This document shows positions 1-64,000 of a stretch of DNA of 64,000 nucleotides, in pieces (the stretch's first letter is position 1; every line of letters starts with the position of its first letter). This DNA is from Geitlerinema sp. PCC 9228 (lineage in GTDB: Bacteria > Cyanobacteriota > Cyanobacteriia > Cyanobacteriales > PCC-9228): the NCBI RefSeq assembly GCF_001870905.1, contig NZ_LNDC01000100.1:1-64000 (forward strand), written 5' to 3'. Made by a program: the position numbers and the translations under genes. The notes under the pieces were generated by a model. The model saw only the letters and a program-made list of their open reading frames with translations, had not been told where the DNA came from and searched no databases.

Positions 1-63
1 TAGCTGAGAGTCAACATGATGTACGAAAAAAGATTTATAAAATTTCGCCTGCTTTTCCAAATT

Positions 64-160
64 CTAGCACATCAACTTGATTTTAACGGCGGCTAAAGCC
101 GCACGGGTCGCTTTTCATCCCTGCTTTAAAAAGTCAGGGCTTTCAAGCTCCCGATTCATG
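64..160 (+). mobile_element. IS200/IS605-like right-end remnant, copy 1
   Basis: A block of about 95 bp, starting at the TAGCACAT motif and ending at GATTCATG (153-160), is nearly identical to the 3' part of the elements at 48716-48949 and 51407-51633. It contains the stem GCGGC-TAAA-GCCGC and the CCCTG...CAGGG hairpin. There is no transposase or TnpB ORF. The sequence diverges right after the GATTCATG end. The structure resembles the right end and omega-RNA scaffold region of IS200/IS605 elements; that assignment is inference from the hairpins and repeat pattern. Confidence 0.55.
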
Positions 161-218
161 CTCGTAAAATTGCGGAAGAGAAGCGTCGGGGCGTCGGGGC
201 GTCAGAGCTTCGGGGTAT

Positions 219-253
219 GGGAGAAAACAATTGATTGTACTTTTCGCTCTCCC
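219..253 (-). terminator. Hairpin just downstream of purE
   Basis: GGGAGA (219-224) and TCTCCC (248-253) form a 6-bp stem with an AT-rich loop about 20 nt beyond the purE stop codon. It sits in purine-rich/pyrimidine-rich DNA of a kind that recurs in other gaps of this window. No long U-run follows, so it may only stabilise the 3' end of the mRNA. Confidence 0.3.
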
Positions 254-273
254 AAGCTCCCCATCTCCCACAT

Positions 274-798
274 CTATTTTTCTTTCGAGTGCAAGTAGGC
301 TTGATACCCCTGTTGTTCTAAGTTTTCCTGTTTTTGATAGACCGATTCTGCTAGATTTTGGCGGTATTGCTGTACCTTTTCCAATAGTTGGGGCTGGTGA
401 GCGGCTACCATCTGTACGGCAAGCAATCCGGCGTTTTTGGCGTTGCCGATGGCGACGGTGGCGACGGGGATGCCTCCTGGCATTTGCACGATGGAGTATA
501 GGGAATCAACGCCTTGGAGGTGGCGGCTGGGAATGGGTACGCCGATGACGGGTAAGGGGGTTAAAGACGCTACCATGCCTGGTAAGTGGGCAGCGCCGCC
601 AGCGCCGGCAATGATGGCTTTTAATCCCCGTTGGTGGGCGTTTTGGGCGTACTCGACCATCCGTTGTGGGGTACGATGGGCGGAGACGATCGCGACTTCG
701 TGGGCAATGTCAAATTCTTCGCAAATTGCGATCGCTTCTTTCATGGTGGGCAAATCGGAATCGCTGCCCATGATGATGCCGATGATAGGTTGCGTCAT
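274..798 (-). CDS. purE: N5-carboxyaminoimidazole ribonucleotide mutase PurE
   Basis: PurE moves the carboxyl group of N5-CAIR to C4 of the imidazole ring to give CAIR in de novo purine synthesis (cytoplasm, octameric class I enzyme). The N-terminus shows the GSDSDLPTM phosphate/nucleotide loop and the SAHRTP segment with the catalytic histidine, both hallmarks of the family; the 174-aa length is normal. I chose the ATG at 798 ([15 protein letters not shown]) over the upstream start of the open frame at 861, which would add 21 unconserved residues. It is divergent from nagA, whose ATG is 80 bp away, so the two share a short promoter region. No purK is adjacent. Confidence 0.95.
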
Positions 799-878
799 GG
801 TGGTTGGTTCTCCCAATCGTTGCTGTTTGTTATTGGTTGTGTGTCTCGCGTTTTTTGTCAAGAGCTAGGGAAGGTGCC

Positions 879-2063
879 ATGACTCTAGAGATTACCAATG
901 CCCGCATTGTCGGCAAGCAGGGGTTGTATTGGTTGCGTGTAGGCGCTGGCGGTACGATCGAAGCGATGGATACGATGGAGAAGGCTCCCAGCGATGGCGA
1001 ACCCCCACAGCTAGATTTGGCGGGAGATTGGCTGTCGCGGGGTGGTCTGGATTTGCAAATAAATGGGGCTTTGGGATTTGCTTTTCCCGATATGGATGGG
1101 CAACACCAACACCAGCTTTCTGAAATTTGTCAGTGGCTTTGGATGCAGGGTATTGATGGGTTTTTACCGACCATTGTTACTACTTCGGTGGCCAAAATTC
1201 AGAAAGCGCTGGCTGCCTTTGCTGATTTTATGGACCAACAGCAGGCACAAATTCAGCCCACAAATGCTGCCAAAGTTCTGGGCGTACATTTAGAGGGTCC
1301 GTTCCTCAATCGCCAAAAATGCGGCGCTCATCCCCCGCAACACTTACAAACGTTTGATGTGGAACATATAAAGCGGGTATTGGGCGATCGCGCCGAGATT
1401 GTCAAAATGATGACCGTTGCTCCGGAACTAGACCCTACTGGCGAAGGGATTGCTTATTTATCGAAATTGGGTATTCGGGTTAGTTTGGGGCATTCCATGG
1501 CTACCTACGAACAGGCGAATCGAGCGTTTCAACAGGGGGCTACTTTGGTAACTCATGCCTTTAATGCCATGCCCGGTTTGCACCACCGAGAACCGGGTCT
1601 TTTGGGGGCGGCGATGGTCCATCCTCACGTAAAATGCGGTGCGATCGCGGATGGGGTTCACGTTTGCCCCACCATGCTACAAATTTTACTCCGTGCCAGC
1701 GAATACCAGCGGGGCGTATTTTTGGTCAGCGATGCCCTGGCACCTTTGGGATGCCCCGATGGGGAATATCCTTGGGATACCAGAGCGATCGCGGTGAAAA
1801 ACGGTACGGCGCGTTTGTCGGATGGTACCCTGGCGGGGACGACGCTGCCTTTGCTAGCAGGGGTAAAAAATTTGGTACGCTGGCATCTGTGCGATGTAGA
1901 AACCGCGATCGCTCTAGCAACTCACACCCCCCGGGAAGCTTTGGGAGAAGCAACCATTGCCCCAACCCAACCGGCAACCCTGCTGCGCTGGCATTGGGAT
2001 GCTACCGAACAACAACTAACCAGCCAGCGTTTGCTTGCGGATAGACAAAAAGAAAAATGTTGA
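879..2063 (+). CDS. nagA: N-acetylglucosamine-6-phosphate deacetylase NagA
   Basis: Amidohydrolase-superfamily enzyme that converts GlcNAc-6-phosphate to glucosamine-6-phosphate plus acetate in amino-sugar and cell-wall recycling. The translation shows the metal-binding HLEGPF motif, the HSMATY segment and the HAFNAM motif, in the order typical of NagA, plus the late SDALAP segment with the catalytic Asp. The ATG at 879 gives MTLEITNARIV, a typical NagA N-terminus, with an AAGGTG ribosome site just upstream; the longer frame from 804 runs into the purE promoter. The length, 394 aa, is normal. No nagB or sugar transporter gene is adjacent, so recycling partners must be elsewhere. Confidence 0.93.
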   Translation: MTLEITNARIVGKQGLYWLRVGAGGTIEAMDTMEKAPSDGEPPQLDLAGDWLSRGGLDLQINGALGFAFPDMDGQHQHQLSEICQWLWMQGIDGFLPTIVTTSVAKIQKALAAFADFMDQQQAQIQPTNAAKVLGVHLEGPFLNRQKCGAHPPQHLQTFDVEHIKRVLGDRAEIVKMMTVAPELDPTGEGIAYLSKLGIRVSLGHSMATYEQANRAFQQGATLVTHAFNAMPGLHHREPGLLGAAMVHPHVKCGAIADGVHVCPTMLQILLRASEYQRGVFLVSDALAPLGCPDGEYPWDTRAIAVKNGTARLSDGTLAGTTLPLLAGVKNLVRWHLCDVETAIALATHTPREALGEATIAPTQPATLLRWHWDATEQQLTSQRLLADRQKEKC

Positions 2064-2131
2064 TATTATAATAGTTTCCCGTTATCCAACAAGCGAACCT
2101 TATTCACCCACCAGCCCAAGGGCAATTTTTT

Positions 2132-2827
2132 ATGAAAACTGCTGACGATAAAACCGAAGTCAAAGAATATTTCAATACCACTGGTTTCGATCGCTGGCGG
2201 CGTATTTACGGCGAAGGCGATGATGTCAACAGAGTACAACTAGATATTCGCAAAGGGCACCAACAAACTGTTGAAACCATTCTCAATTGGCTCCAAAAAG
2301 ATGGCAATTTAGCGGGCATGTCTATTTGCGATGCTGGTTGCGGTGTCGGTAGCCTCAGCATTCCCCTTGCCGAAGCGGGCGCGATCGTTTATGCCAGCGA
2401 TATTTCTGAAAAAATGGTTGGCGAAGGTTGGGAACGGGCAAAAGCCACCCTATCTCCAGCCCAGTTGAACAATTTGCATTTTTCCGTGCAAGATTTGGAA
2501 CAGCTCAGTGGCAAATATCACACCGTGGTTTGTTTGGATGTGTTGATTCACTATCCTCAGGAAAATGCCGTGGAAATGATGAACCATCTGGCATCCATGG
2601 CAGAATCGCGCTTGATTGTCAGTTTTGCCCCCAAAACTTTTGCCCTGAGCTTATTGAAAAAAATTGGCGAAATGTTCCCCGGTCCCAGCAAAACCACGCG
2701 TGCTTACCAGCATCGGGAAGCCGATATCGTGCAAATTTTACAAAACAATGGTTTGACCATCCAACGCACGGATATGATTCGTAGTCGTTTCTACTACGCC
2801 TGTATTTTAGAAGCTGTTCGCCAGTAA
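2132..2827 (+). CDS. chlM: Magnesium-protoporphyrin IX methyltransferase ChlM
   Basis: SAM-dependent O-methyltransferase that makes Mg-protoporphyrin IX 13-monomethyl ester, the step after Mg-chelatase in chlorophyll synthesis; it is expected to act at membranes. The protein (231 aa) has the N-terminal EYFNTTGFDRWRRIYG signature of BchM/ChlM, SAM motif I DAGCGVGSLS near residue 67, and the CLDVLIHYP post-motif. The start ATG at 2132 has an AAGGG upstream. It stands alone on the plus strand after nagA. Confidence is high because the N-terminal block is specific to this family rather than to methyltransferases in general. Confidence 0.95.
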   Translation: MKTADDKTEVKEYFNTTGFDRWRRIYGEGDDVNRVQLDIRKGHQQTVETILNWLQKDGNLAGMSICDAGCGVGSLSIPLAEAGAIVYASDISEKMVGEGWERAKATLSPAQLNNLHFSVQDLEQLSGKYHTVVCLDVLIHYPQENAVEMMNHLASMAESRLIVSFAPKTFALSLLKKIGEMFPGPSKTTRAYQHREADIVQILQNNGLTIQRTDMIRSRFYYACILEAVRQ

Positions 2828-3041
2828 CGTCCGTGGCCATCCCTCTAGTCTCCTAATTGTAGATGTTGGAGGCTGGAGGCGACCCCCACGAGAAAATTTC
2901 CATTGAGAAAATCCTACAAAATCAAAATATCGATATCTTTTCCTGTCTCCCAAACAGGGAAGACAAACATAGAAAAAACCGCACTCACTCTGGGGGAAAA
3001 GCACGGCTTTGGAGATTTTCTGGGTTGGTTGATTTGAAGAA

Positions 3042-3113
3042 TGGGTCGCCTGGGATTCGAACCCAGAACTAATCGGTTAAAAGCCGAGTACTCTACCGTT
3101 GAGTTAGCGACCC
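3042..3113 (-). tRNA. tRNA-Lys (anticodon UUU)
   Basis: Read on the minus strand, the 72-nt sequence folds into a full cloverleaf: acceptor GGGTCGC pairing with GCGACCC, D-stem ACTC/GAGT, anticodon stem CTCGG/CCGAT with loop CTTTTAA (anticodon TTT), and T-arm CTGGG-TTCGAAT-CCCAG, ending with discriminator A at 3042. CCA is not encoded. No intron is present. Confidence 0.97.
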
Positions 3114-3250
3114 AACCCTGGGTGGGTGTTGTACTGTATCGCTCAGCACAGTTTCTAAATGTAGCACAGGTTTTGCTGGTTGTGCAAGCGATCGCCCCCA
3201 AAAAATATGGAGAAACCTGGAAATTTTCCAAAACTTCCTTTGAAGGTTTT

Positions 3251-3280
3251 TTGCGACAGGGATGTAGGCCAAGCCATAAT
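3251..3280 (+). promoter_or_regulatory. Candidate sigma-70 promoter for the 3463 gene / leader RNA
   Basis: TTGCGA (3251-3256) and CATAAT (3275-3280) are separated by 18 nt. A start near 3287 would give a leader of about 176 nt before the ATG at 3463, which contains two good hairpins. Confidence 0.35.
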
Positions 3281-3300
3281 GAGTTAAAATCTAGTCTGAA

Positions 3301-3384
3301 AGCCATGCCTGTGGGGGAGGTAAGCATCCACCAACTGGCAGTGGTTCGGTGGCGTTGGCATCTGAATATCTGAGCTGGATATTC
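3301..3384 (+). ncRNA. Structured leader or small RNA upstream of the 3463 gene
   Basis: Two hairpins are visible: CCACC-AAC (3328-3335) with GTT-c-GGTGG (3344-3352), enclosed by ATGCC (3305-3309) / GGCAT (3357-3361); and a perfect 7-bp stem GAATATC / GATATTC (3364-3384). They follow a plausible promoter and precede the small gene at 3463. I cannot match the sequence to a named RNA family (it is not a tRNA, tmRNA or RNase P signature). It could be a 5' UTR element or an independent RNA. Confidence 0.35.
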
Positions 3385-3462
3385 CCCAAAAACGCACTTC
3401 CCACCGATCGATAGCAAAACCTATATTTGGGAAAGAAGTTGACGGCCCAGGAGAAGCGACTC

Positions 3463-3780
3463 ATGTTAAACCGCAAGATTTATCAACTTTGTTGCGATGG
3501 TCAGGAAATCTGCGTCTTCTTGCGGGATCAACAGCGCTGGATTGAACGAACTCGCATTGTTGATATTGAAGGAGATTTGGTAACGCTGCGGTACGAAACC
3601 GAAGAAGAAGAAGAAATTTGCTCTTGGGAAGAAATGGTGCGCCTGGAAAGCATCGGTGCCATTACACAAAAGTTAGCAGGGGTTCCAAAAGGTAACGTGG
3701 ATCCTTTGGTTTCGGATGAATGTCCGGAAGCAGAACAACTGCGCAACAATCAATATCCGGACTCAAACTCGGAATCGTAA
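3463..3780 (+). CDS. Conserved small cyanobacterial protein (DUF6679-like)
   Basis: A soluble 105-aa protein beginning MLNRKIYQLCCDGQE, with a run of acidic residues (ETEEEEE) and a C-terminal low-complexity Asn/Glu/Ser tail. From memory the core resembles a small cyanobacteria-only family of unknown function (DUF6679); treat the family name as tentative. The ATG at 3463 follows GGAGAAG at good spacing; a TTG at 3427 in the same frame is less likely. The tRNA-Lys gene upstream is on the opposite strand. No membrane segment, signal peptide or enzyme motif is visible. Function unknown. Confidence 0.75.
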   Translation: MLNRKIYQLCCDGQEICVFLRDQQRWIERTRIVDIEGDLVTLRYETEEEEEICSWEEMVRLESIGAITQKLAGVPKGNVDPLVSDECPEAEQLRNNQYPDSNSES

Positions 3781-3788
3781 GCAAGGGA

Positions 3789-3912
3789 TTCGGTTGGTTG
3801 GTCGTGTCGGTAGGTTAGGGAACACCGATCCCATCCAGTGGAAGAACGGACGCCCAAAATCGACTTGCAGCGCCCTGGCTTCCCATCCCACCACACAAAG
3901 CAACCAACCGAA
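3789..3912 (+). repeat. 12-bp perfect inverted repeat bounding a ~100-bp spacer
   Basis: TTCGGTTGGTTG (3789-3800) is the exact reverse complement of CAACCAACCGAA (3901-3912), with a further GTGT/ACAC pairing just inside. It begins 8 nt after the stop codon of the small gene at 3463, so a transcript would end in a large stem-loop. No coding capacity or known RNA motif is seen inside. Confidence 0.5.
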
Positions 3913-4228
3913 CGGGAAAACGAAGCCTTCCCAAACAGCATGGGGGTTTTTCCCAACCGAAAAATAGCGTTGCCGCGCGTAGCAAGTTCCATAGCCAGAC
4001 AGCGGCTACGAACTGCTATTTGTACATTTTCAAAACTCAGCATGGCTCTGGGAGGGAGGGAATTGTAACGGGAAAGCGTTAGATGCTCTTATCAGTAGCG
4101 ATCGCGTTTTCCATCCCTCTCTTTTTCATTTTTTGGCAGGGAAATTTTTCTATTGCCATCATGGCCAACTTAACACCATGCCACCCAAGCGGATTCCAGT
4201 TACCTGGTAGTTGCTTGGCTGTTTGGCC

Positions 4229-4256
4229 TTGGGAAATAAGGAAATTCCGGTATAAT
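4229..4256 (+). promoter_or_regulatory. Consensus-like sigma-70 promoter
   Basis: TTGGGA (4229-4234), 16-nt spacer, perfect TATAAT (4251-4256). It is the best -10 in this gap and points toward the 115-aa gene at 4647, implying a transcript start near 4263 and a leader of about 380 nt. Confidence 0.5.
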
Positions 4257-4262
4257 TGCGAT

Positions 4263-4646
4263 TAAGTGGGGAAAACGGGGTGCGATCGCGGGTGGCAATG
4301 TTTCCCTTTCCTAGATAGCGGTCAAAAACGCCACCATGTCCCAGGGGCGATTGGCAGCGTTGCTGGCGTTTGGGAACTCTTGCAGCCGCTGGCGTTTCCC
4401 GCCCCATCAAATCGCCAAAAACGAACGATTCCGTACCGCCAGGCAAACGGGAACGGGTACTCTCAAAGTACGGAACGCTTGGGGAGAGCCACTGGAGGGC
4501 AGTTGCCCCACCACAGACCAACGGTTCCAGTCTTGCTGGTTGCCAGGCTGCTGGAAAAAGTGGACTCAGCGAACCAAGAATCCGCGTTTGGTTGCAAACG
4601 TGGAGTGTCAAGCCAGAGTTGTTCTACGAAAGGCCGGGAGTTCTCT
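4263..4646 (+). ncRNA. Long GC-rich leader upstream of the 4647 gene
   Basis: About 380 nt lie between a consensus promoter and the next credible start codon. Frames across it are open but read as biased, arginine/proline/glycine-rich nonsense with no recognisable protein, so I treat it as untranslated leader or small RNA. A short hairpin GTACT-ctcaa-AGTAC (about 4459-4473) is visible. No known riboswitch core (cobalamin, TPP, glutamine) was recognised. Confidence 0.3.
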
Positions 4647-4994
4647 ATGGCTCGCTACACGGGTTTATTCGTTGTTGCCGTTTCTGTTGAAGGTTTCCGG
4701 CAGTTACTAGCAGAGATGTTGGAGTCCTGCGGCTTTGATATTATTTACGATACGGGGGATTACATGATGGCACGGGAAGTGCCGGGGAAAGTCCCCTTTG
4801 GCAAGTTAGTGACTGTGGAAATCTTAATCGACAAAACCACTACCACCAATGAAGAAGTCCACATGAACTTCGTGCTCAAAAACGAAGAGTTACCGTTGCA
4901 GGTAAACAATCACTGCCATCAAATGTTCGATTTGCTCAGTAACGCCATTGCTAACAACCAGCAGTGGAAATTATTGGAAAGCGTGGCTGGCTAA
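4647..4994 (+). CDS. Conserved cyanobacterial 115-aa protein, function unknown
   Basis: A small soluble protein beginning MARYTGLFVVAVSVEGFRQ and ending in a WKLLESVAG tail. It has the look of a compact alpha/beta domain, with central blocks DTGDYMMARE and GKLVTVEILIDK; no Cys, metal or nucleotide motif is visible. I have the impression that it is conserved across cyanobacteria but cannot name it. The ATG at 4647 is chosen because all upstream sequence in this frame is non-protein-like. It is followed at once by a strong intrinsic terminator (4998-5037), so it is a one-gene transcript with a long leader. Confidence 0.8.
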   Translation: MARYTGLFVVAVSVEGFRQLLAEMLESCGFDIIYDTGDYMMAREVPGKVPFGKLVTVEILIDKTTTTNEEVHMNFVLKNEELPLQVNNHCHQMFDLLSNAIANNQQWKLLESVAG

Positions 4995-4997
4995 GCA

Positions 4998-5037
4998 TCC
5001 CCCCAACCTCCGGGCAAGGCTAGGGGGTATTTTTTTT
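4998..5037 (+). terminator. Rho-independent terminator
   Basis: CCCCC...CCT pairs with AGG...GGGGG across a short loop, followed by a run of eight T. It lies 4 nt after the stop of the gene at 4647 and abuts the 3' end of the convergent copper ATPase gene. Confidence 0.8.
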
Positions 5038-5042
5038 GCCTT

Positions 5043-7367
5043 TTAGCGATCGCTGGAGCGTAGCAACAGAGAATTAACAGCGACGCTAACGGAACTGAAC
5101 GCCATCAACGCACCGGCTGTAGAGGGATTGAGCATAATTCCCCAACCAGGCAACAGCACTCCTGCCGCCACGGGAATGCCTACGGTGTTGTAAATCAAAG
5201 CCCAAAATAGATTTTGGCGAATTTTGCGGAAGGTCGCGCGGCTGAGGCGAATGGCTGCGATCGCATCGGTGAGGCAATCGCGCATTAAGGTAATGTGAGC
5301 GGTTTCCATCGCCACATCGGTAGCCGCCGACATGCTAATGCCCACATCTGCCTGTGCCAGTGCCGGCGCATCGTTAATACCATCGCCTACCATAGCCACC
5401 CGATGCTGGTTTTTCTGAATGGCTTCGATCGCGGCTGCTTTGCCATCCGGGGGAACCTGCACCATAATATCTTCCCGAGGCAATCCCAAAGGTGCGGCAA
5501 CGGTTTCCGCCGTGCGATCGCCAGTTAAAACCATCACCCGCAAGCCCATCGCCTGCAAGCCTTTTACCGTTTCTACGGCCCCTTCCTTCAAGCGATCGCT
5601 GAGAGCAATCACCCCCGCCAAAGCATCGTTGACCGCTACGTAGGCTACCGTCTTGCCAGCGGCTTCTAATGCCGCCACTTTCTCCGCCGCCGCTTCTACT
5701 GAGATCTCGTGTTTGACCAACCAATCCGACGTTCCCACCAAAACCCGGTCTGTTTCCACGGTCGCGCGAATCCCCCAGCCAGGTTCTGTATGAAAATCTT
5801 GCGCCGGTAACAGTGTCTTGCCATTTTCTGTGGCTGCTGCCTGCATGGTGGTGGCGAGGGGATGGGAAGTACCGCTTTCTGCCGCTGCTGCTACCTGCAA
5901 CAAGCGATCGCGAGTCATTTCATCCGTCAAAGGCAAACAATCGGTAATCGTAGGCTTGCCGGTGGTCAGGGTTCCCGTCTTGTCAAACACCACCGTATCC
6001 AAATGGCGTACCCGTTCCAAGACATCGCCGCCTTTGATGAGCAATCCCTTTTCCGCCCCCCTGCCGGTACCCACCAAAATCGCCGTTGGCGTTGCCAATC
6101 CCAACGCGCAGGGGCAGGCGATGACCAAAACTGCAATGCTCAATTTCAAACTCACCAACAATGGCGAAGCGGTTTGGGTAGCTGTATGGGTAAGGGTGGG
6201 AACGTTCGCTGCTACAATTTCCGGCCAAATCTGACTGCCGAGGAAATACCAAAATAGAAATGTCACCGCCGCGATCGCCATGACCCCGTAGGTGAAATAC
6301 CCCGCCACCGTATCTGCCAGTTTTTGCACTGGGGCCTTGCGCGTCTGGGCATTTTCCACCAGAGAAATAATATGGGAGAGGGTGGTATCTTCGCCGGTTT
6401 GGGTGACCCGAACCACCACAACGCCTGATTGATTGCTGGTTCCCCCTGTCACGCGATCGCCGGTTTGTTTGCTTGCGGGTAGGGATTCCCCCGTCAGCAT
6501 CGACTCGTCAACTGCCGTGGTGCCCCAAACCACTTCTCCATCTACCGGAATGGTTTCCCCTGGTAGCACCCGCACGTATTCTCCCACACGCACGCGATCG
6601 GCTGGTACTTCTACACTGGTACTACTGTCAGCCTCCGGATGGTTGACCAACCTAGCAGTGGTAGGTTTGAGGGATAGTAAAGAACTCAGCGAAGATACGG
6701 CGCGATAGCGGGCAATTTGTTCTAACGTGCGACCGAACAGAATAAATCCCAGCAACATCACCGGTTCGTCGAAAAAGCATTCCCAACCCAACTGGGGAAA
6801 CCACAAAGCCACACAACTTGCCGCATAGGCACTCATTGCCCCCAATCCCACCAACGTATTCATGTTGGGGTTGCCATGCCACCATCCTTTCCAGCCATCC
6901 TGCAAAATCGTCCGCCCAGGTAGCAATAAGGTTGCAGTCGCCAATCCCCAGTGAAACCACATATTGCTCAGCCAGGGAATTTGACCGAAATGACCCCAGC
7001 CAGAAAGCACAATTAACACCGCTGCCAGGGAAAGACGCCAGATGGAGGCGCGAATCTCTTGGCGTCTGGAAGCGTTGATATCTTTGTTTTGGCTGGTATT
7101 TCCCAAACGGGGTTGACTGGGAAAGCCCGCTTCCGTGAGGGTTTTTGCCAATCCTTCCGCCTCGACGGTGTCGGCTTCGCACTCTACGGTAGCTAGTTCC
7201 ATGGGCAAATTGACCCAAGCGGAAACCACGCCGGGATGCTGGGTCAGTTTGTTTTCCACAGCTTTGACGCAGCCAGCGCATTTCATGCCGCCCACATCGA
7301 GGGTGAAGGTTTCGCGGTGGGGAAGTTTTTCTTGGGAAATGGTTTCTTGGGAATCGGTAACTTGCAT
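5043..7367 (-). CDS. ctaA: Copper-transporting P1B-type ATPase, CtaA-like
   Basis: A 774-aa heavy-metal pump. It has one N-terminal HMA domain ([11 protein letters not shown]; Cys30 and Cys33), then paired membrane helices, the TGES actuator motif (about 292-295), CPC in the membrane (418-420), the phosphorylated Asp in DKTGTLT (about 462), the SHP motif and [11 protein letters not shown] marks Cu(I)-type P1B pumps. The [13 protein letters not shown] form of the HMA site resembles cyanobacterial CtaA, which brings copper into the cell for plastocyanin and cytochrome oxidase, more than the thylakoid pump PacS; the distinction is inferred. The gene is alone, with a possible promoter at 7410-7438. 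Confidence 0.9.
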
Positions 7368-7409
7368 AAAATGGAAACGCAGGAATTTGGGAATTTGTTG
7401 CTTTTAAAT

Positions 7410-7438
7410 ACTGTATCTCGTTCCCTCAAGGCTGACAA
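7410..7438 (-). promoter_or_regulatory. Candidate promoter of the copper ATPase
   Basis: On the minus strand TTGTCA (7433-7438) and TACAGT (7410-7415) are 17 nt apart, about 40 nt before the ATG at 7367. No clear metalloregulator operator was identified. Confidence 0.35.
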
Positions 7439-7595
7439 GTTGACAGGGTGTCACAATTGTGGGGGTTTCGTAAAATTGTAAATCTAAAAATAAAATAAAA
7501 ATCCTTTGGCAAAAGCATGGAAACCTTGCCACCCCCACCAGTTAATATATTGTTTTTTCTGTTACTTAAATTGAGCGCGATCGCGATTTTTTTAG

Positions 7596-8303
7596 TTAGT
7601 ATACTACCATTTCATAAGCTTTCAAGGGCAAGCCGGTGCGGCGTTTGACATCAGCAACCGAGCGAAATTCCCCATTTTTTTGTCGTTCGGCAACAATTTG
7701 TTTGGCAACATCAGCTTCCATGCCTCTGGTAACCAATCCATCTATAGATTCGGTATTCAGACAGCGCCAGGAAAACTCGGCTTCGCTTTGGGTATAGTAA
7801 CCAAAAACCAACAAAGGTTCTACTCGCTGCATAATATTGTTGGGAATATCTACGAGATTGGCTAGTTCTTCGCTGCTGGTAAAAATATGCCCTTCGTTGC
7901 GTAGCAGTTCGATATCGTTGGCATAGGCAATGGGCAATCCCGCGCCGTAAACCAAATCGTCTTTGCTACAGTTGTTAACATCAACTTTGGGGCGTTTTTG
8001 GGCAATTGTTTGGGCGAGTTGGGGATTGTCTGGTAGGGGCAAGTGATGGGGATATGTTTTAATTAAATAGGATTGTTTGATAGCAAGGGCCGTTCCAATT
8101 TGAGCAAACCACAATAGGGTGAGAAACGCATCTTGCACTTCCGAAAGCACCAAGGAAACAGCGGTTAATCCAATGCCAATAGCAATCCAGACTTTGGTAT
8201 TGCTTTTTTGGCCAGCATAAGCGATCGCCAAGCCACCAAGAACTGGAAAAAACGACCACCAAAACCATTTGGGTGTTTTTTGAAACCAATTGATTTCAGA
8301 CAC
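7596..8303 (-). CDS. Membrane-anchored helix-hairpin-helix (ComEA-like) protein
   Basis: A 235-aa protein with hydrophobic N-terminal segments (about 14-30 and 37-75) followed by a soluble region with repeated helix-hairpin-helix signatures: VDVNNCSKDDL...GLPIAYANDI, a central LVDIPNNI block, and a C-terminal KNGEFRSVADVKRRTGL...Y block. Such HhH repeats are typical of ComEA-type DNA-binding proteins, but here the anchor looks polytopic and the second hairpin is degenerate, so a direct DNA-uptake role is only a possibility. The start is GTG at 8303, chosen for the AGGAAGG just upstream. It lies upstream of the copper ATPase on the same strand with a 228-nt gap. Confidence 0.7.
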   Translation of the reverse strand: MSEINWFQKTPKWFWWSFFPVLGGLAIAYAGQKSNTKVWIAIGIGLTAVSLVLSEVQDAFLTLLWFAQIGTALAIKQSYLIKTYPHHLPLPDNPQLAQTIAQKRPKVDVNNCSKDDLVYGAGLPIAYANDIELLRNEGHIFTSSEELANLVDIPNNIMQRVEPLLVFGYYTQSEAEFSWRCLNTESIDGLVTRGMEADVAKQIVAERQKNGEFRSVADVKRRTGLPLKAYEMVVY

Positions 8304-8355
8304 GGAACCTTCCTCCTAACAGCTTGTCTCCAGCCAATTAAGGTTATTGCTTTGC

Positions 8356-8709
8356 TTACAAATCTTTCAACAATTTTTGCCGTTTTTCTTCATATTCGCC
8401 AGCGGTAATGACCCCTTCTTCGTAGAGGCGTTTCAGCGAAGATAAAGTATCGGTAATTTCCTGGGGATTGCGCTGGGATTGCGCCTTTTCTTCCAAAATA
8501 GGCATGTTAAACCGGCGGTCAAACTCTTGTTCCGAGACAAGCAGCAGCCACAGAAAATCAAAAATAGAAATAATGCCGGGAATGCCAGACCAACAGAAGA
8601 GTAAGTACAAAACCCCAGCAGCATTTTCGCCGAGATAGAATTTATGAATGCCGAACCAACCACCAAAAACGGTAATAACGAGAGCAATCCATTTATTTCT
8701 CTCTTTCAT
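8356..8709 (-). CDS. TM2-domain protein with C-terminal SHOCT-like segment
   Basis: A 117-aa membrane protein. The N-terminal half is a TM2 domain: two hydrophobic helices with GGWFGIHKFYLGE between basic residues and the IFDFLWLL end. The C-terminal 35 residues (EITDTLSSLKRLYEEGVITAGEYEEKRQKLL) match the SHOCT short oligomerisation helix pair. I chose the ATG at 8709 with GAGG upstream rather than the in-frame TTG at 8730. The gene lies 52 nt upstream of the HhH gene on the same strand. TM2/SHOCT proteins are common and mostly uncharacterised. Confidence 0.8.
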   Translation of the reverse strand: MKERNKWIALVITVFGGWFGIHKFYLGENAAGVLYLLFCWSGIPGIISIFDFLWLLLVSEQEFDRRFNMPILEEKAQSQRNPQEITDTLSSLKRLYEEGVITAGEYEEKRQKLLKDL

Positions 8710-8758
8710 ATCGAAAACCTCAAATGCCAAATCTTGTCAATGTTTTTTCATGAAAGAT

Positions 8759-9010
8759 TCAATAATCTTCGGAATTCTGAGCGTTTTTTCGCTGTTTATT
8801 TTTTGCTAGTTTTGCTCCTAGAAAATAAGCCAATAAAATACCAACTTGAAGTTCTAGGACCAGCAAATATCCTCTAAAAAAATAATGAAAGTTACTGGCC
8901 GAAGCCAGGGAAAACGCGATCGCGCCGAAGACAGCAAAGGGAAGGAGGCGTTTGATAGCCACTCCCCCGCTGAGACGTTCGGCATTTGGAAACCATGGTT
9001 GTTTGTTCAA
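8759..9010 (-). CDS. Small two-helix membrane protein, hypothetical
   Basis: An 83-aa frame with two hydrophobic stretches (about 22-38 and 46-66) and a basic, Lys/Asn-rich tail. The start would be TTG at 9010, and no convincing ribosome site is visible; a GTG further in is an alternative. It is oriented with the TM2 and HhH genes and spaced 49 nt from the TM2 start, so it could be the first gene of that small run. No family recognised. Confidence 0.5.
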   Translation of the reverse strand: MNKQPWFPNAERLSGGVAIKRLLPFAVFGAIAFSLASASNFHYFFRGYLLVLELQVGILLAYFLGAKLAKNKQRKNAQNSEDY

Positions 9011-9123
9011 CGCTACCTTACAAACTCCCCAATCTGCCCTATCCCAATCTTAATCGATTGATTGTGGAAATGCCGAGGAGATAGTGGGGGAGCGATCGCG
9101 TTTTTTCAGGCAACTGAGTTCCC

Positions 9124-10704
9124 CTATTGCAAGCCGCTACCTAAAATATACAGGGTGAGCAGCGTACCGCTGTTCCACAAACTGTGGAGCAAAATAGAAG
9201 AGAGCAAATTGCGCGATCGCGCGTACACAAATCCCAAAATCACCCCTAACGTAGCCAAAGGAAGCACTTCTGACAAATTGGAGTGGGAAATAGCAAACAA
9301 CGCACTGCTCAAAAAGATGGCATTGCGGGTATTGGTATATCGCGTCAGCGAAGGCAGCAAGAAACCGCGAAACATAATTTCCTCATAAATCGGCGCGGCG
9401 ATGGAAGCCGTAATAAAGAAAATCGCCAGTGCCGTCACATTATTGCTCTCCAAAGCAATACGAATCAAAGGATTGCTACCCCCGCGACCTTCCCAAATTT
9501 GCTGGTTAATGAGGGAAACCAAAATAACCAAAGGCACCGCAGCCAAATAACCGCCAAACCCCCACCAGAACCAATTGCGTTCCGGTTGGAAGCGAAACCA
9601 TCCCGACGGCAAAGGAGCGAACTGGCGCACGGAAAAATAAAGCACGCCCAAACCACCAGCCGCCAAAGCCACATAGTTCAACAAAATATAAACAGCCCGT
9701 AACGTTTCGTTAAGATCGGTCAAATTATTAATGGGAACGCCAGACAGTTGAAACAGCAAAGGCAGGAACAAAGGAATCACCAACTGGCTGACCAAGAAAA
9801 ACCCCACCACAAATACCTGTAGGGGAATTTCCCAATTCCAGGGAACTTCCCAACCCGCACTGTCAGGAGTTTTTAACACCGCTTTTTCCGAACGGAACAG
9901 CCGCTGCCATCCCAAAAACAGCAATACCCCCGAACCAGCGACAAATCCCAACAAAGGCAGGGTACTAACAATGCTCAACTTCACAATCGAAGACTCCGCT
10001 TTGGCTTGCATTTGGGCTTGCAAATCCGCCAGAGCAGCATCCCGTTCCTGCAAACTATAGAGTTTGGCTAAAGCCACATAGCGAAACCAGCCATCCAGGT
10101 TTTCCTGCAACTTAGCTTCCGCCTCTGGCAGTAACCTAACTGGTTGGTCGTACAACCCTTGCAAAATTTTGGCAGTTTCAACTTCTATCCCTAAAGCTTC
10201 GTTTGCCTCGTATTGGTCGATGGATTGCTGCCAAGTGGAACGAGCCACATCAATTTTGTCTTGGTAGGCTTGCAACAATCCCAACCGCAAGTCAATTTCT
10301 GCCAGCGTTTTTTGCAACTCCTGTTGGATCTGCTGTTCCTGAGAACTCCCCACCGGCGTTGCCGAGGGGAGGGAAGCATCTTCACTTGCTACCGCCGAGG
10401 AAGGTTGGAGTTGTTTTTGCAAGCGTTCCAGGTTGTTCTGGTTGACATCGCGAACCGACTGGTATTGGTCTATAGCTGTTTGATAGGGATTTTCCCCCAA
10501 AAGCGATTCCGGGGATACAGAAGGCTCTTCTCCCAGGCTGCTGGCTTCGGGTTCCCATTGGGTTGCTTGCAGCAGCAAATTGGTTTGGGAGAGTTCCAAA
10601 CGGCTTTGCACTTGGGGTTGGCTCCAGCTACTCCAAAGAGACCCGCCAAGAAGCAAAACCGCGGCTACGGTAAAAATGGATAAAACAACACGTTTTACAG
10701 TCAT
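9124..10704 (-). CDS. CPBP-family intramembrane glutamic protease
   Basis: A 526-aa membrane protein. The first half has a signal-anchor helix (about 5-25), then a soluble, Gln/Glu-rich and probably coiled-coil region to about residue 240. The second half has several helices and the CPBP (Rce1/Abi) core: EEIMFRG with the paired glutamates, then a SSALFAISHSNL block whose His completes the site. CPBP proteins cleave or process membrane-embedded substrates; the long N-terminal domain is usual in cyanobacterial members but its role is unknown. It is divergent from the methyltransferase at 10883. Confidence 0.85.
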   Translation of the reverse strand: MTVKRVVLSIFTVAAVLLLGGSLWSSWSQPQVQSRLELSQTNLLLQATQWEPEASSLGEEPSVSPESLLGENPYQTAIDQYQSVRDVNQNNLERLQKQLQPSSAVASEDASLPSATPVGSSQEQQIQQELQKTLAEIDLRLGLLQAYQDKIDVARSTWQQSIDQYEANEALGIEVETAKILQGLYDQPVRLLPEAEAKLQENLDGWFRYVALAKLYSLQERDAALADLQAQMQAKAESSIVKLSIVSTLPLLGFVAGSGVLLFLGWQRLFRSEKAVLKTPDSAGWEVPWNWEIPLQVFVVGFFLVSQLVIPLFLPLLFQLSGVPINNLTDLNETLRAVYILLNYVALAAGGLGVLYFSVRQFAPLPSGWFRFQPERNWFWWGFGGYLAAVPLVILVSLINQQIWEGRGGSNPLIRIALESNNVTALAIFFITASIAAPIYEEIMFRGFLLPSLTRYTNTRNAIFLSSALFAISHSNLSEVLPLATLGVILGFVYARSRNLLSSILLHSLWNSGTLLTLYILGSGLQ

Positions 10705-10882
10705 AAGTTTTTGTCAACAAGCTTGGGCATCCCGTGGTGTTTGTGCGGAAACAGCACCACGTTCGAGCAAAGAAATTCGGGCAATATCAAATCTTTATCT
10801 TTTCAATGGTACGCTAGCAGCGATCGCGTGGGACGAACTCCGCTACGATTGTACTGGCAAGACGATTTTCCATCCAGAACTT

Positions 10883-11665
10883 ATGGGTAATTTGTCCGAA
10901 AGCAATACAAAAACCATTTTCCCAGGGGAGGTATTTGCCGACACCGCCCAATTCGACCGAGGGATCCGCACGTTGTTGCCGCGCTACGATGAAATGTTAG
11001 ATGCGATCGCACGTTGTGCGGGTACGGTGCTCGAGCCAGCTGCCCAAAATGGTACAGCCAAAATTTTAGAGCTAGGCTGCGGTACGGGGGAACTCACGCG
11101 GCAGTTGCTTTCTCGTTACCGGCAAGTGGAGGTGGTGGCGGTGGATTACTCCGCGCGCATGCTGCAAACAGCCCAAACCAAAATGGCAGCCGAGGGCTAC
11201 GAAAATCGCGTTCGCTGGATCGAAGCCGACTTTGGTGCTTGGGCGAATGGGGAAAACGAGGAACTCACCGCAGCCATTGGTGGGGGAATCCATGCCAGCG
11301 TTTCCACCCTAGCTATCCACCATCTTAGCGATGAAATGAAACAAAAACTCTTGGGACGGATTTGCCAAAGCTTGCAGCCAGGGGGATGCTTTTTTAATGC
11401 CGATCCTACCCTACCGGAGAACGATGCTGTGGCCAGGTTGCACGAGTCGATCCGGGAAGAATGGGCAGCCAGCCAAGGAACGACGATGGAGGCAGTGCGC
11501 GCTCAAATTGGCAACAGCCAACCCTACGGCTATTCTGGCAAAGATTGCTTGGCTACTTTGACAGACCAGTTACAAATGTTGAAGCTGGCAGGATTCAATC
11601 CGGTTACGGTGCCTTGGAAATATTACAATTTGGCAATCTACGGTGGCTTTGTGCCTACGAGGTAA
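10883..11665 (+). CDS. Class I SAM-dependent methyltransferase
   Basis: A 260-aa protein with SAM motif I ILELGCGTGELTRQL, motif II VVAVDYSARML, an acidic EADFG segment and the HHLSDEMK/QPGGCFF blocks of small-molecule methyltransferases. The open frame extends upstream to 10580, but that part overlaps the divergent CPBP gene in antisense and reads as noise, so ATG 10883 (MGNLSESNTKTIF) is preferred; the ribosome site is weak. The substrate cannot be read. It is followed by the lysozyme gene after 56 nt on the same strand. Confidence 0.8.
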   Translation: MGNLSESNTKTIFPGEVFADTAQFDRGIRTLLPRYDEMLDAIARCAGTVLEPAAQNGTAKILELGCGTGELTRQLLSRYRQVEVVAVDYSARMLQTAQTKMAAEGYENRVRWIEADFGAWANGENEELTAAIGGGIHASVSTLAIHHLSDEMKQKLLGRICQSLQPGGCFFNADPTLPENDAVARLHESIREEWAASQGTTMEAVRAQIGNSQPYGYSGKDCLATLTDQLQMLKLAGFNPVTVPWKYYNLAIYGGFVPTR

Positions 11666-11721
11666 GGAAAAGTTGCGATCGCACGGCAATTTTGGGCAAT
11701 TTTTGGCGATAGGGGGTTTCC

Positions 11722-13023
11722 ATGAGTGGCATACCTGGTATTGATGTTTCTGACTGGCAAGGAACTGTAAATTGGTCTGCCGTTGCCAATGACAATATGT
11801 CTTACGGCATTACCAAGGCGACGGAAGGTACTTTTTTTGTTGCCGAAACGTTTTCTCGAAACTGGTCTGAAATTAAAAAAGTGGGGCTGGTGCGGGGAGC
11901 TTATCATTTTTTCCGTGCCAAAGAAAGCGGTCGTGCCCAGGCGGAGAAGTTTCTCAGCGTGGTCAAAATTCATCGCGGCGATTTTCCCCCGGTTTTGGAT
12001 ATTGAAAGCACCGATGGGGTGGATTCTGGAACCATTCGCAGCCGCATGGTGGAGTGGCTGGATGTTGTGGAAAAGGAAACCAAGCGCAAGCCGATTATTT
12101 ATACGTTTCCCAGTTTTTGGGAACGCATTGGTAACTATACGGAGTTTGCCAACTATCCTTTGTGGATTGCCCATTATACCAGCGATTCGCAGCCTTTTGT
12201 CCCTGGCGGATGGGATACGTGGACGTTATGGCAGTATACCGACCGCGGTAGCGTTTCTGGGGTTCAAGGGGGCGTGGATGTAAACTGGTTTAATATTGCC
12301 ATCGAAGGCGATCGCAATCAAAATGTCAAGCAGTTGCAAAAAACCCTCCACGACCAAGGATTTTTGCAAGCACCGGTGGATGGCTATTTTGGTAAAACCA
12401 CCAAACAAGCTTTAATGGAATATCAAAAAGCGGCTGGCTTGAAAGTGGATGGGATTATGGGTCCGAATACTTGGTCGCTGCTGACGGATATGACCTACCA
12501 TCCTGCCCCCTCCCCACCCACCCCATCGCCAACGCCTACGCCTAAACCAACGCCGACGCCGACGCCTGCCCCTAGTCCAGATGGTGGTTCTATCTCCCAG
12601 GATAAATTGTTGCAAGTCTGTCGTTCTTATAAGGGATTGCCCCACCAAGACCAAGCGTTAGAATGGCTTCAGGATGAGGTTCCCTTACAGACTTTGCGGG
12701 AGTTTACCCGCCGCTGGCGCAATCAGGGAATGATGCCTCTGGTAGCTGCCAAACTAACGGATGTGTGCCGCTACTACCAACAGGCTTCCTATCAAAACCA
12801 AGCGCTGATTTGGCTGCAATCGCAAATTTCCGAAAACACTCTCAAGCAATTTTTACGTCGATGGCGCAACGAATCCCCTACACCGGAGGAAGAACCGATT
12901 AAATTGGTCAATGTGGGCTTATCTTACCAAGGGTTGCCCCATCAAAACCAAGCTTTAGAATGGTTGCAATCGCAAATTCCCCAAGAAATTTTGAATGAAT
13001 TTGCCCGCCGCTGGCGTAAGTAA
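11722..13023 (+). CDS. GH25 lysozyme with peptidoglycan-binding domain and three C-terminal repeats
   Basis: A 433-aa muramidase. Residues 1-190 are a GH25 domain: GIDVSDWQG (Asp8), DIE (Asp93 and Glu95, catalytic region) and LWQYTDRG...VDVNWF. Residues about 197-253 are a PG_binding_1 domain (VKQLQKTLHDQGF, YFGKTTKQAL, DGIMGPNTW). A Pro/Thr linker (260-287) leads to three repeats of about 43 residues (292-334, 340-383, 392-433) with the consensus YxGLPHQxQALEWLQ...FxRRWR. No signal peptide is visible, so export or lysis-dependent release is unclear. The repeats resemble units attached to other cyanobacterial hydrolases, from memory. It may share a transcript with the methyltransferase upstream. 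Confidence 0.9.
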   Translation: MSGIPGIDVSDWQGTVNWSAVANDNMSYGITKATEGTFFVAETFSRNWSEIKKVGLVRGAYHFFRAKESGRAQAEKFLSVVKIHRGDFPPVLDIESTDGVDSGTIRSRMVEWLDVVEKETKRKPIIYTFPSFWERIGNYTEFANYPLWIAHYTSDSQPFVPGGWDTWTLWQYTDRGSVSGVQGGVDVNWFNIAIEGDRNQNVKQLQKTLHDQGFLQAPVDGYFGKTTKQALMEYQKAAGLKVDGIMGPNTWSLLTDMTYHPAPSPPTPSPTPTPKPTPTPTPAPSPDGGSISQDKLLQVCRSYKGLPHQDQALEWLQDEVPLQTLREFTRRWRNQGMMPLVAAKLTDVCRYYQQASYQNQALIWLQSQISENTLKQFLRRWRNESPTPEEEPIKLVNVGLSYQGLPHQNQALEWLQSQIPQEILNEFARRWRK

Positions 13024-13089
13024 TATTAACTATGCCCACTTCAGCAAAATTTCAATTGACAGAAAAGCGATCGCTGGGATTGTTCGCCC

Positions 13090-13989
13090 CTAACCATCAT
13101 GGCGATCGCTTCCTTTACTGGCATTTTTTTCGATATAAGCAATAATTTTCCCAGCCACATCTAAGTTGGTAGCGGCTTCAATCCCCTCCAACCCCGGCGA
13201 AGAATTCACTTCCATCACCACCGGTCCGTGATTGGAACGCAAAATATCCACCCCAGCCACCTTCAACCCCATAATTTTCGCCGCGCGTACGGCGGTAGAC
13301 CGTTCTTCCGGGGTTAATTTAATTTTTTGAGCGCTGCCACCGCGATGTAAATTAGAACGAAACTCACCCGGTGCCCCCTGGCGCTTCATAGAAGCAATAA
13401 CTTTATCTCCCACCAAAAAGCAACGAATGTCCGCACCACCAGCTTCGGCAATATATTCCTGCACCAAAATATTGGCATCCAAACCGCGAAATGCTTCAAT
13501 AACCGAAGTAGCCGCTTGTTTGGTTTCCGCCAACACCACGCCAATTCCCTGGGTTCCCTCCAACAATTTGATGACTAAGGGCGCACCGCCGACCACTTCA
13601 ATCAACCCATCAATATCTTTAGTCGAATGAGCAAATCCTGTTACCGGCAACCCAATGCCTTCCCTGGCTAAAAGCTGCATACAGCGCAATTTATCCCGCG
13701 ATCGCGATATGGCTTGGGAGGCATTGGCTGTAAAAACTCCCATCATTTCAAACTGACGTACCACTGCGGTTCCGTAAAAAGTTTTAGAAGCGCCAATTCT
13801 AGGAATGACAGCATCTAAATCCACCAAAGGTTTCCCTTGATAGATCGCCGTCGGTCGGTGGGAAGTAATATTCATATAACAACGCAGGTAATTAATCACC
13901 CGCACCTCGTGACCCCGCTTTTCTCCAGCTTCTTTTAGCCGCTGGGTCGAATAAATAGAGGGTTCTTGGGATAAAATTGCAATCTTCAT
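13090..13989 (-). CDS. rimK: RimK-type ATP-grasp alpha-L-glutamate ligase
   Basis: A 299-aa ATP-grasp ligase that adds glutamate residues to a protein or peptide C-terminus using ATP. Visible are the RIGA...TFYG substrate region, [11 protein letters not shown], the ATP-grasp lid [13 protein letters not shown], the QEYI hinge, [13 protein letters not shown] and the Mg-binding [12 protein letters not shown]. Length and motifs fit RimK closely. It is the last gene of an apparent operon alr (15676) - Zn-protease (14474) - rimK, 35 nt after the protease gene. Pairing of RimK with this protease family is known from other bacteria. The target in cyanobacteria is not established. Confidence 0.9.
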
Positions 13990-14024
13990 GACCGTTCAAA
14001 ACCGCATCAGTGATAGTGTACAAC

Positions 14025-14474
14025 CTAATTGCGGCTAAGGAGAAAAGACCTGCCTGGATTGACCAGAAAACGCCGCCTGACGGCTTGTCTCCCTAGCAAT
14101 ATCCGAAATCCCATTAAATCGCGATTGGTCAGGGTTAGTTCAATCGACCATTGTTCCTCTTGCAAACAGGCAGTGGTAACAATGGCAATACGTTCCTCCG
14201 CATGACCGCCAGAATTACGAACGTGGCGGCGGTCGAGAATTTCCGCTTCCGCAGCAATCGTATGGTGGTTATCTCTTTGATAAGGATGGATGTGAAATTG
14301 CACCATATCCACGCCATGACGCTGAAAGGTGTGAATGTTAAAAGCGTGGATGGCAGAGGAACGCGCGCCAGTATCGATTTTAGCTTTAATGGCGTCTACC
14401 CCCAAATCGGGTAGGGAAATCCATTCCCGCCATCCAATAGCGGGTAACATATGGTGGTGGTGATGTTTTTCCAT
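14025..14474 (-). CDS. Retropepsin-like 'ATP-dependent zinc protease' (RimB-type)
   Basis: A 149-aa protein of the Zn_protease family (PF05618 type, related to RimB). The key motif KIDTGARSSAIHA contains the DTGA/S signature of retropepsin-like aspartic proteases; RHVRNSGG and the C-terminal LTNRDLMGFRILLGRQAVR block complete the family pattern. I chose the ATG at 14474 (MEKHHHHHMLP); the longer frame from 14561 overlaps the alr 3' end. A natural run of five His near the N-terminus is unusual. It lies 8 nt after the alr stop and 35 nt before rimK, suggesting co-expression with the glutamate ligase it may counteract or trim. Confidence 0.85.
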   Translation of the reverse strand: MEKHHHHHMLPAIGWREWISLPDLGVDAIKAKIDTGARSSAIHAFNIHTFQRHGVDMVQFHIHPYQRDNHHTIAAEAEILDRRHVRNSGGHAEERIAIVTTACLQEEQWSIELTLTNRDLMGFRILLGRQAVRRRFLVNPGRSFLLSRN

Positions 14475-14482
14475 AGACAGCT

Positions 14483-15676
14483 TTAGACGGTAATGCGGGG
14501 AAGACGGTGTTTGAAACCGCAAAGAATCTCCCAAGAAATTGTATCTAAGGTTTGCGCCCAATCTTCAGCGGAAATGGTACACTCGCCTTCAGTTCCCAGT
14601 AAAGTGACAATATCGCCAGCTTGTACGTTGGGAACATTGCTCACATCAATGGTAAGCTGATCCATGGTAATGGCACCGACCTGTCGTACCAAACAACCTC
14701 GCACGATCGCTTCCATGCGATTGGAAAGATTGCGCAATACTCCATCAGCATAGCCGATGCTAACCACAGCAACCCGCATTTCTTTCTGAGAAACAAACAG
14801 ATGACCGTAGCTGATTCCCGTACCTGGGGGAATGGTTTTCACTTGGGTGATACGCGCTTTCACGCTCATGGCTGGTTGCAAGTCTACCCCAAATTCTTGC
14901 AAATGAGGCGCGGGATATAAACCATACAAGGCCAATCCTACCCGAACCAGGTCGTAATGGGTACTGCGATCGCACAATGTGGCAGCAGAATTGGCTAAGT
15001 GTAATTTGGGTATGGTAACACCGGCTTTGCGAATCGCGGCGATCGCTTGGCGAAATCTTTGGTGTTGTGCCGCCATAATTTGCCGGTCTGGGCTATCGGC
15101 TGTGGCAAAATGGGAATAAATAGCTTCTACCTGTAAATAGGGAAGTTTGGAAATCCACGGCAAAAATTCCGCTGCCTGCTGCCAGTGGATACCAACCCGC
15201 GTCATACCAGTATCGATGTTGATATGAACCGGTAATTGTTTTTGTTGGTCGGTGGGTTGGCTGCGGCAAGCTTCCGAAAAAATTAAGGCTTGTTGGGGCG
15301 TACAAATGGTAGGTTGTAGCTGCCACCGCCAGCAATCTTGTGCCTGTTCGCTGCTGTAGGTAGCGCCGAGGATTAAAATAGGAGCATCGATACCAGCTTC
15401 CCGCAATTGAATCCCTTCGGCAATGGTAGCAACACCCAACCAACTGGCACCTGCTTCCAAAGCCACCTGGGAAACACAAATATCCCCATGACCGTAGGCA
15501 TCGGCTTTCACAATGGCCATCAATTCAGTATGGGGTTGCAGGTAGCGGCACAGTTGGCGTATGTTATAAGCGATCGCCTGGGTGTTAATTTCCACCCAAG
15601 CGCGATCGCAGGCGCGATTGGTGGGACTAGCTAGCTGAAACGATACTTGCTTGGAACTAGGATACCAGCGAACCAC
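14483..15676 (-). CDS. alr: Alanine racemase
   Basis: PLP enzyme interconverting L- and D-alanine for peptidoglycan. The PLP lysine lies in AIVKADAYGHG; other signatures are HINIDTGMTRVGIH, YGLYP, and the second active-site tyrosine in GISYGHLF followed by VSIGYADG. The length of 397 aa is normal. The start appears to be GTG at 15676, giving a slightly long N-terminal tail before RAWVEIN; no better ATG exists. It is the first gene of the alr - Zn-protease - rimK run and is divergent from rfbC. Confidence 0.93.
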   Translation of the reverse strand: MVRWYPSSKQVSFQLASPTNRACDRAWVEINTQAIAYNIRQLCRYLQPHTELMAIVKADAYGHGDICVSQVALEAGASWLGVATIAEGIQLREAGIDAPILILGATYSSEQAQDCWRWQLQPTICTPQQALIFSEACRSQPTDQQKQLPVHINIDTGMTRVGIHWQQAAEFLPWISKLPYLQVEAIYSHFATADSPDRQIMAAQHQRFRQAIAAIRKAGVTIPKLHLANSAATLCDRSTHYDLVRVGLALYGLYPAPHLQEFGVDLQPAMSVKARITQVKTIPPGTGISYGHLFVSQKEMRVAVVSIGYADGVLRNLSNRMEAIVRGCLVRQVGAITMDQLTIDVSNVPNVQAGDIVTLLGTEGECTISAEDWAQTLDTISWEILCGFKHRLPRITV

Positions 15677-15823
15677 AATAAAACCGTCCTTATTTTACTC
15701 ACACCACGAAATTCCCTTCGAGAGTACCAGTATACGGAAATTTCCCCCAAAAAATAGACAAAATCAACGCCAAATCGTTTCCCTAATATCTCAAAACCAA
15801 TCAAATCTAACCAAATCCCCACC

Positions 15824-15850
15824 CTCGGTACGCTCGGTATACTCGGTACG
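15824..15850 (+). repeat. Three tandem 9-bp repeats upstream of rfbC
   Basis: CTCGGTACG, CTCGGTATA and CTCGGTACG follow each other without a gap and end about 13 bp before a GATAAT -10-like hexamer (15863-15868). The position, in the divergent alr-rfbC gap just upstream of the rfbC start at 15897, suggests a regulator-binding site. That is inference. Confidence 0.5.
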
Positions 15851-15896
15851 CACAATTTATGGGATAATGACCTGCGGATGTTAGCCTATTGTTTCC

Positions 15897-16445
15897 ATGG
15901 ATGTAACGCCAACAGAGATTCCAGAGGTTTTGATCCTCGACCCCAAAGTCTTTGGTGACGAACGGGGATTTTTCATGGAAAGCTTCAATCGCCGGGTATT
16001 TCGCGATCGCACTGGTGTATCATTGGATTTTGTACAAGACAACCATTCTCGGTCTTCAGTAGGGGTTTTGCGGGGGTTGCACTATCAAATCCAACAGGCG
16101 CAAGGCAAGCTCATTCGCTGCATAGTGGGAGAAATTTTTGATGTGGCGGTGGATTTGCGCCAAAGTTCCCCTACGTTTGGCAAATGGGTGGGTTGTCGTT
16201 TGAGTGCCAGCAATTTTCGCCAGTTTTGGATTCCACCGGGGTTTGCCCACGGTTTTCTGGTACTCTCGGAGGTAGCGGAAGTTTTATACAAGACAACGGA
16301 TTATTACGCACCCCAACACGAACGGGTGGTTCTGTGGAACGATCCCAATATTGGCATTACATGGCCGTTGAATGGGATGGAACCGATTCTTTCCCAAAAA
16401 GACCAAGCTGGCAAAACGCTAAAGACAGCAGATTTATACTCATGA
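15897..16445 (+). CDS. rfbC: dTDP-4-dehydrorhamnose 3,5-epimerase RfbC
   Basis: Epimerises C3 and C5 of dTDP-4-keto-6-deoxyglucose in dTDP-L-rhamnose synthesis. A 182-aa cupin-fold protein with DERGFFMESFN, the RGLHYQ motif (catalytic His), the DVAVDLR motif with catalytic Asp partner, WIPPGFAHGF and the Tyr-containing YKTTDYY segment, all in family order. It overlaps rfbD by 4 nt (ATGA), implying translational coupling. It starts the envelope-glycan gene run that extends to 24134. Confidence 0.95.
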   Translation: MDVTPTEIPEVLILDPKVFGDERGFFMESFNRRVFRDRTGVSLDFVQDNHSRSSVGVLRGLHYQIQQAQGKLIRCIVGEIFDVAVDLRQSSPTFGKWVGCRLSASNFRQFWIPPGFAHGFLVLSEVAEVLYKTTDYYAPQHERVVLWNDPNIGITWPLNGMEPILSQKDQAGKTLKTADLYS

Positions 16446-17341
16446 GCGAACCAATTTCTACTTGTTTGATTCTTGGTGGTGGCGGTCAGTTGGGTCAGCA
16501 GCTCACTTGGTTGTTGCAGGAGCAATCTCCCTACCAAGTGCGATCGCTGACCAGTAGTGAGTTGGATATCACCAACCCCGATGCCATTGCAGCCGAGTTG
16601 GATGGCCATCCCACCGACCTTTGTATCAATTGTGCGGCTTATACCCAGGTAGACAAGGCAGAAAGCGAATCGGAAGCTGCCTATCGGGTCAACGAAACGG
16701 GAAGCCGCTATTTAGCCGAGGCTTGTCGCGATCGCGGCCTTTGGCTGATTCATATTAGTACCGATTATGTCTTTAACGGCACCCAGTCTACGCCTTATTG
16801 CGAAACTGACCCTACCAATCCCTTGGGTGTATATGGCAAATCTAAGCTGGCGGGGGAGGAAGCTATCCGGCAGATTTGTCCCTACCATATAATTTTACGC
16901 ACGGCATGGGTGTATGGCGCTTACGGCGCTAAGAATTTTGTTAAAACGATGTTGCGCGTGGGGGCAGAACGTGAGGAACTACGGGTGGTTTGCGACCAAA
17001 TTGGCTCTCCCAGTTGGACGGGGGATATTGCTCGCGCGATCGCACAGTTGCTCCCCTATCTCACGCCGGAAAATGCCGGTACCTATCATTTTACCAGCAG
17101 CGGTGCGGCAAGTTGGTACGATTTTGCTGTTACCATTTTTGAAGAAGCACAACAGTTGGGATTCCCCTTACAAGTCAAGCGCGTGGTTCCCATTCCCACT
17201 TCTGAATATCCCACGCCAGCCACCAGACCCGCTTATTCGGTTCTCAATTGGCAAAAGTTCGCGAACTTGGTGGATACCTATCCTCCCCACTGGCGCAATG
17301 GTTTGCGGAAGATGTTGGCGGAGTTCCAGCAGATGGGATAG
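16442..17341 (+). CDS. rfbD: dTDP-4-dehydrorhamnose reductase RfbD
   Basis: NAD(P)H-dependent short-chain reductase completing dTDP-L-rhamnose. A 299-aa protein with the Rossmann glycine motif ILGGGGQLGQQL, NCAAYTQVDKAE, the STDYVFNG segment with catalytic Thr/Tyr context, YGKSKLAGE (Tyr-x3-Lys), and RTAWVYG. The start at ATG 16442 lies inside the rfbC stop region (ATGA overlap); the open frame reaching back to 16184 is antisense-free but duplicates rfbC sequence in another frame and is rejected. rfbA and rfbB are not in the window. Confidence 0.95.
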   Translation: MSEPISTCLILGGGGQLGQQLTWLLQEQSPYQVRSLTSSELDITNPDAIAAELDGHPTDLCINCAAYTQVDKAESESEAAYRVNETGSRYLAEACRDRGLWLIHISTDYVFNGTQSTPYCETDPTNPLGVYGKSKLAGEEAIRQICPYHIILRTAWVYGAYGAKNFVKTMLRVGAEREELRVVCDQIGSPSWTGDIARAIAQLLPYLTPENAGTYHFTSSGAASWYDFAVTIFEEAQQLGFPLQVKRVVPIPTSEYPTPATRPAYSVLNWQKFANLVDTYPPHWRNGLRKMLAEFQQMG

Positions 17342-17627
17342 TTGGATGGCCAGCAACAGCATTAGTTGCAATTCGCTGTTGGAGGATTGCTTAATATTTC
17401 TTCATAAAAATATTTTGTGGCAGGTTAGATGTTTGAGCGAAAGAGTTCCAAAAAGCCACTTTCCCCTATATAGGGCAGGGAGGAAAAATCAAATCCTTTG
17501 CACCAGGCGCGTATTTGGTTTTTCTTAATTGTAGATATCCTTACGTGTTTTGTCAAGTTGTGAAAGGTGACAATTGGCGATATCGTTTCTGATGGTGACG
17601 CTTCTGGAATTTCGTAATTTTTGACCA

Positions 17628-19475
17628 ATGAAGGGAAAGTTGGTGCGATGGTTGGTTCTAGCTGTTTCTATAGCAGGAATTTGCTGGGGATATCTCTCGG
17701 CAGAGGAAACATTTTACTGGTGGGATTATGGGGGATATCACAATTGGAGTGTCAAAATTGCGGGGAATTTACAAACCTCTCCTAGGGAGACAATCAAGAC
17801 ATTTTGGGATTCTCTCGATAAAGATTATAGCCAATTGCCCCTGTTGCCTGCGATCGCTTTTATTTTAATATTTGGCGAATCGCGGTTGGTCTACATTTTG
17901 GCAGTGGCGTTGGTCTATTTTCTCCCATTTGGTTTGATGCTAGGCGCGATCGCCACCCAATTGCTTTCTCATTATCCCCATCGCCGCGTTTTTTGGTCAA
18001 CCATCGCCATAATCATCTTAACCCCCGTAGCCTGGTCGCCAATATTTCGCGGATTTCCCGATATGGGGGCAGCTTTTTTGGTAGCATCAGCATGGTTTTT
18101 CTATTTCCGAGGCAAGTTGTCAACACAAGCATCCCTTTCCCAGCAAATCCTTACCTCCATGGTTCCGGCTGGGATTTTATTGGGATTTGCCATGCTATTC
18201 CGCCGCCATTTTGCCTACGATATCGTAGCGTTTGCGGCAGCAATTTCAATAAACGCCGCGATCGAACTTTTTATCTCTTGGCGACAGTCTCGAAAACAAG
18301 CGAGACAATCTGTTTACCAACAAGCCACCCAAATTTTGGCAGTGGGGTTGAGTACAATTTTACCAATTGCGGTTTTGGCTGGGGAATTTTTACAGAAAAT
18401 TGTAGAAAGGAACTACCGGGAACTGTACGCTTCCTACAGTTTGCCTTTATCGGATAGTTTGTTTCACTATACCACAGCTTACGGTTGGGGAATTTTCATG
18501 TTGGCGGTTTTGGGATTCTCCGGCGGAATCGTTACCAAGAATATCCAGCCAGTGGTTGCTAGAACTCTGGCTATTGCTTTAACGGTTAGTATTCTAGAAT
18601 GGGTGGTTTATCTTCGCTACGATAATATTCAATATACACTTCACCTAACGCCTTATATGATTTTAGGTCTGGTGGCTTGTTTTGGGACGGCTTGGCAAAT
18701 TTTACCGCAAATTTCCAAGCAAGTTTTTGTTGGCATCGCCACTATCTTTGTTACCGTCAATGCCATGGTGGGTTTTTTCCCAGTGGTTGACAATCCAACA
18801 GCAACTCCCCTTGGCGTTGCTACCCATCGATGGCTGCATCCTTTATTTTCCGCTACCCACGCGCCTATTCGCCGTCAGGATATGGATGAAATTGCCAAAT
18901 TGGTTCGTTTCCTGCGCGATAGAACTTCCCCCCAAGACCCTATTTACGTGGCGGCTTCTTCCCATTTGTTCAATCGCAGTTTGCTATATAATGCCGAACT
19001 AGCATTATACGATCGCGACGAAACCCAATTGCAAATTCCGCGCATTCCCCAGGTAGACTCTCGGGATATTTTTACGGGGAAAGAACTATTTAACGCACAA
19101 GTGGTACTCATTGTCAACCCCATTCAGTATCACTTACTACCGTCGGAACAGGATGTTATACGGGTGGTGGTGGATGCTTTTACGGAAAATTGGGACTTTT
19201 CCCAAGATTTTCGCCGACTTTCCCTGATGTTTTCTTTACAAAATGGGGCTACGGTACAAGTTTACCAGCGGGTTCGTTCAACTTCACAGGAGGTAGCGGC
19301 GAAAACGCTGGCGCGAATGCGGCGGGAGGGGGAGGAGTGGGAGGAGTGGGAGGAGGGGGAGGAGGGGGAGAAAACTACAAGAAGTTTTCGCCTTCGTCTG
19401 GATCATCGGGTCTTTGCAGTACGGATTTGGTATGGAAAAAACAGACGCGTCTACAATTATATTGGTGGTTTTTAG
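17628..19475 (+). CDS. Polytopic GT-C-like membrane protein, truncated paralogue A
   Basis: A 615-aa protein with about ten or more hydrophobic helices. An FYWWDYGGYHNW motif directly after the first helix resembles the first-loop acidic site of GT-C glycosyltransferases that use polyprenyl-phosphate sugars; this role is inferred. The soluble C-terminal part (from about 430) aligns by eye with the next gene: IRRQDMDEI, SSHLFNRSLLYNAEL, VVLIVNPIQYHLLPSEQ. After a shared VQVYQR motif it breaks into a low-complexity EEWEEWEEGEEGE tract and a 35-residue tail unrelated to paralogue B. The neighbours (rhamnose synthesis, GT2) suggest surface-glycan assembly. Confidence 0.75.
   Translation: MKGKLVRWLVLAVSIAGICWGYLSAEETFYWWDYGGYHNWSVKIAGNLQTSPRETIKTFWDSLDKDYSQLPLLPAIAFILIFGESRLVYILAVALVYFLPFGLMLGAIATQLLSHYPHRRVFWSTIAIIILTPVAWSPIFRGFPDMGAAFLVASAWFFYFRGKLSTQASLSQQILTSMVPAGILLGFAMLFRRHFAYDIVAFAAAISINAAIELFISWRQSRKQARQSVYQQATQILAVGLSTILPIAVLAGEFLQKIVERNYRELYASYSLPLSDSLFHYTTAYGWGIFMLAVLGFSGGIVTKNIQPVVARTLAIALTVSILEWVVYLRYDNIQYTLHLTPYMILGLVACFGTAWQILPQISKQVFVGIATIFVTVNAMVGFFPVVDNPTATPLGVATHRWLHPLFSATHAPIRRQDMDEIAKLVRFLRDRTSPQDPIYVAASSHLFNRSLLYNAELALYDRDETQLQIPRIPQVDSRDIFTGKELFNAQVVLIVNPIQYHLLPSEQDVIRVVVDAFTENWDFSQDFRRLSLMFSLQNGATVQVYQRVRSTSQEVAAKTLARMRREGEEWEEWEEGEEGEKTTRSFRLRLDHRVFAVRIWYGKNRRVYNYIGGF
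19316..19371 (+). repeat. Purine-rich GGAGGAGTG microrepeat inside a coding region
   Basis: A run of GGAGGAGTG / GGAGGGGGA-type units, almost pure purine on the plus strand, encodes the Glu/Trp/Gly tract near the C-terminus of the gene at 17628. It sits exactly where similarity to the downstream paralogue ends, as expected from repeat slippage or a rearrangement. Confidence 0.7.
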
Positions 19476-19701
19476 GATAGAATAGCTGGGGTTTTGTTCG
19501 CGCCTACCCAAATATTATTGTTTATCTTCCCCCTCAAATTGGTTCCTCCCTTCGTGGAAATCCCTTAGATAAGCATCGCTAGGAAGAATTTTGCGCACTA
19601 TCTCGTATTTGCAACAGGCGGAAAAGACCTTAGTTGCAAAAATATGGGAGGATTTTTGCAACTAAGGGAGAAACCTGGAAATAGGAAAGCAGTCTCTTGG
19701 T

Positions 19702-21888
19702 ATGACGAGTCGTATGCTAGATGACCAACAGCAGCAAGTTGTTTCCCTGCCTGCTTTTATCGTTCCTGTTACTGTCATGGCGGGTGCGATCGCGCTACTA
19801 TATGTAGCCATGGAACATACCTTCTACTGGTGGGATTTTGTTTTCTATCAAAATCGAACTTTAGAAGTTTTCGCCGCTTGGCAGGATTCCCCGGCTGCGG
19901 CTTGGCAAGATGTGGTGGATTCCCTGGCTTTCGATTATAATAAATTATTTACTTTACCCATTCTCCCCTTTTTTATTGTCTTTGGTCCTACCCGCGAAAG
20001 CTACATTCTGGCGTTGGTTCTAGTTTACCTGGTTCCCTTTGCTATTACCGTAGGTGCGATCGCTACGCAACTCATTGGCAGACCCCAGAAAACCGAATGG
20101 GTTACCAACCGTTTAATTTTTTATACCACTACCCTGCTGGCTTTACTCTTTCCCCTCACTTGGGTTCCCACATTGCGCGGATGGCCTGATATTGGCGGCG
20201 CGTGGTTGATGGGAGTAGCCATTTGGCTGTATTTTCAAGACCAAAACCACTGGTATCGCTGGTGGCGTATCCCCGTCATTGGCATCGCCATCGCCATGGC
20301 ATTTCTCTTTCGCCGCCATTTTGCCTACAGCGGCATTGCCTTTTTCATAGCAGCCGGTATCCAAGCTTTGGTGGCTACTGCAACCTGTTCTCACAAATCC
20401 CCTTTTGCGACCACGCCTGCTGCAATTTTTTCCCAACAATGGCAAACCTTCGTTTCCCAAGCCATCCGCATTGCCTTGATGGGAATTTCAGCATTGGTCA
20501 CCTTACTGGTGGTTGCTAGGGAATTTACCTATCGCGCGATCGCTCATGATTATCGCAGTCTCTACACCTCCTGGCAAGTACCCATCCCCGAAATCCTGCA
20601 AACCTACGCCAACGGTTACGGTTGGGGAGTGTGGCTGCTAGTCATGGTTGCCATCGTAGTTGTCACCCGTATGGGATTGGTCAACGGCATCGCCGGTCGT
20701 TTTTTGCTGGTTTACGGCGTGGTTTTAAGCGGGGAATGGCTGGTATGGCTGCGCTACGACTTTATCCACTATACCCTCCATTTTACCCCTTTGGTGATTT
20801 TAGCGGTAACCACCCTTTGCTGGTCGATTGCCCAACATCTAGACCGCAATCTCCGTCGCTGGCTTTTGGGAACCATGATTGCCTATTTAAGTCTGAATTT
20901 CCTATTGGGGTTAACCACTTTGGGAAGCTTTTCCCATCCCCTGCGACCCATCTTTGCAGCGAACTACCCGCCGTTGGTACGTCAAGACTACCCCAAAATC
21001 GTACGTTTGACCGAAAAATTACGGGAGGTGGCATCGCCAGAACAACCTATTTTGGTGGCGGCGGATTCCGATATTCTCAATCGCGGCTTGTTACGCAATG
21101 CCGATTGGAACCTGCATGCTCCGCCAGAATTACCTTCCCACTGTAGCATTCCTTGCGATTTTCTGAACTTTTTGTCGGCACCCACCATCGATTCTCTTGG
21201 TTTCCATCCCCTGCCTTCGCTTTTATCGGCGGAATTTGTGGTGGTTGGCAAACCGTTTCAACATCGTTTGCTGGCAAAAGAACAGGAGGTGGTCCAAGCA
21301 GTGACGGTTCCATTTTTACACAATTGGGCGATCGCGGAGGACTTTAAAAAATTATCCCCCACATTTGCTTTGGAAAATGGGGTACAAGCAACTATTTACC
21401 AACGCATGAAACCAACTTCTATTGCTACAGCCTTACAAACTTTTACTGCCATGCATGACAATTGGGAAATTTCCCACCCTGGTAATGGTTGGCTGCCGTT
21501 GGAATTTCCAACTAGCAAGCAAATAATCGCCACCACCCCTTCTACTTCTCGCATTCAAGTACAGTTAAATGCTGGCGAAGACCGCCATTTTCTCTATTCG
21601 CCGCCACCTGATTCTTTTTCTGCCAACGAAAACCAAGCTTTGCGCGTTTCCGGGAAAGCAATTTTGGACAATTGCCAACCCCAAACATTGATTTTTTCTG
21701 TACGCAACCACCGTGGCAAACCAGTGGCTACCCACGAAATTTCTCTCACTCAGACAGATACAAAATTTCGCTTTTCCATTGGCGATCGCAATTTTTCCTA
21801 TCTATTGCTGGAAATTCCCCAAAAACAACAAAACCAATCCCCAGTTTGCTCTCTTTCGATCGAAGAGTTGACAGTTTCTCCACTTTAG
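19702..21888 (+). CDS. Polytopic GT-C-like membrane protein, paralogue B
   Basis: A 728-aa paralogue of the preceding gene. Shared features are the first helix followed by FYWWDFVFYQNR, a GAIATQL helix, RRHFAYS/D, WLRYDFIHYTLHFTPL and the soluble SDILNRGLLRNADW...PFQHRLLAKEQ segment. It keeps about 170 more residues at the C-terminus, a beta-rich region from about residue 560 (RIQVQLNAGEDRHFLYSPPP...), which paralogue A lacks. Likely a membrane glycosyltransferase or related enzyme of surface-polysaccharide or lipid modification; the acceptor is unknown. It is followed 56 nt later by a methyltransferase gene. Confidence 0.75.
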   Translation: MTSRMLDDQQQQVVSLPAFIVPVTVMAGAIALLYVAMEHTFYWWDFVFYQNRTLEVFAAWQDSPAAAWQDVVDSLAFDYNKLFTLPILPFFIVFGPTRESYILALVLVYLVPFAITVGAIATQLIGRPQKTEWVTNRLIFYTTTLLALLFPLTWVPTLRGWPDIGGAWLMGVAIWLYFQDQNHWYRWWRIPVIGIAIAMAFLFRRHFAYSGIAFFIAAGIQALVATATCSHKSPFATTPAAIFSQQWQTFVSQAIRIALMGISALVTLLVVAREFTYRAIAHDYRSLYTSWQVPIPEILQTYANGYGWGVWLLVMVAIVVVTRMGLVNGIAGRFLLVYGVVLSGEWLVWLRYDFIHYTLHFTPLVILAVTTLCWSIAQHLDRNLRRWLLGTMIAYLSLNFLLGLTTLGSFSHPLRPIFAANYPPLVRQDYPKIVRLTEKLREVASPEQPILVAADSDILNRGLLRNADWNLHAPPELPSHCSIPCDFLNFLSAPTIDSLGFHPLPSLLSAEFVVVGKPFQHRLLAKEQEVVQAVTVPFLHNWAIAEDFKKLSPTFALENGVQATIYQRMKPTSIATALQTFTAMHDNWEISHPGNGWLPLEFPTSKQIIATTPSTSRIQVQLNAGEDRHFLYSPPPDSFSANENQALRVSGKAILDNCQPQTLIFSVRNHRGKPVATHEISLTQTDTKFRFSIGDRNFSYLLLEIPQKQQNQSPVCSLSIEELTVSPL

Positions 21889-21944
21889 AGTAAAATCTGT
21901 GCAATCGTTTATCCCTTTTATTTTATTTTATTTTTTGGGTTCTT

Positions 21945-22745
21945 ATGTCAGAACGCATTTTAGCAAAAGAACGGGATTTTCACGATCGCTGGGCAGCAGG
22001 TATTGATATTGATGGCATTCGCGTCACTGATTATTTTGAAGTTTGTACAGCACCGGAAAATCGTTTTATCTTACAGCATTTAGGAAATTTACAAGGAAAA
22101 ACCATTCTCGATTTGGGATGCGGTGCTGGCGAAAATAGCGTCTACTTCGCTATCCAAGGTGCCAATTGCGTTGCTGCCGATTATTCTCCCAAAATGGTTG
22201 ATGTTGCTTTAAAACTAGCGGCAAACAATCGGGTTTCCATATCTGGTAAAGTGGTGAATGCTATGTCAATTGATTTTCCCGATAATTGTTTTGATGTGGT
22301 CTATGCTGCCAATTTGCTGCACCATTTAACCGAACCCAAACAGGCGATTTGTGAAATGCATCGGGTTCTCAAACCAGGTGGCAAAGCTTGTTTTTGGGAC
22401 CCTCTCAAACACAATCCCATTATTAATATTTACCGACGGATGGCTACCAACGTGCGTACGGAGGATGAAACGCCTTTGGATATTCAAATTGTGGATTTTG
22501 TGGGCCATATTTTTTCTGAGGTTCGCTACGATACGTTTTGGTTGGCTACTTTGTGGATTTTTTTACAATTTTATTTCATTGAAAGGGTTCATCCCAATCA
22601 AGAACGCTACTGGAAGAAAATTATTACCGAACACGAACGTTTGGCACCGGTTTACCATCGTTTGGAAAAATTAGACCGAGCGTTCAAGAAATTGCCTTTT
22701 AGCAAACGCATGGCATGGAATTTGGCGGTGGTTGCCACGAAATGA
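21945..22745 (+). CDS. Class I SAM-dependent methyltransferase
   Basis: A 266-aa protein with motif [13 protein letters not shown], motif [13 protein letters not shown], motif [14 protein letters not shown] and motif [14 protein letters not shown]. It has a hydrophobic stretch near residues 200-212 ([14 protein letters not shown]) that may attach it to the membrane. The location between a GT-C-like gene and a DPM1-like GT2 suggests methylation of a glycolipid or polysaccharide intermediate; the substrate is not readable. It ends 14 nt before the GT2 ATG. Confidence 0.8.
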
Positions 22746-22758
22746 AGTAAATCAACAT

Positions 22759-23706
22759 ATGGCATGTCATCCTGTTTATTCGGTTGCCATTCCTGTTTAC
22801 AACGAACAGGATAATTTGCCAGAACTGTTTCGCCGTTTGTCGGCAACACTGGCAGCGTTGGATGGCGATTATGAGGTAATTTTTATAGATGATGGCAGCC
22901 GCGATCGCTCTTTGTCTATTTTACGAGAATTTTACCAACGCGATCGCCGGTGGCGCTACCTGAGTTTGGCGAGAAATTTCGGACATCAAATTGCGGTGAC
23001 AGCGGGATTAAATTATATTCGGGGAAAAGCAATTATTGTCATGGATGCGGATTTACAAGACCCGCCAGAATTAATTCCCGATTTAATCCAACGCTGGCAG
23101 CAAGGCTATCAAATTGTTTACGCACAGCGAATTTCCCGGCAAAAGGAAGGCTGGTTTAAGCGAGTAACGGCTTATGCTTTTTACCGCCTGTTACGCCACC
23201 TCACGGATGTGGATATTCCCCCCGATACGGGCGATTTTTGCTTGATGGATCGGCAAATTACTGATATTTTAAATAGTATGCCGGAACGCAACCGCTACAT
23301 TCGGGGATTGCGTGCTTGGGTGGGATTTCAACAGACATCGGTGCCTTTTTCCCGCGACCCGCGTTTTGCCGGTCAGGTGAAATACACTTTTGGCAAGTCG
23401 TTGGGATTGGCGGTTGATGGGGTGATTTCTCTTTCCCAAGTTCCTTTGCGATTGGCAACGTATTTGGGTTTGCTGGCAGCCGCGATCGCAGTTTTAATGG
23501 TTTTTTTGGTATTGTACTGGCGGTTGTTTTATCCCAACTCCCCTTTAATTGGCTATACAACGATTACCATTGCTATTTTTTTTATTGGTGCGGTACAGTT
23601 GGTCTGTTTGGGAATTTTAGGGGAATATATCGGTCGCATCTACGAGGAAGTGAAGGGAAGACCTCTATATACGGTCAAAGAAATGAGCGATGTTGGCACC
23701 GATTGA
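22759..23706 (+). CDS. GT2 family glycosyltransferase, DPM1/GtrB-like, with two C-terminal helices
   Basis: A 315-aa enzyme with [24 protein letters not shown], the metal/nucleotide DADLQDPPE motif and [10 protein letters not shown], typical of polyprenyl-phosphate sugar synthases. Two C-terminal hydrophobic helices (about 230-252 and 264-288) match the GtrB-type layout. Such enzymes load undecaprenyl-phosphate with a hexose that GT-C enzymes then use, a good fit for the two GT-C-like proteins upstream. The start ATG 22759 is chosen; a TTG at 22732 would overlap the previous gene. Confidence 0.9.
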
Positions 23707-24134
23707 TGAAAAAGTCTGCTATCGTACGGCGAAAGTGGATTGTTACTAGCAGTGTCTATTTGTTGGTGTTGCTAGGGATTTTCATGGCAGCCAATTTGGG
23801 TTGGTTGCCGACGGCGTTGCTATCGAAGATTCCCCGTTACGATCTTTGGGGACATTTTTTATTATATGGTGCGGCAGCCTATCTGATTCACCGTGCCTTT
23901 GGCAAGCGGATGTTGCGAGTAGGTCGATTTTCCCTTTCTTTAGGGATTTCGATTTTGATTGGGTTGATGGTAGCTGAGGAGTTTTTCCAGATGGCTTTGC
24001 CAAGACGCACTGCCAGTTTGGTGGATTTGGCGGCGGGTTGTTTCGGGATTTTGGTGTTTTATGGGTGGGGAGAATCTCGCGATCGCGTGGCTAGAAAAAA
24101 GCTTGACATCAAGAAATCACCGAGAGTAAAATAG
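23706..24134 (+). CDS. VanZ-like membrane protein
   Basis: A 142-aa protein with four hydrophobic segments and the VanZ-family pattern: RYDLWGHFLLYGAAAYL with the conserved Asp-x2-x-His, then EEFFQMALPRRTASLVDLAAG. Its ATG overlaps the GT2 stop codon (TGATG), indicating translational coupling. VanZ-like proteins have no settled biochemical role; in cyanobacteria they often lie in surface-polysaccharide clusters, as here. Confidence 0.85.
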   Translation: MKKSAIVRRKWIVTSSVYLLVLLGIFMAANLGWLPTALLSKIPRYDLWGHFLLYGAAAYLIHRAFGKRMLRVGRFSLSLGISILIGLMVAEEFFQMALPRRTASLVDLAAGCFGILVFYGWGESRDRVARKKLDIKKSPRVK

Positions 24135-24261
24135 GGGAAAATAGTTGCTTCGGGGAAGGTTTCGTTGTTGATTCTTTACCTCAAACACTTGCCCTGCGCG
24201 AAAATTGGAAAAGATTGATTTTGAGAAAAACGTTCTAGAAGCAAGCAATTTCACAAAACTG

Positions 24262-25431
24262 TTACTCGGCAGCGGATTCCCTATGGTTGGAAGAGGTCGG
24301 TTGAAGTAAATATACGTATCTGGGAACTTCCTGGTGGTCGTAATAAATAATGGAGGCGGATATCGACATAGAGAGGGAACCATCGTCTTTCGCTTTACAG
24401 ATACATGTTACGTTGTTAAAGAGTTCGCTGGTGTGGCGGTAGTTGGTATAGTTGCGCGGATGCAAGCTGGTGTCGGGAATCAAGATATCGATGGGTTGTT
24501 GGATGAGATCCACTTCGGAATAGCCAAGTAATTGTTTCAGTTTTTGGTTGACCATTTTGATGGTATCATCGCGGTCGCAGACGAGCAATCCTGCATTGAT
24601 ATGCTGTAAGATGCTATTGATATATTTTTGGTAGCTATCGGCAGGATTTTGTCTGGCTAAATAAATATAGTAAGAAGCTTCCGGTTCGTCGTAGAAAATG
24701 ACAGAAGCGGAAACCAACAACGACACAAACAGACCGGTTTTGGTTTGGCAGGTAACAGCTATATTTTGGAATAATTCTGTTTTTCGAAAATAGAGAACCT
24801 GGTTTTGTGGGTAAAGCTGGGGATTGGGAAAGATGGTGCTGATGGGTTGGTCAATTAGTTCCGATTCGCTGTATTGGAGCAAATTTTGCAAGCTGCGGTT
24901 GGCCATTTTAATGGTACCAAAGCGATCGCAAACGAACAGAGCATCGCTCATGTAGGTTAAAATATTGCTGAGGTATTTCTGATAGTCATCCAGAGCATTT
25001 GCCAGCAACATGGTTTCTTTGGCAATTTGACCGAGTCGCTGTTCCAAAGCCATGCGTTCGGTGGCATCTTTTAATAAAATGGTTGTTACTGGCGTTTCTT
25101 CGTCGAATTCGCGATTGCTTGCTTTTAACCAAAAAGTTTTTAATTCTTGATAGCAAGCAATATACAGGTCTACGTAGAGAGGATTTTGATAGTTGGAACG
25201 CCGACAAATGCCTTTTAACTCGAAGGCTTCGCTATCTCCTTTGGCAATAGAAAGCATCTGACTTTCCAAGCCTACCAATTCCGGAAATCCTCCTCTGACA
25301 TCTTCTCCCAATATAACTTGACGCTCGTCTTCTGCATATCGAGCAACTCCCGAAGACATATCGACAATGCGAAAATCTTCGCTGACCAGCAAATATTCAA
25401 TTTGAAGATGTCCTAAAAATTTCGCCAACAT
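24262..25431 (-). CDS. PAS-domain protein without output domain
   Basis: A 389-aa soluble protein. Residues 1-130 form an N-terminal sensor-like domain ending in LLKDATERMALEQRL; two clear PAS domains follow (about 150-255, starting ILTYMSDALFVCDRFG; about 265-380, starting ILQHINAGLLVCDRDD). No kinase, GGDEF, HTH or receiver domain is present. The N-terminal domain and first PAS align by eye with the start of the hybrid kinase at 26192-28627 (SSGV, ALGED/ILGED, FPEL, DATERM/DVTERM). It starts 3 nt after the Ras-like GTPase gene, so the two are co-translated and may act together. Confidence 0.8.
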   Translation of the reverse strand: MLAKFLGHLQIEYLLVSEDFRIVDMSSGVARYAEDERQVILGEDVRGGFPELVGLESQMLSIAKGDSEAFELKGICRRSNYQNPLYVDLYIACYQELKTFWLKASNREFDEETPVTTILLKDATERMALEQRLGQIAKETMLLANALDDYQKYLSNILTYMSDALFVCDRFGTIKMANRSLQNLLQYSESELIDQPISTIFPNPQLYPQNQVLYFRKTELFQNIAVTCQTKTGLFVSLLVSASVIFYDEPEASYYIYLARQNPADSYQKYINSILQHINAGLLVCDRDDTIKMVNQKLKQLLGYSEVDLIQQPIDILIPDTSLHPRNYTNYRHTSELFNNVTCICKAKDDGSLSMSISASIIYYDHQEVPRYVYLLQPTSSNHRESAAE

Positions 25432-25434
25432 GGT

Positions 25435-25959
25435 CTACTTTCCATCAAGGATATGAGTTGCTAATTGCAAGAACATTTCATCAACATTGACACCAGTTTT
25501 CGCAGAAGAAGTATAGCTAGCGATTGCGCGAGCAACTTCGGGAAAGGTCTGTATGTAAGATATATATTTTTCTTCTAACTCGCTGTTCGTTAAATCGGAT
25601 TTATTTAAAGCGACAATCGCTTTTCCTTGGGGATTGATGTTCGTAAAAGTTTGGATATGTTGTGGCAAGTGTTCCATACTTTCTTTGCGGGTAATATCAG
25701 CTACAACCAACGCACCACTGGCACCTTGCAAATAGGAAGGTGCCACTCGCTTGTACTTTGTACTGCCTTCCAAATCCCAAATAAGCAACTGTACGGTTCG
25801 ATCTTTCGAGGTCACCTCTACTTTTTTACGGGAAATCTTGACGCCAACTGTTGACAGGTAGCGATCGCTAAATTCACGATCGATGAAACGTCGAATCAGG
25901 CTGGTTTTGCCGACGTTAAAATCACCAATCAAACAAATTTTTTTAGAAACAAGTCCCAT
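25435..25959 (-). CDS. Ras/Rab-like small GTPase
   Basis: A 174-aa GTP-binding protein with all G motifs: P-loop GDFNVGKTS (12-20), switch I Thr in STVG (37), switch II WDLEGS (61-66), NKSD (119-122) and SSAK (151-154). The residue after the switch-II Gly is Ser rather than the catalytic Gln of Ras (Gln61), which suggests slow intrinsic hydrolysis or dependence on a partner. No lipidation motif or signal peptide. It forms a two-gene unit with the PAS protein (3-nt gap) and lies beside a hybrid kinase and a protein with a roadblock-like domain, a fold known to regulate bacterial Ras-like GTPases such as MglA. Confidence 0.9.
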   Translation of the reverse strand: MGLVSKKICLIGDFNVGKTSLIRRFIDREFSDRYLSTVGVKISRKKVEVTSKDRTVQLLIWDLEGSTKYKRVAPSYLQGASGALVVADITRKESMEHLPQHIQTFTNINPQGKAIVALNKSDLTNSELEEKYISYIQTFPEVARAIASYTSSAKTGVNVDEMFLQLATHILDGK

Positions 25960-26191
25960 AAATCGAGCCGTTCCAATTTATTGGCAAACCATCGCCAAGG
26001 CCAAGCTGCATTTTTTTACCGAACCAAAACCGAACTCGTCGCGAATTTCCCTTTCCCTTACGTACTGTCCCAATTATATAACTTCCCCTGACAGGGGTCT
26101 AGAAAATTGACCATCCTCTCCTAAAATTTAATAGAAACTTTAGGTTACAAGCGATCGCCAGGAAACGGCACCAATTAAAATTTCATAGCCA

Positions 26192-28627
26192 TTACATCTG
26201 TGTATGGGTTTCTTCTGAGGAATTGAGGCAAGCCATCTCTAATTTTTGGCACCAATGGCTTAAAATTTCTTGCAATCGTGCTTTGCGAACCGGCTTGCTG
26301 ATATAATCATTCATGCCAGCATTCAAGCATTTCTCCCGGTCTTCGCTCATGGCATTGGCGGTCATAGCAATAACCACGGGATATAAAATATCGGTTTGCT
26401 GGTCTTGCCACTGCTGGCGGAGGCGTTCTGTGGTAGCGTAACCATCCAAAACTGGCATTTGGCAATCCATAAAAATAATATCGTAGGTTTGCGCTTCCAA
26501 CCGCTGCAAGACCTCTTCCCCGTTGGTGGCAACATCGGCAGTATATCCCAGGGTTTCCAGTTGCTTGCAGGCAACTTTGCGATTGACCGCATTATCTTCG
26601 GCTACCAAAATTCGCAGTTTGGATTTAGCTGCTTCCTTAGCAAACCAAAAGCGATCGCTAGCAGTAGATTCCCCAGTTGGTTGCTTGCCGACCGCTTCCA
26701 TTTTGCCACTGGGAAGAATCTGCGTCAAAATTTCCTGTAGTTTTTCCCGTTTCACCGGCTTCACAGCCACCGCTGCCAATCCAGTTTCCTGCAATTGTCT
26801 GGCTTGCTGGCGTTGGTGAATCGAACTTAATACCACCGTAGGAATGGGAGGGTTGCCACAGGATTGTTCGATCTGTTGCATGCAATTCCAGCCACCGTAG
26901 GGGGGTACCCCCACATCCAGGCACAGTCCGTGGTAAGGGGTTCCCCGGTTTTCGGCTTGTTGTAACGCGGCTACTACTTCCGTACTACTACGGACGGCCG
27001 TGGTTTTAATTCCCCAAAACTGAAGTTGGTATTGGATGGCTTCCCGGGAGATGGCACTGGCATCGGCAACTAGAAAGCGATATCCCTGCCAATTGGTGGG
27101 AACACGCACAGCCGGGGAAGTGGATTTGGGAAAGGGAATGGTGACAGAAAAAGTGGATCCGCGTCCCAGTTCGCTGTTTACTTGAATATTACCATCCATT
27201 AACTGCGCCAGTTGCTGGCAAATGGCAAGTCCCAAACCAGTGCCACCGTACTTGCGCGTGGATTGGGAATAAACTTGAGAAAATGGCTGGAATAATTTTT
27301 CACAATTTTCTGGGCTGATGCCAATGCCAGTATCGCTAACGTGCAAGCAAACGGTAACCGCGGTATCGGTCTGGGAAACCAATTCCGAGCGTACGGTTAC
27401 TGAGCCTTGTTCGGTAAATTTAACAGCATTGCCAACCAAATTCATGAGAATCTGCCGCAAGCGATCGCGATCGCCCCGGATAAAGTCAGGAACTTCTGGG
27501 TTGCACAAGGCAGCAATTTCCAATCGTTTTTCCGAAGCGGTAGGCGCAAGCAGTTCCACAGCTTCTTCCATACAGGTAGAAAGCTGGAAATCTTCTTCAT
27601 CCAGGACCATTTCCCCAGCTTCCAGTTTCGATAGATCCAAAATTTCGTTAATCAAGCTTAACAGGGCATCACCACTGACGCGAATAGTCTCTACCAAATC
27701 TTGCTGCTCTGGGGTTAGTTCGGTTTCTGCCAGCAATCCTGCCATTCCCAATACCGCATTGAGGGGAGTACGGATTTCGTGGCTCATGTTGGCCAAAAAA
27801 CTACTTTTGGCTTGGGAAGCCAGTTCTGCCTGACGGCGGGCATATTCTAATTCCTGTTCGGCGCGCTTGCGTGCGGTAACATCCCGAGCAATGTAAACAA
27901 AATCTTGACTTTGGGTGAGTCTGCCTTGGATGGCCGCACAGGAAAGAGAAACAATAAGCTCTTCGCCGTTTTTCTTGCGACAGGTCACTTCCCAAAACTC
28001 ACCGGCCGAATGTAGGGCACGATCGCGGATTTGCTGGGCGCGATCGCCATCGGGTACAATCCAATCAATGGGGCGATCGAGCAGTTCTCCTTCCGCGTAG
28101 CCAAACAACTCCTTGGTAGCTTGATTGATGGTTTTAATCGTACCCTGTTCGTCGGTCACCAGCAACGCATCCGCCATGGATTTAATCATTTTATCCAAAT
28201 CCTCTTTGGCAGTGGTTAACGCCTGATACAGTAAGGTGGTATCGTTGGTTCGCTGTACCAGGGTTTGTTCCAACTGCATGCGTTCGGTAACATCTTCGAT
28301 GGAAACCACCAATGCCTGGGGATTGCCTTGCGCGCGGTCGGCAAATACCCGCAAATCGATATAGGTAGAAGTTTGCTCGCACTTTCCCCGGCGAATGCCG
28401 CGAATTTCAAAACTCGACTGTTTGCCAGCCAAGATATTGTATAGGGTTTGTTCGGCACCAATGAGTTCTGGAAAGCTTAAACGAATATCTTCCCCGAGGG
28501 CTACCTTGTGCGAAAATTCGCTATAGGCACCCACACCTGACGAAAACCCCGCGATCGCCAGATAGCGGTCAATTTCTAAATATTCAATGCGGTGTTGGGC
28601 CAGGAGTTGTTCCAGAATTGGTTTCAT
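26192..28627 (-). CDS. Hybrid sensor histidine kinase with two receiver domains
   Basis: An 811-aa soluble kinase. Order: N-terminal sensor domain (1-120, ending EDVTERM), PAS (about 145-255, with PAC-like end), HisKA with MSHEIRTPLN (His283), HATPase with NLVGNAVKF, DTGIGI and GGTGLGLAI (about 385-500), a first receiver (517-638) with Asp571 in LCLD but a reduced acidic pocket (VADAS), and a canonical second receiver (670-795) with Asp721 in IIFMDCQMPVLDGY and the KPV lysine. No membrane segment, so it senses a cytosolic signal. It lies 52 nt downstream of the roadblock-OmpA gene and upstream of the GTPase gene. Confidence 0.93.
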   Translation of the reverse strand: MKPILEQLLAQHRIEYLEIDRYLAIAGFSSGVGAYSEFSHKVALGEDIRLSFPELIGAEQTLYNILAGKQSSFEIRGIRRGKCEQTSTYIDLRVFADRAQGNPQALVVSIEDVTERMQLEQTLVQRTNDTTLLYQALTTAKEDLDKMIKSMADALLVTDEQGTIKTINQATKELFGYAEGELLDRPIDWIVPDGDRAQQIRDRALHSAGEFWEVTCRKKNGEELIVSLSCAAIQGRLTQSQDFVYIARDVTARKRAEQELEYARRQAELASQAKSSFLANMSHEIRTPLNAVLGMAGLLAETELTPEQQDLVETIRVSGDALLSLINEILDLSKLEAGEMVLDEEDFQLSTCMEEAVELLAPTASEKRLEIAALCNPEVPDFIRGDRDRLRQILMNLVGNAVKFTEQGSVTVRSELVSQTDTAVTVCLHVSDTGIGISPENCEKLFQPFSQVYSQSTRKYGGTGLGLAICQQLAQLMDGNIQVNSELGRGSTFSVTIPFPKSTSPAVRVPTNWQGYRFLVADASAISREAIQYQLQFWGIKTTAVRSSTEVVAALQQAENRGTPYHGLCLDVGVPPYGGWNCMQQIEQSCGNPPIPTVVLSSIHQRQQARQLQETGLAAVAVKPVKREKLQEILTQILPSGKMEAVGKQPTGESTASDRFWFAKEAAKSKLRILVAEDNAVNRKVACKQLETLGYTADVATNGEEVLQRLEAQTYDIIFMDCQMPVLDGYATTERLRQQWQDQQTDILYPVVIAMTANAMSEDREKCLNAGMNDYISKPVRKARLQEILSHWCQKLEMACLNSSEETHTQM

Positions 28628-28679
28628 AAAAAAAAGCGATTGGACAATTGGCTGTGGGACTACCGATCGATCCTACAAA

Positions 28680-30989
28680 CTACTTAAGCGTTTGGCTGCT
28701 GGAAAACTGGGTCTGGAAACGAACCACCCGCGCCAGTCTGGAGGGTTGCTGGGAATTCCACTGGGGAGGTGGTTGTGGAATGCCACGAATTTGCAACCGG
28801 CGACCGTCGATGCCTTGGCTTTGCAACGCTTTTTGGACGGCTGCCGCTCTTTGTCGGGAAAGTTGTTGGTTGGTGGCGCGATCGCCACTAGGATCGGTAT
28901 GGCCGACAATGGTGAGTTGTAGTTGGGGATGCTCTTGCAAAAATTGTGCCACTGGCAGCAACATTTCCGGCAAAGTTCTTGATAAAAGTTGATTTGACCC
29001 AGGGGGAAAGTATACGCGGGTGGTGAGGGGAACTTCCCCAAACTGCAACCCCACCACCAACTGCGATAGACCGGGAATTTGCTCCATTGCCATGGTAATG
29101 CGACGCGCCTGTGTGGGATTTTGAGCGCGGCCGCTGACCGTCAGTTTGCCGTTGGTATAGGTGGTGGCAATGTCAATCCCCGCTTGCTGGTTGAAAACCT
29201 GGGTAAGCCGCCGAATTTCCGCTGTAACTTGTTCTGGATAGGGGGGAACCGCCGCTGCCACAATTTGGTTGTCTACAGTGCGGTTGTTCGCCGCCGCCAC
29301 CGCCACTGCAGCAGCTTCTTGGCGCAAAGAGGCGGTGGGTAGTTTGCCAGATAGCACTATCTCCGAACCTTTTACTTTTGCTTGCAGTTGGTAAATCGTC
29401 AAGGTAGGGGTACCTTCCCAAGCTTTTTCTATCTTGCCAATCAGATACTGCTGTTGCCAGTGACGCCATCCCCAAAAACCCAATCCTCCCAGCAGCAAGA
29501 GCAAAATCACTAACAAGGCTGGTGGGTAGCGGCGAGGGGAGTGGCTGTGTTCTTCTTGATGAGCGTGGGATAGATTTTCTAAAAGAGCGGGAATTTCCGC
29601 GGGAACGGTTTCCGGGTCGCCATCAAAATCTTTGATGGGTTTGTGGTACCGTTCTACAATTTTGCTTAAGGTGCGCCGCATTTTGGCGATAAATTGGGTG
29701 GTGGTTTCTCCTTGAGTTACCACGGCTAGGTAGCAGTATCCCGCTGCTTCGATTTCGATGGTGAAGGTATCGTATTCGATTTCGTGGAGTTCGGAGGTGG
29801 TTTCCCCCACCGAAAGGGTATCGTTGGCAAAGCTGCGAATGGCAGTGAGCATGCCGGCAATCATATCGGATTCTAGCTGCTCCATATCCGCAGGTTGGGC
29901 TTGCGCGATCGCCAAACCGGATTCTTTATGAATCAGAAAAACCGCCCGTATGGTAAATTTCATAGATTCGCGCACAATGAGTTCCGCTTCCGAAACCCCT
30001 TGCATGTGCGCCCGAACCTTACGAGTGACCCCTTCAACGCTAAGAGCTTTCTCAATTTTATCATTGATAGACTTGACCAGCTCCGTCATGTACTTACTTA
30101 CCGTATTGCCAATCACGGGATACAAAGCATCTACCATGGCATCCCGTTCGATGCTGATTTGCTCGCGAATAGCGGCACCCATAGTTGGTGCTAGGGCTTT
30201 GGCTAGGTCTTCCGGGTCTTCGTGGATATGTTCGGAAATGGCGCTGGGAATGATAGAAGAAAGTGCTTTGCTCATGGCAATGCGGTCTTGTCGCCCCCGT
30301 TCCGCGATCGCGCGGTCGATAACTGGTACCATAGCCGCATAAACATCTTGTTTGGATTCTTTAACCTTTGACTCCATCAATTCCGCAATCAGGGGAAGTA
30401 AGGGATTAACCAGGTCGGTGGGTTCGTACACCTGCTGTTTTAAATGCTGGATTTGCTGGCGCAACTGTTCCACCGATTGCTGCAGTTGCTGCCATTCTAC
30501 CGATGTGGGTTGCTGTTTGGCTGGTAGGGGAGGCTGGGAAGCAGCGGAATTGGTTTTGGTTTGGGTTTGGGAGATTTTCTGGGTCTTTTTCGGTGTGTGG
30601 GTATGGTTTTGGGGAGTTAAGTTCCTTTGACTGCCTTCCTGCTCTTGCTTTTGCAACTCCCACAAAAGACCCTGCAAGCGGCGGCGACGGGGGGTGACAG
30701 GGGATGGGGAGGTGGTAGAACGATCGGTTTGGGTCGATGCGATCGCAGCGCGATCTATTTCTGAGTCGGTTGCTGTCTGTCTGGGTTCTTCTGGCAGTGG
30801 TGTAGAATCGCTGCGGTTGCGATCGCGGCTAGAATCAATTTCTTCCACCAGCATCTCTACCAACTCCGACATGGGTTCTGATGGTTGGGCATCGGATTCT
30901 CCTGGGCGATCGCCCGTATAAGCCAAGATTGCTTGCAATGCTTGTAAAGATTGGTCTTGCTCCTGACTTGACTGGGATGAATCGCTCAT
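28680..30989 (-). CDS. OmpA-family protein with cytoplasmic roadblock-like domain and BON-like repeats
   Basis: A 769-aa chimera. Residues 1-165 are low-complexity Ser/Thr/Gln-rich; 165-190 is a short coiled coil; 190-340 is helical. Residues about 345-455 (FLIHKESGLAIAQAQP...IEIEAAGYCYLAVVTQGET) look like a roadblock/LC7-type domain. One transmembrane helix follows (about 489-510), then two BON-like segments (about 520-580 and 590-650), then an OmpA peptidoglycan-binding domain (655-760) with VGHTDPSGD and NQQLSRQRAAAV. The topology therefore links a cytoplasmic GTPase-partner-like domain to the cell wall. Genes for a coiled-coil protein (upstream) and the hybrid kinase (downstream) share the strand. 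Confidence 0.85.
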   Translation of the reverse strand: MSDSSQSSQEQDQSLQALQAILAYTGDRPGESDAQPSEPMSELVEMLVEEIDSSRDRNRSDSTPLPEEPRQTATDSEIDRAAIASTQTDRSTTSPSPVTPRRRRLQGLLWELQKQEQEGSQRNLTPQNHTHTPKKTQKISQTQTKTNSAASQPPLPAKQQPTSVEWQQLQQSVEQLRQQIQHLKQQVYEPTDLVNPLLPLIAELMESKVKESKQDVYAAMVPVIDRAIAERGRQDRIAMSKALSSIIPSAISEHIHEDPEDLAKALAPTMGAAIREQISIERDAMVDALYPVIGNTVSKYMTELVKSINDKIEKALSVEGVTRKVRAHMQGVSEAELIVRESMKFTIRAVFLIHKESGLAIAQAQPADMEQLESDMIAGMLTAIRSFANDTLSVGETTSELHEIEYDTFTIEIEAAGYCYLAVVTQGETTTQFIAKMRRTLSKIVERYHKPIKDFDGDPETVPAEIPALLENLSHAHQEEHSHSPRRYPPALLVILLLLLGGLGFWGWRHWQQQYLIGKIEKAWEGTPTLTIYQLQAKVKGSEIVLSGKLPTASLRQEAAAVAVAAANNRTVDNQIVAAAVPPYPEQVTAEIRRLTQVFNQQAGIDIATTYTNGKLTVSGRAQNPTQARRITMAMEQIPGLSQLVVGLQFGEVPLTTRVYFPPGSNQLLSRTLPEMLLPVAQFLQEHPQLQLTIVGHTDPSGDRATNQQLSRQRAAAVQKALQSQGIDGRRLQIRGIPQPPPQWNSQQPSRLARVVRFQTQFSSSQTLK

Positions 30990-31159
30990 AGTTTCCCTCA
31001 GAATGCTCGAATGAATACGAACTACCTACCCGTCAAAACCCATGCTATGGCAGCTATCCATGCAGGTGGATTGGCCAAATGGAATTACATCTATTGTAAC
31101 GGCTATCAAGAGGTTTGTAGTTGCACCCATGTAGCTGGTTTGGTTGCTTCTTAGCGCCG

Positions 31160-31783
31160 CTAAGCTTCTGGGTGATTTTCCGGTTGGTAAGAGGATTGGG
31201 ATTGTGGTAAGTACAATTCGCGATCGCTGTCTGCTTGGGTAGGGGGTTCGCTCCCTTTTAACCGCATGCACAGATCGAACAAAATTTCCGACATATCTTC
31301 TCGGGAGAGTTTGGCATCTGCCAAATCCTGGTATTGCTGCTGCAACTGGTCGAGAAGATTTTGTTGCAGTTGTTGGATTTCGGTTTCCAATTGACCTTTG
31401 GTGTTGGTTAGTTCCTCGCGAATGGCACCGGTTTGCGATCGCAGGTTCCGGTCTACACTAGCGATGTGGTGGTTAAATTTGCGATCGCTATTTTCCAGAT
31501 GTTCGCGGAGGCTGTCGATTTCTTCATCCGCGGCAGCACTGATATATTTCAATTTCTTTTCCAAAGCATCTCTGGTATGGCGCAATTCCGTTGAAAGCGA
31601 CTCGCGCAGTTGTTCGATTTGCTGTTCCATTTGCTGCTGCAGCGAACTGACATGCGATTCCAATTCCGCAAACCGGCGGTCGTACTCCTGCAACTGCTCG
31701 CCAAACAACAAATCGCGAATTTGATTGAGATTGCCCAAGCGATCGCGCATTTCGTCTTTGCTCATTTCAGCCATTCGTTCCAT
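31160..31783 (-). CDS. Coiled-coil protein, function unknown
   Basis: A 207-aa, highly charged protein with heptad-like Leu/Ile spacing and many Gln/Glu from about residue 20 to 160 (LQQQMEQQIEQLRESL, TEIQQLQQNLLDQLQQQ), followed by a short conserved-looking KLSREDMSEILFDLCMRLKG block and a disordered tail. No membrane or signal segment. It lies 170 nt upstream of the roadblock-OmpA gene on the same strand, so it may be the first gene of the signalling cluster and a cytoplasmic scaffold. An ATG at 31762 (MSKDEM) is an alternative start. Confidence 0.75.
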   Translation of the reverse strand: MERMAEMSKDEMRDRLGNLNQIRDLLFGEQLQEYDRRFAELESHVSSLQQQMEQQIEQLRESLSTELRHTRDALEKKLKYISAAADEEIDSLREHLENSDRKFNHHIASVDRNLRSQTGAIREELTNTKGQLETEIQQLQQNLLDQLQQQYQDLADAKLSREDMSEILFDLCMRLKGSEPPTQADSDRELYLPQSQSSYQPENHPEA

Positions 31784-31986
31784 TTCCCCAAAAAATTGCT
31801 ATTATCCTATCCTAAAGCAAACGCAAAACAAGCAAAAATCGGATTGTTATTGGTTTGCTAGCACAATCAACCACCATTTTCCCAACCAACCAAGAAAATC
31901 TCCCCAGCAGCGAGATTTTGCTAAAATCGAAATATTGGCGCTTGCGGTAGGCTTGTCCACCCAATAACAGATTCCCAGATGGTCGT

Positions 31987-32703
31987 ATGCTCGTACCTCT
32001 TAAACCGGAAACCGTACAAAAATTAATCCCGATCCTAGCCACCGGACCGCAATACCAATATTATTGGGGAGAATGGCCCGATCTGCTGAAACGTTTGATT
32101 TTCTCCGCCATCGGTGCCATAGTAGGGGGATTGGTTTTGTTGCCCCTCTCTGGCGGTTTATTGAAACTTTTGGTATTTTTACTCGCGATCGCTGCTGGTT
32201 TGTATTGGTTTTGGGGACCCATTGCCCTAGCTAGCTGGCGCAATCAAGAGTACCGTCGCTTCCCCTATGCTGCCCTGTGGCGGGGGCAAGTGTTGGATTT
32301 GTTCGTCACCGAAGAACTCATCGGTCTAGAAGAAAACGTCAACCAAAAAGGGGAACTGGTAGTCGTAGAAAACCGCGAAAGGCGGTTAAACGTAGAAGTT
32401 GGCGATGAAGAAGGATTCACCGCCATCTCCCAAGTAAGGTTGCAGCGCCACCACAAAGCCATCAAACCCGGAGACGTTGCCGAAATGGTGGTTCTCTCCT
32501 ACCAAGGCAACTTCAAACGCATCGCCAAAACCACCGACATTTACTTACCCAACCGGGATATGTGGTTGAGCGACTATCCTTGCCTGCATCGAGAATTCTT
32601 CTTAGAAATGCGCCCCTACCTGCAAAAAAGTTCCAAAAGCAAATCGCGGCGGCAACCTGTCTCCAGTAAGCGACGCGCCGCCATGGATCGCAGAAATCGC
32701 TAA
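31987..32703 (+). CDS. Conserved cyanobacterial two-helix membrane protein
   Basis: A 238-aa protein with a soluble N-terminus, two adjacent hydrophobic helices (about 36-58 and 60-80), then a soluble region (WRGQVLDLFVTEELIGLEENVNQKGELVVVENRERRLNVEVGDEEGF) and a very basic C-terminal tail. Similar proteins are sometimes labelled phosphate ABC transporter permease, but no permease motif is visible and I would not use that name. Convergent with cobH (4-nt gap). Function unknown. Confidence 0.75.
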   Translation: MLVPLKPETVQKLIPILATGPQYQYYWGEWPDLLKRLIFSAIGAIVGGLVLLPLSGGLLKLLVFLLAIAAGLYWFWGPIALASWRNQEYRRFPYAALWRGQVLDLFVTEELIGLEENVNQKGELVVVENRERRLNVEVGDEEGFTAISQVRLQRHHKAIKPGDVAEMVVLSYQGNFKRIAKTTDIYLPNRDMWLSDYPCLHREFFLEMRPYLQKSSKSKSRRQPVSSKRRAAMDRRNR

Positions 32704-32707
32704 TTCT

Positions 32708-33331
32708 TTAGCCATTGCCTTCCTGACCGTAAGCTTGCCAAGCCAAATCCACCAACCCCGTCACTATAGCCACCGCCACCAACGACCCCCCTTTGCGACC
32801 TTCAATGTGAATGTTGGGAACCATGGAATCGTTTAGGCGTGCTTTCGCCACATCCACACCCACAAAACCCGCCGGCGTACCAATCACCAAAGCCGGTCGT
32901 ATTTCTTCTGCTTCCACCAACTCCACCAACGAGGTGAGGGCCGTTTGCGACTGACCGATGGCAAAAATGGCCTCCGGATAGCGTCTAGCAAGCGTTTCAA
33001 TACCCCAAGCCGTTCGCGTTTTCTCCTTTTGCGGTCGGGTCAGTGCTTCCACACCAATAAACACTGGATTGGCAAAGGTGTTTTGTAAGTGGGGCGTAAT
33101 GCCTACTTGTACCATCGGTACATCCACCACAATGGTGGTCCGAGCCGCCAAAGCCGCCGCACCTGCTTGCAAAGCCTGTTCGGAGAACCGAATCAACGAC
33201 TTGTATTCAAAATCCGCCGTAGCATAAATAATACGGCGCACAATTTCGTATTCTGCAGCGCTAAAACTATGCTCGCCAATTTCCTGGTCGATGATAGCCA
33301 GGCTTTGCGCATCTGTCGTGTGCCATTCCAT
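32708..33331 (-). CDS. cobH: Precorrin-8X methylmutase CobH/CbiC
   Basis: Catalyses the 1,5-sigmatropic methyl shift from precorrin-8X to hydrogenobyrinate (or the cobalt form to cobyrinate) in cobalamin synthesis. A 207-aa protein with the family blocks RRIIYATADFEY, TIVVDVPMVQVGI, IGTPAGFVGVDVAK and the IHIEGRKGGSLVA segment near the end. The ATG at 33331 (MEWHTTDAQSL) is preferred to the open-frame start at 33385. No other cobalamin genes are adjacent and no cobalamin riboswitch was recognised upstream. Confidence 0.93.
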   Translation of the reverse strand: MEWHTTDAQSLAIIDQEIGEHSFSAAEYEIVRRIIYATADFEYKSLIRFSEQALQAGAAALAARTTIVVDVPMVQVGITPHLQNTFANPVFIGVEALTRPQKEKTRTAWGIETLARRYPEAIFAIGQSQTALTSLVELVEAEEIRPALVIGTPAGFVGVDVAKARLNDSMVPNIHIEGRKGGSLVAVAIVTGLVDLAWQAYGQEGNG

Positions 33332-33410
33332 AAGCACGGTTATCGTTTCCTTATCGAGCGATCGGGTACCAAAACCATAGTACAAAATGCGTCATTTTAG
33401 GGAGCATGGG

Positions 33411-33475
33411 GGCGTAGCGAGTGTGGGAGATTAGGGAAATACAAATTATGGTGGTCTCCAACGCTCCGAGGCCCC
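33411..33475. repeat. Imperfect inverted repeat between the psb32-like and cobH genes
   Basis: ATGGGGGCGTAGCGAGTGTGGGAGA-type sequence is mirrored by TCTCC...GAGGCCCCCCAT about 30 nt later. It belongs to a G-rich/C-rich hairpin family also seen at 205-270 and 44027-44089, always in intergenic DNA. Confidence 0.4.
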
Positions 33476-33492
33476 CCATACTCTGCTTCTAA

Positions 33493-34317
33493 CTAGGTCT
33501 CCGACTCGGAAAAATCGGGTCGGTTAAATCCTGGGGAGAGATACGCAGCTAAAGCACCGATCAGGAAAGCCAGAATGTTCCGTACCAGAGGCAACCAATC
33601 GGCAGTACGGGAAACCACCGGTCCGATGCCAAAGGCAATAAATAAAATACTCCAAAGGGGGGAGAAAATTAATGCCCACTGCCAAGCAATAATTTGCCCT
33701 TTTTTGCGGGGATGAGCAGCAAATCCGAAGACCAGACCGCCAATGGCGGAAGTAATCAGGGTTAAAATCCACTGTTCCCTGGGCAAACCGGGTACGACCT
33801 GACAGCCTCCCTGGCGCAGGCAGCCTTCAATGGCGTCTAGAGAGTCGAGGATAGCGGCATCTTCACCGTTATCTCGTACGTAAAATTGGTTGCCGTAGCG
33901 GGTTTGCAGTTCTACCCAGAAGGTGCGCGGGAGAAACTCGTATACGTCTAAGCCAACGTTGAAGCCGAGGAGATTGCCGCCGCGGGGGTCGGCGATGGTG
34001 AGAATGCTTTTATCGTTTAAATCCCAGAACTCCCGTACCGCCACGCCGGGGGTGCGGTCGTATTGGGTTAAGATTCGCAGTTTCCAACCGGTTTCTGCTT
34101 CCAGCTTCTCGATGTTGGAGATGAGCTTTTCTTCTTGAGCAGAGGTTAAAATATTGGCGAGGTCGATAATGGGGGTGGGTTGTTCTGGCAACAACTCCGG
34201 ATTGTCGTAAGCAAGGGCGTTTGGAGAGACCACCCACAGGGTTACGGCTAACAGGCTACAGGCCAAATATAAAAAGATTTTTTTCCCTAAAGGATAGTTT
34301 CCGTTCGACAGCTGCAT
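33493..34317 (-). CDS. TPM-domain protein, Psb32-like
   Basis: A 274-aa protein with a signal peptide (FLYLACSLLAVTLWVVSPNALA), a TPM domain (about 45-180; LANILTSAQEEKL, EAETGWKLRILTQ, and a DPRGGNLLGFNVG block), and three C-terminal hydrophobic helices. TPM proteins include plant TLP18.3 and cyanobacterial Psb32, which sit at the lumenal face and help photosystem II repair. Architecture and length fit Psb32; the C-terminal helices are more numerous than in the plant protein. It is 161 nt upstream of cobH on the same strand, separated by an inverted-repeat gap. Confidence 0.8.
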   Translation of the reverse strand: MQLSNGNYPLGKKIFLYLACSLLAVTLWVVSPNALAYDNPELLPEQPTPIIDLANILTSAQEEKLISNIEKLEAETGWKLRILTQYDRTPGVAVREFWDLNDKSILTIADPRGGNLLGFNVGLDVYEFLPRTFWVELQTRYGNQFYVRDNGEDAAILDSLDAIEGCLRQGGCQVVPGLPREQWILTLITSAIGGLVFGFAAHPRKKGQIIAWQWALIFSPLWSILFIAFGIGPVVSRTADWLPLVRNILAFLIGALAAYLSPGFNRPDFSESET

Positions 34318-35065
34318 CGTAAATGGTTTCCAGGTTTATTTTCAGGTTTATAAGAGCTGCTTTACACTTATTTACCTTATAGTAACACTACGAAGCATTT
34401 TCCTGGAACATCAATGAATGGAGAATTTTTTGCCTTTCTTTTTGGGTGCGTAGCCGTGGGAGAAAGCAATAGGGGGCGATCGCGTTGTGTTTGGCAAGTG
34501 GAAGAACATGCGAACTTTTGTCAAGGGGGGCTGGTGCCCCAGGCAACATTTTGCGATCGCCACCAGAGCAAAATTTGTAAAACTTAACACGCACAGGTCT
34601 GCCAAGCCCCAGTAAAGGCATCCACCCTCTGATAGACTTTTACACAACAGTACCCACCGGCAGGGGGAAACTACCTCGAAAGAGGGGACGACTGGGGAGA
34701 CAGCCGCCTGGTGCTGATAGTGGGAAACCCAATTCAGCCAGCGGTATCGCCAAACCAGTAACTGCCGAGCCGGAATCACCGTCCTTGCAGGGGGGTGAAC
34801 TTACCAGAAAGAAAAAGCCACAAACGTGGTCTTGGAGTGGATGGTAGGCCATCTGGCGGCCCGAACCACAATTGTTGAGGTCTGGTTAAGCAAACAACAA
34901 ATACCAACCGGCGTATCCGGCTGATTGGAGGGGGGATGGTTCCCCCAGAGCCAGCCACCGGTACGCTCCAAGCTCAACTAGCTGTTTTCAGCTGTTCGCG
35001 ATCCGGTCGCCAGAGGTCGTGCTTTGGCAGCGGTCTCGTTCCAGCCGAATGGCGACCAGCGCACC

Positions 35066-35081
35066 CCAATTCCAGAATTGG
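35066..35081. promoter_or_regulatory. Short palindrome upstream of glpX
   Basis: CCAATTC-CA-GAATTGG is a perfect 7-bp inverted repeat about 40 nt before the glpX start, directly followed by GTATAGCG. It could be an operator or a small hairpin near the ribosome site. Confidence 0.35.
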
Positions 35082-35105
35082 TATAGCGCCCAGCAGATTT
35101 TCATC

Positions 35106-35111
35106 GGGAGG
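35106..35111 (+). promoter_or_regulatory. Ribosome-binding site deciding the glpX TTG start
   Basis: GGGAGG lies 7 nt before the TTG at 35119. No ATG or GTG near this position gives a family-length protein, so this strong site supports the TTG start. Confidence 0.75.
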
Positions 35112-35118
35112 AAAAACT

Positions 35119-36159
35119 TTGATAGAAACAACGTTAGGATTGGAGATTATCGAGGTGGTCGAACAAGCCGCGATCGCATCCGGTCATTGGATGGGCAAAG
35201 GCGACAAGCATACCGCCGACCATGTGGCGGTGGAAGCCATGCGCAAGCGCCTCAACGAAATCCACATGCGCGGCCGCATCGTCATCGGCGAAGGGGAACG
35301 CGACGAAGCACCCATGCTCTACATTGGCGAAGAAGTGGGCATTTGCACCCGCGAAGACGCCGAAAAAGTTTGCAACGTACAAGAGCTCGTCGAAGTTGAC
35401 CTCGCCGTAGACCCTTGCGAAGGCACCAACCTAGTGGCCTCCGGTCAAGACGGCTCCATGGCGGTGCTAGCCATTTCCGAAAAAGGTGGCTTGTTCAACG
35501 CCCCCGATATTTACATGAGCAAACTCGCCGCCCCACCAGTAGCCCGCGGTCATCTGGATATCCGCAAATCCCCCACCGAAAACCTCAAAATCCTCGCCGA
35601 ATGCATGAACCGCAGCGTCGAGGAGCTGGTGGTAGTAGTCATGGACCGCTCCCGCCACAAAGAACTCATCCAAGAGATTCGCGAAGCCGGTGCCCGGGTC
35701 CGCTTGATTAGCGATGGCGACGTTTCTGCCGCCCTTTCCTGTGCCTTCTCCGGCACCAACGTCCACGCCTTGATGGGCATTGGCGCTGCCCCAGAAGGCG
35801 TAATCACCGCCGCTGCCATGCGCTGCTTGGGCGGTCATTTCCAAGGGCAACTGGTCTACGACCCCTCTGTAGTCAAAACCGGCTTGATCGGTGAAAGTAA
35901 AGAGGACAATGTTGCTAGGCTGAAAGAGATGGGGATCGAAGATCCCGACAAAATCTACACCGCCGAAGAACTTGCCTGTGGCGAAACCGTTTTGTTCGCC
36001 GCCAGTGGCATCACCCCCGGAACGCTCATGAAAGGAGTGCGTTACTTCCACGGTGGTGCCCGTACGGAATCTTTGGTCATCTCCACCCAATCCAGTACAG
36101 CTCGGTTCGTGGATACCATCCACCTGTTTGACCAACCCAAAACCTTACAGTTGCGCTAA
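35119..36159 (+). CDS. glpX: Class II fructose-1,6-/sedoheptulose-1,7-bisphosphatase (GlpX type)
   Basis: Dephosphorylates FBP and SBP in the Calvin cycle and gluconeogenesis. The 346-aa protein has the cyanobacterial N-terminus [14 protein letters not shown], the [15 protein letters not shown] metal-binding block, [18 protein letters not shown]-type DRSRHKELI, and [12 protein letters not shown]. Its length matches the family when translation starts at TTG 35119; the open frame back to 34936 is not protein-like. Downstream, hemA follows after 261 nt, a pairing common in cyanobacteria. A hairpin at 36182-36223 separates the two. Confidence 0.95.
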
Positions 36160-36181
36160 AACAGCAACCCAGGCGTGGGGG

Positions 36182-36223
36182 GGTTGTTCCTTGGTTGGGC
36201 TGCGGCAGGTACCAGGAACGACC
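36182..36223 (+). terminator. Hairpin between glpX and hemA
   Basis: GGTTGTTCCTTGGT pairs with ACCAGGAACGACC (36211-36223), with one bulge and one G-U pair. It starts 22 nt after the glpX stop. There is no U-run, so it may be an mRNA 3' stabiliser or attenuator rather than a full terminator. Confidence 0.4.
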
Positions 36224-36420
36224 ACCGCGCTAGAAGGGAGAACACCCATCCATAGCCATCCCCACGATTGCTGGGAGCAAGGCAGCTTTCAGCAACCTCC
36301 ACCGTTAGGGTTTCCCAGTTCCTGCCAAAAACTGGGCGCTCGATTCCCACCGCACATCCGATAACTGGTTCCCTTTTACACTCGTACCCAAGAGGTTTCC
36401 AAACTCCCGGAGGTTTACGT

Positions 36421-37722
36421 ATGAATATTGCCGTCGTAGGGTTAAGCCACAAAACGGCATCGGTAGATATCCGAGAACAGCTCAGCATCCCCGAAGCAAC
36501 ACTCGACAGCGCCCTCGCCGAACTCAAATCCTATCCCAACATCGAAGAAGCTGCGATTATCAGTACCTGCAACCGCTTGGAAATTTACGTAGTGACTCAA
36601 TCTACGGAAGCAGGTACCTTAGAAGTGGTTCGATTCCTCTCGGATTACAGCACCATTCCCAAAGGAACCCTGCGCCAGCACCTGTTTATTCTACTACAGC
36701 AAGATGCGGTGATGCACTTGATGCGCGTATCGGCGGGATTGGACAGTTTGGTCATTGGCGAAGGGCAAATCTTAGCCCAGGTCAAACACGCCCACAAACT
36801 GGCACAGCAGTACAAAGGATTGGGGCGCGTTCTCAACCAACTATTCAAACAAGCCATCACCGCCGGCAAGCGCGTCCGTTCCGAAACCAGCATCAATACT
36901 GGTGCGGTATCCATCAGTTCCGCTGCGGTGGAACTGGCGGAAATGAAGCGACAAAACCTACGTTCCGCGCGGTTTGCCATTGTGGGGGCAGGCAAAATGT
37001 CGCGGTTGTTGGTGCAGCATTTGCTAGCCAAAGGCTGCCAGTCTATTACTGTCCTCAACCGCAGTCGCAAGCGGGCCGACGAATTGGCGGAACGCTTTCG
37101 CAGCGAGGCAACCATTGAAGTGGCTCTGCTGTCGGACTTGATGTCTGCTCTCCCCCAGGCAGATGTGGTCTTCACCAGTACCTCTTCCACCGAACCCATC
37201 CTCGACCGCGCCAAACTAGAAAGCCACCTACCGCCAGAGCATCAAATGATGTTGCTGGATATTTCGGTACCGCGCAATATTGACCCGGATGTGAAAGACC
37301 TAGATAATATCCAGGCTTTTAATGTGGATGATTTGAAAGCTGTGGTGGCGCAAAACCAGGAAAACCGCCGTCAGATGATGCTGGAAGCGGAAAATATCCT
37401 GGAAGATGAAATGAACTCCTTTGAAGCTTGGTGGCATTCCTTAGAAACCATTCCCACCATTAACAGCCTGCGCAAGAAAGCCGAAACCATCCGCGAACAG
37501 GAAATGGAAAAAGCTCTATCCCGCTTGGGATCGGAGTTTGCGGAAAAACACCAGGAGGTGATTGAGGCGCTGACCCGGGGGATTGTGAATAAGATTCTCC
37601 ACGATCCGATGGTGCAGCTACGCGCCCAACAGGATAGCGAGGCTCGGCGGCATGCCATGCAGACCTTGCAATTGCTATTTAATCTGGAATCAGAAAACAG
37701 TTCGAGAAAAAAATATAGCTAA
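36421..37722 (+). CDS. hemA: Glutamyl-tRNA reductase HemA
   Basis: NADPH-dependent reduction of glutamyl-tRNA to glutamate-1-semialdehyde, the first committed step of tetrapyrrole synthesis for chlorophyll, haem, bilins and cobalamin. The 433-aa protein has VVGLSHKTA, the catalytic Cys50 in [21 protein letters not shown], the NADPH site [11 protein letters not shown] and the C-terminal dimer helices. The ATG at 36421 is set by GGAGG at 36409-36413. The same window carries chlM and cobH, two later users of this pathway. A 28-nt hairpin follows the gene. Confidence 0.97.
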
Positions 37723-37744
37723 AACCAACATGCATCTATTCTAA

Positions 37745-37772
37745 GTAGGGGCGTTTCGCGGGACGTCCCTAC
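37745..37772. repeat. REP-like palindrome after hemA
   Basis: GTAGGG-g-CGT...ACG-t-CCCTAC hairpin beginning 22 nt after the hemA stop. Related GTAGGGGC palindromes occur at 50127-50153 and 50244-50268; such elements are dispersed in cyanobacterial genomes and may act as mRNA 3' hairpins. Confidence 0.5.
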
Positions 37773-37829
37773 TTTGTCGTATTGGGGGGAAGATTGGCTA
37801 CAATAGGAAATTATTGTCGGTAGCGCATT

Positions 37830-40800
37830 ATGGTCAAGGCTACGCGATCGCGACGTCTCGTTATCTGGCTGGCCCTACTGGTTTTTGCCGGGGTAGTGGC
37901 GGTGGATTTGACGGTCACCCTGGTGGCGGAAGGACTGTGGTTTCAGCAAGTTCGCTATTTGGAAGTTTTTCAAACCCGAGTGGCGACGCGGGTGGTGTTG
38001 TGGGTGGTCGTTGCCCTCGCCAGCGGTGCGTTTTTGTGGGGCAATCTCTCCCTTGCCAGCCGCTGGGAAAGCCAACCCCCAGCCACGGAAAAGGATTTGC
38101 CCGATGGTTCGGCGCTGAAGTTTCGCTGGCTGTTGGCGAGTATTGTGGCCCTGTCGTTTCTGGTAGGGATCGTTTTGCTGCACTACGGACAGGTAATGGT
38201 TGCCAGTTGGACCATGCCGGCGGATACGCCGACGCCCAGTTGGACGCCTTTGCCAACACCTTTGGGATTTCGCGTGCTGTGGCAGGATATTCTCACCTAT
38301 ACCCAACATTGGTGGTCGGGGGTGGCGCTCATGGGGATAACTCTGGCACTGATTGCCTTTCCCCATGCTTGCTTGAGCGCGATCGCGGTCGTATTTGCTT
38401 TGGGATTGGCTTGGCTGTTTTCCCAACACTGGAGCAAAGTTCTTCTGTTTTCTCATCCGGTGGATTTTGGCACCGACGACCCCATTTTTCACCTGGATGT
38501 GGGATTTTACCTGTTCCAACTCCCGTTTTGGGAACTGTTGGAATTTTGGCTGTTGGGCTTGTTTTTATACGGTACTGTGGCGGTGGCACTTATTTACCTG
38601 CGCCAGGGGAACAGCCTCGGTCACGGACGGTTTGTGGGGATTTCCCCTCTCCAAAAGCGGCACTTGCAAGTGCTGGGAGGATGCTTGTTAAGTGCGATCG
38701 CGCTTAGCCATTGGTTGGAACGCTACCAAATGCTCAACACCCAGCAAGGGGTAACCTACGGTGCCAACTATACCACCGCCAACGTTCTTTTCCCAATATA
38801 TTTCCTACTCACCCTGGTAGCTTTGCTACTGGCCGGACTTCTATTTTGGCGTGCCTGGTTTGCCAAGCGTCAAATATCCGACCGACACCGGCACGAGCAA
38901 CCAAAAAGCTTGCCCACCTCAAAACCTTGGAAAAAACGCTTTTCCATACCAATATTTGCTCTGGGTTTCGTGGCTTACATCGGCATGGCTGTGGGCAGTA
39001 TTTTCTTACCCATAGCCGTGGAAAGACTGGTGGTACAGCCCAACGAACTGGAACGGGAACAACCCTACATCGAACACAATATTGCTTTTACCCGACAAGC
39101 GTTTGCCCTAGACCAAATCGACGCGGAAACTTTCCAACCGGCGGGGCAGCTCACTTACGAAGAGCTGATGCAAGACCAAGAAATGACCGTCAGCAACATC
39201 CGTCTATGGGACAAGCGCCCCTTACTTGCTACCAACCGCCAGTTGCAGCAAATTCGCCTGTACTATGCATTTCCCGATGCCGACGTAGACCGCTACACCA
39301 TCAAACGCATGCCCACCCCGGAAGACCCCCGGCAAACAGAAAAACAACAGGTATTTTTATCGGCACGGGAGTTAGACTACCAAGCACTGCCTTCTGAGGC
39401 ACAGCGTTGGGTGAACCGACATCTAATTTACACCCACGGCTACGGGTTTACCATGAGTCCAGTGAATACCGTAGCACCCAGCGGTTTGCCAGATTACTAC
39501 GTTAAGGATATTGGCATTCCCGATCGCAGCGCCAACACCCCGGAAAACGTTACGACCTTGGGTACGTCTTCCGAACGCATTCGCGCTAGCATTCCCATCG
39601 GCCAGCCGCGTATTTATTACGGAGAACTGACTGACCCCTTTGTCATGGCACCCAGTCGTGTAAAAGAACTAGATTATCCCAGCGGTAATGAGAATGTATA
39701 TAATAATTACGACGGTCGGGGTGGGGTTTCGTTGGGTTCTTTGTGGCGGCGTTGGCTGTATGCTCAATATTTTAATAACTGGCAAATTGTTTTAACCCAG
39801 AATTTAACGCCTCAAACTCGTTTGCTGTTTCACCGCAATATCCGCGAACGGGTACAAGCGATCGCGCCATTTTTACGTTACGACAGCGACCCCTATATGG
39901 TCGTTGCAGATGCAAATTTATATCCCCAGGAAAATGATTCTGAAGATAAAAAAGCTCATAACTATCTTTATTGGGTCATCGATGCCTATACCACCAGCAA
40001 TTATTTTCCTTACTCCGACCCGGGGGAAGAAGAATTTAACTACATCCGCAATTCAGTGAAAGTGGTAGTGGATGCCTACAACGGCGACGTTGTCTTCTAC
40101 GTGGCAGATGAAGACGACCCCATCGTGCAAAGCTGGCAGCAAATTTTCCCCAACCTTTTCCAACCGCTTTCGGAAATGCCGGTTACCCTCAGCAGCCACA
40201 TCCGCTATCCGGTGGATTTCTTTAGCATTCAGTCGCAGCGATTGTTGACCTACCACATGACCGACCCGCAGGTTTTTTACAACCGGGAAGACCAATGGCG
40301 GATTCCGTCAGAGATTTATGCCGGTGAATCGCGACCGGTGGCACCCTACTATCTGATTATGCGATTGCCTACAGCAACATCGGAGGAATTTATTTTGCTC
40401 TCGCCGTTTACCCCTCAAAGCCGCAACAATTTGGTGGGATGGCTGGCAGCGCGTTCCGATAGCGATCGCTATGGCAAACTATTACTATATCAATTTCCCA
40501 AACAAGAGTTGGTATACGGTCCCGAACAAATCGAAGCGCGCATCAACCAAGACCCCGTCATCTCCGAGCAAATTTCCCTGTGGAACCGGCAAGGGTCGCG
40601 GGTCATCCAAGGCAATTTATTGGTGATTCCCGTGGAACAATCTTTACTATACGTAGAACCGCTCTATCTGGAAGCCGAACAAACCAGCTTGCCCACTCTA
40701 GCGCGGGTCATCGTGGTTTCGGAAAATCGCATTGCCATGGCAGAAACCCTCGACGAAGCTTTAAAAGCTGTCTTCCAATCAGAACAAACCACCGCCCCAC

Positions 40801-40868
40801 CGATTATCCGACCGGTGGAAGAAATTGCGCCCCCGCTGACCGAACAAGAGCAAAACCAACAAAATTAA
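37830..40868 (+). CDS. UPF0182 (COG1615) family large membrane protein
   Basis: A 1012-aa protein with about seven hydrophobic helices in the first 420 residues (including the ALLVFAGVVAVDLTVTLVAE helix and the WFQQVRYLEVFQTR loop) and a large extracytoplasmic C-terminal half with family blocks YGFTMSPVN, IYYGEL, YDGRGGVSLGSLWRR, FLRYDSDPYMVV and MRLPT...EEFILLSPFTPQ. The family is widespread in cyanobacteria and actinobacteria and has no established function. The length is normal. It is 107 nt after hemA but separated by a hairpin. Confidence 0.92.
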   Translation: MVKATRSRRLVIWLALLVFAGVVAVDLTVTLVAEGLWFQQVRYLEVFQTRVATRVVLWVVVALASGAFLWGNLSLASRWESQPPATEKDLPDGSALKFRWLLASIVALSFLVGIVLLHYGQVMVASWTMPADTPTPSWTPLPTPLGFRVLWQDILTYTQHWWSGVALMGITLALIAFPHACLSAIAVVFALGLAWLFSQHWSKVLLFSHPVDFGTDDPIFHLDVGFYLFQLPFWELLEFWLLGLFLYGTVAVALIYLRQGNSLGHGRFVGISPLQKRHLQVLGGCLLSAIALSHWLERYQMLNTQQGVTYGANYTTANVLFPIYFLLTLVALLLAGLLFWRAWFAKRQISDRHRHEQPKSLPTSKPWKKRFSIPIFALGFVAYIGMAVGSIFLPIAVERLVVQPNELEREQPYIEHNIAFTRQAFALDQIDAETFQPAGQLTYEELMQDQEMTVSNIRLWDKRPLLATNRQLQQIRLYYAFPDADVDRYTIKRMPTPEDPRQTEKQQVFLSARELDYQALPSEAQRWVNRHLIYTHGYGFTMSPVNTVAPSGLPDYYVKDIGIPDRSANTPENVTTLGTSSERIRASIPIGQPRIYYGELTDPFVMAPSRVKELDYPSGNENVYNNYDGRGGVSLGSLWRRWLYAQYFNNWQIVLTQNLTPQTRLLFHRNIRERVQAIAPFLRYDSDPYMVVADANLYPQENDSEDKKAHNYLYWVIDAYTTSNYFPYSDPGEEEFNYIRNSVKVVVDAYNGDVVFYVADEDDPIVQSWQQIFPNLFQPLSEMPVTLSSHIRYPVDFFSIQSQRLLTYHMTDPQVFYNREDQWRIPSEIYAGESRPVAPYYLIMRLPTATSEEFILLSPFTPQSRNNLVGWLAARSDSDRYGKLLLYQFPKQELVYGPEQIEARINQDPVISEQISLWNRQGSRVIQGNLLVIPVEQSLLYVEPLYLEAEQTSLPTLARVIVVSENRIAMAETLDEALKAVFQSEQTTAPPIIRPVEEIAPPLTEQEQNQQN

Positions 40869-40960
40869 AATCTTCCCATCTCTAAAAAATAGTGATTTTC
40901 TGGAAATTTCCCCACCTTCCCGATATTGAAAAAAAATACTACGATTATTGATTGCAAACT

Positions 40961-43117
40961 TTAAACACCCAACTGCAGATGCCATCCATGGAGTTGGCCC
41001 GTATCTCCGGCAGCGCGATCGACAATCCACAACTGCCAATCTCCTTGCGCCGACTTGTGCAAAACCTTCTTGAGAGTCGGAGTATTTTGTAGAGAATAGG
41101 TTTTCGAGAGAATCTTTTGCGACCCCAAAGTGCGCCCTTGCAGCAACACCGTAGTTTCGTCGGGGGCAATCAAGAAAATATCCAAATCCCCCAAAAAATC
41201 GTGTTTGATATCCACAAACACTTGCACGTCGCGTACCGGCGAAGACTCGGAAACCGACACCTTACTGGTCGTACCCATCCGCTGTTGCTGGCGGAACAGA
41301 GATAGCAACGAAAACCCGCGGGCAGATTCCCCTTGATAATCAGCAATATCCATTTTTTGGCGGTTAGCCGCACGAACTTGTCGGGAAACGTGCAACCTTT
41401 GCACGTGCCTTTGACTGGCTTTTTGCACGGCTTTATAGGCATTTACCTTCCCGTAACCGAACCATTGGCAATGACCCTGGCTGTCGTACTTACCCATGCG
41501 AGTTCCCAGTTGCGGATCGGGTTCGGCATCTTCAATTTTATCGGTAGTTTCCTGAAGAATTTGCTTTACCTCCCGCGCTGTCAAATCGGGGTTGACCGAC
41601 AGAATCAAAGCCGCTACGCCAGCCACCACCGGACAAGCACTAGACGTACCGCCAAAGGTACCAGTAAAATCTCCCGTATCGTAACCGGCAGAACCCACGC
41701 GATCGGCGGTGAATACCCCCAAACCAGGCAGCCAGGTATTAATTTGCGGCGGGGTTTGCACGTAGCCAGTTGATTGCAACCATAAGCCAGGCGGGGCGTT
41801 GTTGCTAGGGGCGCAGACGGAAATGCTGTTGCCCCAATTGCTATAGGCAGCTTTTTTGTTGAGGCTGGTACAGGCAGACACAGCAATGGTATCGGGGTGA
41901 ACCGCATAGCCATTCAGCCATTTGGTAGAACCTTTCAAGGCTTTGTTGGGCCAGCCGCTTTCGTTGATGGTACCGTTAACGGGGCGATTGGCATTGCCGG
42001 CAGCAAAAATCACCACGCATCCTTTGCCATCTCGTCCTTCAGTGGCGGCGCGGTGAATGACGGCGCGTTGCCTGTCACTGAGGGGAAAATGGACGGCACT
42101 GGCACCCCAACTGCATGCAATCACATCCGCCCCTTTTTCCATTGCCCACTCAAACAATTGCTCGATGGAATTATCATCCAAATAGCCGCTGGTACGGAGG
42201 GGCATCAAAGCACATCCCGGGGCCACCCCTACAATGCCCGTACCAGTTTCTTCCGCAACTGCCACACCAGCACAGGCAGTACCGTGGTTGTCGCTGGTTT
42301 CCCCTGGTAGCGGGACAAAATCCCGTTCGCGAAAGTCTCTGGGGGCAACAATTTTGCCCATGCCTTGAAAATCGGGGTGGTTGAGATCGATGGAATCGTC
42401 GGCGATGGCAACGGTAATCGACCGCAGACCGCGGGTATAGTCCCAAGCTCTTTGGGCATCGATGTGGGATCCCTGGGCGAGTTGCTTGGCGTTGCCGTTG
42501 TTCTGTAAATACCATTGCTTGTGGTAAAGAGTATCCTGGGGGCGATAAAGCTGCTGGCTGTGCAGGATAATGTTGGGTTCGGCGGATAAAACTTCCGATT
42601 GCCCCGCCAAACGATTAGCAATTTTGATGGGATTTCCCGGACTTTGTGGCGTTACCCGGAAAATAAAAGTATTCTCCATCCCGGCAACCGGGCGGACCAA
42701 AATTAATTTTTCGGTTTCGACAATTTGCTCGCGGGTGGCTTCGGGAACATCGCCAAAGTGCAGGGTGATTTCATCGGTGAGGTAAACCAGGGTTTCGGGA
42801 TTTTCCACGCACTGATAAATATGGCTGGCAAACTCCACCCAGTCAAACTGGCGGCAGCGGGACATGGCAGCGTCCAATTCCTGCGGTTTCACTTGGATTT
42901 CGTGCAAAGCCACGTGGGATATTTGCCGGCACCAAGTGCCCTGAATGCGCCTTTGCCAGTTTCTGGGAGCGTAATCGTTGAGGTGAATGGTAAAGCGATC
43001 GCTTTCTTTTTGTAGCAGTAATTCTTCACCACCGCGTTGGAGAATCAACCCCAACATGGTTTCCGGAACGCCAAAACCAGGATAGCGGTCTTCTGGAGGA
43101 TTGATAGAAGGATTCAC
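40961..43117 (-). CDS. prcA: Subtilisin-family (S8) protease with P-domain, PrcA-like
   Basis: A 718-aa serine protease. The first 190 residues resemble the N-terminal region of the cyanobacterial calcium-dependent protease PrcA. The catalytic triad is Asp240 (AIADDSIDLNHPDF), His278 (DNHGTACAGV) and Ser492 (GGTSSACPVVAG), with oxyanion Asn375 (AAGN). Residues about 600-718 form a proprotein-convertase P-domain (VFVDIKHDFLGDLDIFLIAP...GDWQLWIVDRAAGDTG). No signal peptide is visible, in line with an intracellular enzyme. The start is GTG at 43117 with a GGAG site. PrcA degrades proteins in a Ca2+-dependent way in heterocystous species; here the role is inferred. Confidence 0.88.
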   Translation of the reverse strand: MNPSINPPEDRYPGFGVPETMLGLILQRGGEELLLQKESDRFTIHLNDYAPRNWQRRIQGTWCRQISHVALHEIQVKPQELDAAMSRCRQFDWVEFASHIYQCVENPETLVYLTDEITLHFGDVPEATREQIVETEKLILVRPVAGMENTFIFRVTPQSPGNPIKIANRLAGQSEVLSAEPNIILHSQQLYRPQDTLYHKQWYLQNNGNAKQLAQGSHIDAQRAWDYTRGLRSITVAIADDSIDLNHPDFQGMGKIVAPRDFRERDFVPLPGETSDNHGTACAGVAVAEETGTGIVGVAPGCALMPLRTSGYLDDNSIEQLFEWAMEKGADVIACSWGASAVHFPLSDRQRAVIHRAATEGRDGKGCVVIFAAGNANRPVNGTINESGWPNKALKGSTKWLNGYAVHPDTIAVSACTSLNKKAAYSNWGNSISVCAPSNNAPPGLWLQSTGYVQTPPQINTWLPGLGVFTADRVGSAGYDTGDFTGTFGGTSSACPVVAGVAALILSVNPDLTAREVKQILQETTDKIEDAEPDPQLGTRMGKYDSQGHCQWFGYGKVNAYKAVQKASQRHVQRLHVSRQVRAANRQKMDIADYQGESARGFSLLSLFRQQQRMGTTSKVSVSESSPVRDVQVFVDIKHDFLGDLDIFLIAPDETTVLLQGRTLGSQKILSKTYSLQNTPTLKKVLHKSAQGDWQLWIVDRAAGDTGQLHGWHLQLGV

Positions 43118-43373
43118 AGGGCTCGCTCCTCAAAGATGTTCCTCAAGTCAAAACGTCCCCAGCGATCGCATCGGCGGGTGTGGCTAGGCTCGGTGGTCCC
43201 CTTCTCGAAAATCGCCGGCACCAGTTGAAAGATATCGTCGCCACCGATCCAAGGGATATCTTGCAATGATAATATACCCTATCATTAGCACCACCTATTT
43301 TAAAAATTTCTCCGGGTTTGCTGAGCAGTCTAGAATTTGTTTCCCCTGTTGCCTTCTATTGTTGCTTGATTTT

Positions 43374-44003
43374 ATGAACTTCAAAACCCTACGCCAATTT
43401 TTCCCCCCAGCGATCGCGTGTTGGTCGGTGGCTGCAACCCTCATTTGGGGCGCCGTTCTGCCCGTAGCAGCTCAAAGCAGCTCCAGCAATAGCAACAACG
43501 ACACCAACTCTGCTGTGGAAAACTCCGATGTGGAAGCTACCAATTCCCAATCCCAGGGAGAAGCGGAAGTGGTTCGCCCTAGCTCTGGAGACAATCTGTT
43601 AAGTATGGCGAGCGGCGAAAAGCTCCTGGAAGAAGCCAAAACAGCTATTTCTGAAGAAAATTACGAAACCGCCGTTAGCAAACTCCAAGAAGCCAGGCAA
43701 CTGTTCAATCAGCTTTCTAATTATTATCAAGAACTGGCATCGAGCTTTTCCGGCATTGACAATCGCATTGCCCGTTCCCAGCGTTCCCTTGCTGCCGATA
43801 CTGCTCAAATGCGCGACGAAGCCACCTACCGTCTGGCTTTGGTTTATCGCAGCCAAAACCAACCCGAACGCGCTGTTCCCCTATTGGTCCAAATTATCCA
43901 ATCGCAACAACCCACCCGAGAGCTGGGGCAAAAAGCCTACCAGCAACTTTTGGAAATGGGATTTGTCAACGAACCCTATCCCCGTTCTGGTAACGATAGT
44001 TAG
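43374..44003 (+). CDS. Exported TPR-like protein, hypothetical
   Basis: A 209-aa protein with a signal peptide (FFPPAIACWSVAATLIWGAVLPVAAQ), a Ser/Asn/Glu-rich spacer, and a helical domain with tetratricopeptide-like repeats (KLLEEAKTAISEENYETAVSKLQEARQLF; ATYRLALVYRSQNQPERAVPLLVQIIQ). The ATG at 43374 is chosen because it begins the signal peptide; the frame open from 43266 is not. Likely periplasmic. No partner gene is obvious. Function unknown. Confidence 0.75.
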   Translation: MNFKTLRQFFPPAIACWSVAATLIWGAVLPVAAQSSSSNSNNDTNSAVENSDVEATNSQSQGEAEVVRPSSGDNLLSMASGEKLLEEAKTAISEENYETAVSKLQEARQLFNQLSNYYQELASSFSGIDNRIARSQRSLAADTAQMRDEATYRLALVYRSQNQPERAVPLLVQIIQSQQPTRELGQKAYQQLLEMGFVNEPYPRSGNDS

Positions 44004-44026
44004 TAGGTCGCGGTGGTTGCGTTTAG

Positions 44027-44089
44027 GGCGTGGGAAATTGGGAGATTGGGAGATTTAGGAAATCAATTTATTTTTGTCTCCCATGCCCC
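44027..44089. terminator. Inverted repeat in a convergent gap
   Basis: GGGCGTGGGA (44027-44036) can pair with TCCCATGCCC (44080-44089) over a loop rich in GGGAGAT and ending in a T-rich stretch. It lies between two convergent genes and could terminate both. Confidence 0.4.
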
Positions 44090-44097
44090 CATGCCCT

Positions 44098-47073
44098 CTA
44101 TCCCCCCACCACTTGATTCAAAAACCACTTCCAATGTCGCGCTGGTTTTTCCCAAGACCAATCCTGCATAGCTTGGCTGGCTTGAATGCCGACGGCTTGG
44201 GCGATCGCGCGATCGCTGTAAACTTGTTCTAGCTGTTCCACCATCTCTTCTATATCCGATTCCCCCCATCCCTCAACGCCGGTTTCTTGGTTGGCTGGCG
44301 TAACGGGGGATTGTTGGTGCAGGGGATAGCAAATATCGTCTCGGATTAAGTCCAAATGTCCGGTATTGGCAGATAAAATCGTAGGAACGCCGCAAGCAAG
44401 GCATTCTTTAGCTATTTGATTGGTACCTCCTTCCGCGCGGGAGGGAAAAATGGCCGCATCGGCGGTGCGCAGAATTTGCCCCATCATGGGATTGGGAACG
44501 GTACCCACGTCAACCACGGCTTCCGGGGGAATGCCATTGGCTTGCAACCAAGGGGCGATCGCCAAGCGAGCCTGCCGGTCGATTTCGGGAACGCCCACGA
44601 TGTGGGGGCTGCGGGCTAGATCCGCGACCAGTTCTGGCCAAAAGTTGTGCCAGGCTACCATTAAAATGGCTTCGGGGTGGCGCTGGCGAAATGCTTTAAA
44701 CGCAGCAATAACCAAATCCTGCCCTTTGCGGTATTCCAATTTGCCACCGGAAAACACCACAAAGCGATCGCTCAATAAGTTCGATGGTGGTGCTGGATGA
44801 AAAACCGTTCGGTCAATGCCTTCGTGGATAGTGCGCACCTGGGAAATGCCTGCCTCCTGCAATCGTTGCCGGTTCCAATGGGAACTTACCACCAGCCAGT
44901 CAAAGGTTTGCGCTTTTTCCCAAGCCGCCGCCGACAGTTGCGTATCTTCAAACACCAACACACCGATTTTGACCGCCGCTTCGATGCGATCGAATACTGG
45001 CAGGGTTTCCAACTGGTTGCCTAAGGGATAAAGCACAGGAAAATCGCAGCGAATGGTTTCTCCGGTTTCCAGTTTTTCCTGTAGTTGCTGCTGTTGCCGC
45101 AGGAAAGGATACAGCCAACGGCGATAGAGCGGATGCAGGTAGCTCAGGCTGCTGGCTGCCGGCTGCAGCAACACCGGTTGAAACCGATTCTCTCGATCGC
45201 AAATTAGCTGTAATGTCAAGTGCAATCCGTACAATCCCCAAGCTGTATTCAAACTGAGGGGAAAGCCCAAACCCACCTTTTGCCTAGATGTGCGAGGGGC
45301 AGGGTCGCTAGCGGCTTGCATTTGAGCCAGTTGGTCGGTGACCTGTTGCCACACCGATGCCCAATCTCCAGGTTGCGGTTGGCGGAACAGTCGCATGGTG
45401 GGATACCAAGGGCTATCCCGGCGATGGAGCAACCAACGCCAGTCGGCAGCAAAAGGTAACAAAAGCCAAACCGGTTGACCCAAAGCTCCTGCTAAATGGG
45501 CTACAGCAGTATCGATAGAAATAACCAAATCCAACTGCGCGATCGCGGCTGCTGTATCGGCAAAATCGGCAAACTGGCTGCCCAAATCGATCGTTTCGGG
45601 AACATCGGCAACTTGTTGGGCGGCAACACCAGTTTGCAAGCTGTAAAGAACGACCCCCGGTATTGAAGCCAAAGCACGAAAATCTTCCCAAGGCACAGAA
45701 CGCCGTCTTTCCATGGGATTTTCTGGATTGCCTGCCCAGACAACCCCCACCTTCAAGCGATCGCTGGGAAAAACCGCATCCCCCTGCCAGGTTGGTGCTT
45801 CCAAATAGGGCACGCTGTTGGGTACGGTTTCCAGGGTCGTTCCCAACCGATGGGGCAACCCCATCAACGGCACGTACAGGTCAAACGCGGGCAAATCTTC
45901 CTGTGGCGATATCAACGTGACATATGGCTGCAAGCAGGAAAACAAACGTCGCAGGGGGTCGGGACACTCGAAAATCAGCTCGGCACCCTGCCGTGCTAGG
46001 ATCGGAAGGTAGCGAACGAACTGAATGGTATCGCCCCAACCCTGTTCGGGGTAGACAAACAGCGTTCTCCCTGCCAGAGGTGACCCATCCCATAAAGCAG
46101 CGTTGGTATTTTTTTTGTCAGTAGCTCGATGGTCAAGGGGGTGGGAGGGCAGTTGGGCGCGCCACTCGTATTCGGCAAATCCTTCCAACCAATTTCCCTG
46201 TAGGAGCGCGATCGCTGCCAATCCCATATGCGCGCGAGGGTGGTGGGGGTTGGTTTGTAAAGCAGCGGTATAGCTTTCGGTGGCTGCTGCAAGATTTTGT
46301 TGCTGTTTGTAGGTATTGCCTAAATTCACCCAAGCATCCTCGTATTGGGGGTTGTGTTGTAAGGCTTTTTGATAGGCAGCGATCGCTTCTGCTAGCTGAC
46401 CTTGGGTTTGCAGGGTATTGCCAATATTGTTGTGAATTTCTGGTGCCTCGGGTTTGTCAGTCAGGGCTTTTTGAAAGCAATCAATGGCGGCGGCAAATTG
46501 TTCTTGCTGTGCGAGGGCAATGCCTAGATTGTTGCGGGCTTCGGCAAAGTTGGGCTGCAGTTGCAGGGCTTGGCGGTAGTAGGCAATGCCTTCTTCGATT
46601 TTTCCTTGTGCCACCAAAATTTGCCCAATATGGTTGTAGGCGCTGGCGTTGGGTTGAATGGCGAGGGAACGGCGAAATTGCGCCATCGCAGCTTTGGTAT
46701 CGCCGGCGGCTTTGAAGGTACTGCCCAACTGGTTGCAAAGTTCGATGGAATTGGGTTTTTGTTGCAAAGCTTGCTGGTATTTGGCGATCGCTTCGGTATA
46801 CTTGCGATGGGTTTTGTAAACCAATCCCAAGTTCGCCAATGCTTTGACATGTTGCGGGTCTATGGCTAAAACCTTTTGCCAGCAAATGGCTGCTTCCGAG
46901 AGGTTTCCCTGGAAATAAGCCACCACACCCAAACCAAACCAAGCATCCACCTGGTTTTCATCTCGTTCCAAAACTTGTTGGTAGCGCCTTTGGGCAGCTT
47001 GCCAGTTACCCGATTGGCACTGCTGTTGGGCAGCTGAGAGGGTTTGGGAAATAGAAAAGGAATCGTCGGCCAT
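44098..47073 (-). CDS. TPR protein fused to GT9-like and GT4-like glycosyltransferase domains
   Basis: A 991-aa protein. Residues 1-310 are about nine TPR units (KALANLGLVYKTHRKYTEAIAKYQQALQ type). Residues about 330-590 are a heptosyltransferase-like region (TLFVYPEQGWGDTIQFVRYLP, VVWAGNPENPMERRRS, ISIDTAVAHLAGALG, WRWLLHRRDSPWYPTMRLF). Residues about 640-985 hold a GT4-type domain (FSGGKLEYRKGQDLVIAAF, FPSRAEGGTNQIAKECLACGVPTILS). TPR-GT9 proteins are common in cyanobacteria; the extra GT4 domain makes this a longer fusion. Acceptor and sugar are unknown. Cytoplasmic, no signal peptide. Confidence 0.85.
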   Translation of the reverse strand: MADDSFSISQTLSAAQQQCQSGNWQAAQRRYQQVLERDENQVDAWFGLGVVAYFQGNLSEAAICWQKVLAIDPQHVKALANLGLVYKTHRKYTEAIAKYQQALQQKPNSIELCNQLGSTFKAAGDTKAAMAQFRRSLAIQPNASAYNHIGQILVAQGKIEEGIAYYRQALQLQPNFAEARNNLGIALAQQEQFAAAIDCFQKALTDKPEAPEIHNNIGNTLQTQGQLAEAIAAYQKALQHNPQYEDAWVNLGNTYKQQQNLAAATESYTAALQTNPHHPRAHMGLAAIALLQGNWLEGFAEYEWRAQLPSHPLDHRATDKKNTNAALWDGSPLAGRTLFVYPEQGWGDTIQFVRYLPILARQGAELIFECPDPLRRLFSCLQPYVTLISPQEDLPAFDLYVPLMGLPHRLGTTLETVPNSVPYLEAPTWQGDAVFPSDRLKVGVVWAGNPENPMERRRSVPWEDFRALASIPGVVLYSLQTGVAAQQVADVPETIDLGSQFADFADTAAAIAQLDLVISIDTAVAHLAGALGQPVWLLLPFAADWRWLLHRRDSPWYPTMRLFRQPQPGDWASVWQQVTDQLAQMQAASDPAPRTSRQKVGLGFPLSLNTAWGLYGLHLTLQLICDRENRFQPVLLQPAASSLSYLHPLYRRWLYPFLRQQQQLQEKLETGETIRCDFPVLYPLGNQLETLPVFDRIEAAVKIGVLVFEDTQLSAAAWEKAQTFDWLVVSSHWNRQRLQEAGISQVRTIHEGIDRTVFHPAPPSNLLSDRFVVFSGGKLEYRKGQDLVIAAFKAFRQRHPEAILMVAWHNFWPELVADLARSPHIVGVPEIDRQARLAIAPWLQANGIPPEAVVDVGTVPNPMMGQILRTADAAIFPSRAEGGTNQIAKECLACGVPTILSANTGHLDLIRDDICYPLHQQSPVTPANQETGVEGWGESDIEEMVEQLEQVYSDRAIAQAVGIQASQAMQDWSWEKPARHWKWFLNQVVGG

Positions 47074-47233
47074 ATGGCAGCAAAAACTCCGGCACCATCG
47101 CAGTATTTGCGTTTATTGTCCCACAGGTTGAGCTTTTTCCCTCCCCAACACGGCAATAGCCGATTTTGACCGGGCTCAGCACAAGCGGGAGATAAATTTG
47201 TTATAAAAGTTTACGAAATAAATGGGTAGAGCA

Positions 47234-47932
47234 ATGCTGAGACTCATCACCGATTTCGACGGACCAATTATGGATGTCTCCCAGCGCTACTATCGCGTTT
47301 ACCAGCATTGTCTGGGGGCGACCCGTTGGCGGGGGCAACAAGTACATATGTTGCCAAAAGAGGAATTTTGGGCGTTAAAGCGATCGCGGGTTCCCGAACG
47401 CAAGATTGGTATGCTCTCTGGCTTGGATGAAGAACAGGGGCAACAGTTTGCCCGCTGCCGCCGGAATTTGATTCACAGCCCGCCGTTTTTGCCCCTCGAC
47501 CGCCCCCAACCTGGTGCTATAGAGGCAATCGAAAGGGTACAAAAAGCTGGTGTTGAGGTGGTCATTCTCACCATGCGGACCATTTTAGAGCTCGAAGCCG
47601 GTTTAAATTGCAGCCGCCTGGGGCATTTATTTCCCGTTTCCTCGCGCTGCTGTTTTGGTCACGATTGCCAAAAAACCATTGATGTGGAAGACAAACCAAA
47701 GCTGATGGCAAAAACGCTAGACACGCTGCCACCAGCTTCCAAAACGGTTATGGTTGGGGATACGGAAGCCGACATTATTGCCGCCAAATCTCACGGGATT
47801 CCCGTTATTGCCGTATTGTGTGGCATTCGCGATCGCGAACGGTTGGCGGTTCATCTCCCCGATGCCATTGTTGAGGATCTGCCTGCCGCCGTCGATCGAT
47901 TGTTGCAAGACTTCTTTTTAGAAGCCAGCTAA
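47234..47932 (+). CDS. HAD-family hydrolase
   Basis: A 232-aa cytoplasmic phosphatase-like protein. Motif I is ITDFDGPIMD (Asp7 and Asp9 of the chosen start), motif II VVILTMRT, motif III lysine in DKPKLM, motif IV VGDTEADIIAAKSHG. The cap region (about 15-80) is helical and rich in Arg/Cys. The ATG at 47234 gives the compact family N-terminus; an ATG at 47222 adds four residues and has no better ribosome site. It is divergent from the TPR-glycosyltransferase. Substrate unknown; phosphoglycolate phosphatase-like enzymes have a similar fold. Confidence 0.85.
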   Translation: MLRLITDFDGPIMDVSQRYYRVYQHCLGATRWRGQQVHMLPKEEFWALKRSRVPERKIGMLSGLDEEQGQQFARCRRNLIHSPPFLPLDRPQPGAIEAIERVQKAGVEVVILTMRTILELEAGLNCSRLGHLFPVSSRCCFGHDCQKTIDVEDKPKLMAKTLDTLPPASKTVMVGDTEADIIAAKSHGIPVIAVLCGIRDRERLAVHLPDAIVEDLPAAVDRLLQDFFLEAS

Positions 47933-47996
47933 TAACCGTTCGCGAAAGCTGCCATCACCTGAAGCCGACCGCGCTCAAAAACCAGCAACCTCAACT

Positions 47997-48605
47997 CTAG
48001 CGAATGTAGTTGCTGGTCAGCCACAACATCCCTAAAGTAACCACCGATGCCACGGCTTCCGGCTGTACCCCACTAGGTAGAGTTAGGGGAAGCAAAGCTT
48101 CTAAGGCGCTACCAAGCAGCAAACCAACAGCTAATCCACCTAGAGAAAGCAATACCGAACGCCCAAAGCGTTTTTCTTTGCTATTGAGCAAGTACAGCGT
48201 TCCCCCAAACCCTAGGGCAAGTGCTAGAGAAGGAGAAGCCAGTACGCCAATGGCCGCTAAAACGGCAAAAGCAGCGCTAGAGCGCAGTAAAAATGGTTTG
48301 TCTGGTTGGTCGAGAAATCTTTCCAACCACTCAGGCCTTTTTTGCGGTGGGTTGACATTCAGCTTGGGCGGGGCAGCGGGCGCTTTATCTTCCGCAAACC
48401 GGATGCGTTCGGGAACTTTGATTTTCCCTTCCTGCCGCATCCGCAAGCGTTCCATCAAAATCGCGTCGTAGGCAGCTTCGATGGACTCCAAGCGAGCGCG
48501 ATCGTCTTTATACTGTTCTACAAGACGTGCTTTGGCGGCCTGAATTTCATCAAACGAGGCATCCTCCGGAACCCCAAGCTGTTCGTAGTGACTTAGATCG
48601 CTCAT
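47997..48605 (-). CDS. CPP1-like protein (J-like domain plus membrane helices)
   Basis: A 202-aa protein. The N-terminus (1-60) is J-domain-like (HYEQLGVPEDASFDEIQAAKARLVEQYKDDRARLESIEAAYDAILMERLRMRQEGKI) but lacks the HPD tripeptide, as expected for the CPP1/DUF3353 family. After a Pro-rich linker there are four hydrophobic segments (about 105-200). Plant CPP1 stabilises protochlorophyllide oxidoreductase; the cyanobacterial role is less clear. Likely thylakoid or plasma membrane. Convergent with the HAD gene. Confidence 0.88.
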   Translation of the reverse strand: MSDLSHYEQLGVPEDASFDEIQAAKARLVEQYKDDRARLESIEAAYDAILMERLRMRQEGKIKVPERIRFAEDKAPAAPPKLNVNPPQKRPEWLERFLDQPDKPFLLRSSAAFAVLAAIGVLASPSLALALGFGGTLYLLNSKEKRFGRSVLLSLGGLAVGLLLGSALEALLPLTLPSGVQPEAVASVVTLGMLWLTSNYIR

Positions 48606-48715
48606 GTTTCAATCTTTTATTTCCCCTACAACCTAGCTTAGCCTGAGATTGGCTTAACCAGCACTGGTTTTATCCAGGAGTTGAAAATAATTTTTGTGCC
48701 TACTGCTAAAGCAAC

Positions 48716-48949
48716 TTGACACTCTCACAAATAGAATTCGTGAGATTCTCGCCCCATCGGGTGTGCCTAGATAGATTAGCTATGAATTGGTCCATCCCCG
48801 GTAACAGGGACCCTCGACGAGCATTTTTCCGCCCTGTTGTGAACGTACTCCAGCACAAATGTAGCACATTTTTGACGGCGGCTAAAGCCGCACGGGTCGC
48901 TTTTCATCCCTGCTTTAAAAAGTCAGAGCTTTCAAGCTCCCGATTCATG
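48716..48949 (+). mobile_element. IS200/IS605-like TnpB-less element, copy A
   Basis: A 234-bp block starting TTGACACTCTCAC and ending GATTCATG. It is about 85-90 percent identical by eye to the reverse complement of 51407-51633. It has a 5' palindrome (CTCACAAAT-AGA-ATTCGTGAG, one mismatch, 48724-48744), the GGTAACAGGGACC segment, and the 3' GCGGC-TAAA-GCCGC and CCCTG/CAGAG hairpins shared with copy 1. No ORF survives. This is consistent with a non-autonomous IS605-group derivative or an omega-RNA-bearing right end; the family is inferred from structure. Confidence 0.6.
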
Positions 48950-49244
48950 CGGTAGAATAAAAAACTTAGCCCAGATCCAAATCGCTGGTCGTTTCTTCAT
49001 AAAAATTCAAATGGTTGTATACCAGATCGCCAAGTAGGCAACTTGGAAAGGACCAGGGTCTTCGCTCGGCAAGAATCAAAACCGTCACAGCGAAAGGAAG
49101 TTTCGATGTTCGGGTGGGGCCAAAGGTGGTCAGTGTCTCGCGCCGCTATATCCCACGCATATTTCGCCATGATGGCTATGGATATGAATGTCAAAGAAGC
49201 CGAATAATGTCAAGGAAATCACCCATGAGGAGGTAGCAGTATCG

Positions 49245-50018
49245 ATGGGTTCTGTGCAAGACCAAATCGTCGCAATTACAGGAGCAAGCAGCGGCATTGG
49301 TGCTTCCTGTGCCAAATATTTTGCGGCTGCCGGTGCCAAGTTGCTGCTAGCGGCGCGCCGTCTGTCGCGTTTGCAGGAGCTAGCTGCGGAACTGCGCCAA
49401 GAATACGATGTTGAGGTAAAAACCATACCTCTAGACGTACGCGATCGCACTCAAGTAGAAAATGCCATTGAATCTTTACCCCCCGAATGGCGAAATATTG
49501 AAATTTTAATTAACAATGCTGGTTTGAGCCGCGGTCGCGATCCCCTGCAAGACGGTCACTACCAAGATTGGGAGGAAATGATCGATACCAATGTTAAGGG
49601 ATTGCTATACGTTTCCCGCGCGGTTCTTACCGATATGGTGGCACGCAACAGCGGTCATATTGTCAATATTGGTTCTATTGCCGGTCGCCAACCCTATCCC
49701 GGGGGCAATGTCTACTGCGGTTCCAAGGCAGCTGTGAAATCCATTACCGAAGGGTTGAAACAGGATTTGCTGGGAACGGCGATTAAAGTAACCTGCATCG
49801 AACCGGGATTGGTGGAAACGGAATTTAGCCAGGTTCGCTTCCACGGCGATACGGAACGCGCCAAAAAGACCTACGAGGGTCTTACACCGCTCACGCCAGA
49901 CGATATTGCTGATGTCATTTTGTTTGTCGTCACCCGAGCTGCCCACGTCAACATCAGCGATATGTTGGTTCTTCCTGTAGACCAAGCGACAGCCACTATG
50001 ACACACCGGCAACAGTGA
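49245..50018 (+). CDS. Short-chain dehydrogenase/reductase (YdfG-like)
   Basis: A 257-aa classical SDR: ITGASSGIGASCA (NADP-binding Gly motif), AARRLSRL (Arg residues favouring NADP), NNAG, catalytic Ser in NIGSIAGRQPYPG, YCGSKAAVK (Tyr-x3-Lys) and EPGLVETEFSQVRF. The pattern is closest to the YdfG/3-hydroxy acid dehydrogenase group, but substrate cannot be fixed. ATG 49245 follows GAGGAGG (49227-49233). The gene lies within the DNA bracketed by the two inverted IS-like copies and points toward the apyrase gene. Confidence 0.88.
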   Translation: MGSVQDQIVAITGASSGIGASCAKYFAAAGAKLLLAARRLSRLQELAAELRQEYDVEVKTIPLDVRDRTQVENAIESLPPEWRNIEILINNAGLSRGRDPLQDGHYQDWEEMIDTNVKGLLYVSRAVLTDMVARNSGHIVNIGSIAGRQPYPGGNVYCGSKAAVKSITEGLKQDLLGTAIKVTCIEPGLVETEFSQVRFHGDTERAKKTYEGLTPLTPDDIADVILFVVTRAAHVNISDMLVLPVDQATATMTHRQQ

Positions 50019-50126
50019 GGAAGAAAAAAAGATAGCAACAAGGGATGTGCCTGTTATTCGGGTTGAAAAATTGGGTACGTCAAGCCACTTCTTTAAAAAT
50101 ATGCAATAGACAATCGGGGATGTTTC

Positions 50127-50268
50127 TAGGGGCGTAACGCGTAAGCGCCCCTACAGCCAGGGCAATTGGAACATTCCAGACAATCGTTGTTTCTCAGAAA
50201 TGGGATCGACCTACAAAATATCGGGGTAGTACCCCCCACGAAAGGAGCAACCCTGGTGTAGTTGCCCC
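50127..50268. repeat. Cluster of three short palindromes
   Basis: The 360-nt gap between the SDR and apyrase genes contains TAGGGGCG...CGCCCCTA (50127-50153), GGGGTAGTACCCC (50223-50235) and GGAGCAAC...GTTGCCCC (50244-50268). They are REP-like hairpins sharing GGGGC/GCCCC cores, and lie where two convergent transcripts would end. No gene is visible in the gap. Confidence 0.55.
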
Positions 50269-50378
50269 TACAGACAACTTGTGGTTTCCCTATTTCGGAT
50301 TTGGCATCAATCATTCCTTACATGTTTTCAAGAAATTCTTATAAGTCTGTAGCCGTATTTTCTACACCTAGGGAAAAC

Positions 50379-51374
50379 TCAAACAATTTCTATGCCTTCG
50401 CACTTATAATTGCCTAAAAAAATCTCCTCGCTGAGCAAGTCTCCATTTAAATGAAAACAGAAGATATACGTTTCGGTGCGATCGCCGCATTCCAGGCTTT
50501 TGAGAGCCACGCATTCCTCGGGATGTCCGGGAATAAACTTAATGGAAGAAACCCCGCGTTCGGGGATACAATCGCCTATCCTACGCACTTGGATATCCTG
50601 AAACGTCTCATCAGCCACAATCAACGTATTGCTGCCGCGATCGCGTTCGTCGGCTTCCTCATCAAACGGTTCAAAACTTACCTTCCGGGGAAAAAAATAC
50701 CAAAGTTGCTTGCCTGGATGCCACTCCGCTGCTTCGTGGGTGAGATATCCCTGACTGGAATCAACTCCCACCGCGCGTCGCATAGCTTCATAGCAATCGT
50801 GCCAGTTGGCGCTATGAATGCGATAGTCCGGGTCCACAAACTTCACCCACTCCAGTTCGCCGGTTTGTACGTTGCCTTTGTCATCCGTAGTTACCCTGCC
50901 GTGGCTGCCTACAACCAATTGGTCGCCTTTGAGGGTTGCCCACTCGGCTTTAAACCCTTTAAATTTCTCGTCGCCGCTGCCAGTTATCAAAATATTGCGG
51001 GGGATTAACTCGTGTTCGTGGCGAATCTCGCAAATCAACCCCGTGCGATCGTCAAGGGCAATTAATTTGTCGCCAAAGCGGACCAACTCCGAAAACTCAG
51101 CTCCGCGACCGGCTTCGGCAATAAGACTAAGGAGATGGTTGCGTCCACCTTGGGTTTCGGGAACTTCTTCAAAAGAATAGCTGACTTTTCCAGTACTCGG
51201 ATCCAAAGTACGATACATGCGATCGTAGCGTAGGAGAGACTGCCAAGCAATCTGCCCGTCTTCTAATTCTACCTGCGAATCCAAATCTTCATCCGTGACA
51301 ATGGCAACGTTATAGGTGGATGTATCCGGGCTATAACGAGCCAGGCGCTGTTCGTCGAGATGCTCGCCTAACAT
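50379..51374 (-). CDS. Apyrase / calcium-activated nucleotidase family (CANT1-like)
   Basis: A 331-aa protein matching the soluble calcium-activated nucleotidase family (Pfam apyrase, PF06079) known from human CANT1 and blood-feeding arthropods. Recognisable blocks are ELVRFGDKLIALDDRTG (96-112), FKGFKAEWATLK (138-149), GYLTHEAAEW (209-218), WYFFPRKVS (225-233), DERDRGSNTL (242-251), SSIKFIPGH (276-284) and KCEGIEIV at the end. The family hydrolyses nucleoside di- and triphosphates with Ca2+. Unlike CANT1 it has no signal peptide or anchor, so it should be cytosolic unless exported by another route. It lies inside the inverted IS-remnant island, convergent with the SDR gene. Confidence 0.85.
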   Translation of the reverse strand: MLGEHLDEQRLARYSPDTSTYNVAIVTDEDLDSQVELEDGQIAWQSLLRYDRMYRTLDPSTGKVSYSFEEVPETQGGRNHLLSLIAEAGRGAEFSELVRFGDKLIALDDRTGLICEIRHEHELIPRNILITGSGDEKFKGFKAEWATLKGDQLVVGSHGRVTTDDKGNVQTGELEWVKFVDPDYRIHSANWHDCYEAMRRAVGVDSSQGYLTHEAAEWHPGKQLWYFFPRKVSFEPFDEEADERDRGSNTLIVADETFQDIQVRRIGDCIPERGVSSIKFIPGHPEECVALKSLECGDRTETYIFCFHLNGDLLSEEIFLGNYKCEGIEIV

Positions 51375-51406
51375 AGTGTCTCCTGCAAAGGTTTGACGAA
51401 AAAAGA

Positions 51407-51633
51407 CGGGAACTTGAAAGCCCTGCCTCTTTCCCAGCAGGGATGAAAAGCGACCCGTGCGGCTTTAGCCGCCGTCAAAATGTGCTACAGTTACATGAAA
51501 GTACGTCCACAATGGGGCGGAAAAATGCTCGTCGAGGGTCCCTGTTGCCGGGGATGGACTAGTTCGTAGCTAATCTATCTAGGCACACCCAATGAAGCGA
51601 GAATCTCACGAATAGAATTCGTGAGAGTGTCAA
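51407..51633 (-). mobile_element. IS200/IS605-like TnpB-less element, copy B (inverted)
   Basis: Minus-strand copy of the 48716-48949 element. Its outer end carries a perfect 9-bp stem CTCACGAAT-AGA-ATTCGTGAG (51605-51625); the inner part has GCGGCTAAAGCCGC and CCCTG/CAGGG stems. The last bases diverge from GATTCATG. With copy A it forms a 2.9-kb inverted pair around the SDR and apyrase genes. It starts 32 nt upstream of the apyrase ATG and therefore may supply or disrupt that promoter. Confidence 0.6.
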
Positions 51634-51717
51634 CGGCAGAGAGCATTGTAGGCAAAGCCTACAAGATTTTCTGGCCGCAATCGCGTATCGAGCCGCTACC
51701 ATAGAACCATGCTCTAC

Positions 51718-52596
51718 CTATTGTGGTTGGCTGCTAGCCGGCGATCCCTCTAACACTGAAAGCGCCGATGCGGGTTCAAAACGAGAGGTTTGTTGGTTTT
51801 CCGGTGCTATACAGCAATCCAACAGCGGTTGCTGAGCAATGTCACCTAGGGCAACCGTATCTTGCTGCAGTAAATGAACCCAGGTGTCCTGAACGGCTTG
51901 ATTGTTTGGTTGTTGGCGTTTCAGCTGCGCTACAATTTCCGTGGTTTCGTGCCAAATGCCATTTTCCGCGTAGGCTTGAGCTTTGGCTAGAGGTGTTTCG
52001 GCGGCAGCGAGTTGCCGTTGCAGTTGGTCACTTTCTTCCACCCGTTGCAACCGACCGAAAGCTACAATGTCTTGCAAGCGGTCTTCTGGTTCGCAGATGG
52101 CGGCTACCGACCAGCGGTATTGTTCGCCCACTTGCAGCGGAGGTGCGGTTTCTGGTAGGGAAAAGCTGATAATCCCGGGTGTTTCCCCCACTTCTAGGGT
52201 TTGGCGGTAGGTATAGGTTTCGGAAGCATTTCGAATGGTAAATTCTACTTTCTGGGCGCTGGTTTGCGATAGGTACGCGAAGAAAGTGGGACGTTCGGAA
52301 ACGGTCATTCCCGTTTTGTTTTGGGGCAACAGTAGGGCAACTGTGGTCATGTTGGCAGAGCCGTTGTTGCTGGCTGTGGGGGCTTCACAACCACCGCGCG
52401 TACCACCACCAGCGGTTTGTTGTGGTCCTCCTTCGGTGGGAGGTAAATCAAAGTGAATCTGAGTGGCTTTTTCTAGGGAGTTGGCAGCGGTGGTTTGCGC
52501 GCGTGCGGAACTGCCCGCCTGGGGGAAATTTCCGATGCCCATGGTGCCTGCCAAGACAATTGTGGATAGATAAATTGGGAGTTTGCGAGCTTTCAT
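51718..52596 (-). CDS. DUF928 family exported protein
   Basis: A 292-aa protein with a signal peptide (LPIYLSTIVLAGTMGIG...SARAQ), a Gly/Thr-rich segment, and the DUF928 core: TTVALLLPQNKTGMTVSERPTFFAYL, then PPLQVGEQYRWSVAAICEPEDR and a helical C-terminus. DUF928 is a cyanobacterial family of unknown function often found near CHAT-TPR and filamentous-haemagglutinin genes; both follow here, but upstream in transcription order and 886 nt away. Two Cys pairs suggest disulfides in the periplasm. Confidence 0.85.
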   Translation of the reverse strand: MKARKLPIYLSTIVLAGTMGIGNFPQAGSSARAQTTAANSLEKATQIHFDLPPTEGGPQQTAGGGTRGGCEAPTASNNGSANMTTVALLLPQNKTGMTVSERPTFFAYLSQTSAQKVEFTIRNASETYTYRQTLEVGETPGIISFSLPETAPPLQVGEQYRWSVAAICEPEDRLQDIVAFGRLQRVEESDQLQRQLAAAETPLAKAQAYAENGIWHETTEIVAQLKRQQPNNQAVQDTWVHLLQQDTVALGDIAQQPLLDCCIAPENQQTSRFEPASALSVLEGSPASSQPQ

Positions 52597-53482
52597 CAGT
52601 TTACCTTCTCAATTGTGGAATTGTGCTGCGTTCTGATAATACACTCGGAGAGGTGGGAAGATTTTGGCGATGGTAACAAAGCACCGGGGCTTTTAAAACC
52701 ATTCATGGTGGCAAACATCTTTTCAAGTTTGCCGATAACGCAGAGAAGAATCACTGGTTTTTGTCGATTTTCTGAATATTCTGAATATGTTGCTATTGTT
52801 CCGGTTGTCGTACGGGTGGCACGACGATAAAAGATAAAAACACGGTGATGGTTCTTGGTTTGACAACATCCCTAGTGCGGAGATCCCCCACAAAATTGCT
52901 TCGGTGTTTGGGTAGATACTGGTAGATGCTGGGTGGGGTTGGTTTTCTTCCGGGTGTTTTTACGGTTCCCCTAGTTGTTGCCCCCAACCCGATTCCGAGT
53001 TAGGGAATTTTCATCTTACACTATATTATAAAAGCTGGTGCCCAAATAAAAAAGCCCCTGTTTGTGACAAAACCGTAATTGTCCCCTGATTTTTGTTAAA
53101 AATCAGTAAAGATGCTCCCGGTGAGATTAGGTTTTTTTAGGAATTCCTGCAATTTTGGCTGCGATTGTATTCCGTGGGAGCATTTTTTGGTAGGCGATCG
53201 CGTTTCCCGTTCCGGCCAGCTCGATAAAAATGCCTACAATCGTCCCTTCCCTACTGGTTTTGATACCATCAGAGGGCATGGGATGAGACTTTTTTCCCTG
53301 AGGTGGCTTCCCTTTTTTTTAATCGATCGATTTTTGGAAACGACAGGAGCAATTTAATGGTTTTTAAAATAACTTGGCACACCAAGTATCTAATTCGTTT
53401 TGATACCATACCCTGCCTTAAATGTCAATCCATTTTTGGATAAAATTTCACCTCTCCCAGTGCGTGTAGAAACCACAACAGG
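52597..53482. other. 886-nt intergenic region between DUF928 and CHAT genes
   Basis: No credible gene: short frames here lack ribosome sites and protein-like composition. Visible structure is a perfect 9-bp stem CTGATTTTT-GTT-AAAAATCAG (53086-53106), which could end the CHAT transcript or act upstream of DUF928, and AT-rich promoter-like sequence around 52800-53030. It separates DUF928 from the haemagglutinin-CHAT pair, so DUF928 probably has its own promoter. Confidence 0.5.
53086..53106. terminator. AT-rich perfect hairpin
   Basis: CTGATTTTT and AAAAATCAG form a 9-bp stem with a GTT loop. It is about 380 nt beyond the CHAT stop, in the gap before DUF928. Confidence 0.35.
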
Positions 53483-56122
53483 CTACAGCCAGTTGCCTAC
53501 CAACACAAAAGGTGCCCAGTAAAAGGGATGGCTAATTTCCTCCATCAAAAATAATTGGGCGCGGCGTAGGGCTTCGGCTTTGGCGATCTGATTTTGAGAC
53601 AATTCCTGGTAAAACTTATTCATTAAACGAGCGGTGGAATCATCCTGAACCGACCAGAGGGTAGCTGCGGTACTGCGGGCACCGGAACGCACAGCCAATC
53701 CTGCCAATCCCAAAGCAGCGTATTTATCCCCGGCAGCGGTTTCGCAGGCACTCAACACCAACAGGTCGATGGGAGGCGTATCCGGTTGAAAGCGCGATCG
53801 CAGCAAAGCTTCCAACTCCTTCGCTTGAATTTTTTCCTCCCACGTTAGAATAAACGTCTGTTCCGGTTCGGAACTAAACTGCCCGTGGGTAGCCAAATGC
53901 ACGATGGGAGAGGGATTTTCCTGGATACTTTTCTGCAAAGACGCCTTGGTAAATCCGCGGTTGAGCAGCGTACGTGCCGATACCTGTTGGGAAATTTCTG
54001 AGATTTCCCGTTCCACCGCCGGCAAAGGAGAAAATCCCTGAGTAGATTCGCTAATCCCTGCCGCGATCGCGCGCGCGTCTACCTGAGTTTGGGCATCCGC
54101 CACCAATAGCTGCAACCCCGGCGTCAGAGCGATCGCATATTTCTCCAACAAATACTGTTGTCCGTCGTACAAAGCCGCCATGGGAATGTTGCGCAACGCC
54201 CCATCCAACACAAACACCAACGTCTGCACCTGATTTTGCTGCAAATCTGCCTCCACCGGTCGCACCAACCAATCGTAAATTTCGCGGGCTACCGGTTCGC
54301 GGTCGGAACGGAAAGAATTGGGGCGCAGCGACTGGCGCATGCGATTGATAGTCTGTTCGGCCTCGGCGGCAGCAATGGGAGTAGCAAAGTGTTGCAGGGG
54401 TTGCCCGGGAATGGAAACCACCACCTCCAACCGTTGGGGAAGGATAATGGGATAAATCACCGCCGCCTCGGGGTCTACGCTGTCAATTTTTTGGGGGCGC
54501 ACCTCCAAACAGGCTTCCCGGAAAAAATTATCCAACTCCGCCAGTTGCAGTGACTCAATGGTATCCAAAGCTTCCCGCAGCTCCGCTTGGGTGGGATGGT
54601 TTTCCGGGCGCAGCAACAAATCCACCAACTGCCGGTACACCGGTTCCACGCGATCGCGGAAGGAAAATTGCACATCTTGGTTGGTAGCCACCAGTTCGCC
54701 GCGCAGGTCGTTGAGGGTACGCACCGCTTCTCGATACGCCGCGATCGCGCGCTCGGTCTTTTCTAACTGCTGCCAAATGCGCCCCAGCTGCCATTCCCAT
54801 TGATAGGCAATATCCTCACCAACGACTTGCGACGCCAAAGCCAGTGCCTCCTCAGTCAGTAACCTCGCCTCGGAATACTGCTGTTTTTCCTCGTAGAGAT
54901 GGGCTAAGCGACCCAAAGCATAGGATTGAGCGCGCCTATCCCCCAACTGCCGTGCCTGTTGCACCGCTACCGCTAGGATTTCCGCAGTTTCCCGCATGTT
55001 GGGCAAATCCTGCAATTGGCTATCCATAGCGCGCAGGCGATTGATATATTCCGCCAGCTGAATGCGGGCATATACCCCTGTAGAAGCTATGGGCAGCGCC
55101 GCGACGTGTTCTTGAATGGTAGGCAGCAACGCCACCGCTGAGGAAGTTCGTTCCAGCAGCAGCAACACTTCCAGGCGATTGAGCTGTGCTTGCAACCACA
55201 AAGGACAATCCCGAGATTGTTTTTGGGGCGAACAGCTTTCCACTGCCTGTTGGTAAGCTATCAACACTTGCTGCACTTGGCGGTTTTCCAGTTGGGGGAA
55301 ATTGTTATTCACCGACGAGGAAGACCGGGAGAGTTGCCGCGTAAGTTCTGCGCGCATGGTGTTGCCCAATCCCAGCCAGGCAGCTTGCGTTTGGGCGTTC
55401 ATGTTATTTTGATAAGCAACAGTACGTGCTTTTGCCAGCACTTCTTTCGATGGTTCCAGATTGCCCGTCAGCCGCAGGGTATTCCCCAAATTCAGCCACG
55501 CCGCCACTTGCAGTTCCCGATCGGATAAATTTTCGATGGGCGATCGCACTTTTTCCAGAATTTCCTGGGCGCGGCGGTACATGCCCAAAGCTTGTAGAGC
55601 TTTCCCTTGGTTGATTTGCGCCCCAATTTCTCCCACCCGGTCTTCGGCGAGGGTGTAGGTTTTTGCCGCTGCTTCCCAACGATCCAAGGCCCCCTGGTAG
55701 TCGCCGCGGTTGTAGTTGATTTCGCCGGCAATATTGTAAATTTTGGCTAAGATCTGCTGGTTGACCGGAGGTTTTTGGGCGATTGCCAACGCTTGCAATA
55801 GGGCATCTTCTGCTGGTTCCCACTGCCCCAGTTTGTGATAGGCTAGTGCCAAATATCCCTGCACTTGAGCCTGTTGGTCTTTCTCGGATGAATCCAACCG
55901 CGCTGCTACCTGCTGCCATATTTGCAATGCCGCCTCAATGCGTCCGTTTTGGTACAATCTTTGTCCCGATGCCACCGAAACCATCGGTGGGCTGCCTTGG
56001 GTTTGGGAGGGTTGGGGCATCGCCGCTTCGGAAACCACTTGTACGCCCAAAGCGATCGCCCATCCCACAACCAACAACAACAGCCATTTACCTACTTTTT
56101 TCACCCCAGCCGAAACCTTCAT
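53483..56122 (-). CDS. Exported TPR-CHAT protein (caspase-like protease)
   Basis: About 879 aa (883 from the GTG at 56134). The N-terminus is a signal peptide or anchor (KWLLLLVVGWAIALGVQVVSEAA). Residues about 50-480 are TPR units; the C-terminal third is a CHAT domain with the His/Cys dyad in HLATHG (about His750) and LSACETAAGD (about Cys797), numbered from the GTG, followed by the GARSTAATLWSV block. CHAT is a caspase-like peptidase fold. The GTG start would overlap the upstream haemagglutinin stop by 4 nt (GTGA); I list the ATG at 56122, 8 nt after that stop. Coupled expression with an exported haemagglutinin suggests the two work together. Confidence 0.88.
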   Translation of the reverse strand: MKVSAGVKKVGKWLLLLVVGWAIALGVQVVSEAAMPQPSQTQGSPPMVSVASGQRLYQNGRIEAALQIWQQVAARLDSSEKDQQAQVQGYLALAYHKLGQWEPAEDALLQALAIAQKPPVNQQILAKIYNIAGEINYNRGDYQGALDRWEAAAKTYTLAEDRVGEIGAQINQGKALQALGMYRRAQEILEKVRSPIENLSDRELQVAAWLNLGNTLRLTGNLEPSKEVLAKARTVAYQNNMNAQTQAAWLGLGNTMRAELTRQLSRSSSSVNNNFPQLENRQVQQVLIAYQQAVESCSPQKQSRDCPLWLQAQLNRLEVLLLLERTSSAVALLPTIQEHVAALPIASTGVYARIQLAEYINRLRAMDSQLQDLPNMRETAEILAVAVQQARQLGDRRAQSYALGRLAHLYEEKQQYSEARLLTEEALALASQVVGEDIAYQWEWQLGRIWQQLEKTERAIAAYREAVRTLNDLRGELVATNQDVQFSFRDRVEPVYRQLVDLLLRPENHPTQAELREALDTIESLQLAELDNFFREACLEVRPQKIDSVDPEAAVIYPIILPQRLEVVVSIPGQPLQHFATPIAAAEAEQTINRMRQSLRPNSFRSDREPVAREIYDWLVRPVEADLQQNQVQTLVFVLDGALRNIPMAALYDGQQYLLEKYAIALTPGLQLLVADAQTQVDARAIAAGISESTQGFSPLPAVEREISEISQQVSARTLLNRGFTKASLQKSIQENPSPIVHLATHGQFSSEPEQTFILTWEEKIQAKELEALLRSRFQPDTPPIDLLVLSACETAAGDKYAALGLAGLAVRSGARSTAATLWSVQDDSTARLMNKFYQELSQNQIAKAEALRRAQLFLMEEISHPFYWAPFVLVGNWL

Positions 56123-56130
56123 AACCACCG

Positions 56131-58788
56131 TCACCGTTCGTCACAACCAATAGAAAAATACCAATTTGTCTTTTGTTCTCCGGACGCTACCAATTCTACC
56201 GTGCCGTCTTGGTGGCGTCTCCAGCCGCTGGCTTCTTGAATGCCATGGCGAACGGTCGCTGTGGCACCAAAAGCCGGCGATCGCTGGTGGCTGCGCCAAT
56301 CCATCCAAGTAGAAAATTGGTTGAGGCTTTCTTGCGGTGCAGGGGGCAATCCGCCATATCCGGTCATCACAAATTCGTTTCCCTCAATCCGCTGGCAGGG
56401 GGTGGCCACAATTTGCTTGGGTTGGTTCAAATCGTTGTCCACCTGTAACAGCCCTGCTTCTGGGTTCACTTCCGGCGAGTTCACGGCTACCTGACCATCA
56501 ACGCCAAATTGAGAACTGGCGGTTATCTGACTGTCGGGAGATAGGAGCATCCCTGAGGTGGTAATTTGAATGCTACCACCATCGCCGGCGATCGCATTAG
56601 CCGTAATATCGCTATTTTCCAAACTGGCTAGGGTCCTGGTGGCAATGGCAATGTTCCCCCCTGGTTCGGTACCGGTGGCGTTGGTGGAAATTTGGCTGTT
56701 TCCCCGCAGCAGCAAATTGTCGGTTTGCAAGTTGATATTGCCCAATCCGGCCGCACTGTCGGCGCGCAGGTGTCCGCCGCTATCGAGACGCATCTCCCCA
56801 GTTTCAATCCCCATGGATCCGGCATTGCCGCTGCCGGTACTGCTGACAGTAATTTCCCCATGCGATCGCAGTTCGATGTTCCCCGCGCTCACTCGTAGCT
56901 GACCGGCGTGACCGCTGCCTTCGGAGGAAGTGGACAAACCGCTGGGAAATTGGGTTTGGCTCTCGTCTCGGAAAAAGTCCAAATCGGCTTCGGGAATCTC
57001 GCGCGCGGGAACTGCCCCGGATACCAACAAGCGATCGCCGACACGCACCCTCACATCACCGCCGTCACCGCTTTCAAAAGCGGCCGAACTCACTTGAGCG
57101 CCATTTTGCAACACCAAACTCGGCGTTTCTAACCTCACTTGACCGCCATCGCCCGTCCCCACAGTACTGGTGGTAATAGCTGCCGGAATCCCTTCGCTGC
57201 TGGTGCCGTTGAGGTAAATTTCGGAAGTGGCGCGCACGGTAATATTGCCTCCCCTGCCCTGGGTACTTTCGCTGCTGGTGGCTGTGGAGAGACGACCCCC
57301 GTTAGCCAGGACCAATCGGTTGGTTTCTAGGTTGACGTTGCCCCCACGACCGGTAGCACTCGCTTCTACGCTGGCGGCAATGGTACTTTCAAAGCTGCCA
57401 TCCGCCCCGCGGACCTCGATGGTATCGCTGGCTCGAATGTCAATAGCCCCCGCCTTGCCCCTGCCTTGGGTAAAAGCCAAGATTTGCGTACCGCCGCTGA
57501 TGGTGAGGGTGTCGGTGGCGATGACAATGTTGCCGCCATCACCGGTAGCGCCGCGAAAGCTGGAACCAGACCAAAAAGACCGGCCGCTGGTTTCTACGGT
57601 TTGCGCCTGTACCTGCAGCGTTCCCGCATCCCCCGCGCCCAAGGTATCGGTGCCAATGATGGCCAAATCCGCAACCACGAAGCGTTGGGTTTCCACTTGC
57701 AAGCGACCGCCGCTGCCGGTGGCTTCCGGGGCAACGGCGGCAAATACGCTGCTGGCAAAGCCTTCCGGACTTTCTCCCACTACTTCCACTGCTTCCTGTG
57801 CCTGCAAATACACTCCCCGACCGCTACCGTTTCCCAGAGTATCGGCGAGAATGGAAGACCCATCTCGCAGCAAAATGTGCGATCCCTGCAGGCGCACGAA
57901 ACCACCGCCGTTGCCGCTGGCTTCGAGGGAGGCGGTTTTTTCCAGCAAAATCCGATTCCAAGTGGCGATGTTTTGGGGTTGAAATTCCCAACCCCTCCGT
58001 GTTTCCACCCAGCGCATGCGCCCGCTACCGAGGCTGGCGAGTTCGATTTCGCCCCCACTGGCGGTGAGGTTGCCCCCGGAAAGCACGATATTGCCGCCGA
58101 TGAGGGCGAGGGTGGCTTGGGGGGAGACGGCAAATCCGGTGGGTCGTTCTTCTCGGACGGTGGCTAGGGAATTGTCGAAAAATAGGTTGTTGCCAGGACC
58201 GAATACGCGAATGTCGCCGGCGTTGCTGCCGACTTGCAAGCCTATGGGGGTGGATATGGTGAGTAAGGGGGGACTGGCTGGATTGGTGGCATGGAATTGC
58301 GTTCCGTCAGCAAATTCTAAGCTGCGGGCGGTGGTCCCTAAGAAAGAACCGCCGATGTCGAGCTGGGCGTTGCTGCCGATGGTAATGCCGTTGGGATTGA
58401 TGAAAATGAGGTTGGCGCTGCCGTTAGCCTGTAGGGTTCCTTCGAGGACGGAGATGCGATCGCCGGTTACCCGTGTAATGATATTTTTGATGGTATTCGC
58501 GTTTTGGAAGGTGGCGATGGTTTCCGCTGGCAGGGAAAATTCCTGAAAGCTGTGGAAAAGATTGGCACCGACTGTGGTTCCTCCTGATATTTCTAAGTGA
58601 TTTTGGGCTCGCGTGACTTGAGAGTTTTGCGGCAGGGTGCGATCGGGGACAATTTGAGTAATGATTTGTACGTTTTTGTCGGCAGATGTATGGGGGAATG
58701 GTTCCCGGGCAACAACAGGTGGGCAGCCAAAAGGTGCGATCGCGACAGCTAGGGTACAGGTAGCGAAAAACTGTTGGATGGGGCGCAT
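56131..58788 (-). CDS. Filamentous haemagglutinin-type TPS-domain protein
   Basis: An 885-aa exported protein with a signal peptide (MRPIQQFFATCTLAVAIAPFG...VVA). Residues about 40-330 are the haemagglutination-activity (TPS) domain: GGTTVGANLFHSFQEFSL, RVTGDRISVLEGTLQANGSANLIFINPNGI, FGPGNNLFFDNS. The rest is a parallel beta-helix-like series of G-rich repeats (GDGGNIVIAT, GRGGNVNLET, GDGGQVRLET). This is the secreted partner (TpsA) of a two-partner system; no TpsB transporter gene is in the window. ATG 58788 starts the signal peptide; an ATG at 58851 is possible. It is the first gene of the haemagglutinin-CHAT pair. Confidence 0.88.
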   Translation of the reverse strand: MRPIQQFFATCTLAVAIAPFGCPPVVAREPFPHTSADKNVQIITQIVPDRTLPQNSQVTRAQNHLEISGGTTVGANLFHSFQEFSLPAETIATFQNANTIKNIITRVTGDRISVLEGTLQANGSANLIFINPNGITIGSNAQLDIGGSFLGTTARSLEFADGTQFHATNPASPPLLTISTPIGLQVGSNAGDIRVFGPGNNLFFDNSLATVREERPTGFAVSPQATLALIGGNIVLSGGNLTASGGEIELASLGSGRMRWVETRRGWEFQPQNIATWNRILLEKTASLEASGNGGGFVRLQGSHILLRDGSSILADTLGNGSGRGVYLQAQEAVEVVGESPEGFASSVFAAVAPEATGSGGRLQVETQRFVVADLAIIGTDTLGAGDAGTLQVQAQTVETSGRSFWSGSSFRGATGDGGNIVIATDTLTISGGTQILAFTQGRGKAGAIDIRASDTIEVRGADGSFESTIAASVEASATGRGGNVNLETNRLVLANGGRLSTATSSESTQGRGGNITVRATSEIYLNGTSSEGIPAAITTSTVGTGDGGQVRLETPSLVLQNGAQVSSAAFESGDGGDVRVRVGDRLLVSGAVPAREIPEADLDFFRDESQTQFPSGLSTSSEGSGHAGQLRVSAGNIELRSHGEITVSSTGSGNAGSMGIETGEMRLDSGGHLRADSAAGLGNINLQTDNLLLRGNSQISTNATGTEPGGNIAIATRTLASLENSDITANAIAGDGGSIQITTSGMLLSPDSQITASSQFGVDGQVAVNSPEVNPEAGLLQVDNDLNQPKQIVATPCQRIEGNEFVMTGYGGLPPAPQESLNQFSTWMDWRSHQRSPAFGATATVRHGIQEASGWRRHQDGTVELVASGEQKTNWYFSIGCDER

Positions 58789-59021
58789 GGGCGGCAGGTT
58801 TAGAACCAAGTGAAGAATACGCGGCAAGTATGGCAGTGGTATCGCTTCCATTATGGTAGGACAATTTTCTCATGGATGGGGAAATTTTTCCCAACAGCGA
58901 CCGATGGAAAAAGAGAGAAAAATCCCGGCAAGCTATTGCAAATTTTTCCCATCAAATGGTACAGTACAACCACGAAACTTGCTTTTTATTTTCAACCACA
59001 ATCGAATCGCGACGGAACCAT

Positions 59022-59537
59022 ATGGCACTTTATACCGCTGCATCGCTGAAATCAGAACTTCACCAACGTGGATGTCGCATGACGCCGCAACGGGAAAAGA
59101 TCCTGCATATTTTTCAAACCCTTCCCCAAGGAAAGCATCTCAGCGCCGAAGAACTATACCAAATTCTATGCGATCGCCACGAACCCGTGAGCCTCTCCAC
59201 CGTCTATCGCAACGTCAGTTTGATGGCGCGGTTGGGAATTTTGCGGGAACTGGAACTCGCGGAAGGGCACAAACATTACGAACTCAACCGCCCCCATCCC
59301 GAACACCACCACCACCTGGTTTGTGTTTTGTGCCACCGCACCCTAGAATTCAAGAATGACTCGGTGTTGCAAACGGGGTACAAGCAAGCCGAAGCCTCCC
59401 AATATCAATTGTTGGACTGTCAGATGACCATCCACGCGGTTTGCGAGGAGGCGGTAGAAGCGGGATGGCCCAGTTTGCCGGAGAATTGGACTTGCCCAAA
59501 ACGGTGCAATCGGTCGCAACCGCTGCCGGATAGTTGA
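59022..59537 (+). CDS. zur: Fur-family regulator, Zur/FurB-like
   Basis: A 171-aa metal-dependent repressor. The winged-helix N-terminus begins SLKSELHQRGCRMTPQREKIL and includes LSTVYRNVSLMARLGILREL; the metal-binding part has HHHHLVCVLC and a second CxxxxC near the C-terminus (TCPKRC). The EGHKHYEL...HHHHLVC form with TLEFKND resembles cyanobacterial FurB/Zur, the zinc-uptake repressor, more than FurA or PerR; this paralogue call is from memory. ATG 59022 is chosen over the long open frame from 58872. It is divergent from the haemagglutinin gene. No zinc-transport genes are adjacent. Confidence 0.75.
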   Translation: MALYTAASLKSELHQRGCRMTPQREKILHIFQTLPQGKHLSAEELYQILCDRHEPVSLSTVYRNVSLMARLGILRELELAEGHKHYELNRPHPEHHHHLVCVLCHRTLEFKNDSVLQTGYKQAEASQYQLLDCQMTIHAVCEEAVEAGWPSLPENWTCPKRCNRSQPLPDS

Positions 59538-59611
59538 AATTTGTTTTCAGTTGTTTTCGTCAAGCCCCCCACAGCGATCGCTAATGGTTTGCAACAATTC
59601 CCCGGGATGGG

Positions 59612-61366
59612 CTAAGGCAGAATTTGCTGGATGACACTTTCTTCAATTTCTTCGTCAATTTCCATCAACACCTCCCGCAAGCAGTTGCGAACGCTATTGC
59701 GCAGAGCTTGCAAAATTTGCGCCGCCGATTGAAACTCCGGCTTCAAAGTTCCCATCCACTTCCAGGGAGGTCCAGCGCGATCGACAATTTCCAAACATTC
59801 CGCCGACAGAAAAGCCAACAAACAGTTGAGCACTTTCTCGCGGGGAATTTGATAGTCCAAATTGGCTTCGATTTTCTCTGCCGCCTCTTCAATGGCTTCC
59901 CCTTCGATGGGATGGTTGGCCAGGGCATCGGCAACCATGGCAATCTCTTGGGGGTCTTCCAACTTAAACTTTTTGTACCCGCTGAGCAAAATTTGCCGGT
60001 ACCTTTCTTCGCAATGGACGTTTTCCGGTACGCCATTGGCACCGCTACGCAAAATCAGCTTGGCGGGATGGTTTTTATCTACATCAAATTCCGTATCGTT
60101 ACAAATCAGTTTTAAGAAAGAAGTGAACCGCTTGTCGTTCACGGATTCCGCGTATTGAGCGTAAATATCTTCAAAATTTTCGATGTTTTCTACCAGGAAA
60201 TTACGCACTTGCGGCAGAACGATACCGCCACGAATCATGCGTATGTCTTGTTTAAGTTGGGGAAGCACTTGCTTAGTGGTAGCAATTAGGTCGATTTCCG
60301 GTACGTCTGCTTTGTGGTGGTGGTTGTTTTCCCACTCATGGCCATCGTTCGCCAGTTTGTCCTCTGGATCGCGCAAACGCACAAAAGCATCACCAACCGA
60401 TTCCAATACCCGATTGGTTTGGGCTTCGTAGGCACAGCCAATGACAATTTTGCCGTATTCGTGGAGCTTTTTCGCCAGGGAAGCAAAAGCTCCATCCCCG
60501 GAGACGATAATAAATACTTCTACACTAGGGCGGGTATGTACCACTTCCATCACATCAATAGCCAGTTGGATGTCCGCCGCATTTTTGTGGGGACCGTGAC
60601 CGAACCCAAACAGTTGGATGGGATCGATGCCCAACTCCACAATTTCCCGGCGCATCCCCCGCAAGCGGCTATCGGACCAGTTGGCATAGGCTCTTTGAAT
60701 GGCAATACGCCCCACCTTGCCCGTGTCTTTGACCATACTGACAATTTCTCGCAAAGACAAGTCAGCAATGAGTTTTTCGCTGAATTTGTATCCCCGGGTG
60801 AGGTTTTCAATATCGTAGAAAATAGCGGCGTTGTAATTTTTGGCGGGTTGGTGGGCGTGGCCAGATGCGGCAGCATCGGTATCGAGGGTTTGCTGCAGGT
60901 GGCGTACCTGTTGGGAAAGCTGTTCTACGTTTTGCAGGAGCTGCTGTTCGCGGCGTTCTTGGTCTTGGCGCTTTTTCAGTTGCTTGTTTGCGGACATGAG
61001 TGCCGATTGCAACCGATGCCACGATTGGGGAAACTCTTCCTTGGTCAGCACTTGCAACGCCATTTCGTAGCCAGCGATCGCAATTTGTAGGGTAGAAATT
61101 TCGTCATCGCCGGGGAACTGCTGCATAAAATCGCTAAATTCCCCCAACAACTTGGCGATCGCCTTAGCACGGTCGTTGGAACTGCGGTGAAACTGCCGTT
61201 GCGCCCAACTGCGTAAGTGTTGGGCAAATTCAAGGTTGAGCTGGTCTTGGTTGGCTTGGACAAAAGCGTACAAAACTTGACGATCGCCGCGAGAATCGGA
61301 AGTAGTTTGTAACAGTTGTACGAGAAGGGTTTGATACTCAGAGGTCGGCATCGCTTCCGAAGTCAT
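59612..61366 (-). CDS. NYN-domain (PIN-like, LabA/DUF88) protein
   Basis: A 584-aa soluble protein. Residues 1-130 are a helical N-terminal domain, 130-165 a coiled coil, 178-335 the NYN ribonuclease-like domain with acidic sites AIFYDIEN (Asp185), KNAADIQLAIDVME (Asp265) and IVSGDGAFASL (Asp291). The C-terminal 240 residues are helical, with segments that could be OST-HTH/LOTUS-like RNA-binding domains. NYN proteins are thought to be metal-dependent RNases; LabA affects circadian output in Synechococcus but is much shorter. ATG 61366 follows AAAGGAAA; a GTG at 61384 is the alternative. Confidence 0.85.
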   Translation of the reverse strand: MTSEAMPTSEYQTLLVQLLQTTSDSRGDRQVLYAFVQANQDQLNLEFAQHLRSWAQRQFHRSSNDRAKAIAKLLGEFSDFMQQFPGDDEISTLQIAIAGYEMALQVLTKEEFPQSWHRLQSALMSANKQLKKRQDQERREQQLLQNVEQLSQQVRHLQQTLDTDAAASGHAHQPAKNYNAAIFYDIENLTRGYKFSEKLIADLSLREIVSMVKDTGKVGRIAIQRAYANWSDSRLRGMRREIVELGIDPIQLFGFGHGPHKNAADIQLAIDVMEVVHTRPSVEVFIIVSGDGAFASLAKKLHEYGKIVIGCAYEAQTNRVLESVGDAFVRLRDPEDKLANDGHEWENNHHHKADVPEIDLIATTKQVLPQLKQDIRMIRGGIVLPQVRNFLVENIENFEDIYAQYAESVNDKRFTSFLKLICNDTEFDVDKNHPAKLILRSGANGVPENVHCEERYRQILLSGYKKFKLEDPQEIAMVADALANHPIEGEAIEEAAEKIEANLDYQIPREKVLNCLLAFLSAECLEIVDRAGPPWKWMGTLKPEFQSAAQILQALRNSVRNCLREVLMEIDEEIEESVIQQILP

Positions 61367-61644
61367 GCTGAATTTCCTTTCCACGCAGCACCTTGACGCA
61401 AGAGAACTGCGCCCCTACTAGCATTCAAAATTAAACAATTGCGCATCTGGAGCGTCCGCTACTACGATCGATTGTAACCGTTTCGCCGCGACAGTAGCTG
61501 CCACAATTTCCCCTTCCTAGAAGCGATCGCCATGGCGGGGACCACCAATTTCCCACCAAAGCCAGAAAAATCGCTACTATAATTGGAAAATACCCCATAA
61601 ACCCCCTCAATCAAAAAGACTGTACCTGTTCTCCACGCTCAATC

Positions 61645-63564
61645 ATGACCGTTACTTCCCCTGTCCAATTTCAAGATGCGTTTGATGTCGTCGTGGTCGG
61701 CGGCGGACACTCCGGTTGCGAAGCCGCCCTAGCCGCCGCGCGTTTGGGTTGTCGGACGTTGATGCTCACCCTCAACCTGGACAAAATCGCCTGGCAGCCC
61801 TGCAATCCCGCTGTGGGTGCCCCCGCCAAAACCCAACTAGTCCACGAAGTGGATGCCCTGGGCGGCGAAATTGGCAAAATGGGCGATCGCACCTACCTAC
61901 AAAAACGCATGCTCAACCAATCCCGCGGTCCCGCCGTCTGGGCTTTGCGCGCCCAAACCGACAAGCGGGAATACAGCCAACTCATGCGGCATATTCTGGA
62001 AAACCAGGAAAATCTTATGCTGCGCGAAGGCATGGTCACCGATCTAGTTTTGGGGAAAAACGACGAAGTCATTGGCATACAAACCTACTTTGGCGTGGCC
62101 TTTGGCTGCCAAGCCGTTATCCTCACCACCGGTACCTTCCTAGGCGGTCGCATTTGGGTGGGGGATCGATCCATGCCAGCGGGTCGCGCCGGAGAATTTC
62201 CTGCCATCGGTCTCACCGAAACCCTCAACCGCCTCGACTTCCAAGTGGGTCGCCTAAAAACCGGAACCCCAGCGCGCATCGACAAGCGTTCCGTAGATTA
62301 CAGCAAAATGCAAGTCCAGCCACCAGACGAACAGGTACGCTGGTTCAGCTTTGACCCGGAAGTTCACGTGGAGAGGGAACAAACCAACTGCTATTTAACC
62401 CATACCACCCCCGAAACCCACCAATTCATTCGCGATCGCTTGCATCTGACCCCCATTTACGGCGGTTGGGTCGATGCCAAAGGTCCGCGCAACTGTCCCA
62501 GCATCGAAGACAAAATCGTACGCTTTGCCCAGAAAAACAGCCACCAAATCTTCATCGAACCGGAAGGACGGGAGACGCCAGAGCTTTACATCCAAGGCTT
62601 TTCCACCGGTCTGCCCGAAAATGCCCAACTGCAAGCTTTGCAAACCGTTCCCGGTCTGGAAAACTGCACCATGCTGCGCCCGGCTTATGCGGTGGAATAC
62701 GACTACCTACCAGCCACCCAATGCTATCCCACCCTCATGACCAAAAAACTGTCCGGGCTGTTTTGCGCCGGGCAAATTAACGGCACCACCGGCTACGAAG
62801 AAGCCGCCGCCCAAGGTTTGGTAGCTGGCATCAACGCCGCCAGAATGGTTCGCGGTGAAGAAATGCTGGTGTTCCCCAGGGAACAAAGCTACATCGGTAC
62901 GCTCATTGACGATTTGTGTACCAAAGAACTCCACGAACCCTATCGGATGTACACCAGCCGTTCGGAATACCGTTTGGTGTTGCGCGGCGACAATGCCGAC
63001 CGCCGGTTGACGCCTTTGGGTCGCGAAATCGGTCTGATCGACGATCGCCGCTGGCAGCTGTTTCAAGCAAAACAAGCGCGCATCGAAGCGGAAAAAGAAC
63101 GCCTGTACAATACCCGCATTAAAGAAAGCGATCCGGTAGGCCAAGCGATCGCGGCTGATACCCAACAAAAAATCAAAGGGTCGCTCACCCTAGCCGATTT
63201 GCTGCGTCGCCCTGGATTTCACTACGATCGCCTGCAACAGTACGGTTTGGACAATCCCAAATTAAACCTGGTGGAAACCGAAGGGGCAGAAATCGACATC
63301 AAATATTCCGGCTATCTCGCCCGCCAGCAACAGCAAATTGACCGCCTGGCAAAAAACCAACGGCGCAAGCTCCCCCCGGATTTGGATTATCATGCCATCG
63401 AAACCATTTCCTATCAAGCCAGGGAAAAACTAGAGCAGGTTCGCCCGCTCACCATCGGTCAGGCTTCCCGCATTGGTGGCGTCAATCCCGCCGATATCAA
63501 CGCGCTTTTGATTTATCTAGAAACCAAAAACCGGCAAAAAACAGCCGCCGCCTCTTCTTCCTAG
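61645..63564 (+). CDS. mnmG: tRNA uridine-5-carboxymethylaminomethyl modification enzyme MnmG (GidA)
   Basis: FAD enzyme that with MnmE installs cmnm5 or nm5 groups on the wobble uridine of certain tRNAs. The 639-aa protein has the FAD motif [62 protein letters not shown], the [11 protein letters not shown] region with catalytic cysteines nearby, [35 protein letters not shown] and the helical C-terminus with [11 protein letters not shown]-type block. One residue of interest: the usual NPAIGG motif reads NPAVGA here. The gene stands alone. Confidence 0.97.
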
Positions 63565-63893
63565 GGAAACCAGCCGAAAAACGATCGTCGTGGGATAATT
63601 TCATCAGCAGTCGATGCCGGGGTCACTCCCGGACATCTCTCCTGCAAAACCGGACTTAACAGTTTCCCGCTCTAAGGCCCCTGGGAACGGGTCCAATGAC
63701 AAAGGTAGGATTTATGGGGATTTCTCCCGTAGTTCCTTACCTTCTGAGTTTTGAGCGCGTGAATCAGGAGCTTGAAAGCCCTGACTTTTTAAAGCTCCCG
63801 ATTCATGCAGTAAACTATAGGGTAGGCATCGCCATATTGAATTTCTACAAAATTTGGTTGGCGGCGGTTGAGGTCTTTAAACAGCAAACAGCT
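63565..63893. other. Intergenic region with IS-derived palindrome
   Basis: 329 nt between mnmG and the right-edge ORF. The part 63610-63750 contains several short G/C-rich inverted stretches (CCGGGGTCACTCCCGG-type, GGGAACGGGTCC) reminiscent of the body of the IS-like elements but not alignable with confidence. The palindrome at 63760-63807 is listed separately. No gene is seen. Confidence 0.4.
63760..63807. mobile_element. Palindromic IS200/IS605-like right-end derivative, copy 4
   Basis: TGAATCAGGAGCTT and AAGCTCCCGATTCA flank the segment GAAAGCCCTGACTTTTT. The right half ends with the same CTCCCGATTCATG as copies 1 and A, while the left half is the reverse complement of that end. It looks like two copies of the element's terminus joined head to head. 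Confidence 0.5.
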
Positions 63894-64000
63894 ATGGCAC
63901 AAACAAGCAATTCCCCATTTTCCGATTCCCATCGCATGGAGCAATCTCCATCTACAAACGGCGAAACACAGCATGAGGCCCCGGCAGAGAATCCTTTGCA
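63894..64000 (+). CDS. Partial ORF at the right edge
   Basis: From ATG 63894 a frame stays open to the window end, reading MAQTSNSPFSDSHRMEQ and then a Ser/Thr/Glu-rich, disordered stretch. Only 35 residues are visible and no family can be named. The composition is like the N-terminal tails of larger cytoplasmic or membrane proteins. Confidence 0.4.
   Translation, partial: MAQTSNSPFSDSHRMEQSPSTNGETQHEAPAENPL

Follow-up and report, generated by a model that had tools for sequence, protein, structure and literature searches.

A predicted cytosolic calcium-activated nucleotidase of the CANT1 family in a cyanobacterium, with rare and scattered bacterial relatives

We analysed the first 64,000 nucleotides of contig NZ_LNDC01000100.1 of Geitlerinema sp. 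PCC 9228, hereafter the window. It encodes an apyrase of the calcium-activated nucleotidase family next to a short-chain dehydrogenase (SDR), in a region with several dispersed repeats (Table 1). The open reading frame has one single match to PF06079 (Apyrase), between residues 38 and 331 of the protein and positions 7 and 291 of the 291 of the profile (E=5.7e-83), with a score of 279 bits for a cut-off of 27. The human soluble calcium-activated nucleotidase (CANT1, or SCAN; 1s18) was the only protein of the PDB matched by sequence (E ~3e-55). The gene is present in a single copy in the genome and has no internal stops. It is a real, intact and full-length gene of the CANT1 family, and both searches, together with the structural comparison below, confirm the family assignment made in the initial annotation. 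Elsewhere in the window, two adjacent genes of one strand encode a DUF928 protein and a TPR-CHAT (caspase-like) protein (51718-56134).

Table 1. Features of the apyrase locus (positions in the window).
Feature	Position	Strand	Remarks
CANT1-type calcium-activated nucleotidase (PF06079)	50379..51374	-	331 aa; aligned calcium-site positions S95, E96, E144, E214, S276, E326
Shine-Dalgarno sequence AGGAG	51380..51384	-	5 nt before the ATG; supports the assigned start and a signal-less N-terminus
Dispersed non-coding repeat, IS200/IS605-like right end	51393..51633	+	~240 bp; hairpin AATCTCACGAAT-AGA-ATTCGTGAGAGTGTCAA; tens of copies in the genome
Second copy of the IS200/IS605-like repeat	48716..48942	-	87% identity; in inverted orientation, on the far side of the SDR gene
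Unrelated dispersed intergenic repeat, downstream of the apyrase	50085..50206	+	~40 copies
Short-chain dehydrogenase (SDR)	49188..50018	+	of cyanobacterial type; 61-68% identity to relatives within the order

Secreted or luminal CANT1-type enzymes have a signal peptide or a membrane anchor, and the apyrase of the window has neither. Its start is fixed by the Shine-Dalgarno sequence, which supports this absence, and its N-terminus (MLGEHLDEQRLARYSPDTSTY) is charged and lacks a hydrophobic stretch, with the domain starting around residue 20. None of the 14 bacterial proteins compared, i.e., that of the window and 13 relatives, has a signal peptide. The bacterial relatives have in common the N-terminal motif RLxRY...TDED (R-x-x-RY ... 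TDED), and the gammaproteobacterial proteins have the same start. Hence, the lack of a signal peptide, already noticed in the initial annotation, holds in all the bacterial homologues compared and is a trait of the branch rather than a local loss.

We modelled the structure with ten bacterial sequences as input (pLDDT 85, pTM 0.87). The predicted structure matched the five-bladed propeller of human SCAN (1s18) along ~315 columns, with TM scores of 0.82 (query) and 0.86 (target), 37-38% identity and E ~1e-29. The next matches in the PDB were generic propellers with E above 1e-6, and the search among virus structures returned weak matches to generic propellers and nothing better. The human calcium site, which we take to consist of S168, D169, E215, E284, S345 and E396 (the list of UniProt Q8WVQ1, with residue letters verified on the PDB sequence), aligns in this order with the six positions of Table 1. 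These are identical across all bacterial proteins long enough to cover them. The expected calcium ligands, whose loss, like that of catalytic residues, had been envisaged in the initial annotation, are retained with one sole change relative to the human protein, D169 to E, which is common to every bacterial protein sampled. The arginine altered by the Desbuquois dysplasia mutation p.R300H (PMC3427906) is also kept, as R230. Judging from the alignment, the calcium site looks intact.

The protein has seven cysteines, of which C115, C288 and C325 are conserved in most relatives, and this fits with a cytosolic location. These three residues are specific to bacteria and lie near conserved motifs. 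Together with the change of D169 to E, and with the lack of any assayed bacterial PF06079 member in the papers searched, they could point to a different substrate, or to a calcium-sensing propeller devoid of nucleotidase activity. We regard this as unlikely because the protein retains nearly all the core motifs and the aligned set of ligands, and because its predicted fold matches that of human SCAN throughout.

The initial annotation had left room for a family ubiquitous in cyanobacteria. We found PF06079 in only one of the 390 sampled genomes of the class, that of the window itself, and in two of the 391 of the order, the second being a metagenome-assembled genome (MAG) of Halothece. This MAG is 85% complete, and its apyrase lies on a contig of 5890 bases (L010) where it is cut by the contig end. 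Among the Gammaproteobacteria, four of the 369 sampled genomes encode the family, with 3/61 in Marinobacter and 1/198 in the order of Idiomarina. The named carriers are Marinobacter, Stutzerimonas urumqiensis, Rheinheimera and Idiomarina aquatica, several of which are salt-loving. The family is thus rare and patchy in bacteria, and the nearest relatives of the apyrase are in scattered, often salt-loving bacteria. We found no match to the apyrase in PLSDB, INPHARED or IMG/VR, which argues against carriage by plasmids or phages. A previous survey of the family described bacteria as apparently devoid of orthologues (PMC3280346); given the carriers found here, including the gammaproteobacterial ones, this statement is out of date.

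The protein of the window is 71-73% identical to that of Halothece and 56-62% identical to those of the Gammaproteobacteria (Marinobacter, Stutzerimonas, Rheinheimera and Idiomarina). Overall, identity with bacterial relatives ranges from 52 to 73%, versus 39% with human CANT1. The trees included the bacterial proteins, with or without the distant human sequence, and left out protists. The proteins of the window and of Halothece group together (support 100/96). One gammaproteobacterial protein (G844) joins them with support 96/94 in the tree without the human sequence and 84/30 when it is added. A tree in which G844 was constrained to group with the other Gammaproteobacteria (except the long-branched G970) was marginally rejected (p-AU 0.044), for a group named post hoc with the tree already seen. 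The proteins of the window, Halothece and G844 have a segment of ~10 residues (167-177 in the window protein) that is missing from the other gammaproteobacterial proteins. The human protein has a similar length at this place, and the segment may therefore be ancestral.

These results bear on the origin of the gene. The tree grouping and the absence of the gene from other cyanobacteria favour transfer among bacteria over direct gain from animals. The apyrase has thus probably passed sideways between bacterial phyla, in one direction or the other. The suggestion of a horizontal acquisition made in the initial annotation is therefore supported by the sparse distribution and by the grouping of the window, Halothece and G844, whereas its comparison with animals is misleading as to the source, since the nearest relatives are bacterial. 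Acquisition straight from a eukaryotic donor (an animal or a protist) would suit a family best known in eukaryotes and once reported absent in bacteria (PMC3280346). We consider it very improbable in view of the much lower identity with the human protein (protists being outside the tree), and of an N-terminus common to the bacterial proteins and lacking a signal peptide.

The gene might instead have been inherited vertically from an early cyanobacterium and lost in nearly all lineages, with the gammaproteobacterial copies as recipients. We compared this genome with a genome of the genus Halothece by taking reciprocal best hits between the window plus 14 further stretches and 1.2 Mb of the latter. 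The 40 pairs had a median identity of 56%, and 15% of them were at 71% or more. The identity of the two cyanobacterial apyrases is inside this orthologue range, so that this pair, by itself, would agree with an ancient vertical inheritance. The composition of the gene is also ordinary for the genome (GC 0.499, GC3 in the 49th percentile, codon z in the 14th percentile), which rules out a foreign composition and indicates that the gene did not arrive recently. Yet, vertical inheritance demands losses in nearly all sampled cyanobacteria, including eight of the nine genomes of the Halothece family, which makes it rather improbable. We therefore retain an old transfer between bacteria as the preferred origin.

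The flanks of the gene had been described as two IS-like remnants supporting its mobility. The repeat within the 343 bases upstream of the apyrase, which stops 18 bp short of the start codon, fits this description: it has the right-end hairpin and the TCAA-like site of the IS200/IS605 type, and it is multicopy with differing flanks (51 matches in the genome, counting pieces). Its copies have in common the right end AATCTCACGAAT-nnn-ATTCGTGAGAGTGTCAA, and their alignment stops at GTGTCAA, beyond which the flanks are unrelated. Hairpins with a TCAA-like end are typical of IS200/IS605 elements, and we interpret the repeat as a MITE-like derivative shortened by internal deletion. A copy that ranks among the longest has no long open reading frame. 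Several copies hold ~150-700 extra internal bases, i.e., longer versions exist, and a further copy was found at C100:98593-98836 (L042). The + strand of the upstream repeat has a strong predicted fold, better than that of shuffled sequences (z -3.8), and the flanks of the apyrase match no known RNA in Rfam. A scan for sigma-70-like promoters between this repeat and the apyrase found none; given the short distance to the ATG, any promoter must be in the repeat or beyond it. The downstream repeat does not fit the description, since no IS features were recognised in it. The copies of its family are 77-89% identical and have a palindromic core (GGGGCG...CGCCCC).

The dispersed repeats are thus real, but with dozens of intergenic copies in this genome they are weak evidence for having carried the apyrase. 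The SDR and the apyrase lie between two copies of the IS200/IS605-like repeat in inverted orientation, and could have moved as one composite element. This is highly unlikely: the SDR is a native cyanobacterial gene, dozens of copies of the repeat are found elsewhere in the genome, and we know of no case in which inverted non-autonomous ends of this kind mobilise the intervening DNA. The data support a repeat-rich, recombination-prone site rather than a demonstrated carrier. An SDR also adjoins the apyrase in two Gammaproteobacteria (G844 and G983). These SDRs are just 28-30% identical to that of the window, which is of cyanobacterial type, and this rules out a co-transfer of the two genes. In relatives, the SDR loci (3.8 kb each) had no neighbours in common with the window.

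The family and the fold lead us to infer an activity and a role. The enzyme would hydrolyse UDP and GDP (then ADP) to the monophosphate and phosphate when calcium sits in the centre of the five-bladed propeller. A protist member of the family, CApy of Cryptosporidium, is active only when calcium is present and prefers UDP and GDP (PMC3280346). Free calcium in the cytosol is around 100 nM, and in Anabaena it rises transiently upon osmotic stress and raised external calcium (PMC4915528). The apyrase would be nearly idle in the resting cytosol and become active when calcium rises, e.g., upon osmotic stress, light-dark shifts or injury. It might then trim the UDP and GDP left by glycosyltransferases, or recycle phosphate. 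The simplest reading is that of a conditional nucleoside diphosphate phosphatase in the cytosol. The weakest step is the physiological role in trimming UDP and GDP, which we see as doubtful; human CANT1 is thought to clear UDP that would inhibit glycosyltransferases (PMC3427906). PhoD-like phosphatase genes are found at 10 kb or less from three gammaproteobacterial apyrases, and hint at phosphate salvage as an alternative role. These genes are related to each other (L003 3901-5874, L009 4106-5989 and L059 13429-15384; two in Marinobacter and one in Idiomarina). A Na/Ca exchanger gene is also found nearby in L003. Rheinheimera soli and Idiomarina have a common conserved gene pair, a glycosyltransferase and another gene, directly adjoining the apyrase (L008 3905-7190, L009 6949-10238).

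Taken together, we give a probability of roughly 70% to the following reading: the gene is intact and encodes a cytosolic, calcium-activated nucleoside diphosphatase of the CANT1 type from a sparse bacterial branch, and this cyanobacterial lineage obtained it through an old horizontal transfer from, or with, salt-associated Gammaproteobacteria. A bolder and unlikely version is a bacterial hydrolase gated by cytosolic calcium, in which a calcium spike would directly change the UDP and GDP pools. If true, it would be one of the few candidate enzymatic effectors of calcium in a cyanobacterium, as well as in scattered salt-associated bacteria. CANT1 enzymes have so far been treated as proteins of the eukaryotic secretory pathway or of saliva. 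An intact and consistently signal-less bacterial branch, found across two phyla, offers simple enzymes for assay and raises the question of the role of a calcium-switched nucleotidase where calcium is normally so low.

The apyrase of the window adds to a bacterial branch of the family that has been little described. It resembles human CANT1/SCAN-1 (1s18, 2h2n, 2h2u) in the fold along its whole length, in the aligned positions of the calcium site, in the equivalent of R300 and in the conserved motifs DDRTG, KGFKAEW, HE.A.W and EGIE. It differs from it by the lack of a signal or anchor sequence, the change of D169 to E, the free cysteines and the N-terminal RLxRY...TDED. CApy (PMC3280346) is of the same family, and its calcium-dependent hydrolysis of UDP and GDP is the activity that would be expected, by analogy, of the window protein. 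In contrast, CApy is, by its published description, an ecto-apyrase with a surface or apical location. The gammaproteobacterial PF06079 proteins (Marinobacter, Stutzerimonas, Rheinheimera and Idiomarina) are similarly signal-less and have the same start, but apart from G844 they lack the segment of ~10 residues, and they are encoded among other neighbours, some with a PhoD-like phosphatase within a few kb.
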